Assembly (NCBI RefSeq): GCF_040448675.1
Contig: NZ_CP159289.1
Location: 1,426,001-1,490,000, forward strand
DNA: 64,000 nt
Direction: 5' to 3'
From: Dyadobacter sp. 676
Lineage (GTDB): Bacteria > Bacteroidota > Bacteroidia > Cytophagales > Spirosomataceae
The notes beneath the pieces are model-generated. The model was not told the origin of the DNA. It made no database searches and worked only from the letters and a program-made list of their open reading frames with translations. Both the position numbers and the translations under genes were made by a program. Positions 1 to 64,000 of this stretch are shown piece by piece (within the stretch, counting starts at the first letter, position 1; each line of letters begins with the position of its first letter).

Positions 1-792
1 TCATCGCCCGCATCAACAACGCCGACCTCGTTGCCCAGCTCAACAGATCGAAAACACAGCTCGAACTCGCCGAAACCACCGAAAAAAGACTGAAACAACT
101 TATCGCGGTGAACGGCATCAACCAGGCCGACTACGATTTGGCAGTGAATAATGTCAACACGCTGAAAGCGGATATGGCCTATACGCAGGCGCTGATCGAT
201 AAAACGATTATCAAAGCCCCGTTTACGGGTGTTGTAGGCTTGCGCAAAGTGAGCGCGGGCGCATATGTAACCCCTCAAACAGTGATCGCGTCGATGCAGC
301 AACTCTCCAATCTCAGGATCGATTTTACAGTTCCCGAAACCTATCAGCAATATGTGGCCAAAGGCGGTACTGTCGAAGTAATGCTCGACCAGGCGTCGGG
401 CAAATACGAAACCGCCCGCATCCTGGCGATAGAACCGCAGGTGAACCAGACCACGCGTAACCTGACCGTCCGGGCCGTATTGAACTCCGGCACAACAAGC
501 CCCGGGTCCTTTGCGAAGGTTTATCTTACGGCCAGCAATAACAAAAACAGCATCATGATTCCCTCCAACAGCATTATACCCGAAGCACGCAGCAAAAAAA
601 GTCGTGACCGTAAAGGGCGGCAAAGCTGTTTTTGCCCAGGTAGAGACCGGCGACCGGAGAGAAGATGTGGTAGAGGTTACCAAAGGCCTGAACGAAGGCG
701 ATACGGTGGTTGTTTCGGGCGTACTTTTTGCCCGGCCCGATGCTCCTGTGAAAGTGAGAAGTGTACGAAACCTGAATGTCGCAAGTAAGTAA
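1..792 (+). pseudogene. RND efflux periplasmic adaptor subunit (5' partial, frameshifted)
   Basis: Membrane-fusion protein of the HlyD/AcrA type that links an inner-membrane RND pump to an outer-membrane TolC channel. The start lies outside the window; translation is open from base 3. The visible part starts in the helical hairpin, then shows the second half of the lipoyl domain (KAPFTGVVGLRKVSAGAYV), a beta-barrel domain and the membrane-proximal end (GLNEGDTVVVSGV). The frame breaks at an A7 run at 594-600: removing one A joins PEARSKK to VVTVKGGKAVF and gives a continuous reading to the stop at 790-792. The gene is followed by the RND permease and TolC gene, the normal order for such pumps in Bacteroidota. 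The single-base excess is probably a sequence error, though a true mutation cannot be excluded. Confidence 0.9.
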
Positions 793-842
793 CAATGCCT
801 TCGCGGCCTTGTTGCAATGACCATTCCTTTGAAACCCATACT

Positions 843-3800
843 ATGAATATTTCGGAATTATCGCTGAAACGGCCCGTTCTGGCCGTCGTGATGAACCTGC
901 TCATCATCCTTTTCGGTGTGGTAGGCTATAACTTCCTTTCGTTGAGGGATTACCCGGCCATCGACCCGCCGATTGTGAACGTACGGACCAGCTACACAGG
1001 CGCCAACGCCGACATTATCGAGAGCCAGATCACCGAACCGCTCGAAAAAAGCATTAACGGCATCCCGGGCATTAAAAGCATCAGCTCGTCCAGCCAGATA
1101 GGCGCGAGTAACATTACCGTCGAGTTCAATCTGGAAGCCGATCTGGAAGGTGCGGCGAACGACGTGCGCGACAAAGTGAGCCAGGCGCTCCGTAACCTTC
1201 CGCAGGACATCGACGCCCCCCCCCGGTGGTGAGCAAGGCCGACGCCAACTCCGATTTCATCCTCCTGCTCGCGGTGCAAAGCCCGTCGAAAGGCTTGCTC
1301 GAACTGAGCGAATACGCCGAAAACGTACTTCAACAAAGCTTGCAAACGATCGACGGCGTAAGCGCCATCAACATTTTCGGGCAAAAGCGGTATGCGATGC
1401 GCATCTGGCTCAACCCCGACCGGATGAGCTCCTATAACGTTTCCTTCAACGATATTACTACCACTCTCGCCTCGGAAAACGTGGAATTGCCCGCCGGCAA
1501 AATCTACGGCGACAATACCGAGCTGACTATCCGGACAATGGGCCGTTTGAAAAGCGAGAAAGAGTTCAACGACCTGGTGATCCGCAACGATAGTGCCGGC
1601 ATCGTAAGGTTGGGCAATGTCGCCAAAGTGGAGTTAGGCCCTGAAAACGAAGAACAAAGCTGGAAATACAACGGGATGTACGCAGTGGGTCTGGCGGTGA
1701 TTCCGCAGCCCGGCGCCAACTATGTGCAGATATCCGACGAGTTCAACAAGCGCCTGGCAGAGATCCAGAAATCGAATAAATCGGATATAACTTTCAACGT
1801 ACTGATCGACAATACGCGGCTGGTGCGCCAGTCTATCAAAGAGGTGGAGGAAACGCTGATCATCGCATTCGCCCTCGTAGTAATCGTAATCCTGTTTTTC
1901 TTCCGGAACCTGCTCGTCGCCGTGCGTCCATTGATAGATATTCCGATATCGCTCGTGGCGACGTTCTTTATCATGTACATGTGCGGGTTTTCGATCAATA
2001 TCCTGACGTTGCTCGGCATTGTACTCGCAACCGGTCTGGTAGTGGACGACGGGATCGTTGTAACCGAGAACATCTTCCGGAAGCTGGAAAGCGGCTTGCC
2101 GATCCGGCAGGCGGCATTGGAAGGTAGCCGTGAAATCTTCTTCGCGGTCATTTCCACGTCGCTGACGCTGGCGGTGGTATTTCTTCCGGTGATATTCCTG
2201 GAAGGTTTTGTAGGAAGCCTCTTCCGCGAGTTCGGTATTGTGGTAGCATCCGCGGTTTTGATTTCCGCATTTGTGTCCCTCACGATTACGCCGGTCCTGA
2301 ACGTCGTATTGAACCGGAAGAACGCAGGTCATGGCTGGTTTTACAACAAGACGGAACCGTTCTTCACGGGTATGGAAGACGGTTATAACCGGATGCTCCG
2401 CGGATTTATGAAAGCGCGGTGGATCGCGTGGGTGCTGGTGGTGGCTTGCGGCGTACTGATCTGGTTTACCTACTCCCATCTCCAAAGCGAACTCGCGCCG
2501 ATGGAGGACCGCAACAGCATCCGCTTCAACCTGTCGGCCCCGGAAGGCACCAGCTTCGACCAGATGCAGAAGGTTTCCGACGAACTCGGCAATTTCCTCA
2601 ACGATTCGGTACCTGAAAAATCATTCACATTCTCCGCAACGCCCGGATTCGGAGGTGGCGGCGTCAATAGCGCTACTGGCCGGATCGGTCTCGTACCCGC
2701 GGACCAACGCAAGAGAAGCCAGAATGAGATCGCGCAGGATATTAATAAAAAGCTGTCGAGATTCAACGACGCACGCATTTTCGCGACGCAGGAGCAGACC
2801 ATTTCCGTGGGGATCGGTTCGCGTGGATCGCTTCCGGTACAGTTTGTATTGCAAAACCTTGATTTCGACAAACTGAGCGAGGTTCTTCCAAAATTCCTCG
2901 ACGAAGCACGTCAGGACCCGACTTTCCAGAATGTCGACGTCAACCTGAAATTCAACAAGCCCGAGGTGCGCCTGACTATCGACCGGCTCAAAGCACGGGA
3001 CCTCGGCCTGTCCACAACCGATGTCGCCGCAACCATTCAGGCAGCATTCAGCGGCCGCCGTTTGGCTTATTTTATCATGAACGGCCAGCAATATCAGGTA
3101 ATCGGCCAGGTGGAACGTTCGGAGCGCAATAAGCCGGCCGACATCGAGAAATTGTATGTGAGAAACAATCGCGGGGAAAATATCCCGCTGACGGCCGTCG
3201 TGCATATGGAGGAAGAATCCGGCCCGCCGACCATCTACCACTATAACCGTTACAAAAGCGCCACCATTTCTGCCTCACTCGTAGAAGGCAAGACTATCGG
3301 CGACGGCGTGGCGGCTATGCGCCGGATCGGTGCCAAGCTGCTCGATGAATCGTTCCAGACGTCGCTCACAGGCCCGTCCCGCGACTTCGAGGAAAGCTCT
3401 TCCAACACCAGCTTCGCATTTGGATTGGCGTTGTTACTGGTTTACCTGGTGCTGGCCGGGCAGTTTGAAAGCTTCACCGATCCGTTCATCATCATGATTA
3501 CAGTGCCGCTGGCATTGGCGGGAGCATTGCTGAGCCTTTACCTCTTCGGATTGACCATCAACATTTTCTCCCAGATCGGTATGATCATGCTTATTGGCCT
3601 TGTAACGAAGAACGGAATCCTGATCGTGGAATTTGCCAACCAGAAACGAGAAATGGGAATGGGCCGGATGGCCGCGGCGATCGAATCGGCGACACAGCGC
3701 CTCCGTCCTATCCTGATGACGAGCCTTGCTACCGCGTTCGGTGCGTTACCGATCGCGTTGAGCCTTGGTGCGGCTGCTACCAGCCGGGTTCCGCTGGGTG

Positions 3801-3934
3801 TGGTGATCGTGGGCGGCCTGATGTTCTCGCTGATCCTGACGCTGTTTGTGATCCCGGCGATTTACACGTTCATTTCGCCTAAAAAACACAGAGTAACAGA
3901 GGAGCAGAAGATGGCAGAAGAGCTCGTTGCTTAG
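843..3934 (+). pseudogene. RND multidrug efflux permease (AcrB/MexB-like), frameshifted
   Basis: Proton-driven inner-membrane pump of the hydrophobe/amphiphile efflux family, expected to work with the adaptor upstream and TolC downstream. Start chosen at ATG 843 (MNISELSLKRPVL), typical for the family. Periplasmic porter-domain motifs, the TM4 proton-relay motif GLVVDDGIVVTENI and the C-terminal half-repeat (GLVTKNGILIVEFANQ) are all present. A C9 run at 1216-1224 shifts the frame after residue about 126. The expected reading is DAPPVVSKADANS, so two C are extra or one is missing. The restored length is about 1030 residues, normal for the family. As read, only a 130-residue N-terminal piece and a 902-residue C-terminal open frame exist. 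Confidence 0.93.
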
Positions 3935-3958
3935 CTTACCGGGGTATTAATTCTTCCA

Positions 3959-5329
3959 ATGGAGATTATTCATACAAAATCAACTATTGTTTTTTTCATG
4001 GGCTCGCTCACCTTTTTTAAGAAATACAAAAACACATTCTTCCTCTTTTTGCTCTGCTCCGGCCCTGCATTGGCCGGCCAGCCCGCCGATACGCTGGCGC
4101 TCACGCTCGATCAGGCGATTGCGACGGCCTTAAAGAACAGTTATGATATCGAAATAGCGAAAAACAACGTCGAAGCCAATACCATCCTGAATAACTATGG
4201 CGTGGCAGGCGGTTTGCCGACCGTCGCCGTTAACGCTACCAATACCGAGCAGATCACCCAGGTGAACCAGAAGCTGAACGACGGTACGCAGATCAGCCGG
4301 AATGCGGCGGCGGGTAATAACACCCAGGCCAACCTCTCGGCGGGAATGTTGCTGTATAACGGCAAACGCGTGGTGGCTACCAAAAAACGCCTGGCCGAGC
4401 TGCAATTCCAGAGCTCTGAAGTGCTCAATTCGCAAATCCAGAACACCATTGCGCTGGTTATGACGAGCTATTACGATGTGGTTCGTCAACTAAGCTACCT
4501 TAACACGATCCGCACTTCTATTCTCGCTTCGGAAAAGCGTCTCGAAATCCTGCGGGTGCGCAAAGAGGCCGGCATGGCCAACAACGCCGACATTTTCCAG
4601 GCGGAGATTGACCTGAACACCCTGAACCAGACCTTGCTGAACCAGCAAATGGTGGCACAGGTTGCCAAAACGGAACTCCTCCGCACGCTTACGCTCGACC
4701 CGACATCGGCGGTGACAGTCAAGGATACCATTACCGTTGACAATAACCTGCAACTGGCGGCCGTTCTGGACCGTCTGACGGCCAATGCCGACATCAAGGC
4801 AGCTGACCACCAGATCCGCATCAATGAACTGATCGTCAAAGAAACGGCTGCGCTGCGTTATCCTACGGTGCGTTTCAATGCGGCTTATAACTACTCTCGC
4901 AACCAGACTGCCGCCGGTTTCACCTTGCTCAACCGCGTGGTAGGTCCGCAGGCCGGCCTCTCGCTGGCCATTCCGATTTATAACGGATCGGCGTTCAAAC
5001 GGCAAAAACAGGCGGCGGAAATCGATGCGGAGACGGCGCAACTACAAAAGAATGCGCTGCTGCGCGATTACAGCGCAAACGCCGTCAAAATGTACCAAAC
5101 CTATCAAAGCTCGATCGAACAACTCGAAAAGCAAAAAAAGAACTACGCACTGAGCAAGCAACTGTTGGATCTGACGCTACAACGTTTCGAACTTATCCAG
5201 GCAACGATTATCGACGTCCGCGAGGCGCAGCGCAGTTTCGAAGAGGCGGGTTACCGTCTGATTAATCTTACTTTTGCCGCAAAATCGGCTGAAATTGAGC
5301 TGAAAAGGCTCAGCAATACACTTCAATAA
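3959..5329 (+). CDS. TolC family outer membrane efflux protein
   Basis: Outer-membrane channel of the tripartite pump. The protein is 456 residues with an N-terminal signal sequence; ATG 3998 (MGSLTFFKKYKNTFF) would give a cleaner signal peptide than ATG 3959, so the start is uncertain. Two repeats of the outer membrane efflux domain can be seen as long alpha-helical stretches (around residues 45-230 and 270-450), each opening with the family pattern of Leu-rich helices (LTLDQAIATALKNSYDIEIAKNN spans the first). The gene begins 24 bases after the permease stop, so it is almost surely in the same operon. No frame damage. Confidence 0.93.
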   Translation: MEIIHTKSTIVFFMGSLTFFKKYKNTFFLFLLCSGPALAGQPADTLALTLDQAIATALKNSYDIEIAKNNVEANTILNNYGVAGGLPTVAVNATNTEQITQVNQKLNDGTQISRNAAAGNNTQANLSAGMLLYNGKRVVATKKRLAELQFQSSEVLNSQIQNTIALVMTSYYDVVRQLSYLNTIRTSILASEKRLEILRVRKEAGMANNADIFQAEIDLNTLNQTLLNQQMVAQVAKTELLRTLTLDPTSAVTVKDTITVDNNLQLAAVLDRLTANADIKAADHQIRINELIVKETAALRYPTVRFNAAYNYSRNQTAAGFTLLNRVVGPQAGLSLAIPIYNGSAFKRQKQAAEIDAETAQLQKNALLRDYSANAVKMYQTYQSSIEQLEKQKKNYALSKQLLDLTLQRFELIQATIIDVREAQRSFEEAGYRLINLTFAAKSAEIELKRLSNTLQ

Positions 5330-5399
5330 TGCCCCCCCGCACGGTTCCTGGATTAAAAATTTTTCCGGGGCCATGCATTGATTTCGCGATCAGTCCTGT

Positions 5400-5422
5400 C
5401 CAGAGTGTAAAACCCGCTCTGG
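5400..5422. terminator. Weak stem-loop after the efflux operon
   Basis: CCAGAG and CTCTGG (6-bp stem, 11-base loop) sit 70 bases after the TolC stop and 20 bases before the glycosyltransferase start. There is no T-tract, so this may not terminate transcription. Confidence 0.25.
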
Positions 5423-5442
5423 CCGACTGAAAACGGAAATCA

Positions 5443-6604
5443 ATGAAAATACTGGCTATCCATAACATCCTCTGGTCACATTACAAGGCCAAAATTTTCA
5501 CAGAACTGCACCGGCGGCTGCAAAAAGACGGCATCGATTTTTTTGTACTGCAACTGGCATTCAGCGAACTGAGCCGGCTCGGCCTGAAAGCCGATCTGAG
5601 CATTCACACTTATCCCTACAAAGTCCTTTTTCCCGGCAAGGCCATCGAGCACATCGGCCATTTGAAAAAAACAAAGCAATTGCTGGCCGCCTTGCGTGAG
5701 CATCAGCCCGACATTGTTTACCTGAATGGTTATTACGACCCTTCCTATTGGTTTGTCGTGGGTTATTGTAAAGCGCGTAAAATAAAGATCGTACTGGATT
5801 TCGAGAGCAGCGAAATCAGCCGACGGAGGGTCTGGTGGAAAGAAAGGCTGAAAAAATTATTTCTGAACCAATGCGACGCGCTCGTGTGCCTCGGACAGAA
5901 GGCTGCCGAATACGCACTGGAAGCTGGGAGTCGGGCGGGAGCGCATTACGAGCACCAAAAATGTGGGCGTAGACAATGACGCATTGCTCGAAATCTTTAC
6001 CCGCGAGCTCCCGTTGCGTGCGCGGCGCAAGGCGGAAATGGGACTTCCGCCCCGCAATTTCCTGTATGCCGGCCGGTTTGTGGAGCGAAAAAACCTGGAT
6101 ATGCTCATAAGGGCATTTCATGAAGCGAAAAGTCTGGCTGTACAAGGCAACGACTGGGGCCTGATCCTGAGCGGTGAGGGAAACCAGAAAGCACGGCTGC
6201 AAGAGCTGGTCCGCTCGCTGGGGTGCGATTCGGTGCATTGGATGGACTCTTGCGAATGGTACGAGGTACCGATCCGCTACACGTTGGCCGATGTGGCCGT
6301 ATTGCCCAGCACATTCGAGCCATTCGGGTTTGTGACCAACGAGGCGATGGTGTATTCCATGCCGGTGCTGGTTTCGGAGCGCTGCGGGAGCGCCCACGAT
6401 CTCGTCATCGACGGGCTTAACGGGTTTCGCTTCGATCCCTTCAACCAATCCAGTTTTACGAGCAAACTGCTGTGGTTCATGGACCATCCTCAGAAATTCA
6501 GTCAAATGGGTGTCAACGGAAAAGCCATCATCGACCAATGGGCGCCGGACGCGGTTACAGAAGAACTCATATCATCATTTCACAAAGTATCCATACATGG
6601 TTAA
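5443..6604 (+). pseudogene. Glycosyltransferase family 4, frameshifted
   Basis: GT-B fold retaining glycosyltransferase that would transfer a sugar from an NDP-sugar in cell-surface glycan synthesis. The N-terminal acceptor half (MKILAIHNILWSHYKAK) and the C-terminal donor half (LYAGRFVERKNLDMLIRAF, then the EX7E motif in STFEPFGFVTNEAM) are in different frames. One extra G at 5918-5920 explains this: without it AAEYAL runs into KLGVGRERITSTKNVGVDND. The restored length is 386 residues, usual for GT4. The last codons overlap the next gene by 8 bases. It is the first gene of a four-gene glycan cluster. The exact sugar and acceptor cannot be told. Confidence 0.85.
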
Positions 6605-7583
6605 CAAACACAACAAAACCGTGCTCGTAACAGGTGGGGCGGGTTATATCGGTTCCGAGCTGGTCAGGATTCTTTTACAAAGCGATTTTCGGGTGGTCGT
6701 TTTCGATAACCTTTCCTTTGGCGGTGAATCGCTGCTCGGCTTTTGGGGAAACCCGGCATTCAGGTTCATAAAAGGCGATCTCCGGAATGACGAAGAGGTC
6801 CGGGCGGCATTGCAAGGTATCGATTATGTGTGCCATCTGGCCGCGATCGTCGGTGAGCCTCCCTGCAAAAAGTATCCCGAGCTGGCCCTTGAAGTCAACT
6901 GGAATGCCTCGGTGCGCCTGTATGAACTTTGCGAGGAGGCTGATATCGAACGGTTCGTATTCGCTTCGACTTGCAGCAATTACGGAAAAATGGCGACCGC
7001 CGATTCCCTGCTCGACGAAACGGCCGGGCTGACCCCCATTTCTTTATACTCCGAGACAAAAGTAAATTTTGAAAAATATCTGCTTAGCCGGGAGAACAGC
7101 ACTATCACACGCACTATTCTTCGTTTTTCTACCGTTTACGGCGTTTCGCCAAGACCACGATTCGACCTCACCGTCAACGAATTCACACGCGATGCGGCTT
7201 TGGGCAAACCATTGCTGATCTACGGTGAAAACTTCTGGCGGCCCTATTGCCATGTAAGCGATCTGGCACGCTCCGTTGAAATGGTCCTTACAGCCGAAAA
7301 AGAGAAAGTCGACGGCGAAGCGTTCAATGTGGGCGACACGGCCCAGAACTTCACCAAAAAAATGCTGGCCGCCGAGATCGGCAAGGCAATTTCTTCCCTC
7401 GAAGTCAACTATCACCCGGTAGTTACCGATCCGCGGGATTATAAAGTGAACTGCGATAAAATCAAAAAGGTCCTGGGTTTTCATATTTCCAAGACTGTCC
7501 CCGAAGGCATTCAGGAAATAGCCGCCCTCTTTCAGAAACAAGTGATCAGCGAACCGATGAACGCACGCTATGGAAACGTCTGA
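6597..7583 (+). CDS. NAD-dependent epimerase/dehydratase (NDP-sugar, SDR extended)
   Basis: Extended short-chain dehydrogenase of about 328 residues acting on a nucleotide sugar. The Rossmann motif TGGAGYIGSELV lies at about residues 12-23. The catalytic Ser/Thr region (FASTCSNYG) and YxxxK (YSETK) are in place. ATG 6597 is preferred over the open frame further upstream because it puts the Rossmann motif near the N-terminus and overlaps the glycosyltransferase stop by 8 bases. The C-terminus overlaps the aminotransferase start by 14 bases, so translation is probably coupled. It likely makes the keto or epimerised sugar used by the aminotransferase next door. Confidence 0.9.
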   Translation: MVNKHNKTVLVTGGAGYIGSELVRILLQSDFRVVVFDNLSFGGESLLGFWGNPAFRFIKGDLRNDEEVRAALQGIDYVCHLAAIVGEPPCKKYPELALEVNWNASVRLYELCEEADIERFVFASTCSNYGKMATADSLLDETAGLTPISLYSETKVNFEKYLLSRENSTITRTILRFSTVYGVSPRPRFDLTVNEFTRDAALGKPLLIYGENFWRPYCHVSDLARSVEMVLTAEKEKVDGEAFNVGDTAQNFTKKMLAAEIGKAISSLEVNYHPVVTDPRDYKVNCDKIKKVLGFHISKTVPEGIQEIAALFQKQVISEPMNARYGNV

Positions 7584-8736
7584 CCACGCCCCTATCCCAC
7601 TTTGCGAGCCCAATCTGAACGGCCGCGAAAAAGCATACATGGCGGAAGCCGTTGACTCCAACTGGCTTTCGAACGGCAGTTTTCTGACCCGGTTCGAACG
7701 GCAACTGGCCGATTACACGGGTGCCGCACATGTGATCGGCGTATGCAACGGCACGAGTGCGTTGCAGGCAGCGCTTACGCTCGCAGGTGTGGAAAAAGGA
7801 GATTTGGTACTCGTTCCCGACCTGACGTTCGTAGCAACCGCCAATGCCGTCAAATACCTGGGCGCCGATCCGGTGATGGTCGATATCGATCCGGCCACCT
7901 GGCTGATGGACCTGGATTTGCTGCTTGATTTTCTCGAACACCGGACATACCTGACCAACGCCGGCTGCTTTCTCCGGGAAAACCATCGACGGGTGAGCGC
8001 GATCGTCCCGGTGCATTTGCTGGGAAATGTCTGCGAAATGGATCGGTTGTCGGCCATCGCAGCAGCATTTTCTTTGAGGGTCGTTGAAGACGCCGCCTGC
8101 TCGCTGGGATCATTCAGGAACGGGCAGCATTCGGGGACATTCGGATCTATGGGCACAATGAGCTTTAACAGCAACAAGATCATTACCACCGCCGGCGGAG
8201 GAGCCATTCTGACCAACAGTGATATATTGGCAAAGCGTGCCCGGCATTTGATAACCCAGGCTAAAAGCCATGCTACCGAATATATTCACAACGACCTCGG
8301 ATATAACTTCCGGCTCGTAAACCCGCTGGCAGCCATGGGGTGCGCACAGATGGAGCAATTGCCTTCATTTTTAAAAACGAAAAAGGAAATCGCCGCGCAT
8401 TACCGGCACGAATTCATGGAGCTGGGTGCTACGTTTCAACAACTCGCGCCCGGCACCGAATCCAACTACTGGCATCCGGCCATACTGGTGGACGGCAGCC
8501 GGGAACTCATTGCCGCACTCGCATCCGAAAATATCGAGACGAGGCCGTTGTGGACGCCCATTCATACACTTCGGGTGTTTCGGAATGACCTGTTTGTGAG
8601 TCTCGAAAACATATCTTCGTCCGTGTCGAAGCGCGGTATGATGCTTCCCTGTTCAACCTCCATTTCGAACGACCAGCTCGAACGGGTTTGTAGTACGGTC
8701 AGGAATCTGCTCCATAACCAGAGTATCAAATTCTGA
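7570..8736 (+). CDS. DegT/DnrJ/EryC1/StrS family PLP-dependent sugar aminotransferase
   Basis: Transfers an amino group to a keto-sugar nucleotide, forming an amino sugar for surface glycans. The 388-residue protein has the family layout: N-terminal substrate and PLP-phosphate contact (CNGTSALQAAL, around residue 59), PLP-ring Asp in VVEDAACSLGS, and the Schiff-base lysine in SFNSNKIITTAGGGA (Lys about 203). Start ATG 7570 overlaps the epimerase end. Related enzymes use 3-keto or 4-keto sugars, and which one applies here cannot be read from sequence alone. Confidence 0.92.
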   Translation: METSDHAPIPLCEPNLNGREKAYMAEAVDSNWLSNGSFLTRFERQLADYTGAAHVIGVCNGTSALQAALTLAGVEKGDLVLVPDLTFVATANAVKYLGADPVMVDIDPATWLMDLDLLLDFLEHRTYLTNAGCFLRENHRRVSAIVPVHLLGNVCEMDRLSAIAAAFSLRVVEDAACSLGSFRNGQHSGTFGSMGTMSFNSNKIITTAGGGAILTNSDILAKRARHLITQAKSHATEYIHNDLGYNFRLVNPLAAMGCAQMEQLPSFLKTKKEIAAHYRHEFMELGATFQQLAPGTESNYWHPAILVDGSRELIAALASENIETRPLWTPIHTLRVFRNDLFVSLENISSSVSKRGMMLPCSTSISNDQLERVCSTVRNLLHNQSIKF

Positions 8737-8741
8737 GCATT

Positions 8742-9479
8742 ATGCATTGGAACACCGACATGGGCCGCTGGCCATTGAATGTGGTCATTATGGCCGGGGG
8801 AAAAGGCACCCGGCTGAAACCGCTGACCGACAATACCCACAAATCGCTTATATCCGTGGCGGGTAAACCTATTGTGAGGCACCTGATCGACCATTTGGCG
8901 GCACATGGACTGCACGATATCCATATTTCCGTGGGACATTTGTCGGAGCAGATTATCGAATACCTTGGCGACGGCGGGGAACTGGGCATTTCCATCCGGT
9001 ACATCCGCGAACGTATTCCAATGGGCAGTATCGGCGCCATGACGCTCAAACAACGCTGGCAGCAGGAACATTTCCTGGTAATCAACGGAGATATTTACTC
9101 CAATTTCGACATCGGGAGTTTTTGCACCGAATATTTTGCGAGAAACGCCGACATGGCCGTCCTGGCGGTCCCTAATGTGGTCAAAGTGCCATATGGTGTA
9201 CTCGAAATGGTCACCGACGGCCAAATAAGCCGTTTTTCCGAAAAACCCGATTATGAGTTCATGGTCAATGCGGGCGTGTATATTTTCAACGGCAAAGTAC
9301 TGAACCTCATGCCGAAGGGAATTGCCTATGAAGGCTGGCAATTGATCCAGGCGGCATTGCACGCGGGGTTGCACGTTGCAGGGATTCCGCAAACAAAGGG
9401 TTACTGGATTGACATCGGCAGTATGGAAACGCTACGGAAGGCGCAGGAAATGAGCCGCATAGACGTTCCGTCGGAATAG
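8742..9479 (+). CDS. Nucleotidyltransferase, NDP-sugar pyrophosphorylase type
   Basis: Activates a sugar-1-phosphate with an NTP. The signature loop VVIMAGGKGTRLKPLTDNTH is close to the N-terminus, followed by the Mg-binding Asp in INGDIYSNFD and the sugar-binding EKP motif (FSEKPDYEF). At 245 residues it is a short, single-domain version without a left-handed beta-helix C-terminal domain, as in mannose-1-phosphate guanylyltransferase-like and N-acetylmuramate-phosphate uridylyltransferase-like enzymes. An internal ATG at 8760 is an alternative start. It lies 5 bases behind the aminotransferase and closes the four-gene cluster. Confidence 0.9.
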   Translation: MHWNTDMGRWPLNVVIMAGGKGTRLKPLTDNTHKSLISVAGKPIVRHLIDHLAAHGLHDIHISVGHLSEQIIEYLGDGGELGISIRYIRERIPMGSIGAMTLKQRWQQEHFLVINGDIYSNFDIGSFCTEYFARNADMAVLAVPNVVKVPYGVLEMVTDGQISRFSEKPDYEFMVNAGVYIFNGKVLNLMPKGIAYEGWQLIQAALHAGLHVAGIPQTKGYWIDIGSMETLRKAQEMSRIDVPSE

Positions 9480-9612
9480 CCGCCGTGGCACGTAATTTTT
9501 TCATGAAGATTAAAAAGTGATTAAACCTTTACCACGCTTTTCAATCTAACCGGCTCACCTTCAACCTGCCATACCGCCGGGTTCCCGGCCCGCGCTATGG
9601 TCCCATGCCGTC

Positions 9613-12020
9613 ATGAATAAATTATTGCTGATCGTTTCACTGCTGACACTCCCGATTCTGCGACTGTATGCGCAGGATGAGCCTTCGACGACCTACCCCA
9701 TCACCGGCAAACTCGAAGATACGGAAAAGAAGCCGGTACCATTCGCCAATGTGGCGCTCCTTGCCGCAAAAGACTCGACGCTCCTCGGTGGTGGTACCGC
9801 AGATGAAAACGGATTGTTCACGATCCCGGCCGAACCCGGCAATTACCTGCTCAAGATCACGTTCCTGGCAATGGATGAAAAAATTATCCCGAACGTCCGC
9901 GTGGCCGCCCAGCCGGTCGCATTGGGAACGATTACCCTTACTTCCAGCTCCCGTGTGCTGGAAGAACTGGTTGTCCAGGGCGAAAAAAGCCAGATGGACC
10001 TGCAACTGGACAAGCGGGTTTTCAATGTGGGAAAAGATCTCGCCAATATTGGCGGCAACGCTTCCGACATTCTCAACAATATGCCCTCGGTCACTGTGGA
10101 TGTTGAAGGGAATGTAGCGCTGCGAGGCAGCGGGAATGTCCGCATTCTCATCGACGGTAAGCAATCGGGTATGGTGGGCCTGAACCCCGCCGAGGCCCTC
10201 CGGCAAATCCCCGCGGATCTTATCGAGAGTGTGGAGATCATTACCAACCCGTCGTCGCGCTATGACGCGGAAGGTGAAGTAGGTATCCTGAATATCGTCA
10301 TGAAAAAAATATCCGCTACGGGTTGAACGGCACATTTACGGGAACCGCCGGATATCCCTCCAATTTCGGAGCGTCTTTTAATGTCAACTATCGTAAAAAG
10401 AAGGTAAACTTGATCGCCAACTACGGCTGGATGTACCGCGACGGCCCGGGACGCGGGCATTCGCGACAGGAATACAACAGCGCCGATACCAGTTTTGTAT
10501 ACGAGCAAACCAACAGGCGCAACCGGGCGGGCTATTCCAACAACGTAAGGGTGGGCCTGGACTATTTTTTAAACAACCATAACACCATCACGGCGACCCT
10601 CTCCTATCGCAAGTCGCACAACGACAATAAGTCGCGTCTCGAATACCGGGATTTCGACATGAATAACGTTCTCACGCGCACCGTCACGCGCACCGAAGAC
10701 GAAACCGAGCCGCGAACCAATATCGAGGCGGCGTTGAATTACCGGAAAACCTTCGAAAGGAAAGGACAGAGCCTGTCGTTCGATGCGAAATACATTCTTA
10801 GCGACGAAACGGAAGCATCCCGCTATCATGAGGTGGCCGACAACAATACTGTCGATATCCGCCAGCGCTCGTATAATACGGAAGATGAAAAGAACTTTCT
10901 CGCGCAGCTGGATTACATTCATCCCTTCGGCAAAGAAGGCAAGCTGGAAGCCGGGTTAAAAACATCCATTCGGTTACTGGACAATGATTTCTCCGTCCAC
11001 CAGCAACTGGAACCCGGATACTGGGTCGTTCTTCCCGATTACGACAACCGGCTCGCCTACGACGAGAAAATCCATGCGGCGTACCTCATGGCCAGCAATC
11101 AGTTCGGTAAAATCTTTGTCCAGGCAGGTTTGCGCGGAGAATACACCGACATCCTGACGGAACTGAAAAAAACTGCCAAAACCAATCACCGCCAATATTT
11201 CAACCTGTTTCCCAGCATTCATTTATCCTACAAACTGGAAGATGCGCAGACATTGCAACTGAGTTACAGCTACCGGCTGAGCCGGCCTAATTTCAGGGAT
11301 TTGCTGCCTTTCTCCAATTTCAGCGATTCACGCGTCTTCCGAGCAGGTAACCCGCTGCTGAATCCCGAATTCACGCACTCCTTCGAGGCAGGCCATTTGC
11401 TGAATATGAATAAAGGGACATTGCTTTCGAGCATTTACTACCGCCGCAGACTGGGAGTGGTTGAGAACATTACTTCGGTAGATTCTACCGGTTTCACCAC
11501 CATTACCCCTATTAACCTGTCCACCGGCGATTCCTACGGCTTTGAATTCAACCTCACTTATGACCCAACACCGTGGTGGAAAATGACCGCCAACGCCAAT
11601 GTTTTCAGGGCGGTGAACGAAGGGTACTACAATGACATGCTTTACAAAAGCGACACTTATTCCTGGACCAGCCGGTTGTCGTCGCGCGTTACACTCTTCG
11701 GGTCGGTGGATTTCCAGGCATCCTTCAACTACCGGGCACCGCGACGAACCACGCAGGGAAAGGACCTTTCGATCTATTTTATCGACCTTGGTTTATCCAA
11801 AGATATTCTCAAAGGCCGCGGCACACTCACGGCGAGCGTCCGGGATTTACTGAATTCACAGAAACGCCGGAGCATTACCGAGAATGCAGGTTACTATTCC
11901 TATTCGGTATTCCAATGGCGGCCCCGGCAGTTTCTGCTTACGTTTTCATACCGCCTGAACCGGTCGAAAGAGAAACAGAACTTCGACAAACAGGGAGGCG
12001 ATATGGGTGATGAAGAGTAA
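9613..12020 (+). pseudogene. TonB-dependent receptor / outer membrane beta-barrel protein, frameshifted
   Basis: Outer-membrane receptor with signal peptide (MNKLLLIVSLLTLPILRLYA), a carboxypeptidase-regulatory-like beta-sandwich (about residues 28-110), a plug domain (VRILIDGKQSGMVGLNPAE) and a C-terminal beta-barrel rich in aromatic strand ends. This is the layout of the Bacteroidota outer membrane beta-barrel family (PF14905 type) rather than SusC. The frame breaks at an A7 run at 10303-10309. Adding one A turns KKISATG-stop into KKNIRYGLNGTFTG and restores about 802 residues. The substrate is unknown; there is no SusD partner next to it. It is separated from the sugar cluster by 133 bases with no clear signal. 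Confidence 0.88.
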
Positions 12021-12036
12021 ATCGCCTTGAAAACGC

Positions 12037-12044
12037 TACCTTTG
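12037..12044 (+). promoter_or_regulatory. Bacteroidota -7 promoter element for the CvfB-like gene
   Basis: TACCTTTG matches the consensus TAnnTTTG and is 24 bases before the start codon. No good TTG -33 element is seen at the expected distance. Confidence 0.5.
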
Positions 12045-12067
12045 TAGCCGAACCTCTTATTTGAATA

Positions 12068-12907
12068 ATGCTGTTTATCGGAAAATACAATTATCTCACC
12101 ATCGAGCGGATCACGAGTGTCGGCATGTTCCTGAGTGACGTCGAGGGTGAAGAAGTGCTGCTTCCCAATCAATACATCACAGACGACATGCAGGTCGGTG
12201 ACCAGATCAAGGTATTCGTGTACCTCGATTCAGAAGACCGTCCGGTGGCCACCACGCAAACGCCGAAAATTATCCGGAACGAGTTCGCATTTCTGGAAGT
12301 AACGGATGTTTCCGAATATGGTGCGTTTCTCGACTGGGGGCTTATTAAAGACCTTTTCGTTCCTTTCCGCGAGCAACCGAAACCAATGCAGGTCGGCGAA
12401 TGGCATGTGGTGTTCCTCTATCTCGATCAAAAAACGCAGCGTCTCCTGGCCTCTGCGAAAATCGATAAATTCCTCGAAAACGAACGGCTCACCGTCAAAG
12501 AAGGTGAAGAAGTGGATCTGCTGGTGTGGCAAAAAACAGACTTGGGTTATAACGTAGTCGTCAACCAGTACCACAAAGGGCTTATTTATGCCAACGAAGT
12601 ATTCCAGCCGTTGCATATCGGCGATTCGCTGAAAGGCTATATCAAAAAAATCCGTGAAGAAAACAAGCTGGACATCAGTTTGCAAAAAACGGGTTACGAA
12701 GTCGTGGAACCCGTTGCCAAACAGATTTTGGAGGAGATCAGAACCGGCAAGGGCTTCCTGAACCTATCCGATAACTCGTCGCCGGAGGCTATTTATAACA
12801 GGTTAAAAATCAGCAAAAAAGTATTTAAAAAGGCAATTGGCGGGTTGTACAAGCAGGGAATTATCCGTATTGAAGAAGATGGAGTATATCTTGTTACGAA
12901 AAGTTGA
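12068..12907 (+). CDS. cvfB: CvfB/YitL-like S1 RNA-binding protein
   Basis: Cytoplasmic protein of 279 residues built of S1-type OB folds, with a winged-helix-like C-terminus (SPEAIYNRLKISKKVFKKAI). This is the arrangement of the CvfB/YitL family. The first S1-like domain lies near residues 5-60, the second (EVTDVSEYGAFLDWGL) near 72-140 and a third near 150-215. In Firmicutes CvfB affects virulence gene expression through RNA binding; its role in Bacteroidota is unknown. It stands alone between a TonB receptor and a convergent amidohydrolase and shares a bidirectional terminator with the latter. Confidence 0.85.
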   Translation: MLFIGKYNYLTIERITSVGMFLSDVEGEEVLLPNQYITDDMQVGDQIKVFVYLDSEDRPVATTQTPKIIRNEFAFLEVTDVSEYGAFLDWGLIKDLFVPFREQPKPMQVGEWHVVFLYLDQKTQRLLASAKIDKFLENERLTVKEGEEVDLLVWQKTDLGYNVVVNQYHKGLIYANEVFQPLHIGDSLKGYIKKIREENKLDISLQKTGYEVVEPVAKQILEEIRTGKGFLNLSDNSSPEAIYNRLKISKKVFKKAIGGLYKQGIIRIEEDGVYLVTKS

Positions 12908-12939
12908 CCTATTCTATTCTCAATCCAAAACACACAAAC

Positions 12940-12971
12940 AAGCCATCCGCCAGCTCATTGGCGGATGGCTT
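12940..12971. terminator. Bidirectional intrinsic terminator
   Basis: AGCCATCCGCC (12941-12951) pairs perfectly with GGCGGATGGCT (12960-12970) around an 8-base loop, and one more A-T pair extends the stem. The run TTTTCTC follows on the plus strand. It lies between the convergent cvfB-like and amidohydrolase genes. Confidence 0.85.
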
Positions 12972-13045
12972 TTCTCATTTCCGGCCAGTCGGCCGGTTAC
13001 TTGCCGCCGTACTTTTCCTTGTACTTTTCGTAGAGCCGCTTTTGC

Positions 13046-14305
13046 TTATCGTCCAGATTGACTTTCCCCCCCGCGGATATACGCCATCTGAACGACGTTA
13101 CCCCGCATGTCGAGAATATCGCCTTCCGAAACAATCAGTGACGCGTGTTTGCCTTTTTCAAGCGTACCTACCTGCTGGCCGGCGCCTATAATGTCGGCGG
13201 CGTTGCGGGTTACGAATTGCAATGCTTCTTCGGGCGTGATACCTCCAAAGCCCGATGCCGTGCCGGCCAGAAAGCCGAGGTTACGAGTGCGCCACCATTC
13301 GTAGGCATAGGTAACGGCTACCTTCACACCGGCTTTGTGCAGGATGCCGGGCAGCTCGTAAGGCAGGTAAACGTTTTCATCCACACCGTCGGGCAACCTG
13401 TGTGTGGAGTTGATGATCACCGGCACCTGGTTTTCTTTGAGGAAAGAGGTTACTTTGTGCGACTCGTTACCGCCTGCGATCACGATCTTTTTCACGCCCG
13501 CTTCCTTCGCAAACCGGATAGATTCGATGATATCCTTTGCATAATCGGCTCTGATGTAGAGATTGGCCGTTCCCTCGAAAAGGGACTTCATGGCAGCCAG
13601 GCGCAGGTTTACGGGATTTGGATTGGCGATCTCCGCATAAGCTTTCGCCTCGGAGAATGTCTTTTTGAAGAGGTCAATCGTTTCCTGCCGCTTTTCATTC
13701 CTTTTAACCGAATAGGTGAACGTTTCGTTGTCGAAACTCCCTGCCAGAAACGGCGGCCAGCTCAGCCATATTCCGTCGTCTTTCTTCAAAACCGCATCTT
13801 CCCAGTTCCAGCCATCGCTATAAAAAACCGACGAAGAGCCGGAAATGGCCCCTCCCTGCGGAACCGACTGGGACAATAAAATCCCGTTTCCACGTAATGT
13901 AGGGATCACCTCCGAATCGGTATTGTACGCAACGAGCGCTCGAACGTGCGGATTAATCTCGCCTACCTCCTGGTAATCCAGCGTCGCGCGCACAGAAGCT
14001 ATTTCCTGCAACCCTACGGTGGTATTCAGTGAGATAATTCCCGGAAAAATGTGCTTTCCCTTCACATCCACCGTTTCGGCACCGGCGGGGCCTGCTACCG
14101 AGCCCGCGGGCCCGACCTGCGTGATAATGCCTTTTTCGAATGCAATGGCGCCATTCGGGATCACCTCGCCGTTTCCAATGTGGATCGTCGCTCCTGTTAA
14201 TACTATCGGCTTTGCCTGTGGCCTGGCGGGTGCCGGGTTTTGGGCTTGCGCACCGGCAACCAGTCCGAGCAACAAGCCCGCAATCAGTCTATATCTTTTC
14301 ATCAT
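13046..14305 (-). CDS. Secreted amidohydrolase family protein (C-terminus frameshifted)
   Basis: Imidazolonepropionase-like amidohydrolase with signal peptide (MMKRYRLIAGLLLGLVAGAQA). Start ATG 14305 (or 14302) is chosen because upstream in-frame ATGs lie inside the preceding gene and would bury the signal peptide. The fold is recognisable from the N-terminal beta-sandwich (VLTGATIHIGNGEVIPNGAI), the core barrel, and the C-terminal NAADIIGAGQQVGTLEKGKH strand. As read the protein ends in GGESQSGR. A C7 run at 13066-13072 has one base too many; removing it gives GGKVNLDDKQKRLYEKYK and a natural stop at 12997-12999, total 435 residues. The gene sits 25 bases behind the large amidohydrolase and is probably cotranscribed. 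The substrate is unknown. Confidence 0.85.
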   Translation of the reverse strand: MMKRYRLIAGLLLGLVAGAQAQNPAPARPQAKPIVLTGATIHIGNGEVIPNGAIAFEKGIITQVGPAGSVAGPAGAETVDVKGKHIFPGIISLNTTVGLQEIASVRATLDYQEVGEINPHVRALVAYNTDSEVIPTLRGNGILLSQSVPQGGAISGSSSVFYSDGWNWEDAVLKKDDGIWLSWPPFLAGSFDNETFTYSVKRNEKRQETIDLFKKTFSEAKAYAEIANPNPVNLRLAAMKSLFEGTANLYIRADYAKDIIESIRFAKEAGVKKIVIAGGNESHKVTSFLKENQVPVIINSTHRLPDGVDENVYLPYELPGILHKAGVKVAVTYAYEWWRTRNLGFLAGTASGFGGITPEEALQFVTRNAADIIGAGQQVGTLEKGKHASLIVSEGDILDMRGNVVQMAYIRGGESQSGR

Positions 14306-14330
14306 TTTATTTGAATTTCTCGATACACAA

Positions 14331-17300
14331 TTATCTGCCCGATTCGTAGGTATGTTCTCCATGAACGCCCGCCACATCCTCGCAGTGCCACATATGCGGC
14401 TTCACGGCTTCCGGTTTTTGGGTAGGTTTGCCGTCGGCTTTTTCCCCGAGCATTTTCTGGATCAGGCGTTCACGCTCAATCGACATCGATTTTTGCTTCT
14501 CCTCGTCTTTCTTGCGGTCAAAGTAAATCGCACCCTCGATCATCGTGAATTCCGGCCTTGCGTAAACCGATAGCGGGTTGGCATTCCAGAGCACCAGGTC
14601 GGCATCCTTACCTGCCTTCACGCTCCCCATACGGTCGTCGACATGAAGGAGTTTGGCAGGGTTCAAAGTCACCATTTTCCAGGCCTCCTCTTCGGGCACA
14701 CCGCCATATTCGACCGTTTTCGCGGCCTCCTGGTTCAGTCTCCGGGCCATTTCGGCGTCATCGGAGTTAATTGCGACGGTTACGCCCTCATGGTACATCA
14801 GCGCGGCATTGTAAGGAATTGCCTCTTTCACTTCCATTTTATAAGCCCACCAATCCGCAAACGTGGAGCCGCCGATGCCTCTTTTCTGCATTCCGTCGGC
14901 TAGTTTATAACCTTCCAGGATGTGAGTAAAGGTATTGATTTTGAATCGCAGTGAATCAGCGACGTGCATTAGCATATTGATTTCCGATTGGACGTAGGAA
15001 TGGCAGGTGATGAAGCGCTGATTGTCCAGTATTTCTGCGAGTGCGTCGAGTTCGAGGTCCCGGCGAGGCGGCGCAATATGCTGCTTTTTTGCATTTGCAT
15101 TATAATTTTTCCAATTGGCGGCATATTCTTTCGCACGCAGGAAATGGTCGAAATAAATTTGCTCTACGCCCATGCGTGTCTGCGGGAAGCGTACGCGCTG
15201 CACATCGCCCCAGTTCGACTGCTTCACGTTCTCGCCCAGTGCGAATTTGATCGTCTTCACTCCCGGCACAAGCATTTCCGACTGGCTTGCGCCCCATTTC
15301 AGCTTGATCATCGCGCTCTGCCCGCCAATGGAATTCGCCGAACCGTGCAGCAAGTGCGAGGCTGTTACACCGCCCGCCAGCTGCCGGTAAATATTAATGT
15401 CATCGGGATTGATCACATCGCTCATGCGCACTTCCGCGGAGCTCGACTGCCCGCCTTCATTAATGCTGAAAAGCGCGATATGCGAATGCTCGTCGATAAT
15501 GCCGCTGGTGAGGTGCTTGCCTGTGCCGTCGATCGTCCTCGCACCGGACGGCGCCGACAGGCCTTTACCTACTTTGGCGATTTTCCCGTTTTGAACGATT
15601 ACGTCCGCATTCGTCAGGATGCCTTCCTTTTCATTCGTCCAGATCGTCGCATTTTTGATCAGTACGTTTTCTTTGGCGGGCAATATTTCATTACCGAAGC
15701 CCACGAACGGATAAACAATGGGCCCCGTTTCCCTGCTTTTCGGCTTCGCGGTATCGGCGGCGGCAATGGCGGTATACTTTTCCGTAAGGGTAGCGCTCCA
15801 TGGAATAACCGTTCCGTTCGGCAGCACACCTTCGCCCGTAAACCCGTTTCCCCTGAGCCAGCCCGTAAGCCGGGTTGTTCCGCCTGCTTTTTTGTCCTGC
15901 TGATAAGTTAATGTAAGTAATGCATTGGCAAGGATTGCCTTGGGGGTAATCTTGATGGAATCCTGCACTACAATCTTATACTCGGGTTTTTCCGGTGAGC
16001 CGGTGATCTGTAATTTTCCGGCGGGTTGATTGTTCAGCGATAGCGAGTAAGTACCTCGTACATCCGGTGCATCCAGGGCGGTCAGCACAAATTTCCTGCC
16101 CTGAACCCAGTTTTCATAAATCACATTGTCTTTCGAAAACAGATCTCCGGAAGTGATGATGAAATTGGCCAGCATTCCCGGTTTCAGGCTCCCTATTTGA
16201 TCGTCGGCTTTAATGAGCGATGCGGGAAGGGTCGTCAGCGCAGCCAATGCACGCTCCTTCGGCAGGCCGTATTCGATGGCGGTTCTGAGATTTTTCCAGA
16301 AATCGGCTTTATTTCTTAAACCCGAGGTCGTCAATGCGAACGGAATTTCCGCCTTCGCTACCTCCGAGGCGTTGCGCGGGGCCAGCTCCCAGTGCTTCAA
16401 CTGGCTCATCGTCACTACTTCCGCATCCCAGGGGTCGGTTACATCATATGCATCGGGGAATACGAGCGGCAGCAACAAGGTCGCTTTGCTCTCCTTAATC
16501 TCCCGGATACGCTGGTATTCATCGCCGCCTCCACGGATAATGTATTGTATTCCAAACTCATCCCCGATCCTGTCGGCGCGCAGAACGCTGAATTTGTCAT
16601 TGGTTTCAAAAAACGAAGGCAATCCTTTGATCTGGTTGAATGCTTCCAGTGAGAGGTTGGTTTCTTTCCTGTTGCCGCCTTTGGCATACCAATCTGCATC
16701 ATAGTAGTTTTGCCGGAGCAACGCCACGACGCCCATTCCCGATGAAGGGTATGTCTGCGACGAGCTCCCTTTTCCAAAAGAGAAATGCGCCGACGCCTTG
16801 CTATTGAGCATTGCCTTGTTCGCCGGCTCGTCGGTAAGGGTCACAAGCGCGCCGCTTCCACGCACGATGCCGTCGTGCGAATGTACCAGCACGGTCCCGA
16901 ACCCGAGTTTCCGCAGGTCGCCGGCCTTTTTGGGATCGGGTGTAAAAAGGATGCTGGCGTCCGTTTCAGGCTGGATAGCCTGATTCCAGCCGAACGCACC
17001 TTTTTTGTTCGACTCAAGTTGGGGAGTTTGCCGGCCGCCTCCGCCCTGCGCCCTTCTTACCTCCGGCATCCCATAGTCTGAATCCAGCTCGATGAGCGAA
17101 GCATAAATGAATTTTCCTCTCAGGTCGACCGTGACTGTACCGGCCGGGATTTTCACTTGTTTCCCCGTTTCCCGGATCACCCCGTTTTCGATCAGCATGG
17201 CCGCATTCTCGATCGTCGTTTTAGGGTCTACCACGATCGTAGCATTTGTAAAAGCATACCTGCCGGGCCGCTCGTCATAAGCGCCGTTCCTGGGGAAGGT

Positions 17301-17366
17301 TTCCTGCGCACGACAATAAACCGTGAACGCCATACAGGCTAATATCGTTGATAATTGTTTAAACAT
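14331..17366 (-). CDS. Secreted two-domain amidohydrolase family protein
   Basis: 1011-residue exported protein (signal MFKQLSTILACMAFTVYCRA) with two amidohydrolase-like halves. The first (about 40-440) begins FTNATIVVDPKTTIENAAM and seems poor in metal ligands. The second (about 570-960) starts LIKNATIWTNEKEGI and carries the metal site DEHSHIALFS, His in TCHSYVQSE, and Asp in AINSDDAEMARR. Proteins of this layout are frequent in Bacteroidota, next to a second, shorter amidohydrolase as here. They are thought to process exogenous amide or cyclic compounds, but no substrate is established. The C-terminus CEDVAGVHGEHTY looks natural. No frame damage. Confidence 0.88.
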   Translation of the reverse strand: MFKQLSTILACMAFTVYCRAQETFPRNGAYDERPGRYAFTNATIVVDPKTTIENAAMLIENGVIRETGKQVKIPAGTVTVDLRGKFIYASLIELDSDYGMPEVRRAQGGGGRQTPQLESNKKGAFGWNQAIQPETDASILFTPDPKKAGDLRKLGFGTVLVHSHDGIVRGSGALVTLTDEPANKAMLNSKASAHFSFGKGSSSQTYPSSGMGVVALLRQNYYDADWYAKGGNRKETNLSLEAFNQIKGLPSFFETNDKFSVLRADRIGDEFGIQYIIRGGGDEYQRIREIKESKATLLLPLVFPDAYDVTDPWDAEVVTMSQLKHWELAPRNASEVAKAEIPFALTTSGLRNKADFWKNLRTAIEYGLPKERALAALTTLPASLIKADDQIGSLKPGMLANFIITSGDLFSKDNVIYENWVQGRKFVLTALDAPDVRGTYSLSLNNQPAGKLQITGSPEKPEYKIVVQDSIKITPKAILANALLTLTYQQDKKAGGTTRLTGWLRGNGFTGEGVLPNGTVIPWSATLTEKYTAIAAADTAKPKSRETGPIVYPFVGFGNEILPAKENVLIKNATIWTNEKEGILTNADVIVQNGKIAKVGKGLSAPSGARTIDGTGKHLTSGIIDEHSHIALFSINEGGQSSSAEVRMSDVINPDDINIYRQLAGGVTASHLLHGSANSIGGQSAMIKLKWGASQSEMLVPGVKTIKFALGENVKQSNWGDVQRVRFPQTRMGVEQIYFDHFLRAKEYAANWKNYNANAKKQHIAPPRRDLELDALAEILDNQRFITCHSYVQSEINMLMHVADSLRFKINTFTHILEGYKLADGMQKRGIGGSTFADWWAYKMEVKEAIPYNAALMYHEGVTVAINSDDAEMARRLNQEAAKTVEYGGVPEEEAWKMVTLNPAKLLHVDDRMGSVKAGKDADLVLWNANPLSVYARPEFTMIEGAIYFDRKKDEEKQKSMSIERERLIQKMLGEKADGKPTQKPEAVKPHMWHCEDVAGVHGEHTYESGR

Positions 17367-17537
17367 ATATTGTTGTTTTAATTACAATTGTGCCTTACAA
17401 TATACAAGTTAAATCCGTAAAACAGGGCCCAGAGGCACGATTCGGGGTAAGTTGCAATAAGCCCGCAGAATTTTCATGTTGTTTTGAATTATTAGCATCT
17501 TGCAGCCTGTTTGACCTTCATCCACCTTTTTCGTATC

Positions 17538-17891
17538 ATGACATTCGAACAATTTCAGGAATCGCTTGCACTCTCTTCGCCGCCCAAAGGCCTTCCGATA
17601 TTGCTGGAAGCGCTCTGGCACGATGCCAAAGGAAATTGGGAAGCGGCCCATAATATTGCCCAAAGCAGGGAGGGGACGCAACCTTACGACCGTTTGCACG
17701 CCTACCTGCACCGGGTAGAGGGCGATGCTTTTAATGCCGGATACTGGTACCGGCGTGCTGGTTCGGAGGTATTTAAGGGTAGCCTGAAAGAAGAATGGGC
17801 TCATCTGGCCAATCTGTTCCTCCAAAAGCATAAGGCTTTTTACTTATACTCCGACAATATAAGGTTTTTAACTTATATGATTAAAATATAA
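17538..17891 (+). CDS. Hypothetical small protein, 3' end inside the operator array
   Basis: About 117 residues from ATG 17538 (MTFEQFQESL); the in-frame ATG at 17511 is less likely. The body (FEQFQ, LEALWHDAKGNWEAAHNIAQ, LHRVEGDAFNAGYWYRRAG) is the kind of short helical protein often found in Bacteroidota genomes and has no assigned function. Its last 20 or so codons (HKAFYLYSDNIRFLTYMIKI) are encoded by operator copies A and B and part of C, and the stop TAA lies in copy C. The natural C-terminus was probably near NLFLQKH and was extended or replaced when the operator array arose. Same strand as the satD-like operon downstream. Confidence 0.7.
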   Translation: MTFEQFQESLALSSPPKGLPILLEALWHDAKGNWEAAHNIAQSREGTQPYDRLHAYLHRVEGDAFNAGYWYRRAGSEVFKGSLKEEWAHLANLFLQKHKAFYLYSDNIRFLTYMIKI

Positions 17892-17934
17892 GGCTTTTAC
17901 CTTATATTCGCCCGTTATAAGTAAAAAGCCTTAT
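17830..17934. promoter_or_regulatory. Array of four 19-bp operator-like dyads in front of the satD-like gene
   Basis: Copies: A 17830-17848 ATAAGGCTTTTTACTTATA; B 17859-17877 ATAAGGTTTTTAACTTATA; C 17888-17906 ATAAGGCTTTTACCTTATA; D 17916-17934, inverted, whose reverse complement is identical to A. Start-to-start spacing is 29, 29 and 28 bp. Each is an imperfect dyad (ATAAGG, six bases, NCTTAT; copy C is a perfect ATAAGG/CCTTAT dyad). Copy D ends 4 bases before ATG 17939, so a bound protein would cover the translation start and probably the promoter. The array is best read as a binding site for a multimeric repressor, most simply the HTH-containing SatD-like protein itself. Confidence 0.8.
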
Positions 17935-17938
17935 GCTT

Positions 17939-18562
17939 ATGAAAGCTGTCATTACTGCCGATATGGTAAACTACACGCAATTTCCGCGTGAAGAAACAGC
18001 CTTATGGCTGGAAGAAATGCTTGCAGTTTTGCACCAGAACCAAGACTTTAAATGGGCATTAAAACCCGAAATGTACCGCGGCGACAGCTTTCAGGCGGTA
18101 TTGAAGAATACGGATGAGGCAATGCGCCTGGCTATTCTCGCCCGCGTATGCATCCGTAAACACGCCCCTAACGCCGACATGCGCATTGCCATCGGTATCG
18201 GAAAAACCGAACAACTTACCGACCGCCCCGGCACATCCGATGGCGAAGCATTCAGGTTATCAGGACATCTGGCGGATAAGATCCGTCAGCAGAAAGCACG
18301 GATCGGGATTGCACTGCCCAAACCATCGGAACCGCTATCGGCCACGCTCGACCTCCTGGAAACCATTATCGAAGACTGGACCCTGGCACAAAGCCAGGTG
18401 ATCGAGGCCTTGCTGCAAGGCAGGAATATCACTCAAATCGCAGAGGCATTGTCGATCAGCCAACCGGCGGCAAGCCAACGGGTTGCCGCTTCCAAATGGT
18501 GGGCAATTGAAAGTTTTCTTGCTACCTTTCCAAAGCAGTTGTCACTATACACTAAACGCTAA
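17939..18562 (+). CDS. SatD family protein with C-terminal helix-turn-helix
   Basis: About 207 residues. The N-terminal 150 residues resemble the SatD family, named from the Streptococcus mutans acid-tolerance locus. Seen directly is a pattern like a class III nucleotidyl cyclase or palm domain: a first strand with Asp (MKAVITADMVNYTQF, Asp8), a second acidic hairpin (MYRGDSFQAVL) and MRIAIGIGKTEQL followed by GEAFRLSGHLADKI. The C-terminal 50 residues contain a helix-turn-helix (ITQIAEALSISQPAASQRV). This suggests a DNA-binding sensor. ATG 17933 is an alternative start. It is followed after 5 bases by the DUF3307 membrane gene. Autoregulation through the array upstream is inferred. Catalytic activity is not shown. 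Confidence 0.75.
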   Translation: MKAVITADMVNYTQFPREETALWLEEMLAVLHQNQDFKWALKPEMYRGDSFQAVLKNTDEAMRLAILARVCIRKHAPNADMRIAIGIGKTEQLTDRPGTSDGEAFRLSGHLADKIRQQKARIGIALPKPSEPLSATLDLLETIIEDWTLAQSQVIEALLQGRNITQIAEALSISQPAASQRVAASKWWAIESFLATFPKQLSLYTKR

Positions 18563-18567
18563 CGCTT

Positions 18568-19323
18568 ATGAGAGAATTTCTGCTCCTTCTCCTGGCACAC
18601 GTTCTTGTAGATTTTTACTGGCAACCTACCTCGTGGGTAGCCGACAAAAGGGAGAAAAAATACAAATCCCGCTATCTTTACTTACACGTATTACTGGTAA
18701 TCATTGTATCCTATATCACCCTCCACGCGTGGAAAAATCCGCTACCAGCCATTGCGGTGGGGATTGCACACGGCGTCATTGATCTTGTAAAAATATCATT
18801 TGACAAAAAAGGCTCCCTGACCTGGTTCGTCGTCGATCAGGTTGCTCATCTGGTCACCATTGCGCTTACGGCACTCATTCTCACGAGCAATATCGGGCCT
18901 GGTTTTGAAATACTGGCCGCCTGGCTCAACACCCCTAAAACCCTCGCGACACTGTCGGGCGCACTGCTTTCGCTCTCGCCTATCTCGTTTCTCGTAGGTA
19001 TCCTGACCAGGCCCTGGCGGGAAGAACTTGCCAAACTGGCCCCCGAGGCAGATGATAACCTCGCCAATGCCGGCCGTTGGATAGGTATGTCCGAGCGGTT
19101 GCTCATTTTTGTCTTTGTGCTGGTGAACCAGTATTCCGCCATAGGCTTCCTGATTGCCGCCAAGTCGCTTCTAAGATACAATGACAAAGCAACCGATGCA
19201 GGCATTCCGCCTGCCTATATCAGCAAAAAATCGGAATATGTACTCGTCGGGACTTTGATGAGCTACACCTGTGCCATTGCCATTGCGCTGGCCGTCAGGA
19301 TACTCAGCCAAAAATTTAAATAA
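18568..19323 (+). CDS. DUF3307 family integral membrane protein
   Basis: 251-residue membrane protein starting MREFLLLLLAHVLVDFYWQP. The early HxxxDFxxQ pattern is typical of DUF3307 proteins, as is the second His/Asp segment (GIAHGVIDLVKISFDKK) and a third (FVVDQVAHLVTIAL). About six to seven membrane helices alternate with short loops; conserved His and Asp lie in or near the first three. The function is unknown. Pairing with a SatD-like gene upstream (5-base gap) points to a functional unit in which the cytosolic SatD-HTH protein controls or senses the membrane partner. Confidence 0.8.
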   Translation: MREFLLLLLAHVLVDFYWQPTSWVADKREKKYKSRYLYLHVLLVIIVSYITLHAWKNPLPAIAVGIAHGVIDLVKISFDKKGSLTWFVVDQVAHLVTIALTALILTSNIGPGFEILAAWLNTPKTLATLSGALLSLSPISFLVGILTRPWREELAKLAPEADDNLANAGRWIGMSERLLIFVFVLVNQYSAIGFLIAAKSLLRYNDKATDAGIPPAYISKKSEYVLVGTLMSYTCAIAIALAVRILSQKFK

Positions 19324-19381
19324 CCGGGTTAAACCCGTCGCGCGTTTTCGCATCTAACCCGGGTATCTAAATTTTTTGACC

Positions 19382-19744
19382 ATGAGGAAATCATTATTGG
19401 CCATTTTACTGGCCTTTGTCAGCTTCACAACCTTCGCGCAGCGCGGCGGTAACGCAACGCCCGAGCAACGCGCCGAGAACCAGACCAAAACCTTGACCGA
19501 AAATCTCAAACTTTCGGACGACCAGCAGAAAAAAGTGTACGACCTTAGCCTGGCACGCGCCAAGAAAATGCAGGAATTAAGGGATGCCCAAAACATGGAC
19601 CGCGAGCAGATGCGGGTTTCTATGGAAACATTCAACACCGAGCTCGCCAAAATTCTTACCGTCGAACAGCAGGAAAAATACAAAACCATGCTGGAAGACC
19701 GGAGGAATAACCGCGGCGGCGGTGACCGGGGCCCCAGAAAATAA
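19382..19744 (+). CDS. Small exported Spy/CpxP-like protein
   Basis: 120 residues with a signal peptide (MRKSLLAILLAFVSFTTFA) and a charged helical body. Two LTxxQ-like motifs, LKLSDDQQKKVYDL and LAKILTVEQQEKYKTML, bracket a long helix as in small periplasmic chaperones of the Spy/CpxP type. The tail is Gly/Arg-rich (NNRGGGDRGPRK). It likely acts in the periplasm on unfolded proteins or metals; this rests on the motif only. ATG 19382 is preferred over the in-frame TTG 19376. It is 58 bases behind the DUF3307 gene and ends in a strong terminator. Confidence 0.75.
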   Translation: MRKSLLAILLAFVSFTTFAQRGGNATPEQRAENQTKTLTENLKLSDDQQKKVYDLSLARAKKMQELRDAQNMDREQMRVSMETFNTELAKILTVEQQEKYKTMLEDRRNNRGGGDRGPRK

Positions 19745-19760
19745 CACCGGGGTAAAAGCA

Positions 19761-19798
19761 AAACAGGCTGCCAAATTTTCGCATTTGGCAGCCTGTTT
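19761..19798. terminator. Strong bidirectional terminator
   Basis: AAACAGGCTGCCAAAT (19761-19776) and ATTTGGCAGCCTGTTT (19783-19798) form a perfect 16-bp stem around a 6-base loop. It separates the plus-strand small exported protein gene from the minus-strand Uma2 remnant. Confidence 0.9.
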
Positions 19799-19820
19799 CA
19801 ATATCGGGCATTTCGAATTT

Positions 19821-20128
19821 CTAAATCACGCCTTCCTGCTTCAAAAGATCATTCAGGCAAAATTGGTATTGATCAAAAACCGGGATCATTTCGTCCCATT
19901 CGTAGACAGCCCATTCGCGTGACTGATCCATTACCATGATTTTACGGCTTTCTGTCAAGATCCAGATCAAACAATAGTTGCGACCAACACCTGTAAAAAA
20001 CTGCAACCCATAACTTCTTCCGGAGACAAATTATTTTCCAGTACTTTCTTGTAGCCTTTGCGGTACAAGGGGCGTCCGTCGAGTTCTTCGAAGATCAGGC
20101 TAGCAGGAATTGTCTCGGTGAGTATCAT
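19821..20128 (-). pseudogene. Remnant of a Uma2-type (restriction-endonuclease-like) gene
   Basis: Two pieces of one gene in different frames. The first, from ATG 20128, reads MILTETIPASLIFEELDGRP and continues to about EEVMG. The second, from about 20000 down to the stop at 19821, reads CLIWILTESRKIMVMDQSRE and VYEWDEMIPVFDQYQF. These resemble the two ends of Uma2-like proteins of roughly 190 residues seen in Cytophagales, so some 90 residues containing the nuclease core are missing. The middle deletion also changes frame. The assignment rests on remembered family pattern and is moderately sure. A Uma2 gene with a fuller length lies at 32832. Confidence 0.55.
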
Positions 20129-20188
20129 GGTCTTTTCAATTGGCTCCTAAATAAATATAGCGAATTTCAACCTAACTCAAATTAAGCT

Positions 20189-21785
20189 TTAAAGCGCCAT
20201 CTCCGTCTTGAATTCCGACGTAAAATGGAAGTGAATGGCCGGGTTATTTTCACGGTTCATGCGGATCATCCATTCGGATTCGGCCAGGAATACCGGGTTG
20301 CGGTCCTTGTCGTAGGCGATCTGGTTGCCTTTCAAACGGATAAACTGGTCCATTGCCGCCTTGTCGTCGGCGGTGAGCCAGCAGGCGCGGGAAATGTTCA
20401 TCGGTACCCAGCGGCATTTGGCGCCGTATTCGTGTTCTAGGCGGTACTGGATTACGTCGAATTGAAGTTCCCCAACGGTACCTACCACTTTCCTATTGCC
20501 CAAATCGAGCGTAAAAAGCTGCGCTACTCCCTCGTCGGTGAGTTGCTGGATACCCTTTTCCAATTGCTTGGATTTCATGGGGTCCATATTGATCAGCTCC
20601 TTGAATATCTCGGGCGAAAAGCTCGGAATGCCTGAGAATTGCAGGTTTTCACCTTCCGTCAACGTATCGCCGATTTTGAAGTTCCCGGTGTCATAAAGGC
20701 CGACCACATCCCCCGGGTAACCTTCCTCCATCACACTCTTGTCCGAAGCCATGAATGTGAACGGGCTCGAAAAGCGTATGTCTTTGCCCAACCGCACGTG
20801 TTTGTAAAATTTTCCCCTTTCGAACTTGCCCGAGCAAATGCGGAGGAATGCAATGCGGTCGCGGTGGCGGGGATCAAGGTTGGCGTGAATTTTAAATACG
20901 AAACCGGTGAATTTAGGTTCCGTCGGTTCCACTTCGCGCACATCCGTAGGGCGTGGCTGCGGAATAGGCGAAATCTCGCAGAATGTATCCAGCAACTCTT
21001 TGATACCGAAGTTATTGATCGCACTCCCAAAGAATACCGGTGCAAGCTGACCTTTCTGATAAGCCTCTTCAGAGAACGCATCATAAACACCCTCCACGAG
21101 CTCCACATCCTCGGCCAGCTGGGTGGCGTCTTTTTCTCCAAGCAGTTCGGCAAGTTGCTCGTCTTCCAGATTCACCTTGGCAACATCGTTCTCGATTTTC
21201 GTCTTATTAATCTTAAAGAAATACAGCATTTGCTCATACAAACTGTAAACCCCCCTTAAAATTCGCGCCCATGTTGATCGGCCAGGTAAGCGGCCGGACG
21301 CGGATATTCAGCTTGCTTTCGAGCTCATCGAGCAGTTCGAATGGGTTCTGACCTTCCCGGTCGAGCTTATTGATAAACACGATCACGGGCGTGTTGCGCA
21401 TGCGGCAAACCTCCATCAGCCGTTCGGTTTGCTCTTCGACACCCTTTACACAATCGACCACGAGGATTACACTGTCCACGGCTGTCAACGTGCGGTAGGT
21501 ATCTTCGGCAAAGTCCTTGTGGCCGGGCGTATCGAGGATGTTGATCAGCAGGTCCCTGTATTCGAAGGTCATTACCGACGTCGCAACCGAAATACCACGT
21601 TGCTTCTCGATCTCCATAAAGTCGGAAGTCGCCGTCTTCTTGATCTTATTGGACTTTACCGCGCCGGCTGTTTGGATTGCACCACCGAAAAGGAGCAGCT
21701 TTTCAGTAAGCGTGGTTTTCCCGGCATCGGGGTGACTGATAATCGCAAACGTACGGCGCTTCTTGATTTCTTGTAAATTACTCAT
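20189..21785 (-). pseudogene. prfC: Peptide chain release factor 3, frameshifted
   Basis: Translational GTPase that recycles release factors RF1/RF2 from the ribosome. The N-terminal piece has the P-loop [15 protein letters not shown], switch region with [13 protein letters not shown]3 DTPGHKDF and G4 NKLDREG. The C-terminal piece begins at [15 protein letters not shown] and continues with the OB-like domain II and RF3 domain III to the end. A C6 run at 21250-21255 (G6 in the gene) has one base too many; removing it joins NMGANFKG to VYSLYEQML. Restored length is 531 residues, normal for RF3. Start ATG 21785 ([13 protein letters not shown]) is chosen over the longer open frame. A loss of RF3 would be tolerated by many bacteria, so a real mutation is possible, but the run-length error is more likely. 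Confidence 0.92.
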
Positions 21786-21896
21786 ATATATTGCTATCTC
21801 GAACGGATAGTCGTTTTTCAGGAACATCACCTAAACCACTTTGTTTCAAAGCATTGGCAATGCATTACCCATTGTGACAGAATTGCAAAATTTGCA

Positions 21897-21904
21897 CAAA
21901 GATA
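21897..21904 (-). promoter_or_regulatory. -7 promoter element for prfC
   Basis: TATCTTTG on the minus strand matches TAnnTTTG and would give a leader of about 100 bases before ATG 21785. It starts immediately behind the ppa terminator. No clear -33 TTG. Confidence 0.5.
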
Positions 21905-21915
21905 AGAATAAAGAA

Positions 21916-21938
21916 AAGCCGCCCCTAATGAGGACGGC
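21916..21938 (-). terminator. Intrinsic terminator of ppa
   Basis: On the minus strand AGCCGTCCT pairs with AGGGGCGGCT (one G-T pair and one bulge) and is followed by TTTTCTTTATT. It lies 46 bases after the ppa stop. Confidence 0.75.
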
Positions 21939-21983
21939 TCTAAATTACACGGCATTCCACGCCGGTCGGTAATTCTTCGAATC

Positions 21984-22595
21984 TCAGTAATAAGAATGCT
22001 TGTAATCCTCCACCGAAGTAAGAATCACCTCATGTGCCTCTTCCCTACCGTACACATTGGTAATCTCGATATGAGCTTTCTCGCCCGGGAGGTTTTTGTA
22101 AGTCAGGAAGTAGTGTTTCAAACGCTCCACGATACCGTCCGGCAGCTCGCTCAGGTCGTTGAACTGGCCGTACACTTCATCGCCTTTCAGTACGGCGATG
22201 ATCTTGTCGTCGGCTTCGCCACCATCGATCAGACGGATACCGCCGATAGGCTTCGCCTCGCACATGATGTTGCCATGTGAGATGATTTTTTCGCACAATA
22301 CAATGATATCCAGCGGGTCACCGTCCCCTTCGGTCACATCGCGGCCGGAGCGCTCACGGGCCAGCGCCGCAATTTTGTCGGCGCAGTAAGTTTTAGGGAT
22401 AAAGCCGTACAATGCGGGAACGATGTTCGAATATTTCTGAGGACGGTCGATTTTGAGGTAACCGGTGGCCTTGTCAATTTCGTACTTTACGGTATCGGTA
22501 GGAACAATTTCAATAAATGCAGTCACTAGTTCGGGTGCCTTGTCACCCATTGGAATTCCGTGCCACGGATGTGCTTTGTGTACGTTAGCGATCAT
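21984..22595 (-). CDS. ppa: Inorganic pyrophosphatase, family I
   Basis: Soluble enzyme that hydrolyses pyrophosphate from biosynthetic reactions. 203 residues. The family I signature with three Asp is present as DGDPLDIIVL, and further metal/phosphate ligands are seen in YEIDKATG, GGIRLIDGGEADDKI and the C-terminal HYFLTYKNL. Start ATG 22595 (MIANVHKAHPWHGI). Own terminator downstream; the gene after it (prfC) has its own promoter. Confidence 0.95.
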   Translation of the reverse strand: MIANVHKAHPWHGIPMGDKAPELVTAFIEIVPTDTVKYEIDKATGYLKIDRPQKYSNIVPALYGFIPKTYCADKIAALARERSGRDVTEGDGDPLDIIVLCEKIISHGNIMCEAKPIGGIRLIDGGEADDKIIAVLKGDEVYGQFNDLSELPDGIVERLKHYFLTYKNLPGEKAHIEITNVYGREEAHEVILTSVEDYKHSYY

Positions 22596-22654
22596 TAGTT
22601 GTGTAATAGGTAATAACTTAATACTTAAATTTCGTTGAATACTGTCTTGATTTT

Positions 22655-23626
22655 TTACAATCCCGCCTTTTCGGCAATAGTGTAATCCCCTGTTTTTGAA
22701 ACAGATTGCTTTACAAATAATTCACCCAAAAATCCTGCGAGAAATAATTGAGAGCCTACCATAATGGCAACCAGCGCCAAAAAGAACAGCGGGTTTTCTG
22801 TAACATTCCGGTAGGGCAATAAATTGTAAATGTTATATATTTTTTTCCCGATTAGCCACACAGCTATAAGGCTTCCAAGAAAAAACATAAGGGTTCCGAG
22901 ACTACCAAACAAATGCATGGGCCTTCGGCCAAACTTATTCACAAAGGCGATCGAAAGCAAATCCAAGAAGCCAAAAATGAAGCGTTCCAGACCGAATTTT
23001 GTGTGACCGTATTTGCGCGCCCGGTGCTGCACCACCTTCTCCCCGATCTTCGCAAAACCATTCCATTTCGCGATTACCGGAATGTATCGGTGCATCTCTC
23101 CGTAAATAGTGATATTTTTCACTACCTCTTTGCGATAAGCCTTTAAGCCACAATTGAAATCGTGGAGGAACACTCCGGAAATTTGCCGGGTGGCCGCATT
23201 GAAAAGTTTGGTGGGAATGGTCTTGGTAACAGGGTCGTAACGCTTCTTTTTCCAGCCCGAAACAAGGTCGTAACGGTCGTTGACGATCATACTGTACAGT
23301 TCCGGAATTTCGTCGGGACTATCCTGCAAATCGGCGTCCATCGTGATGACTACGTTGCCTTTTGCGGCCTGAAAACCGGTTTGCAATGCGGCCGTTTTAC
23401 CATAATTCCGCACGAAACGCATGCCCCGCACATTCGGGTTTTCACTTGAAAGTTGCTGGATCACCTCCCAGGAGCGGTCCTTGCTGCCGTCGTCCATGAA
23501 AAGCACTTCGTAGGTGAAGCCATTCTCGTCCATTACCCGCGCAATCCACTCGCAGAGCTCAGGAAGCGATTCTTCTTCATTATAAAGCGGGACAACAACG
23601 GAAATCTGGATAGCTTGGTCGGTCAT
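22655..23626 (-). CDS. Glycosyltransferase family 2, DPM1/ArnC-like with two C-terminal TM helices
   Basis: Inverting GT-A enzyme that transfers a sugar to a polyprenyl phosphate, judged by layout. ATG 23626 (MTDQAIQISVVVPLYNEEES) is preferred because VVPLYNEEES is the N-terminal strand of the fold. DxD region in TMDADLQDSPDEI, later HxxxxYGHTKFGLERF that fits the acceptor side, and two hydrophobic segments (FLGSLIAVWLIG and FFLALVAIMVGSQLFL) near the C-terminus. About 323 residues. It lies upstream of ppa in the same direction with a 59-base gap. Confidence 0.9.
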   Translation of the reverse strand: MTDQAIQISVVVPLYNEEESLPELCEWIARVMDENGFTYEVLFMDDGSKDRSWEVIQQLSSENPNVRGMRFVRNYGKTAALQTGFQAAKGNVVITMDADLQDSPDEIPELYSMIVNDRYDLVSGWKKKRYDPVTKTIPTKLFNAATRQISGVFLHDFNCGLKAYRKEVVKNITIYGEMHRYIPVIAKWNGFAKIGEKVVQHRARKYGHTKFGLERFIFGFLDLLSIAFVNKFGRRPMHLFGSLGTLMFFLGSLIAVWLIGKKIYNIYNLLPYRNVTENPLFFLALVAIMVGSQLFLAGFLGELFVKQSVSKTGDYTIAEKAGL

Positions 23627-23686
23627 GTACGGTTTCAGTGACAATGCTTTGCCGGCAATTTGCCGCAAAGTTCGTGTTTTTCCTGA

Positions 23687-24409
23687 TCAAAATTTCAAAT
23701 AAAAAGCTTTTAGCAATTCCCTGAAACGCGGATCGTGGGTCGTGCCATCCTTTTCATAAATGTAAAGATCAGGCTCAACATACACGGTATGAGCAAATTC
23801 CGCATGCTGAAAGACCATTAATACGCGAAACGCTTTTTTATCTTCCTGGTGAAACAATGTCAGTTTTCGGCTAAGTTTCCAGCCGGCCTGCTCCGCTTTC
23901 TCCGCAAAGCGCTCGCCCTCTTCGACCGGAAAGAGGATATTGAATTTACCGTCCGGCTTTAAAAGTCGCCCGATAGCCGTCAGCAGCTCTTCAAAATCAA
24001 GGGTTTTGGCATGATGCGCGATATTCTTTTTATCGATCGGTGAAAGCAGGTCCGACTGAAAGAAAGGCGGATTGGTAACGATCACGTCATACAAGTGATC
24101 CGACACAAACTCCTGCACCGCCGAATGAAATAGCGTAATGCGATCATGAAACGGGCTTTGTTCCACATTCTCGCCCGCCTGGTAAAAAGCCTCCGCATCG
24201 ATCTCCACCGCGTCGATCATCGCGTACGAATTGCGCTGGGCCACCATCAAAGACAACAGCCCCGTTCCCGCCCCGATATCGAGAATGCGATCGGCGTCCT
24301 CCACATCTGCCCACGCGCCCAGCACGCAGGCGTCCGTACATACTTTCATCGCACACTGGTCCTGCCGGACCGTGAACTGCTTGAAACGGAAATGGGCATT
24401 ACGCGGCAT
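23687..24409 (-). CDS. trmN6: tRNA1(Val) (adenine(37)-N6)-methyltransferase family
   Basis: SAM-dependent N6-adenine methyltransferase of the YfiC/TrmN6 group. 240 residues. SAM motif I ILDIGAGTGLLSL, acidic end of strand 2 (VEIDAEAF), and the N6-MTase catalytic motif NPPF (VTNPPFFQSDL) are visible. The N-terminal FRFKQFTVRQDQCAMKV is the family signature that precedes motif I. It is 7 bases downstream of the RNase H gene stop, so the two are probably cotranscribed. The exact target adenosine is inferred from the family. Confidence 0.88.
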   Translation of the reverse strand: MPRNAHFRFKQFTVRQDQCAMKVCTDACVLGAWADVEDADRILDIGAGTGLLSLMVAQRNSYAMIDAVEIDAEAFYQAGENVEQSPFHDRITLFHSAVQEFVSDHLYDVIVTNPPFFQSDLLSPIDKKNIAHHAKTLDFEELLTAIGRLLKPDGKFNILFPVEEGERFAEKAEQAGWKLSRKLTLFHQEDKKAFRVLMVFQHAEFAHTVYVEPDLYIYEKDGTTHDPRFRELLKAFYLKF

Positions 24410-24416
24410 ATATCTG

Positions 24417-25046
24417 TTATTTTCGTCCGAAATCAGCCGGATTTTCTCCCCAATACTCCGTTTCCCATTTCAATATCTTGTTGGGGTAAGTGTTTGTTGC
24501 AAGCCAGCGTTCGGCACGCTGCAACATTTCAAACAACGGCTTGTTCCGCGGTGTGAGGGCCAGCTTGGTATTCGCGTGTTTCTTTTTAACCCAGGCGATC
24601 GCCGTTTTGGAATCGCTGTAAATTGGCAGGTCGCTCTCCTTCTTTTGCAAATAAGCCAATGCATGCACGATCGCGAGAAACTCGCCGATATTATTGGTAC
24701 CGTCTTTAAATGGCCCTTGCAGGAAAATACGGTCGCCCGTGGCGTAATAGACGCCCTGATACTCCATATCGCCGGTAGCGGTATTCCAGGCCGCATCTAC
24801 CGCAATACTGTTCTTAATGGGCCTTCCCACATTCGCAGGCGGTTCCTGAACAGCCGGTTTCGAATCCTTTTTGGCCACAAACTCCCAGTAATTTCGCTGA
24901 ATGGCCGCTTCGGCCTCCTGCAATGAGTCAAAAGACTTGTAGCGCGCATCCTCGAAGCCCTTAATCTGCGCCTCGCACTCCTTCCAGTCGGTAAACACGC
25001 CCGTCTTCCGGCCTTGCCACACTACGTAGTATTTGGTCTTTTTCAA
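24417..25046 (-). CDS. rnhA: Ribonuclease HI with N-terminal viroplasmin-type RNA/DNA hybrid-binding domain
   Basis: Cleaves the RNA strand of RNA-DNA hybrids. 209 residues. The N-terminal 47 residues (KYYVVWQGRKTGVFTDW) form the hybrid-binding domain found in eukaryotic RNase H1 and in many Bacteroidota enzymes. The catalytic domain has all four acids: Asp in IAVDAAW, Glu in NIGEFLAIVHAL, Asp in YSDSKTAI and Asp in the final NPADFGRK. Located between the pepT terminator-like hairpin and trmN6. Confidence 0.93.
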   Translation of the reverse strand: MKKTKYYVVWQGRKTGVFTDWKECEAQIKGFEDARYKSFDSLQEAEAAIQRNYWEFVAKKDSKPAVQEPPANVGRPIKNSIAVDAAWNTATGDMEYQGVYYATGDRIFLQGPFKDGTNNIGEFLAIVHALAYLQKKESDLPIYSDSKTAIAWVKKKHANTKLALTPRNKPLFEMLQRAERWLATNTYPNKILKWETEYWGENPADFGRK

Positions 25047-25065
25047 TTTTGAATGACTAATTTTT

Positions 25066-25130
25066 GAATGACCGAATGATTGAATGACCGAATGACTGAA
25101 TATTGTCTATTCAATCATTCAGTCATTCAA
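25066..25130. repeat. 8-bp tandem repeats ending in a 22-bp hairpin
   Basis: Four consecutive units GAATGACC, GAATGATT, GAATGACC, GAATGACT (25066-25097). The arm 25080-25101 pairs with 25109-25130 over 22 bp with two G-T pairs and a 7-base loop. It fills the pepT-rnhA intergenic space (both minus strand) and may stop transcription from pepT. A looser unit at 25051-25058 belongs to the same series. Confidence 0.8.
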
Positions 25131-25132
25131 AA

Positions 25133-26365
25133 TTATTTCTCCGCCCAAACGCTCGCCAAACTGACGATAACGTCAACCGCCTTTTCCATGTCCTGCACCG
25201 ATACCCATTCCAGTTTGGAGTGGAAAGCGTGCTCGCCGGCGAAGATGTTGGGGCATGGGAGGCCCATGAACGAGAGCCGCGAGCCGTCGGTGCCGCCGCG
25301 GATGCTGCGACGGATAGGCGTTAATCCTACCCTTTCCATGGCCGTCAATGCATTTTGGATCACTTCGGGATGTTGATCGAGCACTTCCTTCATATTCCGG
25401 TATTGTTCCTGAACTTTGAATTCGGCGGACGAATTCGGATATTCTTTCAGGACATCTTCCATTATGCCTTTCAGGAACGCCTCTTTTTCGTGCAGACCCG
25501 CAACGGTGAAATCGCGGATGATGAAGCTCAGCACGGCCTTCTCCTGAATGCCTTCCATCTGGACCGGATGGATAAAACCTTCCTTATCTTGGGTGGTTTC
25601 CGGCGAAAGTCTGTTTTTTGGAAGTCTCGCGAGGATTTCGGCAGCGATTTTCAATGCATTTTCCAGCTTGCCAATCGCATAACCGGGATGCGTACTCACC
25701 CCGTGAATGGTAATTTTCACGCCGTCGGCCGAAAACGTTTCGTCTTCCAGGGTCCCGATGGCCTCGCCGTCGACGGTGTAGCCAAAATCCGCGCCCAGCT
25801 TTTGCAGATCGACTTTTTCCGTTCCTCTTCCCACTTCCTCATCCGGCGTGAAGAGTATTTTAATAGTACCATGTTTCAGCTGCGGATTGGCAAACAAATA
25901 CTCGGCAGCGGCCATTATTTCCGCTACACCTGCCTTATTATCAGCGCCCAGTAACGTAGTGCCGCTCGCGGTGACAATATCATTGCCAATCTGCTGGTCG
26001 AGGTCATGGAGTTCTCCGATTCTCAAAACCTGCGAAGGATCGTCAGGCAGGACAATATCCGACCCATCCCAATTCCGGTGAACGATCGGCTTTACGTTAG
26101 CGCCCGTAACATCCGACGAAGTATCCACATGCGAGCAGAAGCAGATCACGGGAATGTCCGTCCTGTCCGAATTGGACGGAATGGTCGCGTATACATATCC
26201 GTGCTCATCCACGTGCGCGTCCGTAACGCCCAGTGCGCGAAGTTCTTCGGCGAGCAGGTTGCTCAGGTTACGCTGTTTAGCAGTGCTTGGAAATGTTTCC
26301 GAGTTGGGGTCCGATTGTGTATCGATCTGCACATAACGCAGGAATCTTTCAAGAACAGAGCTCAT
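25133..26365 (-). CDS. pepT: Peptidase T (tripeptide aminopeptidase)
   Basis: Zinc-dependent M20 aminopeptidase that removes the N-terminal residue of tripeptides in the cytoplasm. 410 residues. Metal ligands: His-Asp in CFCSHVDTSSD, Asp in LLGADNKAGVAE, the Glu-Glu pair in FTPDEEVGRGT, Asp in YTVDGEAIG, and His near the C-terminus in GEHAFHSKLEW. The arrangement and length are those of PepT rather than other M20 enzymes. The gene is 29 bases upstream of a MazG-like gene start in the reverse direction order and shares its strand. Confidence 0.94.
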   Translation of the reverse strand: MSSVLERFLRYVQIDTQSDPNSETFPSTAKQRNLSNLLAEELRALGVTDAHVDEHGYVYATIPSNSDRTDIPVICFCSHVDTSSDVTGANVKPIVHRNWDGSDIVLPDDPSQVLRIGELHDLDQQIGNDIVTASGTTLLGADNKAGVAEIMAAAEYLFANPQLKHGTIKILFTPDEEVGRGTEKVDLQKLGADFGYTVDGEAIGTLEDETFSADGVKITIHGVSTHPGYAIGKLENALKIAAEILARLPKNRLSPETTQDKEGFIHPVQMEGIQEKAVLSFIIRDFTVAGLHEKEAFLKGIMEDVLKEYPNSSAEFKVQEQYRNMKEVLDQHPEVIQNALTAMERVGLTPIRRSIRGGTDGSRLSFMGLPCPNIFAGEHAFHSKLEWVSVQDMEKAVDVIVSLASVWAEK

Positions 26366-26394
26366 AATGAGTCGATTAAACCTTGGAAATATAA

Positions 26395-26859
26395 TTAACC
26401 GATGATTGAAGCCAGATCGGCGGGCGAATAATTGATATTCTTCAAAGTCTTGTCGTCGGTCGTGCGGTACACGAGGTATTTGCCCTTATCCTCTTTGTAG
26501 TAGCAATCGGTGCCTTTGGCCTGGTAATGCGCCACGGTCGCCTCGGCCTCTTCCACAGAGTTGCAGGCTTTCGACATATTCGAACGTTGCACTTCGTCGA
26601 ATAACGCGCGGAATTTCTCGCCCAACCCGAATTCCAGCACCGCTCCCGACAATACATATTGCAGGTCGCAAAGCGCATCGGCCACTTCGACAATGTCCTT
26701 TTCGAGGATCGCAACTTCCAGCTCCTTCAATTCTTCGGCCAGCAATGCCACGCGCAGGCGGCACCTTTCCTCGGAGGGGATCGTCGGCGTTTCCAGGATC
26801 GGGTGTTTGAAAGTTCTGTGAAAATCCGCGACTTGATTAAGGCTATCCAGTTGTTGCAT
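26395..26859 (-). CDS. MazG/PRA-PH-superfamily nucleotide pyrophosphohydrolase
   Basis: 154-residue all-alpha NTP pyrophosphohydrolase domain. The metal-binding helix ALLAEELKELEVAILE supplies ExxE, and the second helix VEVADALCDLQYVL supplies the xxxD motif (EVADALCD). The N-terminal DFHRTFKHPI and the C-terminal DDKTLKNINYSPADL fit the phosphoribosyl-ATP pyrophosphatase-like single-gene family, common outside his operons in Bacteroidota. It probably cleans non-canonical NTPs; the true substrate is not known. Confidence 0.82.
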   Translation of the reverse strand: MQQLDSLNQVADFHRTFKHPILETPTIPSEERCRLRVALLAEELKELEVAILEKDIVEVADALCDLQYVLSGAVLEFGLGEKFRALFDEVQRSNMSKACNSVEEAEATVAHYQAKGTDCYYKEDKGKYLVYRTTDDKTLKNINYSPADLASIIG

Positions 26860-26913
26860 TGTTATATGGTTTTAAAGATTTGTATTGCCTGAAATGTTGC
26901 ATTCGGGGGCCAC

Positions 26914-27483
26914 TTACATCGATAGGTTGGTTTTGAAAAGCTTGATCGCTATCGCCAGCAGGATAATGCCGAAAACCTTTCGGAGAATATCCGTACCACC
27001 CTGCCCTAGCTTCCGTTCCAGCCAGTTCGAGGATTTTAGTACGAGGTAAATGAAAAAGAGGTTCAGCCCGATGCCGACCAGGATATTCGGGATCTGGTAT
27101 GCCGAGCGGAGCGACAGCAATGTGGTCATCGTAGCCGCGCCCGCGATCATCGGAAATGCGATCGGCACGATGGACGCCACGCCTACATCGACGTTGCCAT
27201 GCTTGAAAATGTCGCGCCCCAGGATCATTTCGAGCCCGAGCAGGAACAGAATAATAGCCCCGGCAATGGCGAACGACGCGATATCGACGCCGAAAAGACT
27301 GAGCAACCTTTCCCCCAAAAACAGAAAGATCACCATGATCAGTCCGGCTACGATGGTCGTTTTTTCCGACTCGATTTTGCCGAGCTTCCGTCGGAAATCG
27401 ACGATAACAGGCAATGAGCCAAGCACATCGATCACTGAGAAGAGGATCAGCGTGACGGAAACGATTTCCTTGAAATTGAACAT
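26914..27483 (-). CDS. MarC family integral membrane protein
   Basis: About 189 residues with six hydrophobic helices. Start at ATG 27483 (MFNFKEIVSVTLIL); the longer frame would add a polar N-terminus. Family features are the first helix with FSVIDVLGSLPV, GAIILFLLGLEMILG, and AFPMIAGAATMTTLL. MarC proteins were once linked to multiple antibiotic resistance but have no proven transport substrate. Confidence 0.88.
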   Translation of the reverse strand: MFNFKEIVSVTLILFSVIDVLGSLPVIVDFRRKLGKIESEKTTIVAGLIMVIFLFLGERLLSLFGVDIASFAIAGAIILFLLGLEMILGRDIFKHGNVDVGVASIVPIAFPMIAGAATMTTLLSLRSAYQIPNILVGIGLNLFFIYLVLKSSNWLERKLGQGGTDILRKVFGIILLAIAIKLFKTNLSM

Positions 27484-27577
27484 GGATTTACACTTTGGGG
27501 CTTTTTGGTCCCGCAAAGTTGCTCAAAACCGACTGCTTACACAACCCATTATGCCGTCGGTTATGAAATCGGCACGG

Positions 27578-28291
27578 TCAGGAAGCGCTTCCAGGCAGGA
27601 AGTTCAGGAATGTATTGAACTGCTTCTTGTATTTCTCCTCGTCGATTTTATAGAAATAGGCGCCCTTTTTGGAATAACCTTTCTGCTTCTCGTCGAGCTT
27701 TATCAACAGGTTGGTCGACAATAATTTACGGCTGAAATTCCGTTTATCGAGCTCGGTACCAAAAATAGCTTCGTACAATTTCTGCAATTGCGGAATGGTA
27801 AATTTCTCGGGCAGCAATTCAAAACCGATCGGGTGCTGCGATGCCTTGTAACGCAGATGCTGAATGGCCCTGTCGACCATTTCGCCATGATCAAAAAGCA
27901 TTTTAGGTAATTCCTGTATGGAGAACCATTGTGCTTCGTAGTTTTTGGAGATTTTATGATCGTAATCTTCGACATTGATCAACGCGAAGTAGGCTACCGA
28001 AACGGTCCTCTCGACCGGGTCGCGACGGGGGTTGCCAAATGTATAGAGTTGTTCGAGATAGATGTCGGTGAGGTTGGTAAGCTCGTACAAGATGCGGGAA
28101 GACGCCCCTTCGAGACTTTCGTCGGGCTGCACCCAGCCGCCCATCAGCGACCAGGTATGGTGCTCTTCCTCAATACCTCTTTTAACCAGTAACAATTTCA
28201 GCTCTTCGCCATCAAAACCAAAAATAATCGAATCCAGTGCGACCAGACATTTGGTCTGGGCCTGGTATTGCTTTAAAATATCAAGTCTCAC
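27578..28291 (-). CDS. NUDIX-domain transcriptional regulator (NrtR/AraR-like)
   Basis: 237 residues: NUDIX fold (about 12-150) followed by a winged helix-turn-helix (about 165-225, FTIPQLQKLYEAIFG then NFSRKLLST). The NUDIX box reads GGWVQPDESLEGASSRILYE; the catalytic REUXEE is replaced by RILYEL, so two of three metal-binding Glu are gone and hydrolysis is unlikely. This is typical of NUDIX-based repressors such as NrtR (ADP-ribose, NAD metabolism) and of AraR/XylR-type Bacteroidota sugar regulators. No NAD, arabinose or xylose gene lies next to it here, so its target is probably elsewhere. Confidence 0.85.
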   Translation of the reverse strand: MRLDILKQYQAQTKCLVALDSIIFGFDGEELKLLLVKRGIEEEHHTWSLMGGWVQPDESLEGASSRILYELTNLTDIYLEQLYTFGNPRRDPVERTVSVAYFALINVEDYDHKISKNYEAQWFSIQELPKMLFDHGEMVDRAIQHLRYKASQHPIGFELLPEKFTIPQLQKLYEAIFGTELDKRNFSRKLLSTNLLIKLDEKQKGYSKKGAYFYKIDEEKYKKQFNTFLNFLPGSAS

Positions 28292-28366
28292 AATCTAGTA
28301 AAGCGCAGGTGAGTGGATTTTATTTTTAGTTATAAATACAATGATGCCCATTTACTACTCATTTCG

Positions 28367-29425
28367 TCAATTCGGCGCCATTTTCACCAAAAACGCCTTC
28401 AAAATTGCAATTTCCTCGTCGGTAATCGCGGGGAAATTGGCAATGCGGAAGCTGGTATCCTTCTCTTTTCCATAGCCGTTGCCCAGTGTAATCCCTTCTT
28501 TTTGCGCTGCATTTTTAAGCTCCGGGATGCGCTCTTTTTTCTCGCGCACTGCAATTACCGTATCCGAGCGGACGGCTGCATTTTCAGCCACGAGCTGATA
28601 CCCGTTTTCGAGCAGGAATGCATACCAGTCATGCGCGCGCCGGCGGGTTTGTGCATCCACTTCCCCAATAGGCGGAACCTGCTGCATGACCTTTCCGAGC
28701 AGGTAAATACCCAAAATATTGGGTGTAAAGGGCGTCTGAAATTTCAAAAAATTGTCGCGAATGAACAGCAGGCTATTGTAATGCTTCCGCTCGCCGATCT
28801 GTATTGCACGCTCGATCGCTTTGGGGGAAACGATCATCACCGCCAAACCGGCCGGCAAGCCGAAGCACTTTTGCACCGAAGCATACCAGATATCCGCATT
28901 TTCCCACGGCAAAACTACGCCTGCCATCGACGACGTCGCGTCCACGGCAATAAGGTTATCTACTTTCTTACGAATGTCGAGCAGGAAATCTTCCGGTATC
29001 TTCGTACCGTTCGAGGTTTCATTGTGCGTCACGCAGATCAGCTCGTTACGCGAGAACACGGCGGAACGATCCATCAGCAACGTCTCATTCAACCCGAAAG
29101 CCGCGTCGTTCGTCCTCAGCGAAATGCGATGCGTGTATTCCATCCACTTCTCTCCGAACGCCCCATTGTAAATATGCAGGCTCGAATCGATCAGCAACGA
29201 CTGCGCGATGATTTCCCAGCATTCGGTCGCCGACGACACGAAATAGACTTCGTAACCCGCCGGAACGTCGAGCTTCGCCTTGAGGTCGGCGATCGTCCGT
29301 TCCAGCAAATCCATAAAACCTTTGCTGCGATGATTGGAGCTGATCAGTCCGCTGGCGAAAGCTTCGGAAATATATTGTTCGACCTGAGGATAAACCTTAC
29401 TGGGCCCAGGGTAAAACGTGATCAT
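28367..29425 (-). CDS. Class V aminotransferase, phosphoserine aminotransferase-like
   Basis: 352-residue fold-type I PLP enzyme. The Schiff-base Lys is in WYASVQKCFGLPAGLAV; the N-terminal FYPGPSKVYPQVEQYI and SSNHRSKGF match the SerC/alanine-glyoxylate aminotransferase group, and VDATSSMAG holds the PLP-ring Asp. It may be the SerC that makes phosphoserine from 3-phosphohydroxypyruvate, but no serA lies next to it and canonical SerC N-terminal motifs are not obvious. The gene follows dapA after a terminator-like hairpin. Confidence 0.8.
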   Translation of the reverse strand: MITFYPGPSKVYPQVEQYISEAFASGLISSNHRSKGFMDLLERTIADLKAKLDVPAGYEVYFVSSATECWEIIAQSLLIDSSLHIYNGAFGEKWMEYTHRISLRTNDAAFGLNETLLMDRSAVFSRNELICVTHNETSNGTKIPEDFLLDIRKKVDNLIAVDATSSMAGVVLPWENADIWYASVQKCFGLPAGLAVMIVSPKAIERAIQIGERKHYNSLLFIRDNFLKFQTPFTPNILGIYLLGKVMQQVPPIGEVDAQTRRRAHDWYAFLLENGYQLVAENAAVRSDTVIAVREKKERIPELKNAAQKEGITLGNGYGKEKDTSFRIANFPAITDEEIAILKAFLVKMAPN

Positions 29426-29435
29426 AGCATTTCGT

Positions 29436-29453
29436 TTTTGGTTTAAACCAAAA
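29436..29453. repeat. 18-bp perfect palindrome next to the aminotransferase start
   Basis: TTTTGGTTTAAACCAAAA is self-complementary and lies 11-28 bases upstream of ATG 29425. It could be an operator or the tail of the neighbouring hairpin. Confidence 0.6.
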
Positions 29454-29491
29454 CATCACAGGCCGGAATAAAATCCCCCAAACCTGTGATG
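29454..29491 (-). terminator. Terminator-like hairpin between dapA and the class V aminotransferase gene
   Basis: CATCACAGG (29483-29491, minus strand reading) pairs with CCTGTGATG (29454-29462) over 9 bp with a 20-base loop, and TTTTGG follows in the direction of transcription. Reads as the end of dapA transcripts or as an attenuator for the next gene. Confidence 0.6.
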
Positions 29492-29549
29492 CCCTAAATA
29501 TAAATGGAAAGCCAAAATGTCAAATGACAGGACCTTACGATACTTGACA

Positions 29550-29599
29550 ACTCCTGACTACTTCTGACAATTCTCGACCACTCCTGACAATTCCTGACT
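29550..29599. repeat. Five 10-bp tandem repeats behind dapA
   Basis: Units ACTCCTGACT, ACTTCTGACA, ATTCTCGACC, ACTCCTGACA, ATTCCTGACT follow each other without gaps; a partial ACTTGACA precedes them. The array ends 9 bases before the dapA stop complement at 29609. Non-coding. Confidence 0.8.
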
Positions 29600-29608
29600 C
29601 AACTATCG

Positions 29609-30499
29609 TCACATAAATCCCTCACGGATCATCGCCCTTTCAAGCTTTTCGCCCAACTCTTTCGAGGCTTTCAGCAATGGCAGGCGCACATCCGAGCTGC
29701 AAATACCTTTGATTTCCAGGCATTTTTTGATGCCGACGGGATTGGATTCGATGTAAAGCAGCGTATCGAATTCCAGGAACGCGAGTTGCAGCTTCGCCGC
29801 GTCTTTGAAACGGCCTTCCAATGCGGCCCAGGTAAGGTCGTGGAATTCTTTCGGGAATGCATTGGCGATCACTGAAATGACGCCGTGCCAGCCAACGCTT
29901 ACCATCGTCGTTACGAGATTATCGTCGCCCGAAAGCAGCAAAAAATCTTCCGGCGCGCGCGCGGCGAGCTCCATGCTTTGTTCGAGGCTGCCGCCTGCGT
30001 CCTTGATACCGATGATATTCGGATGCGCCGCCAGTTTCACGATCGTATCCGCCTTCATATTGATTACCGTACGGCCGGGGACATTATAGAGCAGCACAGG
30101 CACCGGCGAAGCGTCGGCGATGGCCGTGAAATGGGCGATAATGCCTTCCTGAGTCGGTTTGTTATAATAAGGGCACACTGATAGGATCGCGTCGACACCC
30201 GTAAAGTCGGTTTCCGTAATGGTATTCAAAACCTCCTGCGTATTGTTACCCCCGATACCGTACACGATCGGCAGTTTTTTATAGTTGTTCTTTATTGTAA
30301 ATGCCAGGATATCAAGTTTTTCCTTGGAAGTAACTGTCGGCGACTCGCCTGTTGTTCCTTGTACTACCAGGTAGTCCGTACCACCTTCCGTCACCAGGTC
30401 GATCAGTCTTTTCAGACCCGGATAATCAATCTCATTCTGTTCATCAAAAGGTGTGATCAGCGCGGCCCCTACCCCTTTGAAACGTTGGTCCAATGGCAT
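29609..30499 (-). CDS. dapA: 4-hydroxy-tetrahydrodipicolinate synthase
   Basis: Condenses pyruvate with aspartate semialdehyde in the diaminopimelate/lysine pathway. 296 residues, a TIM barrel of normal length. Seen: GVGAALITPFDEQNEIDY at the N-terminus, VVQGTTGESPTVTSKEK with the Thr-Thr proton relay, YNVPGRTVINM with the catalytic Tyr, and the Schiff-base Lys in IIGIKDAGGSLEQ. Another lysine-pathway gene, dapF, lies 27 kb away at 57737. A promoter element is present in the ligA-dapA gap. Confidence 0.95.
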   Translation of the reverse strand: MPLDQRFKGVGAALITPFDEQNEIDYPGLKRLIDLVTEGGTDYLVVQGTTGESPTVTSKEKLDILAFTIKNNYKKLPIVYGIGGNNTQEVLNTITETDFTGVDAILSVCPYYNKPTQEGIIAHFTAIADASPVPVLLYNVPGRTVINMKADTIVKLAAHPNIIGIKDAGGSLEQSMELAARAPEDFLLLSGDDNLVTTMVSVGWHGVISVIANAFPKEFHDLTWAALEGRFKDAAKLQLAFLEFDTLLYIESNPVGIKKCLEIKGICSSDVRLPLLKASKELGEKLERAMIREGFM

Positions 30500-30532
30500 T
30501 ATTTACTTATATAATTGTTAGATTTTAAAACA

Positions 30533-30540
30533 CAAAGTTA
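30533..30540 (-). promoter_or_regulatory. -7 promoter element for dapA
   Basis: TAACTTTG on the minus strand, a match to TAnnTTTG, 34 bases upstream of ATG 30499. A short stem (AGCC/GGCT) just before it may end ligA transcription. Confidence 0.5.
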
Positions 30541-30564
30541 GCCTTCCGGGGCTATTTTCTTTAC

Positions 30565-32652
30565 TTAATTTCCAATCATTGCTAAAAATTCTTCCTCGGA
30601 GATGATGGTAACACCCAGTTTCCGTGCCTTTTCGAGTTTGGAAGGACCCATATTCGCTCCCGCCAGCAGGTAATTGAGCTTCCCCGACACCCCGCTGAGC
30701 ACCTTTCCGCCATTCGCTTCGATCTTCTCTTTCAGCTCGTCACGCTCGAAATTTTCGAAAACGCCCGAGATCACAAACGTCTTACCTTCCAGCAGGTCGC
30801 TTTCGACTTCCACCGGTTTTTCGTCGCTTTCCATTTGCAGGCCCGCCTGTTCAAGCCGTTCTACCAGCAACTGGTTTTCCGGTACACTGAAAAACGACTC
30901 GATGCTCAATGCGATGCGCCCACCAATTTCGGGGACGGCCGTAAGCTGGTCGTAACTAGCGGCCCGCAATGCCCGCATCGATTTGAAATAAGCAGCCAAT
31001 TTTTCCGCCACCGTTTGCCCCACGAAGCGGATACCTAATGCGAAAAGCACGTTTTTGAAGGGGACGGACCGCGACAAATCGATCCCTTTCAGGATATTGT
31101 CAACCGTTTTTTCACGGAAACTGATCTTTTTGACCTTTCCCGTTTCTTCGTTTAAAAGGTTCTTTTCGAGGCCCAGCAGCTTGTCGTAATTCAAATCGTA
31201 CAGGTCGGCGGGCGTACGCACGAGGCCGAGTTCGAAAAGAAGTTCGATCTTTCCTTCTCCCAGGCTTTCGATATTCATCGCCTTGCGGTGGATGAAATGT
31301 TCGATGCGCCCTTTCAACTGCGGCGGGCAATGGCTGTCGTTCGGACAGAAGAACGCGACTTCGCCTTCGTTGCGTTGCAATTCGGAATTACATTCGGGGC
31401 AATGTGTGGGAAACACGATCGGTTCTGTTTCGTACTTTTCGCGCTGCGAAACGTCGACGCCCGTGATTTTCGGGATAATCTCCCCGCTTTTTTCCACAAA
31501 AACCGTGTCGCCGATGCGGATACCGAGCCTTTCCAGCTCGTTCGCATTGTGAAGTGTCGCACGCTTGACACGTGTACCCGACAAATGCACGCCTTTCACC
31601 TGACTGTACGGCAGCGTGCGCTCCGAAAGATCGCAAAGGTTGGCTACCGGCGTCACCGCGCCTGTTCGTCCCACCTGATAGGTTACCATTCTCAGCACCG
31701 CCGGTTTGTTCTCAGCCTTATATTTATAGGAAATCGCCCAGCGCGGGCTTTTGGCGGTAAAGCCGAGCTCTCTCTGCTGCGCAAAGGAGTTGATCTTGAT
31801 GACAATTCCGTCGGTAGCCAGCGGCAAATGCGCCCGCTTTTCTTCCCATTCGTGAATGTACGCGATCACCTCGTCGATATTCGACACCTTTTTCCAGCCC
31901 GGGGACACATTGAATCCCCACGACTTCAAAGCCAGCAGACTTTCCTCATGACTTTTGAAAAACTCGTCGTCCGACAAGAAAGAATAGATATAGCAATCGA
32001 GCCCCCGTCTCGCCGCCTCCGCCGAATCCTGCAATTTGAATGAACCGGAAGCCGCATTACGCGGGTTGGCGTACTGGTTCTCGCCTAACGTCTCCATTTC
32101 CTCATTCAATTTCTGGAACGAAGAAATAGGCATAAAACCCTCGCCGCGGATTTCGAAAACCGGTGGAATACCTTCGGCTTTCACCCGCAATGGCAGCGAG
32201 CGGATCGTTTTGACATTGTTGGTTATCTCGTCCCCGCGCGTGCCATCCCCACGCGTCACGCCACGCACGAGAATGCCGTTTTCATAAGTAAAACTAAGGG
32301 AAATCCCATCGAATTTCAGTTCGCAGATGTATTCGTACGGCTCACCATCAAGCCCGCGGCGAACGCGGTCGTCGAAATTGCGGAGTTCCTGCTCATTGTA
32401 AGTGTTATCGAGCGACAACATCGGGTACCGGTGGTATACCGCGTTGAACGTTTTGGTAACCGTCCCGCCTACCCGCTGCGTGGGCGAATCGTCCTTCCGG
32501 AACTGCGGATATTCATTTTCCAGGGCCTGCAACTCTTTGAGCAGCTGGTCGAATTCATAGTCGGATATTTCCGACACGCTGTCCTGGTAATAGCGGTCAT
32601 TGTAATAATGTAGCTTTTCGGAGAGCTCCTGGATACGTTGTTCGGGATTCAT
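30565..32652 (-). CDS. ligA: NAD-dependent DNA ligase
   Basis: Essential replication ligase of 695 residues from ATG 32652 (MNPEQRIQEL); GTG 32661 is an alternative. Order of domains: Ia (YYNDRYYQDSVSEISDYEFD), adenylation domain with catalytic Lys in ICELKFDGISLSF, OB fold, zinc finger (Cys in HCPECNSEL and FFCPNDSHCP), HhH repeats and C-terminal BRCT (GKTFVISGVFENFERDEL). Complete and undisturbed. Upstream of dapA on the same strand, with a promoter at 32682. Confidence 0.96.
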   Translation of the reverse strand: MNPEQRIQELSEKLHYYNDRYYQDSVSEISDYEFDQLLKELQALENEYPQFRKDDSPTQRVGGTVTKTFNAVYHRYPMLSLDNTYNEQELRNFDDRVRRGLDGEPYEYICELKFDGISLSFTYENGILVRGVTRGDGTRGDEITNNVKTIRSLPLRVKAEGIPPVFEIRGEGFMPISSFQKLNEEMETLGENQYANPRNAASGSFKLQDSAEAARRGLDCYIYSFLSDDEFFKSHEESLLALKSWGFNVSPGWKKVSNIDEVIAYIHEWEEKRAHLPLATDGIVIKINSFAQQRELGFTAKSPRWAISYKYKAENKPAVLRMVTYQVGRTGAVTPVANLCDLSERTLPYSQVKGVHLSGTRVKRATLHNANELERLGIRIGDTVFVEKSGEIIPKITGVDVSQREKYETEPIVFPTHCPECNSELQRNEGEVAFFCPNDSHCPPQLKGRIEHFIHRKAMNIESLGEGKIELLFELGLVRTPADLYDLNYDKLLGLEKNLLNEETGKVKKISFREKTVDNILKGIDLSRSVPFKNVLFALGIRFVGQTVAEKLAAYFKSMRALRAASYDQLTAVPEIGGRIALSIESFFSVPENQLLVERLEQAGLQMESDEKPVEVESDLLEGKTFVISGVFENFERDELKEKIEANGGKVLSGVSGKLNYLLAGANMGPSKLEKARKLGVTIISEEEFLAMIGN

Positions 32653-32681
32653 AGTAGTCACGGCGGCTTGATGATTCGGCC

Positions 32682-32689
32682 CAAATTTA
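32682..32689 (-). promoter_or_regulatory. -7 promoter element for ligA
   Basis: TAAATTTG on the minus strand, 30 bases upstream of ATG 32652; matches TAnnTTTG. Confidence 0.5.
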
Positions 32690-32831
32690 AGATTTATTCC
32701 AAATTCTGAGCATGGGATAAATAATGTGTTACCAATTGCATATCGGAGCGTATCAATGGCACATTCACCTATCCGTCACACGCAAAGCATGTCGCACATT
32801 TTTCGTATTTTCGTTCAAAACGGCAAAGCCT

Positions 32832-33356
32832 ATGAAAGCCCTGGAACCAACGATTTATTACAATCCGGATCTGACGCAGATCATCAACGGGGAGGAAGTC
32901 ATGTCGCCTAGCCCGAAATTGCCTCACCAATCGGCTTCGGGAGAGCTGTTTCTTCTGTTGGCGAACCACGTCAAGCAAAACAAACTCGGCCGGGTATTTG
33001 CTGCACCCTTCGACGTCATTCTGGAACAAGATTTTAATCACCTGCAACCGGACATTTTTTTCATATCGAATGCGAACCGGGGCATCCTGCAGGATTGGAT
33101 TCGCGGCGTGCCGGATCTGGTCATAGAAATCGTTTCTCCTGGTTCCAGGAAAATGGATACTGTGGTCAAAAAAGGCGTTTACGAAAGCTACGGCGTGCCC
33201 GAATGCTGGATCGTCTTTCCCGAGAAGGTTCGCATTGAAATCTATACGCTCGTGGAAGGCCGATACGAGTTGCACGGCACATTTTCGGATGAGCAAAAGG
33301 TGCAATCTAAAAGTACTACCGGCGCTGTCGTTCCCCGCGAGTGCTATGTCAGGTGA
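32832..33356 (+). CDS. Uma2 family (restriction-endonuclease-like fold) protein, C-terminus frameshifted
   Basis: 174 residues as read, from ATG 32832 (MKALEPTIYYNPDLTQI). The core has the DUF820/Uma2 pattern: QPDIFFISNANRGI, PDLVIEIVSPGSRKMDT with the D and E of a PD-(D/E)xK-like site, and KKGVYESYGVPECWIVFPE. The end QSKSTTGAVVPRECYVR is unusual. Dropping one A from the run at 33309-33312 gives QSKVLPALSFPASAM and a stop at 33364-33366, which looks more like the family. These proteins are numerous in Cytophagales and cyanobacteria; their role is not known. Confidence 0.82.
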   Translation: MKALEPTIYYNPDLTQIINGEEVMSPSPKLPHQSASGELFLLLANHVKQNKLGRVFAAPFDVILEQDFNHLQPDIFFISNANRGILQDWIRGVPDLVIEIVSPGSRKMDTVVKKGVYESYGVPECWIVFPEKVRIEIYTLVEGRYELHGTFSDEQKVQSKSTTGAVVPRECYVR

Positions 33357-33453
33357 TTTTGCATGACTTAATCAACAGAAAGCGGTCCGTGTACCCGCCT
33401 TCCCCATAAATTCACTAATTTCGGCCCCATTAATCATTACTAGCTTCTGATTC

Positions 33454-34101
33454 ATGGCTGAAATTGCCCCTTCCATACTGGCCGCGGATTTTGCAAACCT
33501 GCAACGCGACGTCGAAATGATCAATAGCAGTTCCGCAGGCTACATTCACGTCGACATCATGGACGGTCTGTTCGTGCCCAATATTTCGTTCGGTATTCCC
33601 GTTTGCGAAGCCATTCACCGGCACGCCAAAAAGCCCCTGGATGTACATTTGATGATCGAACAGCCCGACCGCTACCTCGAAGCCTTCCGTAATGCGGGCG
33701 CCTCGGGGCTGACGGTACACTACGAAGCCTGCCCGCATTTACATAGTACGATCCAGCATATTAAAAAGCTGGGTGCCGAACCGGGCGTGGCACTCAATCC
33801 GCATACACCGGTAGAAGTTTTGAGCGAAATCATGGGCGACGTCTCATTGATTCTGATTATGTCGGTAAACCCGGGATTCGGGGGTCAGAAATTCATCGAA
33901 AACACTTACCGGAAGATTGCCACGCTTGATGGCTACCGTAAAAAATTCGGCTACAAATTCAAAATAGAGGTCGATGGCGGCGTTAATCTCGACAATGCGC
34001 CCCGACTTGTGCACGAGGGCGTGGACATCCTCGTGGCCGGCAGCTTTGTTTTCACTTCGCCCGATCCCGTGCAAACGATCGCCGAGCTGGGCAATAGCTA
34101 G
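33454..34101 (+). CDS. rpe: Ribulose-phosphate 3-epimerase
   Basis: Pentose phosphate enzyme interconverting ribulose-5-P and xylulose-5-P. 215-residue TIM barrel. The N-terminal APSILAADFANLQRDVEM, metal-site HVDIMDGLFVPNISFG, DVHLMIEQPDRY, LIMSVNPGFGGQKFI and IEVDGGVNLDNAP motifs are complete. Xylulose-5-P is a transketolase donor, and a two-subunit transketolase is encoded 5.5 kb downstream in the glycan locus; a link is only suggestive. Confidence 0.96.
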   Translation: MAEIAPSILAADFANLQRDVEMINSSSAGYIHVDIMDGLFVPNISFGIPVCEAIHRHAKKPLDVHLMIEQPDRYLEAFRNAGASGLTVHYEACPHLHSTIQHIKKLGAEPGVALNPHTPVEVLSEIMGDVSLILIMSVNPGFGGQKFIENTYRKIATLDGYRKKFGYKFKIEVDGGVNLDNAPRLVHEGVDILVAGSFVFTSPDPVQTIAELGNS

Positions 34102-34121
34102 CATTCATTTAGCTGACACCA

Positions 34122-35432
34122 ATGAAACTTTCGAAATCGCTGGCCGCCAGATCGCTGGCCGCCAGATCGCTGGTCGGACTTCTGCTGGGTTGCTTGCTTT
34201 CGCTGGGATTTGCATTTGAGAACGAGGAGCAGGCCCCGCCCAGGTTCCCGTTGAAGATCAGCCCGAACGGCAGGCATATTACCGACAACCATGGGACGCC
34301 CTTCCTGATGGTGGCCGACGTGGCCTGGCAAATGCTTCGGCGGCTTAGCTATGCCGAGGCGGTGCAATACATGGACATCCGCAAGTCGCAGTCGTTCAAC
34401 ACATTTCTGGTTCATTTGCTTCCCGCATTGCCCAATCAGCGGAATTTCAATAAAGTTGCGCCGTTTCTGGATAACAATGACCTCACAAAGCCCAATAAGC
34501 CCTATTTCGACTATCTGGAAAAGATCGTTATCGCAGCCGGGGAACGTAACCTTGTGGTGGGTATCGTGGTGTCGCGGCAAAGTTGGAATACGGTTTTCGA
34601 TGCACAGAAAGAAGATACGTGGAGAAGTTACGGAGCTTATGTAGGCAGGCGTTTTGCCAGGTATCCCAACATCATCTGGATCGTCAGCGAAGAAGAATAC
34701 CAAAGCGCGTCGCAATTTAAAGCCATTTCGGAGGGCATCCGCGCGGAATCCGACGGGCAGATCGTAGCGTCGCTCAACACATGCTCGCCCACGAGCGTAA
34801 ACGACAATTCGCACAATCGCCCGGACCTTAAATTCATCATACCCGATTCCACGGTAACCCCGGCCGAATATGCCGCATTAGCCAACTGGCAGAAAAATTC
34901 GGCCGAGGCCGCATTGAGGCCATTCCTGATCGCCAATTCGGAATTTCCCAAAGAAATCACCGACCAATCGACGCTGATCCGTAATCAGGCCTATCAGTCG
35001 ATCCTGAGTTCGGCGGCGGGCTTTTGCCACATGAGCACGATTAAGAATTTCAACCCGACCTGGAAAGTGAACATTACAAAAGACGGGGCAGAATACATTC
35101 ACCAGCTCGTAAAAATCCTGAAAGGCATTCCGTGGGAATATATGCAGCCCGACACGCCCGATCTGCTCGCGGACTCGCTCGACAAGGCTGAAATAGGCAT
35201 CGTTTCACTCTCCAACAAGAGGATGGCCATGCTCTACCTTCCGGCCTCCCGACCGGTGCGGCTCGAATTGAAACATTTGCAGGGTACCGAGTTCGGCGCG
35301 GTCTGGTACAGTCCCCGGACGGGCAAAAGATGGGCAGGGAAAGATCTGAAAACGGGCGAGGAAGCCATTGTGCAGCCACCCGACTCCCAGCCGGGGTGGG
35401 ACTGGATCCTGTTGATCGGCGCCAAGCAGTAG
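34122..35432 (+). CDS. Exported DUF4038 (apiosidase-like) glycoside hydrolase with C-terminal collagen-binding-like domain
   Basis: 436 residues. The N-terminal signal region holds a repeated SLAARSLAARSL from a 15-bp DNA repeat. The TIM-barrel-like domain (about 40-340) starts LKISPNGRHITDNHGTPFLM and shows DVAWQMLRRLSYAEA and NIIWIVSEEEYQSAS, the pattern of DUF4038/GH140-like enzymes. The last 90 residues (IGIVSLSNKRMAMLYLPASR, then GAVWYSPRTGKRW) match the putative collagen-binding domain that usually follows DUF4038. GH140 members cleave apiose-containing pectin side chains; substrate here is unproven. Confidence 0.82.
   Translation: MKLSKSLAARSLAARSLVGLLLGCLLSLGFAFENEEQAPPRFPLKISPNGRHITDNHGTPFLMVADVAWQMLRRLSYAEAVQYMDIRKSQSFNTFLVHLLPALPNQRNFNKVAPFLDNNDLTKPNKPYFDYLEKIVIAAGERNLVVGIVVSRQSWNTVFDAQKEDTWRSYGAYVGRRFARYPNIIWIVSEEEYQSASQFKAISEGIRAESDGQIVASLNTCSPTSVNDNSHNRPDLKFIIPDSTVTPAEYAALANWQKNSAEAALRPFLIANSEFPKEITDQSTLIRNQAYQSILSSAAGFCHMSTIKNFNPTWKVNITKDGAEYIHQLVKILKGIPWEYMQPDTPDLLADSLDKAEIGIVSLSNKRMAMLYLPASRPVRLELKHLQGTEFGAVWYSPRTGKRWAGKDLKTGEEAIVQPPDSQPGWDWILLIGAKQ
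34136..34177 (+). repeat. 15-bp tandem repeat within a signal-peptide coding region
   Basis: ATCGCTGGCCGCCAG occurs at 34136-34150 and 34151-34165 exactly, with a partial third copy to 34177. It encodes repeated SLAAR units, in frame. Confidence 0.9.
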
Positions 35433-35501
35433 ATTGACATTTTTTTGTATTATTAATATATTACCAGATATTGAATAGCCGGCCGGTATCTGATTCACCC
35501 C

Positions 35502-37523
35502 ATGCATTTAACTCTGAGAAATACTTTTTTTGGCCTCCTGGCGGCGGTTATGCCCTTTTCCGGATATTGCCAGGAAGTTTTGTGGGCCAGCAAGGTATTA
35601 GGCTATTCCTCCGAATACAGGCCGTCGCAAATAGGCCACGCCTACCGTTCCAGGCAAATCCTCGGTGTGCCCAGCAAGCTACCCGACTTTGGCGACAGCC
35701 CCTGTGCATGGTCGCCTGCTGAGGCCGACGGACGTAACGAAGAATGGATCAAAGTCGGTTTTGATAAAAGCATTCCCTTAAAGCAAATAGCCATTGCCGA
35801 AAACTTTAATCCGGGCTCGGTGACGCGCGTGTACGCCTACGACGCTGCGGGCAAGGAGTACCTGGTTTCCGAAATGCCCGCGGCGCAGCAGGCCGTAAAG
35901 GGACGCATGCTCCATGTGTTTCCCAAACAGCCAATCCAGGCCAATGCCGTGAAAATCGTGTTGCAGCCCGGCAAAGTCTCGGGTTTCAATCAGATAGACG
36001 CGATCGGAATTTCTCCGGATATGACGCCAGTCGAGGCCAAAATCAATTTTGTGGCTACCCAACTGAATAACCGGAAGGAGAATATGGGCAAGGCCATTAA
36101 CTCCAAAGGCCAGGAAGTAGCGCCGATAATTTCCCCGGATGGCAAGACATTGTATTTCACGCGCAATAACTTCGAAGGGAATATCGGCTCGCCAACAAGT
36201 CAGGATGTCTGGTACTCGACGCTGAGCGACAACGGACAATGGTCGGATGCTATAAACATAGGCCCGCCGATCAACAATGCCAGCGAGAATGCCATTACGA
36301 GCATTTCTGCCGACGGCAAAACGATTTACCTCATTAACGAGTATAAGCCCGACGGCAGCATGCATTTCGGTTTTTCACGTTCTTTCAAAACCAAGTCGGG
36401 ATGGTCGTTCCCGCGCCCTTCGAGAATCATAAATCTTGTTAAATCAGCGAAATCCTTCGAAATTGCGGTGTCGCCGTTTGAAAATGTGCTGGTTATGGCG
36501 GTTCAGGCCAACGACTCGGAAGGTGGGAAGGATCTTTATATTTCGTTCCTGCAAGAAGACAATACCTGGTCGGAACCGCGGAACCTGGGTAGTGTAATCA
36601 ATACCGCCGATAATGAAGGGACCCCTTTCCTGGCATTGGACAACAAGACATTATATTTTTCCTCGTCCGGCCATGCAGGTTACGGTGAAGGCGACCTGTT
36701 CCTCTCCCGCCGCCTGGACGATACGTGGCTCAACTGGTCGACGCCCCAAAACCTGGGCCCGGCCATCAACTCGCCGCTTTGGGACGCGTTTATCAATATT
36801 CCGGCAACCGGAGATTATGCCTACTTCAGCGCCAGCGACAAGGTTTTAGGCCAGGAAGATATTTTCCGGATCCGCATGACGCCCGAGATCAAACCCGACC
36901 CGGTAGCGGTGGTCAGCGGCAATGTGTTTGAAGCGGAGAGTACGAAACCGGTCAAATCGGAAATTGCGGCGGATATCATCGCCAAAAACACTTCTTTCGC
37001 AAAAGCCAGTTTCGACCCTGAAACCGGTGAATACCGTTTGATACTCCCTTTGAAGGAGGTCTACCGCATTTCGGCTTCCGGGGAGGGATATTTTCCGGTT
37101 TCGGAAGATCTCGACCTGAGCGGAGAAACCGGCTTCCGTACAATCCGGAAAAACATCTACCTGCAACCGATCAGGGCCGGGCAGCAGATCAGGCTGAGCA
37201 ATACGATGTTCACCCAAAGCAGCGCGGAAGTAATTCCATCGTCCTACGCGGAGTTGGACCGTATCGTGGAAACCATGAAAAGTTATCCTGCAATGGAAAT
37301 ATTGCTGGAAGGCCACACCGATAATCAGGGGGAGGTGCAAAAAAACATCAAACTCGCTGCCGACCGGGTGGAGCAGGTAAAGAAATACCTGCTGTCCAAG
37401 GGTATCGACGGCAAACGCATCCAGACCAAAGCCTGGGGTCCGGCACGCCCGATAGCCAGCAACCTCACCGAACAAACGCGCCAGAAGAACCGCAGAGTAG
37501 AGTTTACGATTCTTAAAATCTAA
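35502..37523 (+). CDS. OmpA family protein with PD40-type beta-propeller
   Basis: 673 residues, exported (MHLTLRNTFFGLLAAVMPF...GYC may be a lipoprotein-like or plain signal). The N-terminal region (about 30-180) resembles a discoidin-like galactose-binding module (EWIKVGFDKSIPLKQIAIAE). The middle has WD40-like PD40 repeats, e.g. VAPIISPDGKTLYFTRNN, ITSISADGKTIYLINE and GTPFLALDNKTLYFSSSG. A carboxypeptidase-regulatory-like stretch follows, then the C-terminal OmpA peptidoglycan-binding domain (LEGHTDNQGEVQKNIKLA...RRVEFTI). Such proteins sit in the outer membrane or periplasm and anchor to peptidoglycan; some belong to gliding/type IX secretion genomes. Role not specified by context. Confidence 0.87.
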   Translation: MHLTLRNTFFGLLAAVMPFSGYCQEVLWASKVLGYSSEYRPSQIGHAYRSRQILGVPSKLPDFGDSPCAWSPAEADGRNEEWIKVGFDKSIPLKQIAIAENFNPGSVTRVYAYDAAGKEYLVSEMPAAQQAVKGRMLHVFPKQPIQANAVKIVLQPGKVSGFNQIDAIGISPDMTPVEAKINFVATQLNNRKENMGKAINSKGQEVAPIISPDGKTLYFTRNNFEGNIGSPTSQDVWYSTLSDNGQWSDAINIGPPINNASENAITSISADGKTIYLINEYKPDGSMHFGFSRSFKTKSGWSFPRPSRIINLVKSAKSFEIAVSPFENVLVMAVQANDSEGGKDLYISFLQEDNTWSEPRNLGSVINTADNEGTPFLALDNKTLYFSSSGHAGYGEGDLFLSRRLDDTWLNWSTPQNLGPAINSPLWDAFINIPATGDYAYFSASDKVLGQEDIFRIRMTPEIKPDPVAVVSGNVFEAESTKPVKSEIAADIIAKNTSFAKASFDPETGEYRLILPLKEVYRISASGEGYFPVSEDLDLSGETGFRTIRKNIYLQPIRAGQQIRLSNTMFTQSSAEVIPSSYAELDRIVETMKSYPAMEILLEGHTDNQGEVQKNIKLAADRVEQVKKYLLSKGIDGKRIQTKAWGPARPIASNLTEQTRQKNRRVEFTILKI

Positions 37524-37632
37524 AAAATATCCTATAACGGGAAATTTCGTTATTTTCGCGGCATCTCGATATGTTCAACCGGAGCTTGTCTTTGCGGATA
37601 AGCGGAAACATCCATCATCAGCGAACGCAATA

Positions 37633-39489
37633 ATGTCTCCCAACCATACCAAAGAAACCCTGCGGTCACGGCTTATACTCTCCCTTATTCTTGTCGCGGG
37701 CCTTGCTTTAAGGCTTTATAATCTCGATCGTTACAGTATTTTCTTCGATGAAGTGAGCACATTGCTCGTGAGCCAGGGCATTGTGTTGGAAGGGGCCAAT
37801 CAGAAAGAAGTCTTCGCTACCCGTGAACTGGCCGATTCCCGGTTCTGGACAACACCGGCACATCCGCCGAAACAGGTGCTCAGGACCTTCACGGCAAATG
37901 AAATCTACCATCCCAAAACATTTACGCCTGCCGAATTCTGGGCTCCGAAGACCATTCAGGACTACTACGAAGCCATGACGCGTAGCGATATCGGGAACAG
38001 TCCGTTCTACTACGCGCTGCTGCACCCGTGGATCGACCTGTTCGGCTTTTCCGACTTTTCCATCCGGTTTTTCTCCGTCATTTTCAGCGTATCGATCATC
38101 GGATTGACGTACCTTTTCGCAAGAAGGTTTTTCGGCATTAACACCGCGTTGATAGCAGCCGTAATCACGGCTATCGAGCCATTCTTCATTGCTTACAGCC
38201 ACCAGGCGCGCAACTATTCGCTGACATTCTTTCTGACGCTCGCGGCGACTTATTTCTTTTTACAAATTGTTGAAAACAAAGCCGGTAAGCGAAAAACATT
38301 GTGGCTTTACGTCGGTTACATATTCACGGCCGGACTGGGGTTACTCAGTCATTTTCTGGTCATTTCGGTACTCCTGGCGCACGCATTATATGCATTATTT
38401 TTCCTGAGAACGCTCAAAGGCTGGATCCGAATGGCCATCACGGCGGTATTCACGCTTTCGGGTGTAACCTGGTGGCTGATGTTCGGCGGAGGTGTTTATA
38501 CTTTGTCTTCCCTGCAGCATCAGGCCGACCTTTATCGTCGGATGGCGGAGACCGGTGAACAAACGTTCGGCAACATCCTGCCCGCAACGCCGCTCAATGT
38601 ATTCAATAAATCGCTACCCGTTTTCACCGACCTGGTTATTTTCACCAACGGTCTTACAGACGCGTTAGGGGGAAAAAAGAATGTCGCCGTCGCTTTGCTG
38701 GCAGCATTGATTCTTATTTGCTGGTACAGATTCAAAAACAAAATCAACGCGCCTGCGTGGCTGACACCCCGTTTCCCATATTTGCTGATCATTGTAGCCG
38801 GATTCTTTTACAGCAACCACAAGCTACAATTCAGCATTCTGAGTGTCAGCCTGTTTGCATTGTCATTCATTCCGGATCTGCATAAAAATGCGGGCCGCGA
38901 ACAGCGCAGCCGACTATGGCTGCTTTACATGATGGCCCTCATACCGACATTGTTCCTGATCCTGATGTCGTTCAAGAACGGGCATACCTACGGCATTACG
39001 CAGCGCTATTCGGGGTTTTCATTTCCCTATGTGATTATTCTGCTGAGCCTTCTGCTTCAATTCTATGCTACTTTGCAAGCGGAATTCCGCGTACTCATTT
39101 TTGTATTCCTGGCGGCCCAGCTCTATTTCGTAGCGCAACGGCTCAATGAGTTCTACGAGGACCGGTCGCCCAAATACGGCTACTTTGCGGTCCCCCGTGT
39201 ACCGAACCCCTATATCGAAGCGGCGAGGAAGATCGAGGCAACCTATCAGCCAGGCGATACCGTTTACTACCCGGCTCCCCGCTATGAAATCACGTCCGAA
39301 ATGGACAGGACCTTCCTGCCCTATTCGATCCACGACGCCCAGATTACCAACCTTTATTTCCCGAAGGACGCGCAGTATGTGCAGGCGATGGATACCACTC
39401 AGACAGAGCGGATATGGATCAAAAAACAAGGTCGGCCCGAACCGCTGGAAATCATGAAACTGACCGGCAAACGTTACGGTTTTGAGTAA
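37633..39489 (+). CDS. Glycosyltransferase family 39-like (ArnT/PMT-type) membrane protein
   Basis: 618 residues with about 10-12 membrane helices. The first periplasmic loop starts with the acidic pair of GT-C enzymes (SIFFDEVSTLLVSQ), and the conserved loop-helix LLHPWIDLFGFSDFSIRFFS follows, both typical of GT39/ArnT-like polyprenyl-phosphate-sugar transferases. The soluble C-terminus (about 500-618) is periplasmic. It opens the 37.6-50.8 kb glycan locus, though 117 bases separate it from the transketolase genes. Confidence 0.87.
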   Translation: MSPNHTKETLRSRLILSLILVAGLALRLYNLDRYSIFFDEVSTLLVSQGIVLEGANQKEVFATRELADSRFWTTPAHPPKQVLRTFTANEIYHPKTFTPAEFWAPKTIQDYYEAMTRSDIGNSPFYYALLHPWIDLFGFSDFSIRFFSVIFSVSIIGLTYLFARRFFGINTALIAAVITAIEPFFIAYSHQARNYSLTFFLTLAATYFFLQIVENKAGKRKTLWLYVGYIFTAGLGLLSHFLVISVLLAHALYALFFLRTLKGWIRMAITAVFTLSGVTWWLMFGGGVYTLSSLQHQADLYRRMAETGEQTFGNILPATPLNVFNKSLPVFTDLVIFTNGLTDALGGKKNVAVALLAALILICWYRFKNKINAPAWLTPRFPYLLIIVAGFFYSNHKLQFSILSVSLFALSFIPDLHKNAGREQRSRLWLLYMMALIPTLFLILMSFKNGHTYGITQRYSGFSFPYVIILLSLLLQFYATLQAEFRVLIFVFLAAQLYFVAQRLNEFYEDRSPKYGYFAVPRVPNPYIEAARKIEATYQPGDTVYYPAPRYEITSEMDRTFLPYSIHDAQITNLYFPKDAQYVQAMDTTQTERIWIKKQGRPEPLEIMKLTGKRYGFE

Positions 39490-39606
39490 GCGGCAAGGTT
39501 GTTTTGGCAGAGTCGTCCAATAAGATTTCGTATATTGCGGACTTAAAACCGGACGTCTGGCCGTTATTTTGCAGGCAATTCCTTACATCGACATACAACA
39601 TCAGGC

Positions 39607-40434
39607 ATGACAGCAGAAGAGATTTTGAAAGACCCGAAACAGCTGAGCGGCGAACTTCGCCTGAAAATACTGGGGCTCTACCATCAGGCCAATGCGGGCC
39701 ACATCGGTTGCTCCCTTAGCTGCATTGACCTGATGATCGCGGTCCTTTTTCTCCAAAAATCGGCCGACGATACCTTCATTCTTTCCAAAGGCCACGCCGC
39801 TGCCGCGCTTTACGCGTGCCTGAATACCCTTGGCGAAATTACGGACGAAGAGCTGGATACATTTTACCTCGACGGCACCACGTTGCCTGCCCACCCTGCG
39901 CCGCGCCAGTACAAAGGCATTCCTTTTGCGACGGGCTCGCTGGGCCACGGGCTGCCTATCGCTACGGGCATTGCCCACGCTGCGAAGGTTTCCGGCGACG
40001 CAACGTATTCGTTTACGTTGCTGTCTGACGGAGAAACCAACGAAGGCACAACCTGGGAAGCTGCCCATTACGCGATCCAGAACCAGCTCGATAACCTGAT
40101 CATGCTCATCGACAAGAACGGCCTGCAGGGTTTCGGCTTTACCGACAAGGTACTCGGAGAAACCGCTTCCGTTGAAAAATGGAAGGCGATCGGCTTCGAA
40201 ACGGTGGAAGTGGACGGCCACGACATTATGGCTGTCAGCGCGGCTATCAGCGGGTTGAAGGAGCACAGGAATGGCCTGCCCAAAGCGATTATTGCCAACA
40301 CTGTGAAAGGAAAAGGGGTTTCTTATATGGAAAACAAATTGGAATGGCATTACCTACCCATGAATAAAGACCAGTATGAGCAAGCTACGCTGGAAGTAAA
40401 GGAACGTTATCTTAATGAATTGACGAATGCTTGA
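39607..40434 (+). CDS. Transketolase-like N-terminal (TPP-pyrimidine/phosphate) subunit
   Basis: 275 residues corresponding to the N-terminal third of transketolase. Family features: NAGHIGCSLSCIDLMIAVLF, FILSKGHAAAALYACL, TGSLGHGLPIATGIA, and the TPP/Mg motif SDGETNEGTTWEAA followed by MLIDKNGLQGFG (in the usual motif GDG is SDG here). The C-terminal subunit is encoded at 42498 after an intervening gene, so the two-subunit enzyme is split by 2 kb. Stop overlaps the next start by 8 bases. Confidence 0.9.
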   Translation: MTAEEILKDPKQLSGELRLKILGLYHQANAGHIGCSLSCIDLMIAVLFLQKSADDTFILSKGHAAAALYACLNTLGEITDEELDTFYLDGTTLPAHPAPRQYKGIPFATGSLGHGLPIATGIAHAAKVSGDATYSFTLLSDGETNEGTTWEAAHYAIQNQLDNLIMLIDKNGLQGFGFTDKVLGETASVEKWKAIGFETVEVDGHDIMAVSAAISGLKEHRNGLPKAIIANTVKGKGVSYMENKLEWHYLPMNKDQYEQATLEVKERYLNELTNA

Positions 40435-42421
40435 TCATTTACCGGTTTACCGCGATAAAATAGAGAAGTTAAAAGGGCCGGTTTTTGTTTTCGGCGCCAG
40501 CGGCTTCATCGGCGCCAATCTTTTCAATGATATATTTAAAATCCGGAAGGATTGCTACGCGGTAACGCACGATGCTACCAAAGCATGGCGCCTGAAACTC
40601 CTGAATGTACCGTTTGAAAACATCATTCACTGCGACATTCTTTCCAACAATTCGGTTCAGGAGGTATTTGAAAAGTACAAACCGCAAACGATTTTCAACC
40701 TTGCGGCTTACGGAGCTTACAGCAAGCAGAATAATGTGAACCTGACCTACGAGACGAACGTGCTCGGCACGGTGAATATTCTGCAAAACTGCACAAAGGA
40801 TATGGTTTACATCCATGCCGGAAGCAGCTCCGAGTACGGCTTCAACTGCACCTCGCCTAAAGAAACCGACCGCGTCGAGCCGAACAGCCATTATGCGGTT
40901 TCCAAAGTTTCGGCGGCGTATTTGCTCGAATATTACGCGAAAGTAGCGGGGCTTAAAACGCTCAATCTGCGCCTGTATTCGATTTATGGCTACTGGGAGG
41001 AACCCGACCGGCTGATCCCCCGCCTGATCGAGAATGCCCGTAAAAAAGGGTTGCCTTCCCTGGTATCACCCGATATCAGTCGTGATTTTGTGTTTGTGGA
41101 AGATTGCGTGGAGGCCTTTTTGGATGCGGCATTGAAGATCGACAACGAAAAATCCGGGCGCTCCTACAATATTGCCACCGGCCGCAAAACGACGATGGGC
41201 GACCTCGTGGACGTAACCCGCCGCGCATTTGCTATTGCGAAGGAACCGGAATGGGGCAGCATGTCGAACCGCAAATGGGACCTTGCCGAATGGTATGGCG
41301 ATCCATCCGCGTTCGAAAACGATTTCGGCTGGAAAGCCCGGACATCGCTCGAAGACGGCCTGGTACGTTACAGTCAATGGCAGGATGCCGTGCAATACGA
41401 AGCGCGCGTGATCCCTGCGTTCGAAAATCCGAAGCTCAATCCGATCATCACGGCCATTATTGCGTGTTACAAGGACGCCCAGGCGATCCCGTTCATGTAC
41501 GAAAGGCTTGTGAAGACTTTCAATGAGCTGAAAGTACGCTACGAGATCATTTTCGTAAACGACAACTCCCCTGATAACCAGGAGGAAGTGATCAACGCGA
41601 TCTGTGACAAAGACCCTAACGTGGTAGGAATCAGCCACTCGCGGAACTTCGGCTCCCAATCGGCATTCCTGAGCGGGATGGAAATCGCTACCGGCGATTG
41701 CGTGGTGTTGATGGACGGCGATTTGCAAGACCCGCCCGAGATTATACCGGCATTCTACGAAAAATGGATGGAAGGCTACGATGTGGTGTATGGCGTGCGC
41801 GTGCAGCGGGAGATGAAACCGCATATCCATTTCTTCTACAAATCGTTTTACAAGGTATTCCAGGGCCTGAGCTATATTCCGATCCCGCGCGATGCCGGCG
41901 ATTTCTCGATGATCGACCGCAAAGTGGTGAAGGAGCTTGTGGACCTGCCCGAAACAGAGCAATTCCTGCGCGGCTTGCGCGCCTGGGTAGGTTTTAAACA
42001 AACCGGAGTCCCCTACGTGCGTCCGGAGAGGATGTTCGGCGTTTCGACCAACAACTGGACGAAGAATATCTGGTGGGCTAAAAAGGCGATCTTCTCGTTC
42101 AGTTTTGCGCCGCTGGAATTGATGAGCTATGCGGGATTCGGCCTTACGGCCCTGTCCATTCTGGGGATTATCTGGCAGATACTCGCCAAATTCTTTTTCT
42201 TCCCCGATACGCCGAGAGGCCTCAGTACCGTGATTATCCTGATAGTCTTCTTCGGCGGGCTTACGATTCTGGGTATTTCGTTTTTGGGAGAATATATTGC
42301 GAAGATATTCGAGGAAACTAAAAAGCGGCCCAAATACATCCGCACCCGGATACGCCGCGGTCCGAAGGCCTATAAAACCGCCGATGAGATCCGGGCTTTG
42401 GTGAAACAATTGAGAAAGTGA
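40427..42421 (+). CDS. Fusion: NAD-dependent sugar epimerase plus family 2 glycosyltransferase
   Basis: 664 residues with two complete enzymes. Residues about 15-320 are an extended SDR (FVFGASGFIGANLF, catalytic SSSEYG and YAVSK). Residues about 335-664 are a GT2 of the DPM/ArnC type (IIACYKDAQAIPFMYERL, DGDLQDPPEIIP, then two C-terminal TM helices FGLTALSILGIIWQI and VIILIVFFGGLTIL). The GT part ends with a basic tail. There is no stop or frame change between the parts. The fusion would couple sugar remodelling to transfer onto a lipid carrier. Upstream stop overlaps by 8 bases. Confidence 0.92.
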   Translation: MLDHLPVYRDKIEKLKGPVFVFGASGFIGANLFNDIFKIRKDCYAVTHDATKAWRLKLLNVPFENIIHCDILSNNSVQEVFEKYKPQTIFNLAAYGAYSKQNNVNLTYETNVLGTVNILQNCTKDMVYIHAGSSSEYGFNCTSPKETDRVEPNSHYAVSKVSAAYLLEYYAKVAGLKTLNLRLYSIYGYWEEPDRLIPRLIENARKKGLPSLVSPDISRDFVFVEDCVEAFLDAALKIDNEKSGRSYNIATGRKTTMGDLVDVTRRAFAIAKEPEWGSMSNRKWDLAEWYGDPSAFENDFGWKARTSLEDGLVRYSQWQDAVQYEARVIPAFENPKLNPIITAIIACYKDAQAIPFMYERLVKTFNELKVRYEIIFVNDNSPDNQEEVINAICDKDPNVVGISHSRNFGSQSAFLSGMEIATGDCVVLMDGDLQDPPEIIPAFYEKWMEGYDVVYGVRVQREMKPHIHFFYKSFYKVFQGLSYIPIPRDAGDFSMIDRKVVKELVDLPETEQFLRGLRAWVGFKQTGVPYVRPERMFGVSTNNWTKNIWWAKKAIFSFSFAPLELMSYAGFGLTALSILGIIWQILAKFFFFPDTPRGLSTVIILIVFFGGLTILGISFLGEYIAKIFEETKKRPKYIRTRIRRGPKAYKTADEIRALVKQLRK

Positions 42422-42497
42422 TAAATTGCATGGTTTCAGCCAATTAGGCGATAATCATTTAAGTTAAGCAATCAACCGGCGTAGCGCCCACTTAACG

Positions 42498-43418
42498 ATG
42501 AGAAAAGAATTTTCAACAGCCATAGAAGAGCTCGCAACGGAAGACGACTCGGTCATTTTCATTACGGGCGATCTTGGATATAACGCATTGGAAAATTTGC
42601 AGGCCAAAATGGGCAAGCGGTTTATCAATGCCGGTGTGGCGGAGCAGAATATGGTGGGTGTAGCCGCCGGGTTCGCACACAAAGGATATAAAGTATTCTG
42701 TTACAGCATCGCGCCATTTATCGTATACCGCTGTTTAGAGCAATTCCGCAACGATGTATGTTTCAACAACTTGCCTGTATTCCTGGTAGGTAATGGCGGC
42801 GGTTACGGGTATGGTATCATGGGGAGCAGCCACCATACCATCGAAGACCTGGCATGCCTGAGCGGCCAGCAGAATGCCCAGGTATGGGTACCTGCCTTCG
42901 CCGACGAGGTGGTACCGGTTGTGCGGCAAATCGCCGCCGATGCCCGCCCCGCGTACCTGCGCCTCGGAGCGGGTAAAACCACTCCTCCGAACAGTTATCT
43001 CACGGGGTCGTTTAAAGTAATACATCAGCCGGCAAATGCCGAAATGACAGTTTTTGCATTAGGCCCGATCGCCAATAATGTGCTGTCGGCGCTGGGGCTC
43101 GCCCCGGAGCTGGCCGGGAAAGTGAATCTAGTTACTGCATTACATTTCCCCCTCGAACTGACGGACGAACTGGTCACGCTGGTTAAAAAAGCACCGGCGA
43201 TCCTCGTCGCCGAGGAGCACATCAGCACCGGCGGTCTGGCTCAGCAGCTTTCGGTCCAATTGCTGGAAAAAGGCATTTTTCCTTCGGTATTTAAAAGTCT
43301 GAAAGCGGAAGGCTACCCCAATAGCCGCTATGGCAGCCAAAGCTATCATCAGAAACTTTCCGGGCTTGACGCGGATTCGATCTTGTCGAGCATCAGCCAA
43401 CTAATGATCACGGCATGA
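42498..43418 (+). CDS. Transketolase-like C-terminal subunit
   Basis: 306 residues matching the middle and C-terminal domains of transketolase. The catalytic Glu that activates TPP is in GVAEQNMVGVAAGFAH, followed by FCYSIAPFIVYRCLEQFRND and GGGYGYGIMGSSHH. The last third is the transketolase C-terminal domain (VTALHFPLELTDELV, ILVAEEHISTGGL). Together with the 39607 gene this would make a heteromeric enzyme. Its stop overlaps the next start by 4 bases. A housekeeping transketolase is normally present elsewhere, so this pair is likely dedicated to the glycan pathway. Confidence 0.9.
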   Translation: MRKEFSTAIEELATEDDSVIFITGDLGYNALENLQAKMGKRFINAGVAEQNMVGVAAGFAHKGYKVFCYSIAPFIVYRCLEQFRNDVCFNNLPVFLVGNGGGYGYGIMGSSHHTIEDLACLSGQQNAQVWVPAFADEVVPVVRQIAADARPAYLRLGAGKTTPPNSYLTGSFKVIHQPANAEMTVFALGPIANNVLSALGLAPELAGKVNLVTALHFPLELTDELVTLVKKAPAILVAEEHISTGGLAQQLSVQLLEKGIFPSVFKSLKAEGYPNSRYGSQSYHQKLSGLDADSILSSISQLMITA

Positions 43419-45109
43419 CGAAAAAGGCTTTCACCATTATTCTGAGCCTGATCCTGCTGTTACCCGTCGCCATTTACTTCACGGTCTGGGATTACTATGC
43501 CATTAACATCCCCAAATGGGACGACCATGCGCTGAAAAACTTCATCGCCGAATATGCGCAGGCCGGCGACTGGCAGGGAAAAATCCGCGCGCTTTTCAAG
43601 CAGCATAACGAACACCGCATTGCTCTCACCAGGCTCTTTGCGTGGATCGATTACGCCGTTTTGGGGCACCTCAACTACCGACACTTGATGACCGCCGGCA
43701 ACATATTGCTTCTGGCGGCTATTCCGCTTTGGTATGATCTGCTTAAAAAGAACAAAAAGCCGCTTTTTGCATTGGTACCCATCCCATTCCTGTGGATGAC
43801 GCTGGCATTTTGGGAAAATATGTACTGGGGTATGGCTGCGGTGCAAAATCTCGGGGTTGTCACCCTTGTGCTCTGGACGCTATACCTGGTTATCAATCCC
43901 AAAGTACTGCCATTTACAGCGGCGATATTGCTCAGTGTAGTAACTGTACTTACCAGTGGCAATGGATTGATGGTCTTGCCCCTGGGCGCTCTTTTGCTCT
44001 TCCTTTCGCAGAACCGGAAGCGGTTTGCATTATGGCTGATTATAAGCGCCGCTGAGATATTCTGCTATTTCTATTGGTATACCAAACCTGAATCCAACCC
44101 CGAATCGAAGGCCAATATTGTACAGCTTGCAAAAGGCTATATGGCATTCCTGGGTTCTTTTGCCGAGTCCATTCCGGTACTCGATCATTTCAAGGTGTGC
44201 CTTTTTCTCGGTATCGTGCTGTTCCTGGTTGCGGTTTCAATCGCCTCCACTACCCTTTTCAGGATTCTACGAAATAAATATTCAGTCAAATTCGAGCGGA
44301 CCACCGACTTGTTTTGCCTTGGCGTAATCCTGTTCATTCTCGGAACGGCGTTGATCGTGGTGTATACGCGGGCCGGTTTTGGACTGGAAGGGCTGATTAC
44401 AAGCCGGTATAAAATCTATTCGGTACTTCTGTTGATCACGGCCTACATTTACGTAGTAGTCCCGATACGCGGCAGCTTCCTTTCGCCTTACATTACCGCT
44501 ATTATCGCGTTGGCAGTCACATTTAATGTGTTCAGTTACCATTATCATCTGGTGGATGCCTACAATCTGAGAAAGCAGCTGGTAACGTGGCAGTTCAACT
44601 GGACATTTACGGATAAATCCCTGAAATATCCGGCAGATACGTCATTTACGGCTAACATCGTCGAGAAAACGCCCGTCATTTACGACAAATGGCTGCCGCT
44701 CATCGCCATTGCCGACCGCCAGAACTACGCCGGAAGCTCGCGCGGAATGGTCGACTTATATGATAAGACCACATTCGCGACAGATACCGCGTCTATTAAA
44801 GTAAGCAACACCACATTCACCAGCCAGCGTTTGCAGGACAGCGGCGTGTATGTGCTTTTGAGTTCGGACAAATGCTATTACATTTTCCCGGCCCTGCGTA
44901 CGCGGAACACGAGCCGCAGGCAGCTGTTTCTGAAACAATATTACTTCGCCCCCGGCTTCTATGCCGACATTCCGTTTTCTGAAATGGACAAGGGCACCTA
45001 CAAAGTGGCGCTCATCCATCAACAAGGAGATCAAACCGGCATTTTGTTCAAAGACCAGCGTGTGACGGTCAAAGAATCGCGTAAAAAAGAAGTGAAAGTT
45101 AACTGGTAA
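43415..45109 (+). CDS. Polytopic membrane protein of the glycan locus, unknown function
   Basis: 564 residues, about 11 hydrophobic helices in the first 390 residues and a soluble domain of about 170 residues at the C-terminus with beta-rich sequence (YDKWLPLIAIADRQNY, SGVYVLLSSDKCYYIFPA). The early loop NIPKWDDHALKNFI and QHNEHRIALTRLFAWID could be the GT-C acidic loop, so it may be a divergent GT-C glycosyltransferase. I do not recognise the family. Start overlaps the transketolase C-subunit stop; the next gene follows after 2 bases. Confidence 0.75.
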   Translation: MTKKAFTIILSLILLLPVAIYFTVWDYYAINIPKWDDHALKNFIAEYAQAGDWQGKIRALFKQHNEHRIALTRLFAWIDYAVLGHLNYRHLMTAGNILLLAAIPLWYDLLKKNKKPLFALVPIPFLWMTLAFWENMYWGMAAVQNLGVVTLVLWTLYLVINPKVLPFTAAILLSVVTVLTSGNGLMVLPLGALLLFLSQNRKRFALWLIISAAEIFCYFYWYTKPESNPESKANIVQLAKGYMAFLGSFAESIPVLDHFKVCLFLGIVLFLVAVSIASTTLFRILRNKYSVKFERTTDLFCLGVILFILGTALIVVYTRAGFGLEGLITSRYKIYSVLLLITAYIYVVVPIRGSFLSPYITAIIALAVTFNVFSYHYHLVDAYNLRKQLVTWQFNWTFTDKSLKYPADTSFTANIVEKTPVIYDKWLPLIAIADRQNYAGSSRGMVDLYDKTTFATDTASIKVSNTTFTSQRLQDSGVYVLLSSDKCYYIFPALRTRNTSRRQLFLKQYYFAPGFYADIPFSEMDKGTYKVALIHQQGDQTGILFKDQRVTVKESRKKEVKVNW

Positions 45110-45111
45110 CC

Positions 45112-46248
45112 ATGCGCACCAATTCGGAAGGACACATTATTCAACTCGACGGCGTGCGCTTTATCGCGGTGGGACTGGTCCTGCTCGACCACCTGATCGT
45201 GGAAATCAATATCATCCCGTTTGGTGCGCTGGGGGTAACGATCTTTTTCGTCCTCAGCGGTTTCCTGATTTCCCGCATTCTGCTCAAAAGCAAGGAAAAG
45301 ACGTACGGAACGCCCGGCGGCTTCAAAAAATACCTGCGTAAGTTCCTGATCCGCAGAACGATCCGCATTTTCCCGGTCTACTACCTGATCATCGCTTTGC
45401 TGTTCATCTTCAACGTGCCGCCGGTCCGCGAGAAGCTGGCCTGGCTCGCATTGTACGGGACCAACATTTATATTGCCCTGCACAAAACGTGGATGGGCTC
45501 AGTGGACCATTTGTGGTCGCTGGCCGTGGAAGAACAGGTGTACCTTTTCTTTCCCTTTCTGATATTCTTCATTCCAAAGAACAGACTGGTGCCTGTGCTG
45601 GGTTTAATGGGCATTTTCAGTATCCTTCTGCGCTTTTACATTTTCTACACCGGCAGGATACCCGGTACCAACTTCGTCACCATGGGCGAATGGACGGTCG
45701 CGTACGTATCCACGCCCGCATGTTTCGATTCTTTCGCATTGGGCGGGTTGATGGCCTGGACGCAGCTGTATAAGAATGATTTGTTTGTTAAATTCTTCAA
45801 TAAGTCATGGCCGGTTCTGCTTGGATTACTGGGATGGGTACTGGTACAATGGTGGGCCAAATCGCTCGCGCAGCCTTTCAACTTCCCGTACGTGGTGCTC
45901 GACAGAACCATGTCGTCCATTTTCGGGTTTATGCTCATAGGACGCGCTGTGATGGGTTTCAGGGGCTGGATGGCCGCGTTTCTTGAAAATCCGGTGTGTA
46001 TTTATCTTGGCAAAATCAGCTATGGCCTGTACCTGTACCACAATTTTGTTTACAACCACTTTCACAGCGGTCCCATGCACCCGACGGTCAGGCTTTTCCG
46101 TAAAATCTATCAATATATCCCCAGTCTCGAAGGCAATATCGCGTTCGAAGCAACAGTCGTGGTAGCGCTCACTGTCTTAGTGGCGTCGGTTTCCTGGCAC
46201 TTTTTCGAGAAACCGATTAACGCCCTGAAAGACAAGTACGCTTACTAA
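45112..46248 (+). CDS. Acyltransferase family 3 (O-acetyltransferase) membrane protein
   Basis: 378 residues with about ten membrane helices. The N-terminal LDGVRFIAVGLVLLDHLIVE carries the conserved Arg and His of acyltransferase 3 proteins, followed by GVTIFFVLSGFLISRIL and RRTIRIFPVYYLII. The motif VDHLWSLAVEEQVYLFFPF is diagnostic. It likely O-acetylates a sugar of the glycan built by the neighbouring genes. Complete. Confidence 0.93.
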   Translation: MRTNSEGHIIQLDGVRFIAVGLVLLDHLIVEINIIPFGALGVTIFFVLSGFLISRILLKSKEKTYGTPGGFKKYLRKFLIRRTIRIFPVYYLIIALLFIFNVPPVREKLAWLALYGTNIYIALHKTWMGSVDHLWSLAVEEQVYLFFPFLIFFIPKNRLVPVLGLMGIFSILLRFYIFYTGRIPGTNFVTMGEWTVAYVSTPACFDSFALGGLMAWTQLYKNDLFVKFFNKSWPVLLGLLGWVLVQWWAKSLAQPFNFPYVVLDRTMSSIFGFMLIGRAVMGFRGWMAAFLENPVCIYLGKISYGLYLYHNFVYNHFHSGPMHPTVRLFRKIYQYIPSLEGNIAFEATVVVALTVLVASVSWHFFEKPINALKDKYAY

Positions 46249-46321
46249 ATAATGGACCCCCATAGCCCGGTTACAGGCTTTATTTATTAATTTCGCGCAA
46301 CCATACCAAATACGCTTTTGC

Positions 46322-47065
46322 ATGTCATATCTTCTGAGTATAGTAATGCCCGCATACAATGAGCAGGATTGTATCGAAAAAGTAGTTTATAATTGGACCT
46401 CCTTCCTCAAAACCAAATTTCCCAACGATAACACTACCCTGATCGTCATCAATGACGGATCGAAAGACAACACGAAGGTATTGCTGGATAAACTGGACGC
46501 CGAAATCGACAACCTCACGGTGGTGCACCAGAAAAACGGCGGGCATGGTAATGCGGTCGTAAACGGCTACCGCAAAGCGCTGGAACTGGGTTCGGAATAC
46601 GTGTTTCAGACCGACAGTGACGACCAGTTCGTTTCCGAAGATTTTGACAAGCTCTGGGAGAAACGCTCTCAGTCGCAATTCATACTGGGCTATCGCCAGG
46701 TACGGCATGACGCCGGTGTACGCCTTTTTATCACGAAATTCCTTCGCGGGACCATTTCCGCTGTTTATGGCACATTTATCATGGACAGCAACATCCCGTT
46801 CCGCCTGATCAAAGGAACATTCCTGAAAAAACTGATGGCCCAGCTGCCCAACCCGGAACCGTTCGCTCCGAATATCTTCCTGGCTGTGATGGCTAAAAAA
46901 TCGGGACAGGAGCTGTTCGACATCCCTATCACCCATAAAGACCGGGAAACCGGCACCGTTTCGATCGTGAAATGGAACCTGTGGAAAGTTTGTATCCGAA
47001 GCTTTAAAGAACTCTTGCGGTTTCGCCTCGAACTAAATGATAAAGTGAAAGCGATCCGCGCTTAA
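46322..47065 (+). CDS. Glycosyltransferase family 2
   Basis: 247 residues, soluble GT-A domain (MSYLLSIVMPAYNEQDC, VINDGSKDNTKVLLDKL, FQTDSDDQF as the DxD-containing strand, and KDRETGTVSIVKW near the end). No C-terminal TM pair, in contrast to the other two GT2 proteins of the window. Start is 73 bases behind the acyltransferase stop. Confidence 0.9.
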   Translation: MSYLLSIVMPAYNEQDCIEKVVYNWTSFLKTKFPNDNTTLIVINDGSKDNTKVLLDKLDAEIDNLTVVHQKNGGHGNAVVNGYRKALELGSEYVFQTDSDDQFVSEDFDKLWEKRSQSQFILGYRQVRHDAGVRLFITKFLRGTISAVYGTFIMDSNIPFRLIKGTFLKKLMAQLPNPEPFAPNIFLAVMAKKSGQELFDIPITHKDRETGTVSIVKWNLWKVCIRSFKELLRFRLELNDKVKAIRA

Positions 47066-47076
47066 AAAACAGGCTT

Positions 47077-49755
47077 GTGTCGAAAAAAAAACTGATTGCT
47101 ATCCTGCTGGTCGTCATTATCGCGTCAGCAGGATATTTCCTGTTCAGATGGTCGAGGGGCTCGTCGGCGGCCTGGCAATTCATCCCGTCCAATGCCGTGG
47201 TGGTAATTACCAGCGAGCATTTGCAGGATTCGGCCTATACGGCCACGGAGGCCGCTCTCGATCTTAAACGGCTTCCTCTTCTCGACATCGCCAGCGATAA
47301 CCTGACATTGCTTAACCTGCTGACGAAGGATTCCCAAAAGCTCAAAACGTTCCTGAAAGGCAAAACGCTCTCCTACTCCTACCACCCGCGCACGAGTACC
47401 GAATGGGGCGTAATTATGTACATTCCGGTGACGGACGACGAAGCCAAATGGCTCGCCAGCCCCCAGCATGCCAACATCCGGCTTTTGCATCACAACTTCC
47501 AGGACCATCGCATCACCGACGCCATCGACGCCAATTCGCGGCCGCTGTTTTCCTATCTGGTGAAAGACCATTACCTGGTTGTCAGCTATTACGGCGACCT
47601 CGTCGAAGATGCCGTCCGCGCCTCCTCGCTCAATATCGGTTCTTTCCGGCTGCGCTCCCGCTTCTCGAACATCAACGATTCGGATTACGGAACAAGCCTT
47701 TACCTGCGTACGGATGCCTGGAAATCGGTAATGTCCATGGAGAATGTGGCCACGTTGGCGGAGTTTGGAAAGAGCTTCCCGACTTATCAGGATTTTCATA
47801 TTGAAAAAGCCGAAAATAAGGGAAATCTCGTGATCAAATCGGACGGTGCCGATGCTCCGGACTATTATCTGACCGATCTTTTCAAAGACAATCCCGGCGT
47901 TCCGTTTACCGGGCACAAGCATATTTCCCAGCAAACCTCCTTTTTGTACCGCGCGGCGGCGGCGGATAAGGCGGCGTTCAAAGCCGCTTTTTCCAAATGG
48001 CATAATAAATACAAGTCGCCCGCCCTGGACAAGCTTAATTATTATATTTCGGGCGAAAGCAACCTGCTGACCGATAACATCGGTTCTGAATTTGTACTAT
48101 GCCAGCTCGAAGAAAACAACAGCATTACCGACGGCAAAATCCTGCTGACCGAATTTTCAAATTACGACAAAGTGAGGCCCGTGCTCCAAAAGCTCGCAAG
48201 ACTGGCAAATCAGGAAAGCAACGTTTCGGCGGACCAGTACCAGGGCTACGACATTTATGCGATACCTATTCCCGAGCTGCCTTTGGGCTTGTATGGGCCG
48301 CTTTTCACGGGTTTTCCCCGCAGCTATATTACCTATGTGGCGCCTTACCTGGTGATCAGCAACAATTCACAGGTTTTGCAGAACTACATTGTCGACTACG
48401 AAAACCAGATTACCTGGAAGCAATCCCCCGAATACGACAGCGTGCTCACGAATGTCAATCACGAAGCCCAACTGGCGATGATCGTGAACCTGCGGAAGGC
48501 GCAATCGGGAGAAGAAACACAGGTAAGCAAAAAATACAGCGACCTGACGGCCAAGATCGAATCCATTACCCTGCAATGCCGTTTCGACGGCAGTGAAGCC
48601 TTCCCCGAACTCACGTTCCAACCCAAAAAACGGCAAACCGCGAGCAAGGTGCTCAATCGTACTTTCCTGAACATCGACATCGAGTGGCCGGACATCTACG
48701 ATTCGGAACTGGCCGCTTTGCAGAACCCGATCGACGGCAGCTCGGAAATATTGCTAACCGACAAGGAGCACAACCTGCTCAGAACAAATAACCTCCGTGA
48801 GGGAAAAACCGAAACCATCGCGAAACTGAACGGACCGATCGGCACCTCGGCTTACAAGGTCGACTTTCTGAACATCGGCCGCCAGCAACGCATTTTCGCA
48901 ACGGGGCGCACGGTATATGCACTGGATGAAGACGACTCCACGAACGTCTCCACATTCCAGGCACATTTGCCCGCTTCCGACGCCATTTCCGCGTTGTACC
49001 TGATCGACGGCGGTGAAGACGGCAGTAACAGGTTTATCGTCAAGAGCTCCGCCGAAGAGCTGTTTGTATGGGAAAGCGTGACGCGTCCGCTCAAACGTCT
49101 CAACCATTCGGTGCGCTTCGACAAGATCGTCGGGCCGGTGGTGGCGCTGAACCAGATAGGCAACAGAGGGTTTATCGTGACGCAACAAAACGGGAAAATT
49201 TATCTGCTCAAAGAAAACGGCACCGTGAGGCCCGGCTTCCCGGTCGATATCCTGACACGGGCGGAAAGCCCTTTCACGTGGGCGCAGAACCCGCAGACCG
49301 GCCAGCCCGAACTCGTGGGCGTGAGCGTTTCCGGGGAGCTGATCCGCATCAGCCTTGATGGCAAGATCACATCGCGGAAGCAATTGCTCCGGCCCGAACC
49401 CGGCTCCCGGTTTCGGATTCTTTTCGACCGCAATTCGCTGGATTGGATATTGGTGCGGTCGGTCAACTCCAAAACCGCCATTATTACCAAAGACGGGCGC
49501 GAGTTGTTCGAAATCAAGGATATTTTACCCAATGCGGTGATCCAATACCATTTCTTCGGGGTCGACAACAGGTTTATCACCATCAAATCGGGCAGTTATA
49601 CGACGGTTTTCGATATGAATGGAAAGCGCCTGGGCGACAAAGCGATCCCGTCGGAAATGCCGGTGCAGCTTACTTACCAGCCGGGCTATTATAAATTACT
49701 GATATTCAGCCGGTCGGAAAAGAAAATTCAGGTTTGGTCGATCAAGTTGAGATAA
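47077..49755 (+). CDS. Large membrane-anchored DUF3352-like protein of unknown function
   Basis: 892 residues from GTG 47077 (reads SKKKLIAILLVVIIASAGYF after the start). One N-terminal TM helix anchors a large extracytoplasmic part. Residues about 35-530 resemble DUF3352-type domains (SSAAWQFIPSNAVVVI, later YDIYAIPIPELPLGLYGPLF), and residues about 560-890 are beta-propeller-like with strand repeats (GSSEILLTDKEHNLLRTN, RGFIVTQQNGKIYLLKENG). Function unknown. Its place in the glycan locus and the overlap of its stop with the SGNH gene start (TAATG) suggest a role in export or modification of the polymer. Confidence 0.75.
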   Translation: MSKKKLIAILLVVIIASAGYFLFRWSRGSSAAWQFIPSNAVVVITSEHLQDSAYTATEAALDLKRLPLLDIASDNLTLLNLLTKDSQKLKTFLKGKTLSYSYHPRTSTEWGVIMYIPVTDDEAKWLASPQHANIRLLHHNFQDHRITDAIDANSRPLFSYLVKDHYLVVSYYGDLVEDAVRASSLNIGSFRLRSRFSNINDSDYGTSLYLRTDAWKSVMSMENVATLAEFGKSFPTYQDFHIEKAENKGNLVIKSDGADAPDYYLTDLFKDNPGVPFTGHKHISQQTSFLYRAAAADKAAFKAAFSKWHNKYKSPALDKLNYYISGESNLLTDNIGSEFVLCQLEENNSITDGKILLTEFSNYDKVRPVLQKLARLANQESNVSADQYQGYDIYAIPIPELPLGLYGPLFTGFPRSYITYVAPYLVISNNSQVLQNYIVDYENQITWKQSPEYDSVLTNVNHEAQLAMIVNLRKAQSGEETQVSKKYSDLTAKIESITLQCRFDGSEAFPELTFQPKKRQTASKVLNRTFLNIDIEWPDIYDSELAALQNPIDGSSEILLTDKEHNLLRTNNLREGKTETIAKLNGPIGTSAYKVDFLNIGRQQRIFATGRTVYALDEDDSTNVSTFQAHLPASDAISALYLIDGGEDGSNRFIVKSSAEELFVWESVTRPLKRLNHSVRFDKIVGPVVALNQIGNRGFIVTQQNGKIYLLKENGTVRPGFPVDILTRAESPFTWAQNPQTGQPELVGVSVSGELIRISLDGKITSRKQLLRPEPGSRFRILFDRNSLDWILVRSVNSKTAIITKDGRELFEIKDILPNAVIQYHFFGVDNRFITIKSGSYTTVFDMNGKRLGDKAIPSEMPVQLTYQPGYYKLLIFSRSEKKIQVWSIKLR

Positions 49756-50789
49756 TGTCTATGAAAATTCTGAGATATATTGTTCTGGCCATTGGCTGCC
49801 TTATCTGGATTGTGGGGCTCAGCCCGTCCATTTTGCCCTGGCTTTGGAAAGAACAAATCGTGGAAGACGGTTATCAATACGGCGATTTGTACAAATTATC
49901 GACGCTCTCCGCATTTCGCGATCCCCGTAAGCATTGCACGGGCTACCTCCCACCAGCCAGGCCCGAATCGCCCAAAAAAGTACATTTATACATTATCGGG
50001 GATAGTTTTACGGAAAAAGGCCGTGTAGGGAAGGCCGATTTTGCCGTCGATGAATACACCTACGTGCATCTCGCCGATTTTCTCCATATCAAACTCGATA
50101 CGGCGGAGCATAATATCCTGCTGATCGAAACCGTCGAACGTCACTTCCGGCAGCGGTTCGCCACCGAGCTCACCGTACTCGTGCCGGATACGGCCACATT
50201 CGTTGCAAAAGTGGGGCCCGGAAAGTTCGTCCATCGGCTCGACGAAGCGTTCAGCGGAAAGCACACCGCCGACCGGCTCGACGGCTTTCTCTTTCAAAAC
50301 GACCTTGCATTGCGCATAAAGGAATGGAAATCCGATTTCAACCACCGCTTTTTCGACCGCGAGGCTTCGGGCGTCACATTGGTGAACAACGACCGCGATA
50401 TGGTGTATTACATGGATACCGACACTCCTGAAATTACGTCCGCCTTCACGCCTGTACGCACAACGGAGCTCGATTCGATGATCGCTAACCTAAATGCGAG
50501 CCGCAATTTCGCGGATTCGCTGGGTTTCGACAACGTCATACTGTCCATTATTCCAAACAAGGTTTCCGTTCTCAGCCCCGGTTATGGCCGGTATAACAAC
50601 CTCATAGAGAGGATATACAACCATCCCGGGCTTGAAATGCCCTACATCGACATCCTGCCCGATTTTCGCCGAATGGGCCGTTCGGCCTACCTGAAAGGCG
50701 ATTCGCACTGGACCTGCGAGGGACAAACACTCTGGCTGAACAAGGTAAATGCGTTGATTAACCGGCTCGTCGGCGGTCCGGCTTCCTAA
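49755..50789 (+). CDS. Membrane-anchored SGNH/AlgX-like protein
   Basis: About 344 residues from ATG 49755. One N-terminal TM helix (ILRYIVLAIGCLIWIVGL), then an SGNH-type domain: block I Ser in LYIIGDSFTEKG and block V Asp-His in GDSHWTCEGQ at about residue 320. This is like AlgJ/AlgX/DltD proteins that O-acetylate polysaccharides. Together with the acyltransferase 3 protein it would form an acetylation pair. Its stop overlaps the convergent antiporter gene by four bases. Confidence 0.78.
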   Translation: MSMKILRYIVLAIGCLIWIVGLSPSILPWLWKEQIVEDGYQYGDLYKLSTLSAFRDPRKHCTGYLPPARPESPKKVHLYIIGDSFTEKGRVGKADFAVDEYTYVHLADFLHIKLDTAEHNILLIETVERHFRQRFATELTVLVPDTATFVAKVGPGKFVHRLDEAFSGKHTADRLDGFLFQNDLALRIKEWKSDFNHRFFDREASGVTLVNNDRDMVYYMDTDTPEITSAFTPVRTTELDSMIANLNASRNFADSLGFDNVILSIIPNKVSVLSPGYGRYNNLIERIYNHPGLEMPYIDILPDFRRMGRSAYLKGDSHWTCEGQTLWLNKVNALINRLVGGPAS

Positions 50790-52042
50790 ACGGTCGCTTC
50801 TTCCTCGTTGGCAAACCGGTCGGTGAGCTTGCCTACGGTGAGCCCCTGGACAATGATCGAGAACAGTACTACAAAATAGGTGATCGCAAGCAGCAAGTCC
50901 TTATTCAGCTCCTGGTCGATGGACAGCGCCAGCGCGATGGACACCCCGCCGCGCAACCCTCCCCACACCAATATCGCAATCGACTTTTTACCGAAACGGG
51001 TCCTGAACGGGATCAGTTTGACGGGAATGTAAATTGAAATGAAGCGTGCCGAAAGTACTACCGCGATGGCAATCAATCCCGCCCAGCCATATTGCTTCAT
51101 ATCCGGGATCAGCAGCAATTCAAAACCGATGATCAGGAACAGGATCGCATTCAGGATTTCGTCGATCAGCTCCCAGAACTTGTCGATATAGTCGCGCTCG
51201 GTGTCCGAAACCGCACCGGGGTTTTTACCGTAATTCCCTACGACCAGCCCGGCCGCCACCATTGCCAGCGGGCCTGACATATGCAACGCCTGCGCCGCCA
51301 GGTGCCCGCCCATCACGATGGCGAGCGTAATGAGCACATGCACATTGTAGCCATCTACCCGATACATCATTTTAGAACCCAGAAAACCCAGCAGCAACCC
51401 AAGCATAATGCCGCCCAATGCTTCTTTCACAAAAAGCGTCGCAATGCCCGCGAACGAAGTATTCACCTCTTCGCCACGTGCCAGTGCGAGCATGAGGATA
51501 AACACCACTACCGCCATACCGTCGTTGAAAAGCGATTCGCCGGCGATCTTGGTTTCAAGCGATTTGGGAACACCGGCCTGTTTGAGAATACCCAACACCG
51601 CAATGGGGTCGGTAGGCGAAATCAATGCCCCGAAAACGAGGCATTGTATTAACGGAATGGTTATACCGACCAACGGCAAAATGTTGTACATCAGAAACCC
51701 AATCACAAAGGTCGAAATGACTACACTGACAGTCGAAAAGATAATTACCGGCAGTCGCTGTTCGCGCAGGTCTTCCAGATGCAAATGAATGGCGCCTGCA
51801 AAGAGCAGGAAATTAAGCATGGCGCCCATGAGTATTTCGGTCAGATCGACGCTGGCAATGAGTGTCGAAATACGGATAAATGTGCGGGGAAAAATGCTGT
51901 CGGTCGCCAGAAGTCCCAGCGAAACCATCAATGCGATCACCATTACGCCAATGGAAGGCGGTAGTTTCAGAAACCGCGAATTGAGGTACGCGAATATTGC
52001 GGAAAGGACGATCAGTATCGAAAATGAATAGTAAAGCTCCAT
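50786..52042 (-). CDS. Na+/H+ antiporter, CPA1/NhaP family
   Basis: Cation:proton antiporter of about 418 residues with 12 or so helices. ATG 52042 (MELYYSFSILIVL) preferred over the upstream start. The ion-binding motifs are complete: ALISPTDPIAVLGIL, GESLFNDGMAVVVFI (ND motif) and a conserved Arg loop WGGLRGGVSIALALS. Probably in pH and Na+ homeostasis. It has its own promoter, TTG-N20-TATTTTTG. Confidence 0.93.
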   Translation of the reverse strand: MELYYSFSILIVLSAIFAYLNSRFLKLPPSIGVMVIALMVSLGLLATDSIFPRTFIRISTLIASVDLTEILMGAMLNFLLFAGAIHLHLEDLREQRLPVIIFSTVSVVISTFVIGFLMYNILPLVGITIPLIQCLVFGALISPTDPIAVLGILKQAGVPKSLETKIAGESLFNDGMAVVVFILMLALARGEEVNTSFAGIATLFVKEALGGIMLGLLLGFLGSKMMYRVDGYNVHVLITLAIVMGGHLAAQALHMSGPLAMVAAGLVVGNYGKNPGAVSDTERDYIDKFWELIDEILNAILFLIIGFELLLIPDMKQYGWAGLIAIAVVLSARFISIYIPVKLIPFRTRFGKKSIAILVWGGLRGGVSIALALSIDQELNKDLLLAITYFVVLFSIIVQGLTVGKLTDRFANEEEATV

Positions 52043-52063
52043 GAAAATATTTTTTAGGCTAAC

Positions 52064-52094
52064 CAAAAATAGAAAATTACAGGCCCGCATTCAA
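52064..52094 (-). promoter_or_regulatory. -33/-7 promoter of the antiporter gene
   Basis: On the minus strand TTG, 20 bases, TATTTTTG (the -7 element at 52064-52071). The spacing fits the Bacteroidota primary sigma factor. It lies 22 bases before ATG 52042. Confidence 0.65.
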
Positions 52095-52262
52095 GGCGGA
52101 TAGGGTTGCACGGGCAAACTCTAATGGTATTCTAATTTAAAAGAAACCTTCTGAAACGTGTCCGAAATGCGATTTGAAAGCCCTCGAAATCCGGTTGCAT
52201 CGATTGTTTTCCTACATTAGTAAACCAAAGGTTGCCTCTTATTCAACGCTTCGCTATCAACT

Positions 52263-53393
52263 ATGCAAAAGACCTTTAACCTGTGCCGGACCAGGCCTCT
52301 CCTTTTCATTATGTTCGGCATGCTCGCCGCTCAACCGGCATTTCCACAGGTAGGAAAATTAAAACCCGGTTTCGATAAAGCCGAATATCAGGAGCTCGTT
52401 TACATCCACGCCCTGCTATACGACACCACCATGACCAACCGGCAGAAGTTCAAAGTACCGCGGCCGGCCCATTCCGACTCCATTTACACCTCCCCTGTGA
52501 TGGGCCTCGACAACCGATGGGGCCTTTGGAAGACCAGATCTTCGGTGGGTATCATCAACCTTCGCGGCACGACCATGAATGCCGTAGGCTGGCTCGAAAA
52601 CTTTTATGCCGCCATGGTACCCGCCCGCGGGGAGCTGAAAATCAGCAATGACTATACATTCAAATACCATCTGGCGGATAATCCGAAAGCGGCAGTGCAC
52701 ATTGGCTGGCTCGTGGGCACAGCCTTTCTGGCCAGGGATATTGTCCCAAAGATCGACTCCATGTACAAAACCGGCGTCAGGGATTTCCTGATCATGGGCC
52801 ACAGCCAGGGCGGTGCGCTCAGTTATCTGATGACGGCGCATTTGCATTCGCTTCAAAAACAGGGGACATTGCCCAAAGATATCCGTTTCAAAACTTACGC
52901 CAGCGCTGCGCCCAAAGTGGGCAATACCTATTTTGCCTACGAGTACGAGCATCTGGTCGACGGCGGCTGGGGCTATAATGTGGTCAACTCGGCCGACTGG
53001 GTACCGGAAGTACCGTTCTCGGTGCAAATCCTCAGCGATTTCAACAACACCAACCCGTTCAAGAACATCGACGGCATTATCAAAAAGCAAAAGCTCATTG
53101 CGCGTATCGGTATGCGCCACGCTTACAAGGGTTTGAGAAAACCCAGCGAAAAAGCACAGCGCAATTACGAAAAGTACCTTGGCAGGTATGCCGGTAAAAT
53201 TGTATCCAAAAACCTGCCCGAATACCAGTCGCCCGATTTTTACAAAAGCAGCAATTACGTCCGTACCGGCCCGACCGTCTTGCTATTGGCGGATGAGGCC
53301 TATTACAGCCAATTTCCCGACTCCGACCAGCAGATATTTGTCCACCATGGCCTGCAACCCTATCTTCATTTGCTCGAACAATACAAATACTGA
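52263..53393 (+). CDS. Exported lipase (class 3 lipase-like alpha/beta hydrolase)
   Basis: 376 residues with signal peptide (MQKTFNLCRTRPLLFIMF, cleavage near FPQ). Nucleophile elbow GHSQGGALSYL, catalytic Asp probably in NSADWVPEVPF and His in the C-terminal VHHGLQPYLHL. The order and the preceding HLHSLQKQ helix fit class 3 lipases. It is presumably periplasmic or outer-membrane associated and acts on lipid esters. The next gene starts 15 bases later on the same strand. Confidence 0.85.
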   Translation: MQKTFNLCRTRPLLFIMFGMLAAQPAFPQVGKLKPGFDKAEYQELVYIHALLYDTTMTNRQKFKVPRPAHSDSIYTSPVMGLDNRWGLWKTRSSVGIINLRGTTMNAVGWLENFYAAMVPARGELKISNDYTFKYHLADNPKAAVHIGWLVGTAFLARDIVPKIDSMYKTGVRDFLIMGHSQGGALSYLMTAHLHSLQKQGTLPKDIRFKTYASAAPKVGNTYFAYEYEHLVDGGWGYNVVNSADWVPEVPFSVQILSDFNNTNPFKNIDGIIKKQKLIARIGMRHAYKGLRKPSEKAQRNYEKYLGRYAGKIVSKNLPEYQSPDFYKSSNYVRTGPTVLLLADEAYYSQFPDSDQQIFVHHGLQPYLHLLEQYKY

Positions 53394-53408
53394 CATCCGC
53401 CCATTTTT

Positions 53409-55139
53409 ATGCATTTCCGACTGACATTCATCCTGCTGGCTCTCGCATTCAACGTGGCGGCCCAGTACCAGACCCGCTTTGAAAAGAGCGGCGGCAAGCA
53501 AACACCGACCTACGAGGAAGGCATTGCATTTTACCGGCAACTGGCCAAAAATTTCGCGCAGGTACAAATGCAGGAAAAAGGCCTTACCGACAGCGGCAGG
53601 CCCTTACATTTGGTATTGTATTCAAAAAACAAGGTCTTCGACATCCAAAAGCTGAAAGCGCAGGGGAAGGCGGTTTTATTGATCAATAATGCCATTCATC
53701 CCGGCGAACCCGACGGCGTGGACGCGTCGATGCTCCTGCTACGGGACATCCTCGTGAACCCTGCCAAATTTCCGGAGTTGGACAGCGTGTTGGTAGCCAT
53801 TATCCCTTTCTATAACATCGGCGGCGCATTGAACCGCAATAGCACCACACGCACCAATCAGAACGGCCCGGAAGAATATGGTTTCAGGGGGAATGCGAGG
53901 AATTACGATTTAAACAGGGACTTTATCAAATCGGACACCCGCAATGCGCGGAGCTTCGCAGCTATTTTCCACGAACTCGACCCGGACCTTTTCGCGGATA
54001 CGCACGTGAGCAACGGGGCGGATTACCAGTATGTGATGACGCTCGATTATGCCCAGAAAGACAAGCTGGGCGGTCCGTTGGGTGAGTTCAACGACAAGGT
54101 GTTCCTGCCCTATATGTACAAGCATTTAAAAGAAGCGGGATTCGAGGCGACGCCCTATGTAAATGCTTACGGACAAACGCCCGACAAGGGTTTTGTCCAA
54201 TTCCCCGACTGGCCGCGCTATTCTACCGGTTATGCCGCGTTGTTTCATACCATCGGCGTGATGACCGAAACGCACATGCTGAAACCTTACGACCAGCGCG
54301 TCAGATCGACTTATGCCTATTTGCATGGCAATATCAAATTCCTCGCCGCTCACCGGAAAGCCCTTCTTAAACTTCGGAGAGAAACGAAAGAAGCCGTGAA
54401 AACGCAGGAAAAATTCGCCGTTAGCTGGCAGGTCGACAAGTCGAAACAATCCACCATCGCATTCAAAGGCTATGAACCTGAATATATTACCAGTGAAGTC
54501 AGCGGCTTACCGAGATTGCATTACGACCGGTCTAAGCCGTTTACGAAGGACATTCCGTTTTACGACACCTACGTTCCGCTCGACGTGGTCACTCGTCCCG
54601 AGGCCTACGTCATCCCTCAAGGCTGGCATCATGTGACCGGGCTGCTGCGTTTGAATGGCGTAAAAATGAATGCGCTGGAAAAGGATTCCGTAATACAGGT
54701 CGAAACGTATTACATCGAAGAGCTGGAAACGCCCAAACAGCCTTTTGAAGGGCATTACTGGCACACTTCGGTGAAGTTAAGGACCGAAAAGCAGAAGCTG
54801 ACGTTCAGAAAAGGAGATTGGTACATCCCTGTCAATCAATGGACAAACCGCTACATCGTCGAAACCCTCGAACCTAAAGCGGTGGATTCCTTTTTTAAAT
54901 GGAATTTCTTTGATACGATTTTACAAGCCAAGGAGCATTATTCCGGCTATGTTTTTGAAGATCTGGCCTCGGAACTGCTCAAAAAATCGCCGGAACTGAA
55001 AGCAAAGCTGGACGAAAAACGCAAAGGCGATCCCGAATTTGCCCAAAACGGCAATGCCCAGCTGGATTTTATATACCGGAATTCGGACTACACGGAAAAG
55101 GAATATATGCGCTATCCCGTTTTCCGCGTCGTGAAATGA
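53409..55139 (+). CDS. Exported M14-family zinc carboxypeptidase
   Basis: 576 residues with signal peptide (MHFRLTFILLALAFNVAA). Zinc ligands HPGEPDG (HxxE) and, 130 residues on, His in FADTHVSNGADYQY; the catalytic Glu is in MTETHMLKPYDQ. Substrate-binding NRNSTTRTNQNG and the following NYDLNRDFIK are also typical. This Bacteroidota group is often annotated as M14 family metallopeptidase. Its stop is followed at once by the stop of the convergent gene; no terminator between. Confidence 0.9.
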   Translation: MHFRLTFILLALAFNVAAQYQTRFEKSGGKQTPTYEEGIAFYRQLAKNFAQVQMQEKGLTDSGRPLHLVLYSKNKVFDIQKLKAQGKAVLLINNAIHPGEPDGVDASMLLLRDILVNPAKFPELDSVLVAIIPFYNIGGALNRNSTTRTNQNGPEEYGFRGNARNYDLNRDFIKSDTRNARSFAAIFHELDPDLFADTHVSNGADYQYVMTLDYAQKDKLGGPLGEFNDKVFLPYMYKHLKEAGFEATPYVNAYGQTPDKGFVQFPDWPRYSTGYAALFHTIGVMTETHMLKPYDQRVRSTYAYLHGNIKFLAAHRKALLKLRRETKEAVKTQEKFAVSWQVDKSKQSTIAFKGYEPEYITSEVSGLPRLHYDRSKPFTKDIPFYDTYVPLDVVTRPEAYVIPQGWHHVTGLLRLNGVKMNALEKDSVIQVETYYIEELETPKQPFEGHYWHTSVKLRTEKQKLTFRKGDWYIPVNQWTNRYIVETLEPKAVDSFFKWNFFDTILQAKEHYSGYVFEDLASELLKKSPELKAKLDEKRKGDPEFAQNGNAQLDFIYRNSDYTEKEYMRYPVFRVVK

Positions 55140-55976
55140 TCAGAACCGGAAACCCAGATTGAAATTGAACTCGCCGGTGATTTCCATACCTCTGGTTTTA
55201 TAAACCTTCGATCCGAACTTCTCGCGGTCGATGTACCGCGGGCCTACGCCGGCATTCAGGCCGATCTGGAAATGTTTTGTGATCTGAAAGTTGACGTAAT
55301 TATTGACGATCATGCCCATCCGGAAACGTTCCCTTTCTTCCTCCCGCGATGTGTAGACTTGCGTCGCGGGGTCGTAATCCGTATAGTTATTCCAGCGTTT
55401 GCCCATACCGGCATAGAGCGTAGGCCCTACGGCGTAAGTAACGCGTTTTTGGCCGAACGGATAAACTTTCAAGCTCGGCGAAAAATAGTACATCTCCTCG
55501 TTGTTGGAGTTTTCCGAACCCATAGGGAAGTAATAGCTGTCTGCCACCGTGATTGTAAACGGTAAAAGCAATCCGAAATAGCCGTTTTTACCCAGAATCC
55601 TTTCATAGCTGATCCCGAAGCCCGGGCCGCTGTCGAGTGCTTTGAAAGGGGAAACATCTATTTTGTTTTTGCCAAATTCCTCATCCTGAACGATGGGGGA
55701 ATTCTGTTCGCGTCCACGGTCGGCGCTGCGCTCCCGGCGCTTGTCGAACCAGATCGTCTGACCGTTCCCGAACTCGATACGCAGCAGTTCATTCTTCCTG
55801 ACCACGAAGTTGGCCGCATTGGCTTCCTGGCTGATCTTGTACAAAACCCGGTCGATACCGACTTCGACTACCTTTCCTTCAATGATAGAGCCGTTTTTAC
55901 GGACCAATATATCCTGGGCCTGAGCCACTGCAAAGAAGAGGGATAATAGCAATGCGAGAGTAAGAATTCTGCCCAT
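55140..55976 (-). CDS. Exported hypothetical protein, outer-membrane beta-barrel-like
   Basis: 278 residues from ATG 55976 (MGRILTLALLLSLFFAVAQA signal). Start of the mature part, DILVRKNGSIIEGKVVEVG and FVVRKNELLRIEFGNGQTI, is a short beta-domain seen in Bacteroidota proteins; after a charged linker the C-terminus has amphipathic strands (GYFGLLLPFTITVADSYYF, GLNAGVGPRYI, ITGEFNFNLGFRF) ending in Phe, as in an outer-membrane barrel. The function is unknown. Confidence 0.8.
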   Translation of the reverse strand: MGRILTLALLLSLFFAVAQAQDILVRKNGSIIEGKVVEVGIDRVLYKISQEANAANFVVRKNELLRIEFGNGQTIWFDKRRERSADRGREQNSPIVQDEEFGKNKIDVSPFKALDSGPGFGISYERILGKNGYFGLLLPFTITVADSYYFPMGSENSNNEEMYYFSPSLKVYPFGQKRVTYAVGPTLYAGMGKRWNNYTDYDPATQVYTSREEERERFRMGMIVNNYVNFQITKHFQIGLNAGVGPRYIDREKFGSKVYKTRGMEITGEFNFNLGFRF

Positions 55977-56003
55977 AGTATAGCTGTGTTGATGGCTAAT
56001 GAT

Positions 56004-56032
56004 CAAATTTAGAGGATTACTGACTACTTTTG
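56004..56032. promoter_or_regulatory. Divergent -7 promoter elements
   Basis: TAAATTTG on the minus strand (56004-56011), 28 bases before the gene starting at 55976, and TACTTTTG on the plus strand (56025-56032), 125 bases before the helicase gene. They lie back to back in one 180-base intergenic region. Confidence 0.5.
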
Positions 56033-56156
56033 TGAAGTATAACCACTGAACGTTTAAAAGTATAGTTCTGTTATACCCACGGCCACAATGGCCAATCATA
56101 CTATTCGGGCTGCGTTTAGAAAGTTAAAAAAAATTGGCAGCCATTAAAAAGACCAG

Positions 56157-57308
56157 ATGACATTTCAGGATTTAAAACTCATAGAGCCGATTAAAAGGGC
56201 TCTCCAAGAAGAAGGATACACCACTCCCACTCCCATTCAGGCCAAAGCTATTCCGGTTATTTTAGAAAGTAAAGATTTGCTGGGCTGCGCACAAACAGGC
56301 ACCGGCAAGACTGCCGCTTTTGCGATTCCGATGTTGCAGTTGCTGCATGAAAACCCCGTTGGGAAATTCGAAAGGAGCCGTATCCGCGCATTGATTCTAA
56401 CCCCTACCCGCGAGCTGGCGATCCAGATCGGCGAGAGCTTCGCTGCCTACGGGCGTCATACGCGGGTGAGGCATACGGTTATCTTCGGTGGCGTGGGCCA
56501 AAAACCACAGACCGACGCGCTGCAAAAAGGCGTCGATGTACTCATTGCCACTCCCGGCCGGTTACTGGACCTGATCAACCAGGGATTCATTAAATTGAAC
56601 CAGCTGGAATTTTTCGTACTCGACGAGGCCGACCGGATGCTCGACATGGGTTTTGTGCATGATGTGAAGAAGGTGATCAAACTTTTGCCGAACAAGCGCC
56701 AGTCGCTGTTTTTCTCGGCCACAATGCCTCCGGCGATCGTGACATTGGCAGGGACCATTCTGCGAAACCCGGTAAAAGTGGAAGTAACCCCGGTTTCTTC
56801 TACGGCGGATACCATCCGTCAATCGGTGTTTTTTGTAGATAAGTCAAATAAAAACTCGCTGCTGCTGCATATTCTACAAGATGAATCCATTGCTACGGCA
56901 CTGGTGTTTACCCGAACCAAACATGGGGCTGATAAAGTAGTGAAAGTACTGCGCAAGGCAGGCGTGACCTCGGAAGCCATTCACGGCAACAAGTCGCAAA
57001 CCGCCCGCCAGAACGCGTTGAAAAACTTCAAAAATCAGACAACCCGCGTGCTTGTAGCCACCGACATCGCCGCGCGGGGCATCGACGTCGATGACCTCAC
57101 GCATGTGATCAATTACGAAATTCCGAACATTCCGGAAACGTACGTCCACCGCATCGGTCGTACGGGCCGTGCCGGCGCGAAGGGCATTGCATTGTCGTTC
57201 TGCGACAAGGAGGAAAAGCCTTATCTCAAAGACATTCACAAGCTGATCGCCAAAAATATCCCGGTAGTGAACGATCACCCGTTCGCGGCGGTCAGACAAC
57301 CCGCTTAA
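56157..57308 (+). CDS. DEAD-box ATP-dependent RNA helicase
   Basis: 383-residue core helicase of the RhlE-like type. Seen in order: Q motif [14 protein letters not shown], motif [13 protein letters not shown], Ia PTRELAIQ, Ib [69 protein letters not shown]. The C-terminus is short, so this is a minimal helicase without extra domains. Its TAATG stop/start overlaps the rhodanese gene by one base. Confidence 0.95.
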
Positions 57309-57613
57309 TGGAGAAAAAAACCTTTTCCGACATCGATCTCGGGCTGGCACTCACATTAGCGAAACAGCCCGGTGCCGTGCTCGTGGATGTGCGGGAAAAC
57401 TGGGAATTTGAAGAGTTCAACGAAGGGGGGATCAACATTCCGCTAGCCGAAATAAGGCAAAAGCGGGATTTGCTGGCTCCTTACAATACCATTGTGGTGA
57501 TCTGCACCAATGGCGTCCGCAGCAAGGTCGCCGCGATGGACTACTGCCGCGTCCCCGAATGGACCGATAAGCGGATTTACCACGTAAAAGGCGGTATTAT
57601 CGAGTCGGAATAA
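57308..57613 (+). CDS. Rhodanese-like domain protein
   Basis: 101 residues, a single rhodanese domain (VLVDVRENWEFEEFNEGGI, NIPLAEI) with the active-site loop VICTNGVRSKVAAM; Cys is present, so a sulfurtransferase is possible. The protein is cytoplasmic. One-base overlap with the helicase gene suggests coupled translation. What links the two functions is not known. Followed by a strong bidirectional terminator. Confidence 0.9.
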   Translation: MEKKTFSDIDLGLALTLAKQPGAVLVDVRENWEFEEFNEGGINIPLAEIRQKRDLLAPYNTIVVICTNGVRSKVAAMDYCRVPEWTDKRIYHVKGGIIESE

Positions 57614-57648
57614 CGGAGTTGAAAGTTTTAAGTTTAAAGTAGAAAGCA

Positions 57649-57703
57649 AAGTAAAAAGTAAAGCCTCGCAAATCATCGACTTGCGAGGCTTTACTTTTTA
57701 CTT
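57649..57703. terminator. Bidirectional terminator with 23-bp perfect stem
   Basis: Arms 57649-57671 and 57681-57703 are fully complementary over 23 bp, with a 9-base loop. The G+C-rich part is GCCTCGCAA/TTGCGAGGC, flanked by A/T-rich arms that become the U-tract in either direction. Short TAAACTTT-like repeats follow to 57745. It lies between the convergent rhodanese and dapF genes. Confidence 0.9.
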
Positions 57704-57736
57704 AAAACTCTAAACTTTAAACTTTAACTCTAAATT

Positions 57737-58516
57737 CTAAACTTTCAAAGTACCTTCAAAAACGCGCACTGCGGGGCCTATCAGGTAAATATCTTTAAAC
57801 TGTCCTTCGCCTACCTCCCGGTATTCGACAGCCAGCGTACCACCGATCGTCTCGACCGTCACCGGGCTTGCCCAGCCTTTACGGAGATGTGCGGATAATG
57901 CGCAGGCGGTTACGCCCGTTCCGCAGGAAAAGGTTTCGTCTTCCACGCCCCGCTCGTAGGTACGTACGCTGAGGTGGTTGTCTTCAATCACTTCGACAAA
58001 GTTCACATTCGTACCGCCTTGCGGGCCGTACACGGAGCCATAGCGAATCTCGCTGCCGATGTTCACAACATCCGCTTCGTGAATATCGTCCACATAAGTC
58101 ACATAATGCGGCGAGCCGGTGTTCATGAAATCATATTCCTCGTATTGTTCCACACCATTCACATTCGACATTTTCAGGCGGATCGTGTCGCCCGAAACCG
58201 TCGCTTCGTGCTCGCCGTCGACGGCTATAAATTTGGTACTATCCTTGAAAAGGCCCAGGTCGTTCGCGAAACGCACTACACAGCGGCCGCCATTGCCGCA
58301 CATGCTGCCCTCGCCGCCATCCGCATTGAAATACACCATGCGGAAGTCGTAACCTTCGGCATTTTGGAGGAGGATAAGGCCATCGGAACCGACCCCGAAG
58401 CGGCGGTGGCAGATCGAGGCGATCAGTTCTTTTGAAGCTGGGAATTGCAGGTCACGGTCGTCGATCATGACGAAGTCGTTGCCGGTACCCTGGTATTTAT
58501 AAAATGGGATAGTCAT
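57737..58516 (-). CDS. dapF: Diaminopimelate epimerase
   Basis: Interconverts LL- and meso-diaminopimelate for lysine and peptidoglycan synthesis. 259 residues from ATG 58516 (MTIPFYKYQGTGNDF). The two catalytic Cys are in GSMCGNGGRCV and ETFSCGTGVTACAL. The substrate loop QGTGNDFVMIDDR is intact. The preceding 296-base intergenic region contains two CCGTCAGTT hairpins and the rplS terminator complex. Start chosen at ATG 58516 because it puts FYKYQGTGNDF at the N-terminus. Confidence 0.96.
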   Translation of the reverse strand: MTIPFYKYQGTGNDFVMIDDRDLQFPASKELIASICHRRFGVGSDGLILLQNAEGYDFRMVYFNADGGEGSMCGNGGRCVVRFANDLGLFKDSTKFIAVDGEHEATVSGDTIRLKMSNVNGVEQYEEYDFMNTGSPHYVTYVDDIHEADVVNIGSEIRYGSVYGPQGGTNVNFVEVIEDNHLSVRTYERGVEDETFSCGTGVTACALSAHLRKGWASPVTVETIGGTLAVEYREVGEGQFKDIYLIGPAVRVFEGTLKV

Positions 58517-58602
58517 AGCAATACAAATATTTGCAATCAATCAGACCTCAATCAATTTTATCTAGGCAATTTTATTCTGATCAATTCTATTCTAATCAAT
58601 TC

Positions 58603-58622
58603 CCGTCAGTTAAAACTGACGG
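58603..58622. repeat. Small palindromic repeat, copy 1
   Basis: CCGTCAGTT, AA, AACTGACGG: 9-bp arms and a 2-base loop. The same arms recur at 58682. Together they look like a dispersed palindromic element or operator pair in front of dapF. Confidence 0.7.
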
Positions 58623-58681
58623 CAAGCGATATTTTGATTTTTAGGGATACTGAATTTCAAAATCTTAATTCTTCTCCAGTC

Positions 58682-58701
58682 CCGTCAGTTTCAACTGACG
58701 G
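58682..58701. repeat. Small palindromic repeat, copy 2
   Basis: CCGTCAGTT, TC, AACTGACGG, same arms as copy 1 at 79 bp spacing. It abuts the 59-bp palindrome. Confidence 0.7.
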
Positions 58702-58759
58702 CGGGGTTTTGTTTTTTGAACAAAATCAGACTGATTTTGTTCAAAAAACAAAACCCCGC
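58701..58759. repeat. 59-bp near-perfect palindrome
   Basis: 29-base arms (58701-58729 and 58731-58759) are exactly complementary around a single central A. The outer GCGGGG/CCCCGC parts also pair with the rplS terminator stem at 58754-58780, so alternative hairpins are possible. Confidence 0.85.
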
Positions 58760-58780
58760 AAGAAAAATTCGCTTGCGGGG
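58754..58780 (-). terminator. Intrinsic terminator of rplS
   Basis: CCCCGCAAG and CTTGCGGGG form a 9-bp stem with a 9-base loop; on the minus strand it is followed by TTTTGTTTTTTG. It lies 32 bases after the rplS stop. Confidence 0.85.
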
Positions 58781-58811
58781 TCTTAAAATTTCGTGCCGAA
58801 GATCCTTTGGA

Positions 58812-59174
58812 TTACTTCGCGGATTTAAGCTCTTTAATACGAGCGGCTTTACCCTGACGGCCACGCAGGAAGAACAGACGTGAACGACGTACCTTACCAC
58901 GACGGATAAGCTCGATTTTCGCGATGCTTGGTGAAAGGATCGGGAAAACACGTTCCACACCGATACCGTTTGAAATTTTACGTACCGTAAAAGTTTCACC
59001 GCTACCGTTTACGTTGCGACGCTGCATTACGGTACCCTGGAACTGCTGGATACGCTCTTTGTTACCTTCACGGATTTTCACGTGAACGTTAATCGTGTCG
59101 CCTGATTTGAAATCAGGATACTCGGATTTACGATTTTCAATCGTAGCTTCAACGAGTTTAATAAGTTCGCTCAT
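58812..59174 (-). CDS. rplS: 50S ribosomal protein L19
   Basis: 120 residues, normal for L19. Start ATG 59174 ([16 protein letters not shown]); the open frame continues upstream but without family similarity and overlaps the neighbouring nnr gene. Conserved parts: [59 protein letters not shown] and the C-terminal [19 protein letters not shown] promoter element and an 80-base leader are seen upstream. Confidence 0.97.
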
Positions 59175-59266
59175 GACGAGTGATTTTATGGATTTAAAAT
59201 GATAGCTTGCTTCCAGCGGACGGGGTGACGCCCCTTCATTCAAAACAGCTTTTGAGAAAACGAGTG

Positions 59267-59274
59267 CAAAGCTA
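59267..59274 (-). promoter_or_regulatory. -7 promoter element for rplS
   Basis: TAGCTTTG on the minus strand matches TAnnTTTG, 93 bases upstream of ATG 59174; the long leader could serve L19 regulation. Confidence 0.5.
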
Positions 59275-59315
59275 GCATTATTTGTCCGTAAGAAAAAGCT
59301 TTTCGCGTGATTATC

Positions 59316-60797
59316 ATGAAGATTTTCAATGTAGAACAGATCCGGGCAATGGACGCCTACACGATCGCACACGAGCCCATTGCCTCCATCGACCTGATGG
59401 AACGTGCTTCCCAGGCATTTGTACGCTGTTTTTGTAATCAATATGTAAATACCCGCCCTGTCGCCGTTTTTTGCGGCAAGGGAAACAACGGCGGCGACGG
59501 CCTGGCAATCGCCCGCATTCTGAGCGGCCTTGGTTATGATGTACAGGTTTTCGTGGTCGAATATACCTTGCAGGCAACCGACGATTTCCGGCAAAATTTG
59601 GCGCGGCTCGGCAACCACCTCACACCGCGCCGGATCCATTCCGAAAACGATCTTCCGCAACTGGGCAAGCAGGTCGTCTGCATCGACGCGTTGCTGGGTT
59701 CGGGCCTGTCGCGGCCGGTCGACGGCCTATTAGCCATTGTGATACGGTATTTAAATGACCTGCCTAATCGGCTAATCGCTGTCGACATCGCCAGCGGACT
59801 CTTCACCGATCGGCCCAACGACCCTTCCGACATCATCATTAAACCCAAATACACCATTACATTCCAGTTGCCGAAACTCGCATTCCTGCTTCCTCAGAAT
59901 GCGGAATACGTGGGCGAATGGCATGTGGTCGATATTGGCCTTAGCCCGGAATATATTGACCAAACAGCCACGCCTTTCCATTTCACCGGCAAGTCGGAGG
60001 CCGAAAAGCGCATTAAACCGCGACAGAAATTTTCGCACAAAGGCACCTACGGCCACGCGGTATTGATCGCCGGAAGCTACGGAAAAATGGGGGCCGCGGT
60101 TTTGTCGGGAAAAGCCTGCCTGCGTTCGGGTGTGGGCCTGCTCACCATGCATGTGCCCGCGTGCGGGTACGAGATTGCGCAAATCTCCATCCCCGAAGCG
60201 ATGACGACCGTGGATGAGTCCGAAAAGTACATTAGCAAAGTGCCGGACCTTACCTCGGCGACAGCTATCGGCATCGGCCCGGGACTGGGCCAGGACGCCG
60301 CGACTGTAAAAGCGCTCGAAAAAGTACTCGAACAGGCCAGGGTACCTGTCATCATCGATGCGGATGCATTGAATATCCTATCGGGCAATCGGCATTTGCT
60401 TTACAAACTGCCGGAAAACACGATATTAACGCCACACCCAAAAGAGTTTCAAAGGCTTGCGGGCGAAAGCAGTAACGAATATGAGCGACTGGAAAAAGCG
60501 CAGGCATTTGCCGCCAAATACAAAGTAATTCTCTGTTTGAAAGGCGCCAATACCGCCGTTATTCTTCCCCATGGCGACGTCCATTTCAACTCGACAGGCA
60601 ATCCGGGCATGGCCACCGGCGGTACCGGCGATGTACTCACCGGCATTATCACCAGCCTTCTCGCCCAAAAATACCCACCTGCCGATGCCGCCATTTTAGG
60701 TGTATACCAGCACGGCCTGGCCGGCGACCGTGCCGCCGAAGCCCGCGGACAAACGGCGCTCATCGCTTCCGATGTGGTAGAGCACCTGGGTTGGTAG
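59316..60797 (+). CDS. nnr: Bifunctional NAD(P)H-hydrate epimerase / ADP-dependent NAD(P)H-hydrate dehydratase
   Basis: Repairs hydrated NAD(P)H. 493 residues from ATG 59316 (GTG 59307 is an in-frame alternative). The N-terminal YjeF_N epimerase (about 1-210) shows [19 protein letters not shown] and [15 protein letters not shown]. The C-terminal dehydratase (about 220-490) of the ribokinase-like fold shows [41 protein letters not shown] and [17 protein letters not shown]. Both domains are complete. Divergent from rplS. Confidence 0.95.
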
Positions 60798-60860
60798 GCA
60801 GGCCACAAAAAGAAGATATCGCAAGCATCCTATTCCTTTAACTTTCAACTCAACACGCCT

Positions 60861-62997
60861 TTAACTCAAAACCTGATAAACCACAAACGCCGCCCCGTAT
60901 GCCAGCGTCATCAAATACGCCAGCTGGATCAACGGCCATTTCCAGCCGTGGGTCTCGCGATAAACTACCGCGATGGTGCTCATACACATCATCGCGAAAA
61001 CGTAGAACATTAATAGCGAATAGCAGACGGCCGGCGTGAACATCGGGCCGCCCGTTTCAGGGTTTTTCTCCTGAATAAGCCTCTGTTTTACCGTAAGCAC
61101 ATCCTCGGTATCGCCGCTGATGCTGTAAATCGTCGCCATAGTCCCCACAAACACTTCCCGTGCCGCGAAAGACGCAAGCAATGCAATCCCGATTTTCCAG
61201 TCGTAACCCAAAGGCCGGATCACCGGCTCGATAAAACGGCCGAATTGCCCCGCGTAAGAGCTTTCCAATCGCGCTGACGCGACGGCAGCGTCGATTTCCT
61301 CCTGTGGCGCCGCATTCATGGAAGCGACCACCTGCTGTTCCGCCACGTCCATGCTGTCGCCGGGACCGTACGATGCGAGCACCCAAAGTATAATGGATAT
61401 CGCCATAATGACTTTACCCGCTTCGAGCACAAAGGATTTTACACTTTCATACATCATAAAACCGACATGCCCCCAGCGTGGCAGCTTGTAGGAAGGCATT
61501 TCGAGCATAAAATAGCTGGGTTCTTTTCTTGGAATAAAAAGCGACAACAACCACGCCGACCCCAATGCGCCCAGCAATCCGAGCAGGTAAAGTCCGAACA
61601 ATGCGATCCCCTGCATATTAAATATGCCGAGCACCTTCGTTTCCGGCACTACCAATGCAATTAATATGGTAAAAATCGGCAGACGGGCCGAGCAGCTCAT
61701 GAGCGGGGTCACCAGGATCGTGAGCAGGCGTTCATACCGGCTGCTGATGCTACGGGTGGTCATGATGGCAGGCACCGCACAGGCCACACCGGAAATGAGG
61801 GGGACCACGCTGCGTCCGTTGAGCCCGAAGCGGCGCATGAGTTTGTCCATAATCACCATGACACGGGCCATGTAGCCCGATTCTTCGAGGATGGCGACCA
61901 ATGCGAAAAGAATGGCGATTTGCGGAATGAAGATGATAATGCCCCCCGATACCGGCCATGATACCGTCGGTAATGAGGTCGTTCAGGACGCCCTGAGGCA
62001 ATGCATTTTTCGTCCATTCGATGGCGGCCGCGGTGCCGGCGTCGATCATGTCCATCGGGTAGGATGCCCAGGCGAAAATGGCCTGGAAGACGATCAGCAA
62101 TACCAATGCGAATGTGACATAACCCCAGACGCGGTGCAGGAGAACGCTATCCAGCTTGCGGGTCCAGTAAGGCTGCTCGACGGAGCCTTCCGATTTGACC
62201 GCCCTGGAAACGATCGGTTTGATCTTCTCATAGCGCGCGACGGTCTCGTTCGCGAGGAAATTATTCTCGTCGAAACCATATTTTTCGATCAGCGCATCCA
62301 GCCTGGCCCTTACCGGTTGTTCGAGGAACGAGAAATTATCGTGCTGACACACATATTGCAATGCCACATAGTCATTGTCCAGCTTGTGAATTTCCTTTAC
62401 CTCGTTGATCAGCCCGATTTCACTTTCCTTGGGTTCATAGAAGTACTGCAAGGCCGGCTTCTCCGTGCGCCCGGCAACCTGTTTGATAGCCTCCTTCAAG
62501 CCCTTCATGCCCTCGCCTGTACGCGCATTGATACGCACAACGGGCACATTCAACTGCATGGCGAGTTGCACGGCATTCACGGACAGGTTCATGCTTTCGG
62601 CCACGTCGAGCATGTTCAATGCCAATACCGTGGGGATGCCCAGGTCGTTAATTTCCGTGAAAAGCAGCAGGTTTCGTTGCAAATTGGAAGCATCCGCCAC
62701 GATCACCACCACATCGGGAAAATCGGGATGCTTGGGGTTCGCGAGGATGTCCATCACCACCGTTTCGTCCCGCGATTTGGGATATATACTATATGTGCCC
62801 GGCAAATCGACCAGCGTCACATGCGCGTCGTCATGGCCATTGGCACCTGCAATACGGAATGTACCTGATTTTTTCTCGACCGTCACACCCGGAAAATTGC
62901 CCGTTTTCTGGCGCATTCCGGTGAGTGCGTTAAATAGCGTCGACTTGCCGGCATTCGGGTTACCTACCAGCGCAACTTTAATATTTCCCTGTTTCAA
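60861..62997 (-). pseudogene. feoB: Ferrous iron transport protein B, frameshifted
   Basis: Membrane protein for Fe(II) uptake. The N-terminal G domain is complete: NPNAGKSTLFNALTG, LVDLPGTYS, ALNMLD. The membrane part is split at a C6 run at 61942-61947 (G6 in the gene) with one base too many; removing it joins GIMAGIGG to IIIFIPQIA and leads to VAILEESGYMARVMVIMD, a conserved FeoB segment. Restored length is 711 residues, normal for FeoB. The second Gate motif GSAWLLSLFIPR and the C-terminal helices are intact. FeoA is 28 bases upstream. A real loss would impair Fe(II) uptake; the run-length suggests a sequence error. Confidence 0.94.
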
Positions 62998-63025
62998 TGG
63001 AGAGGCTGTATGCGGAACGCAATCT

Positions 63026-63274
63026 TCACTCTAATTCAATCACTGCGGCTTCGTTCAGACGCAACGACAGGCTGTAATTCCCGCCGACGTTGATGCAGAT
63101 CGGGTCACCGAAGGGCGCAATCGCGTCCAGCCGCACTTCGCAACCCGGCAAACAGCCCATTTCGAGCAGTTTGAGGGACATCGCGCGGTCTGTAAATGAT
63201 TTGATTATGCCTTTTTCACCCTTTTTAAGGTGGGAAACGGTACGAGCCGACATACGTTCCTTATTTAGATTCAT
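63026..63274 (-). CDS. feoA: Ferrous iron transport protein A
   Basis: 82-residue SH3-like cytosolic protein that assists FeoB. It has the typical TVSHLKKGEKGIIKSFTD and MSLKLLEMGCLPGCEV segments. It precedes feoB by 28 bases on the same strand, so they form a feoAB operon. No Fur-like box could be confirmed in the 240-base gap to ccmB. Confidence 0.92.
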   Translation of the reverse strand: MNLNKERMSARTVSHLKKGEKGIIKSFTDRAMSLKLLEMGCLPGCEVRLDAIAPFGDPICINVGGNYSLSLRLNEAAVIELE

Positions 63275-63401
63275 TTTATTTAAAGTACAAATAAAGCACT
63301 CTCAGACGGTAAATCAAACTTTACTTCATCTAATGTGCCTGCCGTTTGCCAAATCATTCAAAATCGTGACTGTTTTATTATTTCCCTCGGGCTTTGTGTC
63401 G

Positions 63402-63409
63402 TACTTTTG
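63402..63409 (+). promoter_or_regulatory. -7 promoter element for ccmB
   Basis: TACTTTTG followed by CAGCG matches TAnnTTTG, 107 bases upstream of the start. The ATG at 63473 opens an 11-codon frame that ends in TGA just before ccmB and may be a leader peptide or chance. Confidence 0.5.
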
Positions 63410-63515
63410 CAGCGCGAAACGAAGTACCTCTATAACGGGGAAAACGTGAGCCGGTTACATTATAACAGCAAAATGAAGGCCGGAAGCCGAAAGCCGACAG
63501 CCTGAACCAATCACC

Positions 63516-64000
63516 TTGAACGAGATTAAAACCCTGATCTGGAAAGAAGTGACACTCGAATGGCGCCAGAAATACGCGCTGAGCGGCATGTTGCTTTATG
63601 TGGTCAGCACGGTGTTTGTTTGCTACCTCAGCTTTAATCTCCGCCGGAACCAGCTGACGCCGATTGTCTGGAATACCTTGTTCTGGATTATCCTGCTCTT
63701 CACGGCTGTGAACGCCATTGCCAAAAGCTTCTCGCAGGAACGTTACGGACGGCTGCTTTACTATTACAATTTGTGCAGCCCTCAGGCCATTATCATTTCC
63801 AAAATCATTTACAACTCATTGGTAATGGCAGTATTGTCGGTTCTGGGATTTGCTTTTTACGCATTTGTCATGGGTAACCCGATACAGGACAACGGCCTCT
63901 TTTCGATTTGTATCCTGCTGGCATCCACCGGTTTTGCTTCCGTACTCACGCTCATCGCGGGCATCGCGTCCAAGGCCGACAATAGCGCCACGCTCATGGC
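63516..64000 (+). CDS. ccmB: Heme exporter protein B (CcmB), 3' partial
   Basis: Membrane subunit of the CcmABC complex of cytochrome c maturation. The window ends within the gene. The N-terminus, read as NEIKTLIWKEVTLEWRQKY and GMLLYVVSTVFVCYLSF, is the usual one of Bacteroidota CcmB. The only suitable start is TTG 63516; the upstream ATG in another frame ends in a stop and the ccmB frame is blocked by TGA at 63474. Four to five TM helices are visible. Confidence 0.9.
   Translation, partial: MNEIKTLIWKEVTLEWRQKYALSGMLLYVVSTVFVCYLSFNLRRNQLTPIVWNTLFWIILLFTAVNAIAKSFSQERYGRLLYYYNLCSPQAIIISKIIYNSLVMAVLSVLGFAFYAFVMGNPIQDNGLFSICILLASTGFASVLTLIAGIASKADNSATLM

Follow-up and report, generated by a model that had tools for sequence, protein, structure and literature searches.

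The window analysed here, a stretch of 64,000 nucleotides from Dyadobacter sp. 676, contains on its forward strand a presumed operon of two genes. The first, a SatD-family gene (17939..18562), encodes a protein of 207 residues, and the second, a DUF3307 gene (18568..19323), encodes a predicted all-helical membrane protein, which matches PF11750 (DUF3307) with 93.5 bits at a cut-off of 23. A small gene (17538..17891, forward strand) lies upstream of satD, and its reading frame crosses dyads A and B of the array described below; in relatives, unlike in the window, the corresponding small gene stops before or in the array. The assignment of the first gene to SatD, made in the preliminary description, is supported by its homologs: neither a comparison of the window protein with Pfam nor profile searches of its own genome and of 14 control genomes yielded a match to SatD (PF16264); however, Dyadobacter homologs with 89% identity to the window protein carry precomputed PF16264 assignments, and seven of ten distant homologs match the profile, six of them above the cut-off and over nearly the whole length.

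The AlphaFold model of the window protein (mean pLDDT 89.8) consists of a palm domain followed by a helix-turn-helix (HTH), in agreement with the HTH that had been described earlier and with weak HTH profile matches. The palm domain (17939..18367, forward strand, codons 1-143) is predicted to adopt the fold of class III nucleotidyl cyclases and GGDEF domains; in a fold search, residues 1-148 resemble adenylyl cyclases and GGDEF domains. Among 23 diverse SatD sequences, Asp8 (17960 in the window) is nearly invariant and Asp49 (18083) is invariant, and both may correspond to the metal-binding aspartate pair of cyclases, judging by motif and strand order alone. The predicted recognition helix of the HTH is encoded at 18461..18490 (forward strand, residues 175-184) and includes residue 180 (codon 18476-18478). 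PADLOC models gave weak HTH matches only, and a fold search with DUF3307 returned nothing at E 0.001 or better.

A DUF3307 domain was found in 70 of the 75 downstream proteins scanned, including that of the window, and thus at 70 of all 80 loci; three loci without a downstream open reading frame and two with an unlike one were left out of the scan. The satD-DUF3307 pair also occurs on small mobilizable and conjugative plasmids, namely pEC34A of Escherichia coli (L288) and a plasmid of Vibrio lentus (L289), and on two alphaproteobacterial plasmids (L290 and L291), satD is followed by genes for small unnamed proteins, none of which is annotated as DUF3307. A tblastn search of 50,697 phage records with SatD and DUF3307 gave no match, and no SatD relative was confirmed on viral contigs. 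The accessible part of one report mentions a DUF3307 entry in a jumbo phage (PMC8504454), so that carriage by phages is possible.

A tandem array of dyads upstream of satD

Four copies of a 19-bp motif had been reported in front of satD, and these were recovered at positions 17830, 17859 and 17888 on the forward strand and at 17916 on the reverse strand. When up to three mismatches are allowed, the window contains exactly four copies, compared with 0.06 expected, and none of 100 shuffled sequences reaches four; the array is real and not a product of chance. The true unit is an 18-bp dyad, ATAAG-N8-CTTAT, in which two 5-bp arms flank an 8-bp spacer, and neighboring units are separated by linkers of 11 bp. 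The units, to which no strand is assigned, are dyad A (17830..17847), whose outer flank base departs from T, dyad B (17859..17876), dyad C (17888..17905) and dyad D (17917..17934), in which the spacer runs in the opposite sense. The spacing of 29, 29 and 28 bp given in the preliminary description holds for the 19-bp copies, but reads 29, 29 and 29 bp in the register of the 18-bp dyads. Likewise, the fourth copy, which corresponds to dyad D, is inverted at 17916, but in the dyad register this inversion is a mere effect of the asymmetric 8-bp spacer. One arm was correctly said to end four bases before the start codon: this is the distance from dyad D to the start at 17939, which is the start common to relatives, while an alternative in-frame ATG at 17933 falls within dyad D. 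The array cannot be called phased, since 29 bp correspond to 2.76 turns at 10.5 bp per turn and the sites are out of helical phase; binding with same-face stacking is thus not implied.

A genome-wide search for the motif, which had been proposed as a check, found the array at a single locus rather than a scattered repeat: in the 7.28-Mb genome, only these four places match the 19-bp motif with zero or one mismatch. With two to three mismatches, seven further places appear, compared with 34 for a backward-read control pattern at equal laxity. As the genome contains one strong array and just five other single dyads (up to one mismatch), the regulon of SatD probably consists of the satD-DUF3307 operon itself.

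Co-occurrence of the array and satD in Dyadobacter

In an initial search of 59 relatives, satD was detected in 30, every one a member of the genus Dyadobacter, and dyads are present upstream of satD at all 30 loci. A regular chain of three to five units at 29 bp is found at 29 of them, L034 being the irregular one, and L010 has a single 30-bp step. In a survey of 48 Dyadobacter genomes, satD and DUF3307 were each detected in 39, and a two-unit pattern (up to two mismatches) in 40, whereas the backward control was found in one. The array is present in all 39 genomes with satD; eight of the nine genomes lacking satD have none and the ninth has a two-unit remnant. In the 29 of the 40 pattern-positive genomes for which the places are listed, all lie at satD and nowhere else.

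The nine satD-less genomes still possess the small gene that is normally found upstream. In six of them, both flanking genes adjoin; the gap is about 310 bp wide in genome G016 and about 90-100 bp in the other five. Apart from G016, a single isolated weak dyad match was found in the satD-less genomes, and it lies within a coding region. The array thus travels together with the satD-DUF3307 genes in Dyadobacter, as it is present with satD and, except for the remnant in G016, gone where satD is gone. G016 lacks satD and DUF3307 and has retained two decayed units at the old place (L101, G016:C1:222073-222119), a deletion scar.

The geometry of the array is conserved beyond the genus

The preliminary description had stated that absence of the motif upstream of orthologous operons would speak against its model. 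Outside the genus the exact letters are indeed not kept, but the geometry is, and such a test would therefore have been misleading. An unsupervised scan of 30 loci at the family level (29 from other genera and one from Dyadobacter) revealed 29 bp as the outstanding period, and 28 and 29 bp stand alone among periods of 20-49 bp in a scan of a class-level set of 49 satD loci, which derive from 43 of 197 genera searched. A third set comprises 46 loci, 43 named ones and three plasmid loci; the three sets overlap in part, for instance in L171 and L283, and G084, G380 and eight short partial hits were excluded from the family and class sets. A strict test, which demands 5-8-5 dyads that recur with a period of 28 or 29 bp, is passed upstream of satD by 27 of 30, 44 of 49 and 40 of 46 loci, respectively, compared with 0, 0 and 0 for windows 700 bp downstream and at most 3, 5 and 4 for dinucleotide shuffles. 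A looser count, which accepted any two dyads spaced by 28-30 bp (46 of 49 and 43 of 46 loci), was dropped, as shuffled sequences reach up to 19-21.

Loci that pass the strict test include those of ANME-type archaea (L257, L259, L260 and L263), an Omnitrophus, an anammox planctomycete and a Vibrio plasmid, and the geometry is also present in Sphingomonas and on two haloarchaeal plasmids. By the same test, the 5-8-5 geometry was not found at L140, L141, L155, L158, L160, L181, L205, L206, L252, L265, L268, L279, L287 and L288; loci that fail include two of Acetothermia, a Segatella plasmid, the E. coli plasmid pEC34A and two methanogens. The array geometry is also absent from the Agrobacterium locus L291. 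The longest chains seen upstream of satD comprise at least eight units at 28 bp (L196) and nine units at 29 bp (L167). On the haloarchaeal plasmids (L292 and L293), SatD-DUF3307 genes are accompanied by dyads of the TTCGC-N8-GCGAA type that form two pairs, with a spacing of 29 bp within each pair and a different distance between the pairs.

Mapped on a tree, the pitch has changed at least 8 times and the letters at least 31 times, with 23 different half-sites. Protein columns that follow the difference between the 28-bp and the 29-bp pitch are mostly located in the palm domain (53, 112, 113, 13 and 135); since the pitch is a clade trait and hence confounded, this tracking is no evidence of mechanism and these columns were set aside as an explanation of the pitch.

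Half-site letters covary with the recognition helix

Among 63 dereplicated loci, the distance between half-sites covaries with that of the recognition-helix region after whole-protein distance has been taken into account (best partial r 0.28, windows covering residues 166-198), a value that is reached in none of 1000 permutations. The palm domain shows no significant covariation with half-site distance (best partial r 0.15, 95% limit 0.20). Nine unclear loci, dropped by name, and loci with one unit or low uniformity were removed before these counts; the array finder allowed only pitches near 28-30 bp, and the spacing tally of the retained loci is therefore partly built in.

Across 78 loci, no other protein column is as informative on half-site position 5 as residue 180. 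K180 goes with C at this position at 12 of 12 retained loci (Fisher 1e-10), or 12 of 13 when counted strictly, as six loci of ambiguous register were dropped and one of these, L288, has K180. Q180 goes with G at position 5 at 28 of 32 loci, and G, E, D or A at residue 180 with CG at half-site positions 3-4 at 14 of 17 loci, compared with 2 of 61 others. K180 changes seven times on the palm-domain tree; a phylogenetic pair test offers only three to four independent pairs on supported branches, too few to reach significance (sign test, median p 0.5), with a mean of 2.3 of 3 pairs as expected and none, or a rare one, in the opposite direction. From these sequence comparisons, it appears that a putative DNA-reading code of SatD can partly be deduced from residue 180.

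A probable autoregulatory operator and its alternatives

The array most probably represents an autoregulatory operator of satD-DUF3307, at which tandem SatD dimers would cover the promoter and repress the operon; we assign this reading a probability of about 0.82. Autoregulation, which the preliminary description had regarded as the simplest model, draws support from the co-occurrence of array and genes, the lone array in the genome and the covariation of half-site and recognition helix, and further from a promoter-like box that lies inside the dyads in many relatives and is not intact in the window. The anatomy, the conserved geometry, the co-occurrence and the covariation are established by computation, and from them we infer DNA binding by SatD, a dimer on each dyad, cooperativity, repression and a ligand. 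One SatD dimer would bind each 18-bp dyad via the C-terminal HTH, with one recognition helix per 5-bp half-site, and protein-protein contacts between adjacent dimers would fix the pitch at 28 or 29 bp. As this pitch corresponds to a non-integral 2.67 or 2.76 turns at 10.5 bp per turn, each dimer would be rotated by about one third or one quarter of a turn, and successive dimers would wind round the helix. Two to nine dimers could form a cooperative array wound round the DNA over the promoter, thereby blocking transcription, and the dimers on the last units would lie on the promoter itself. The cyclase/GGDEF-like domain at the N-terminus would presumably serve for dimerisation and, by sensing or turning over a nucleotide or metal, set the level of repression.

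The consensus of the -7 element of Bacteroidota promoters is TAnnTTTG. In the window, a putative promoter box, TATATTCG (17903..17910, forward strand), departs from it by one base and lies at offset 15 of dyad C, where relatives possess an intact TAnnTTTG. Among 29 Dyadobacter loci, 21 have the box overlapping a dyad, with a single fixed offset in 16, but such an overlap is seen at only 12 of 28 family loci and 10 of 45 class loci. SatD might also act on the array as an activator or switch, a clearly unlikely reading with which the position of some dyads upstream of the promoter-like box would agree; repression is favored because a dyad overlaps or follows the box at 21 of 29 regular Dyadobacter loci. 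Less probable still is control of satD by another, host-encoded regulator that binds the array. Array and regulator can be separate in other systems, but here the letters shift with SatD residue 180 in lineage after lineage and the array vanishes along with satD.

It is very improbable that the array is a transcribed RNA element, such as leader hairpins, an attenuator or a bidirectional terminator. The 136-nt RNA does fold far better than shuffled sequences (z -9.3), but this fold requires pairing of A with D, which is no constant among relatives. In a tally of units selected for five of seven complementary pairs, the fraction of units with complementary bases is 0.99-1.00 for each of the outer five pairs in Dyadobacter (107 units) and 0.85-0.98 elsewhere (223 units), and it falls at the sixth pair to 0.37 and 0.42, respectively; the central spacer lacks complementarity, with values of 0.05-0.43 for pairs 6-9 in Dyadobacter, and mismatches in the arms show no preference for G-U (GT 26, AC 25, other 50). 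Since TAnnTTTG lies upstream of the last dyad at 20 of 29 regular Dyadobacter loci, most units would escape transcription, and an RNA element would leave the covariation with the HTH unexplained. Rfam offered only miRNA families far below gathering scores, and these sub-threshold matches were taken for palindrome artefacts. Despite the regular repeat-spacer appearance, a plain dispersed repeat, insertion element end or CRISPR-like array located here by chance has next to no probability, as the array occupies a single locus per genome, at satD wherever the places are listed, combines lineage-specific letters with a conserved pitch, and is refuted as a plain repeat for the genus by the two-unit survey (40 of 48 genomes, control 1 of 48).

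Beyond the autoregulatory operator, it is tempting to speculate that SatD acts as a repressor that reads or makes a nucleotide and covers its own promoter with a helical filament of fixed pitch, and that DUF3307 is a harmful effector, the pair being a guard-type stress or defense module; we consider this tentative and on balance unlikely. According to this idea, which follows a Panoptes-like logic, the membrane protein DUF3307 would harm the cell once SatD or its nucleotide fails, and the module would have spread through bacteria and archaea with a DNA code readable from residue 180. Transposon studies of Streptococcus pyogenes, as far as the accessible part of the source goes, found satD to be essential, yet present in only 178 of 249 genomes (PMC11323703); essentiality of an accessory gene would fit a repressor of, or an antidote to, a harmful partner.

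Comparison with known systems

The analysis provides a first concrete starting point for a widely spread and uncharacterised gene pair, in the form of a regulator and an operator, both predicted, and of a candidate protein-DNA code. The pitch that is held while the letters drift offers an unusual natural series, in which protein contacts would preserve the geometry of the operator as its specificity evolves. Should the palm domain bind a nucleotide, the pair would be a candidate signaling or defense module.

The locus resembles the SatD (PF16264)/DUF3307 (PF11750) pair in that homologs of the first protein match PF16264 and the next gene PF11750, and differs in that the window protein itself is below the reach of Pfam. 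Our search, which was confined to the open literature, brought up no description of an operator, of DNA binding or of a function for satD-DUF3307. Toxin-antitoxin systems such as HigBA and AbiE have autoregulated operators, and they share with satD-DUF3307 a short two-gene operon, a first product that binds or, in SatD, is predicted to bind DNA, palindromes over the own promoter, a patchy presence and plasmid copies; in contrast, satD has two to nine dyads at a pitch kept over phyla and a cyclase-like, presumably sensory domain. The transcription factor BldD of Streptomyces, according to the accessible part of the source, requires a cyclic dinucleotide in order to dimerise (PMC4151990); there, the nucleotide is the ligand of an unrelated domain, whereas in SatD the palm fold would be part of the protein itself. 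Class III adenylyl cyclases, GGDEF domains and mCpol (Panoptes OptS) share 8-19% identity with the SatD palm, and SatD differs from them by the HTH fused behind it.
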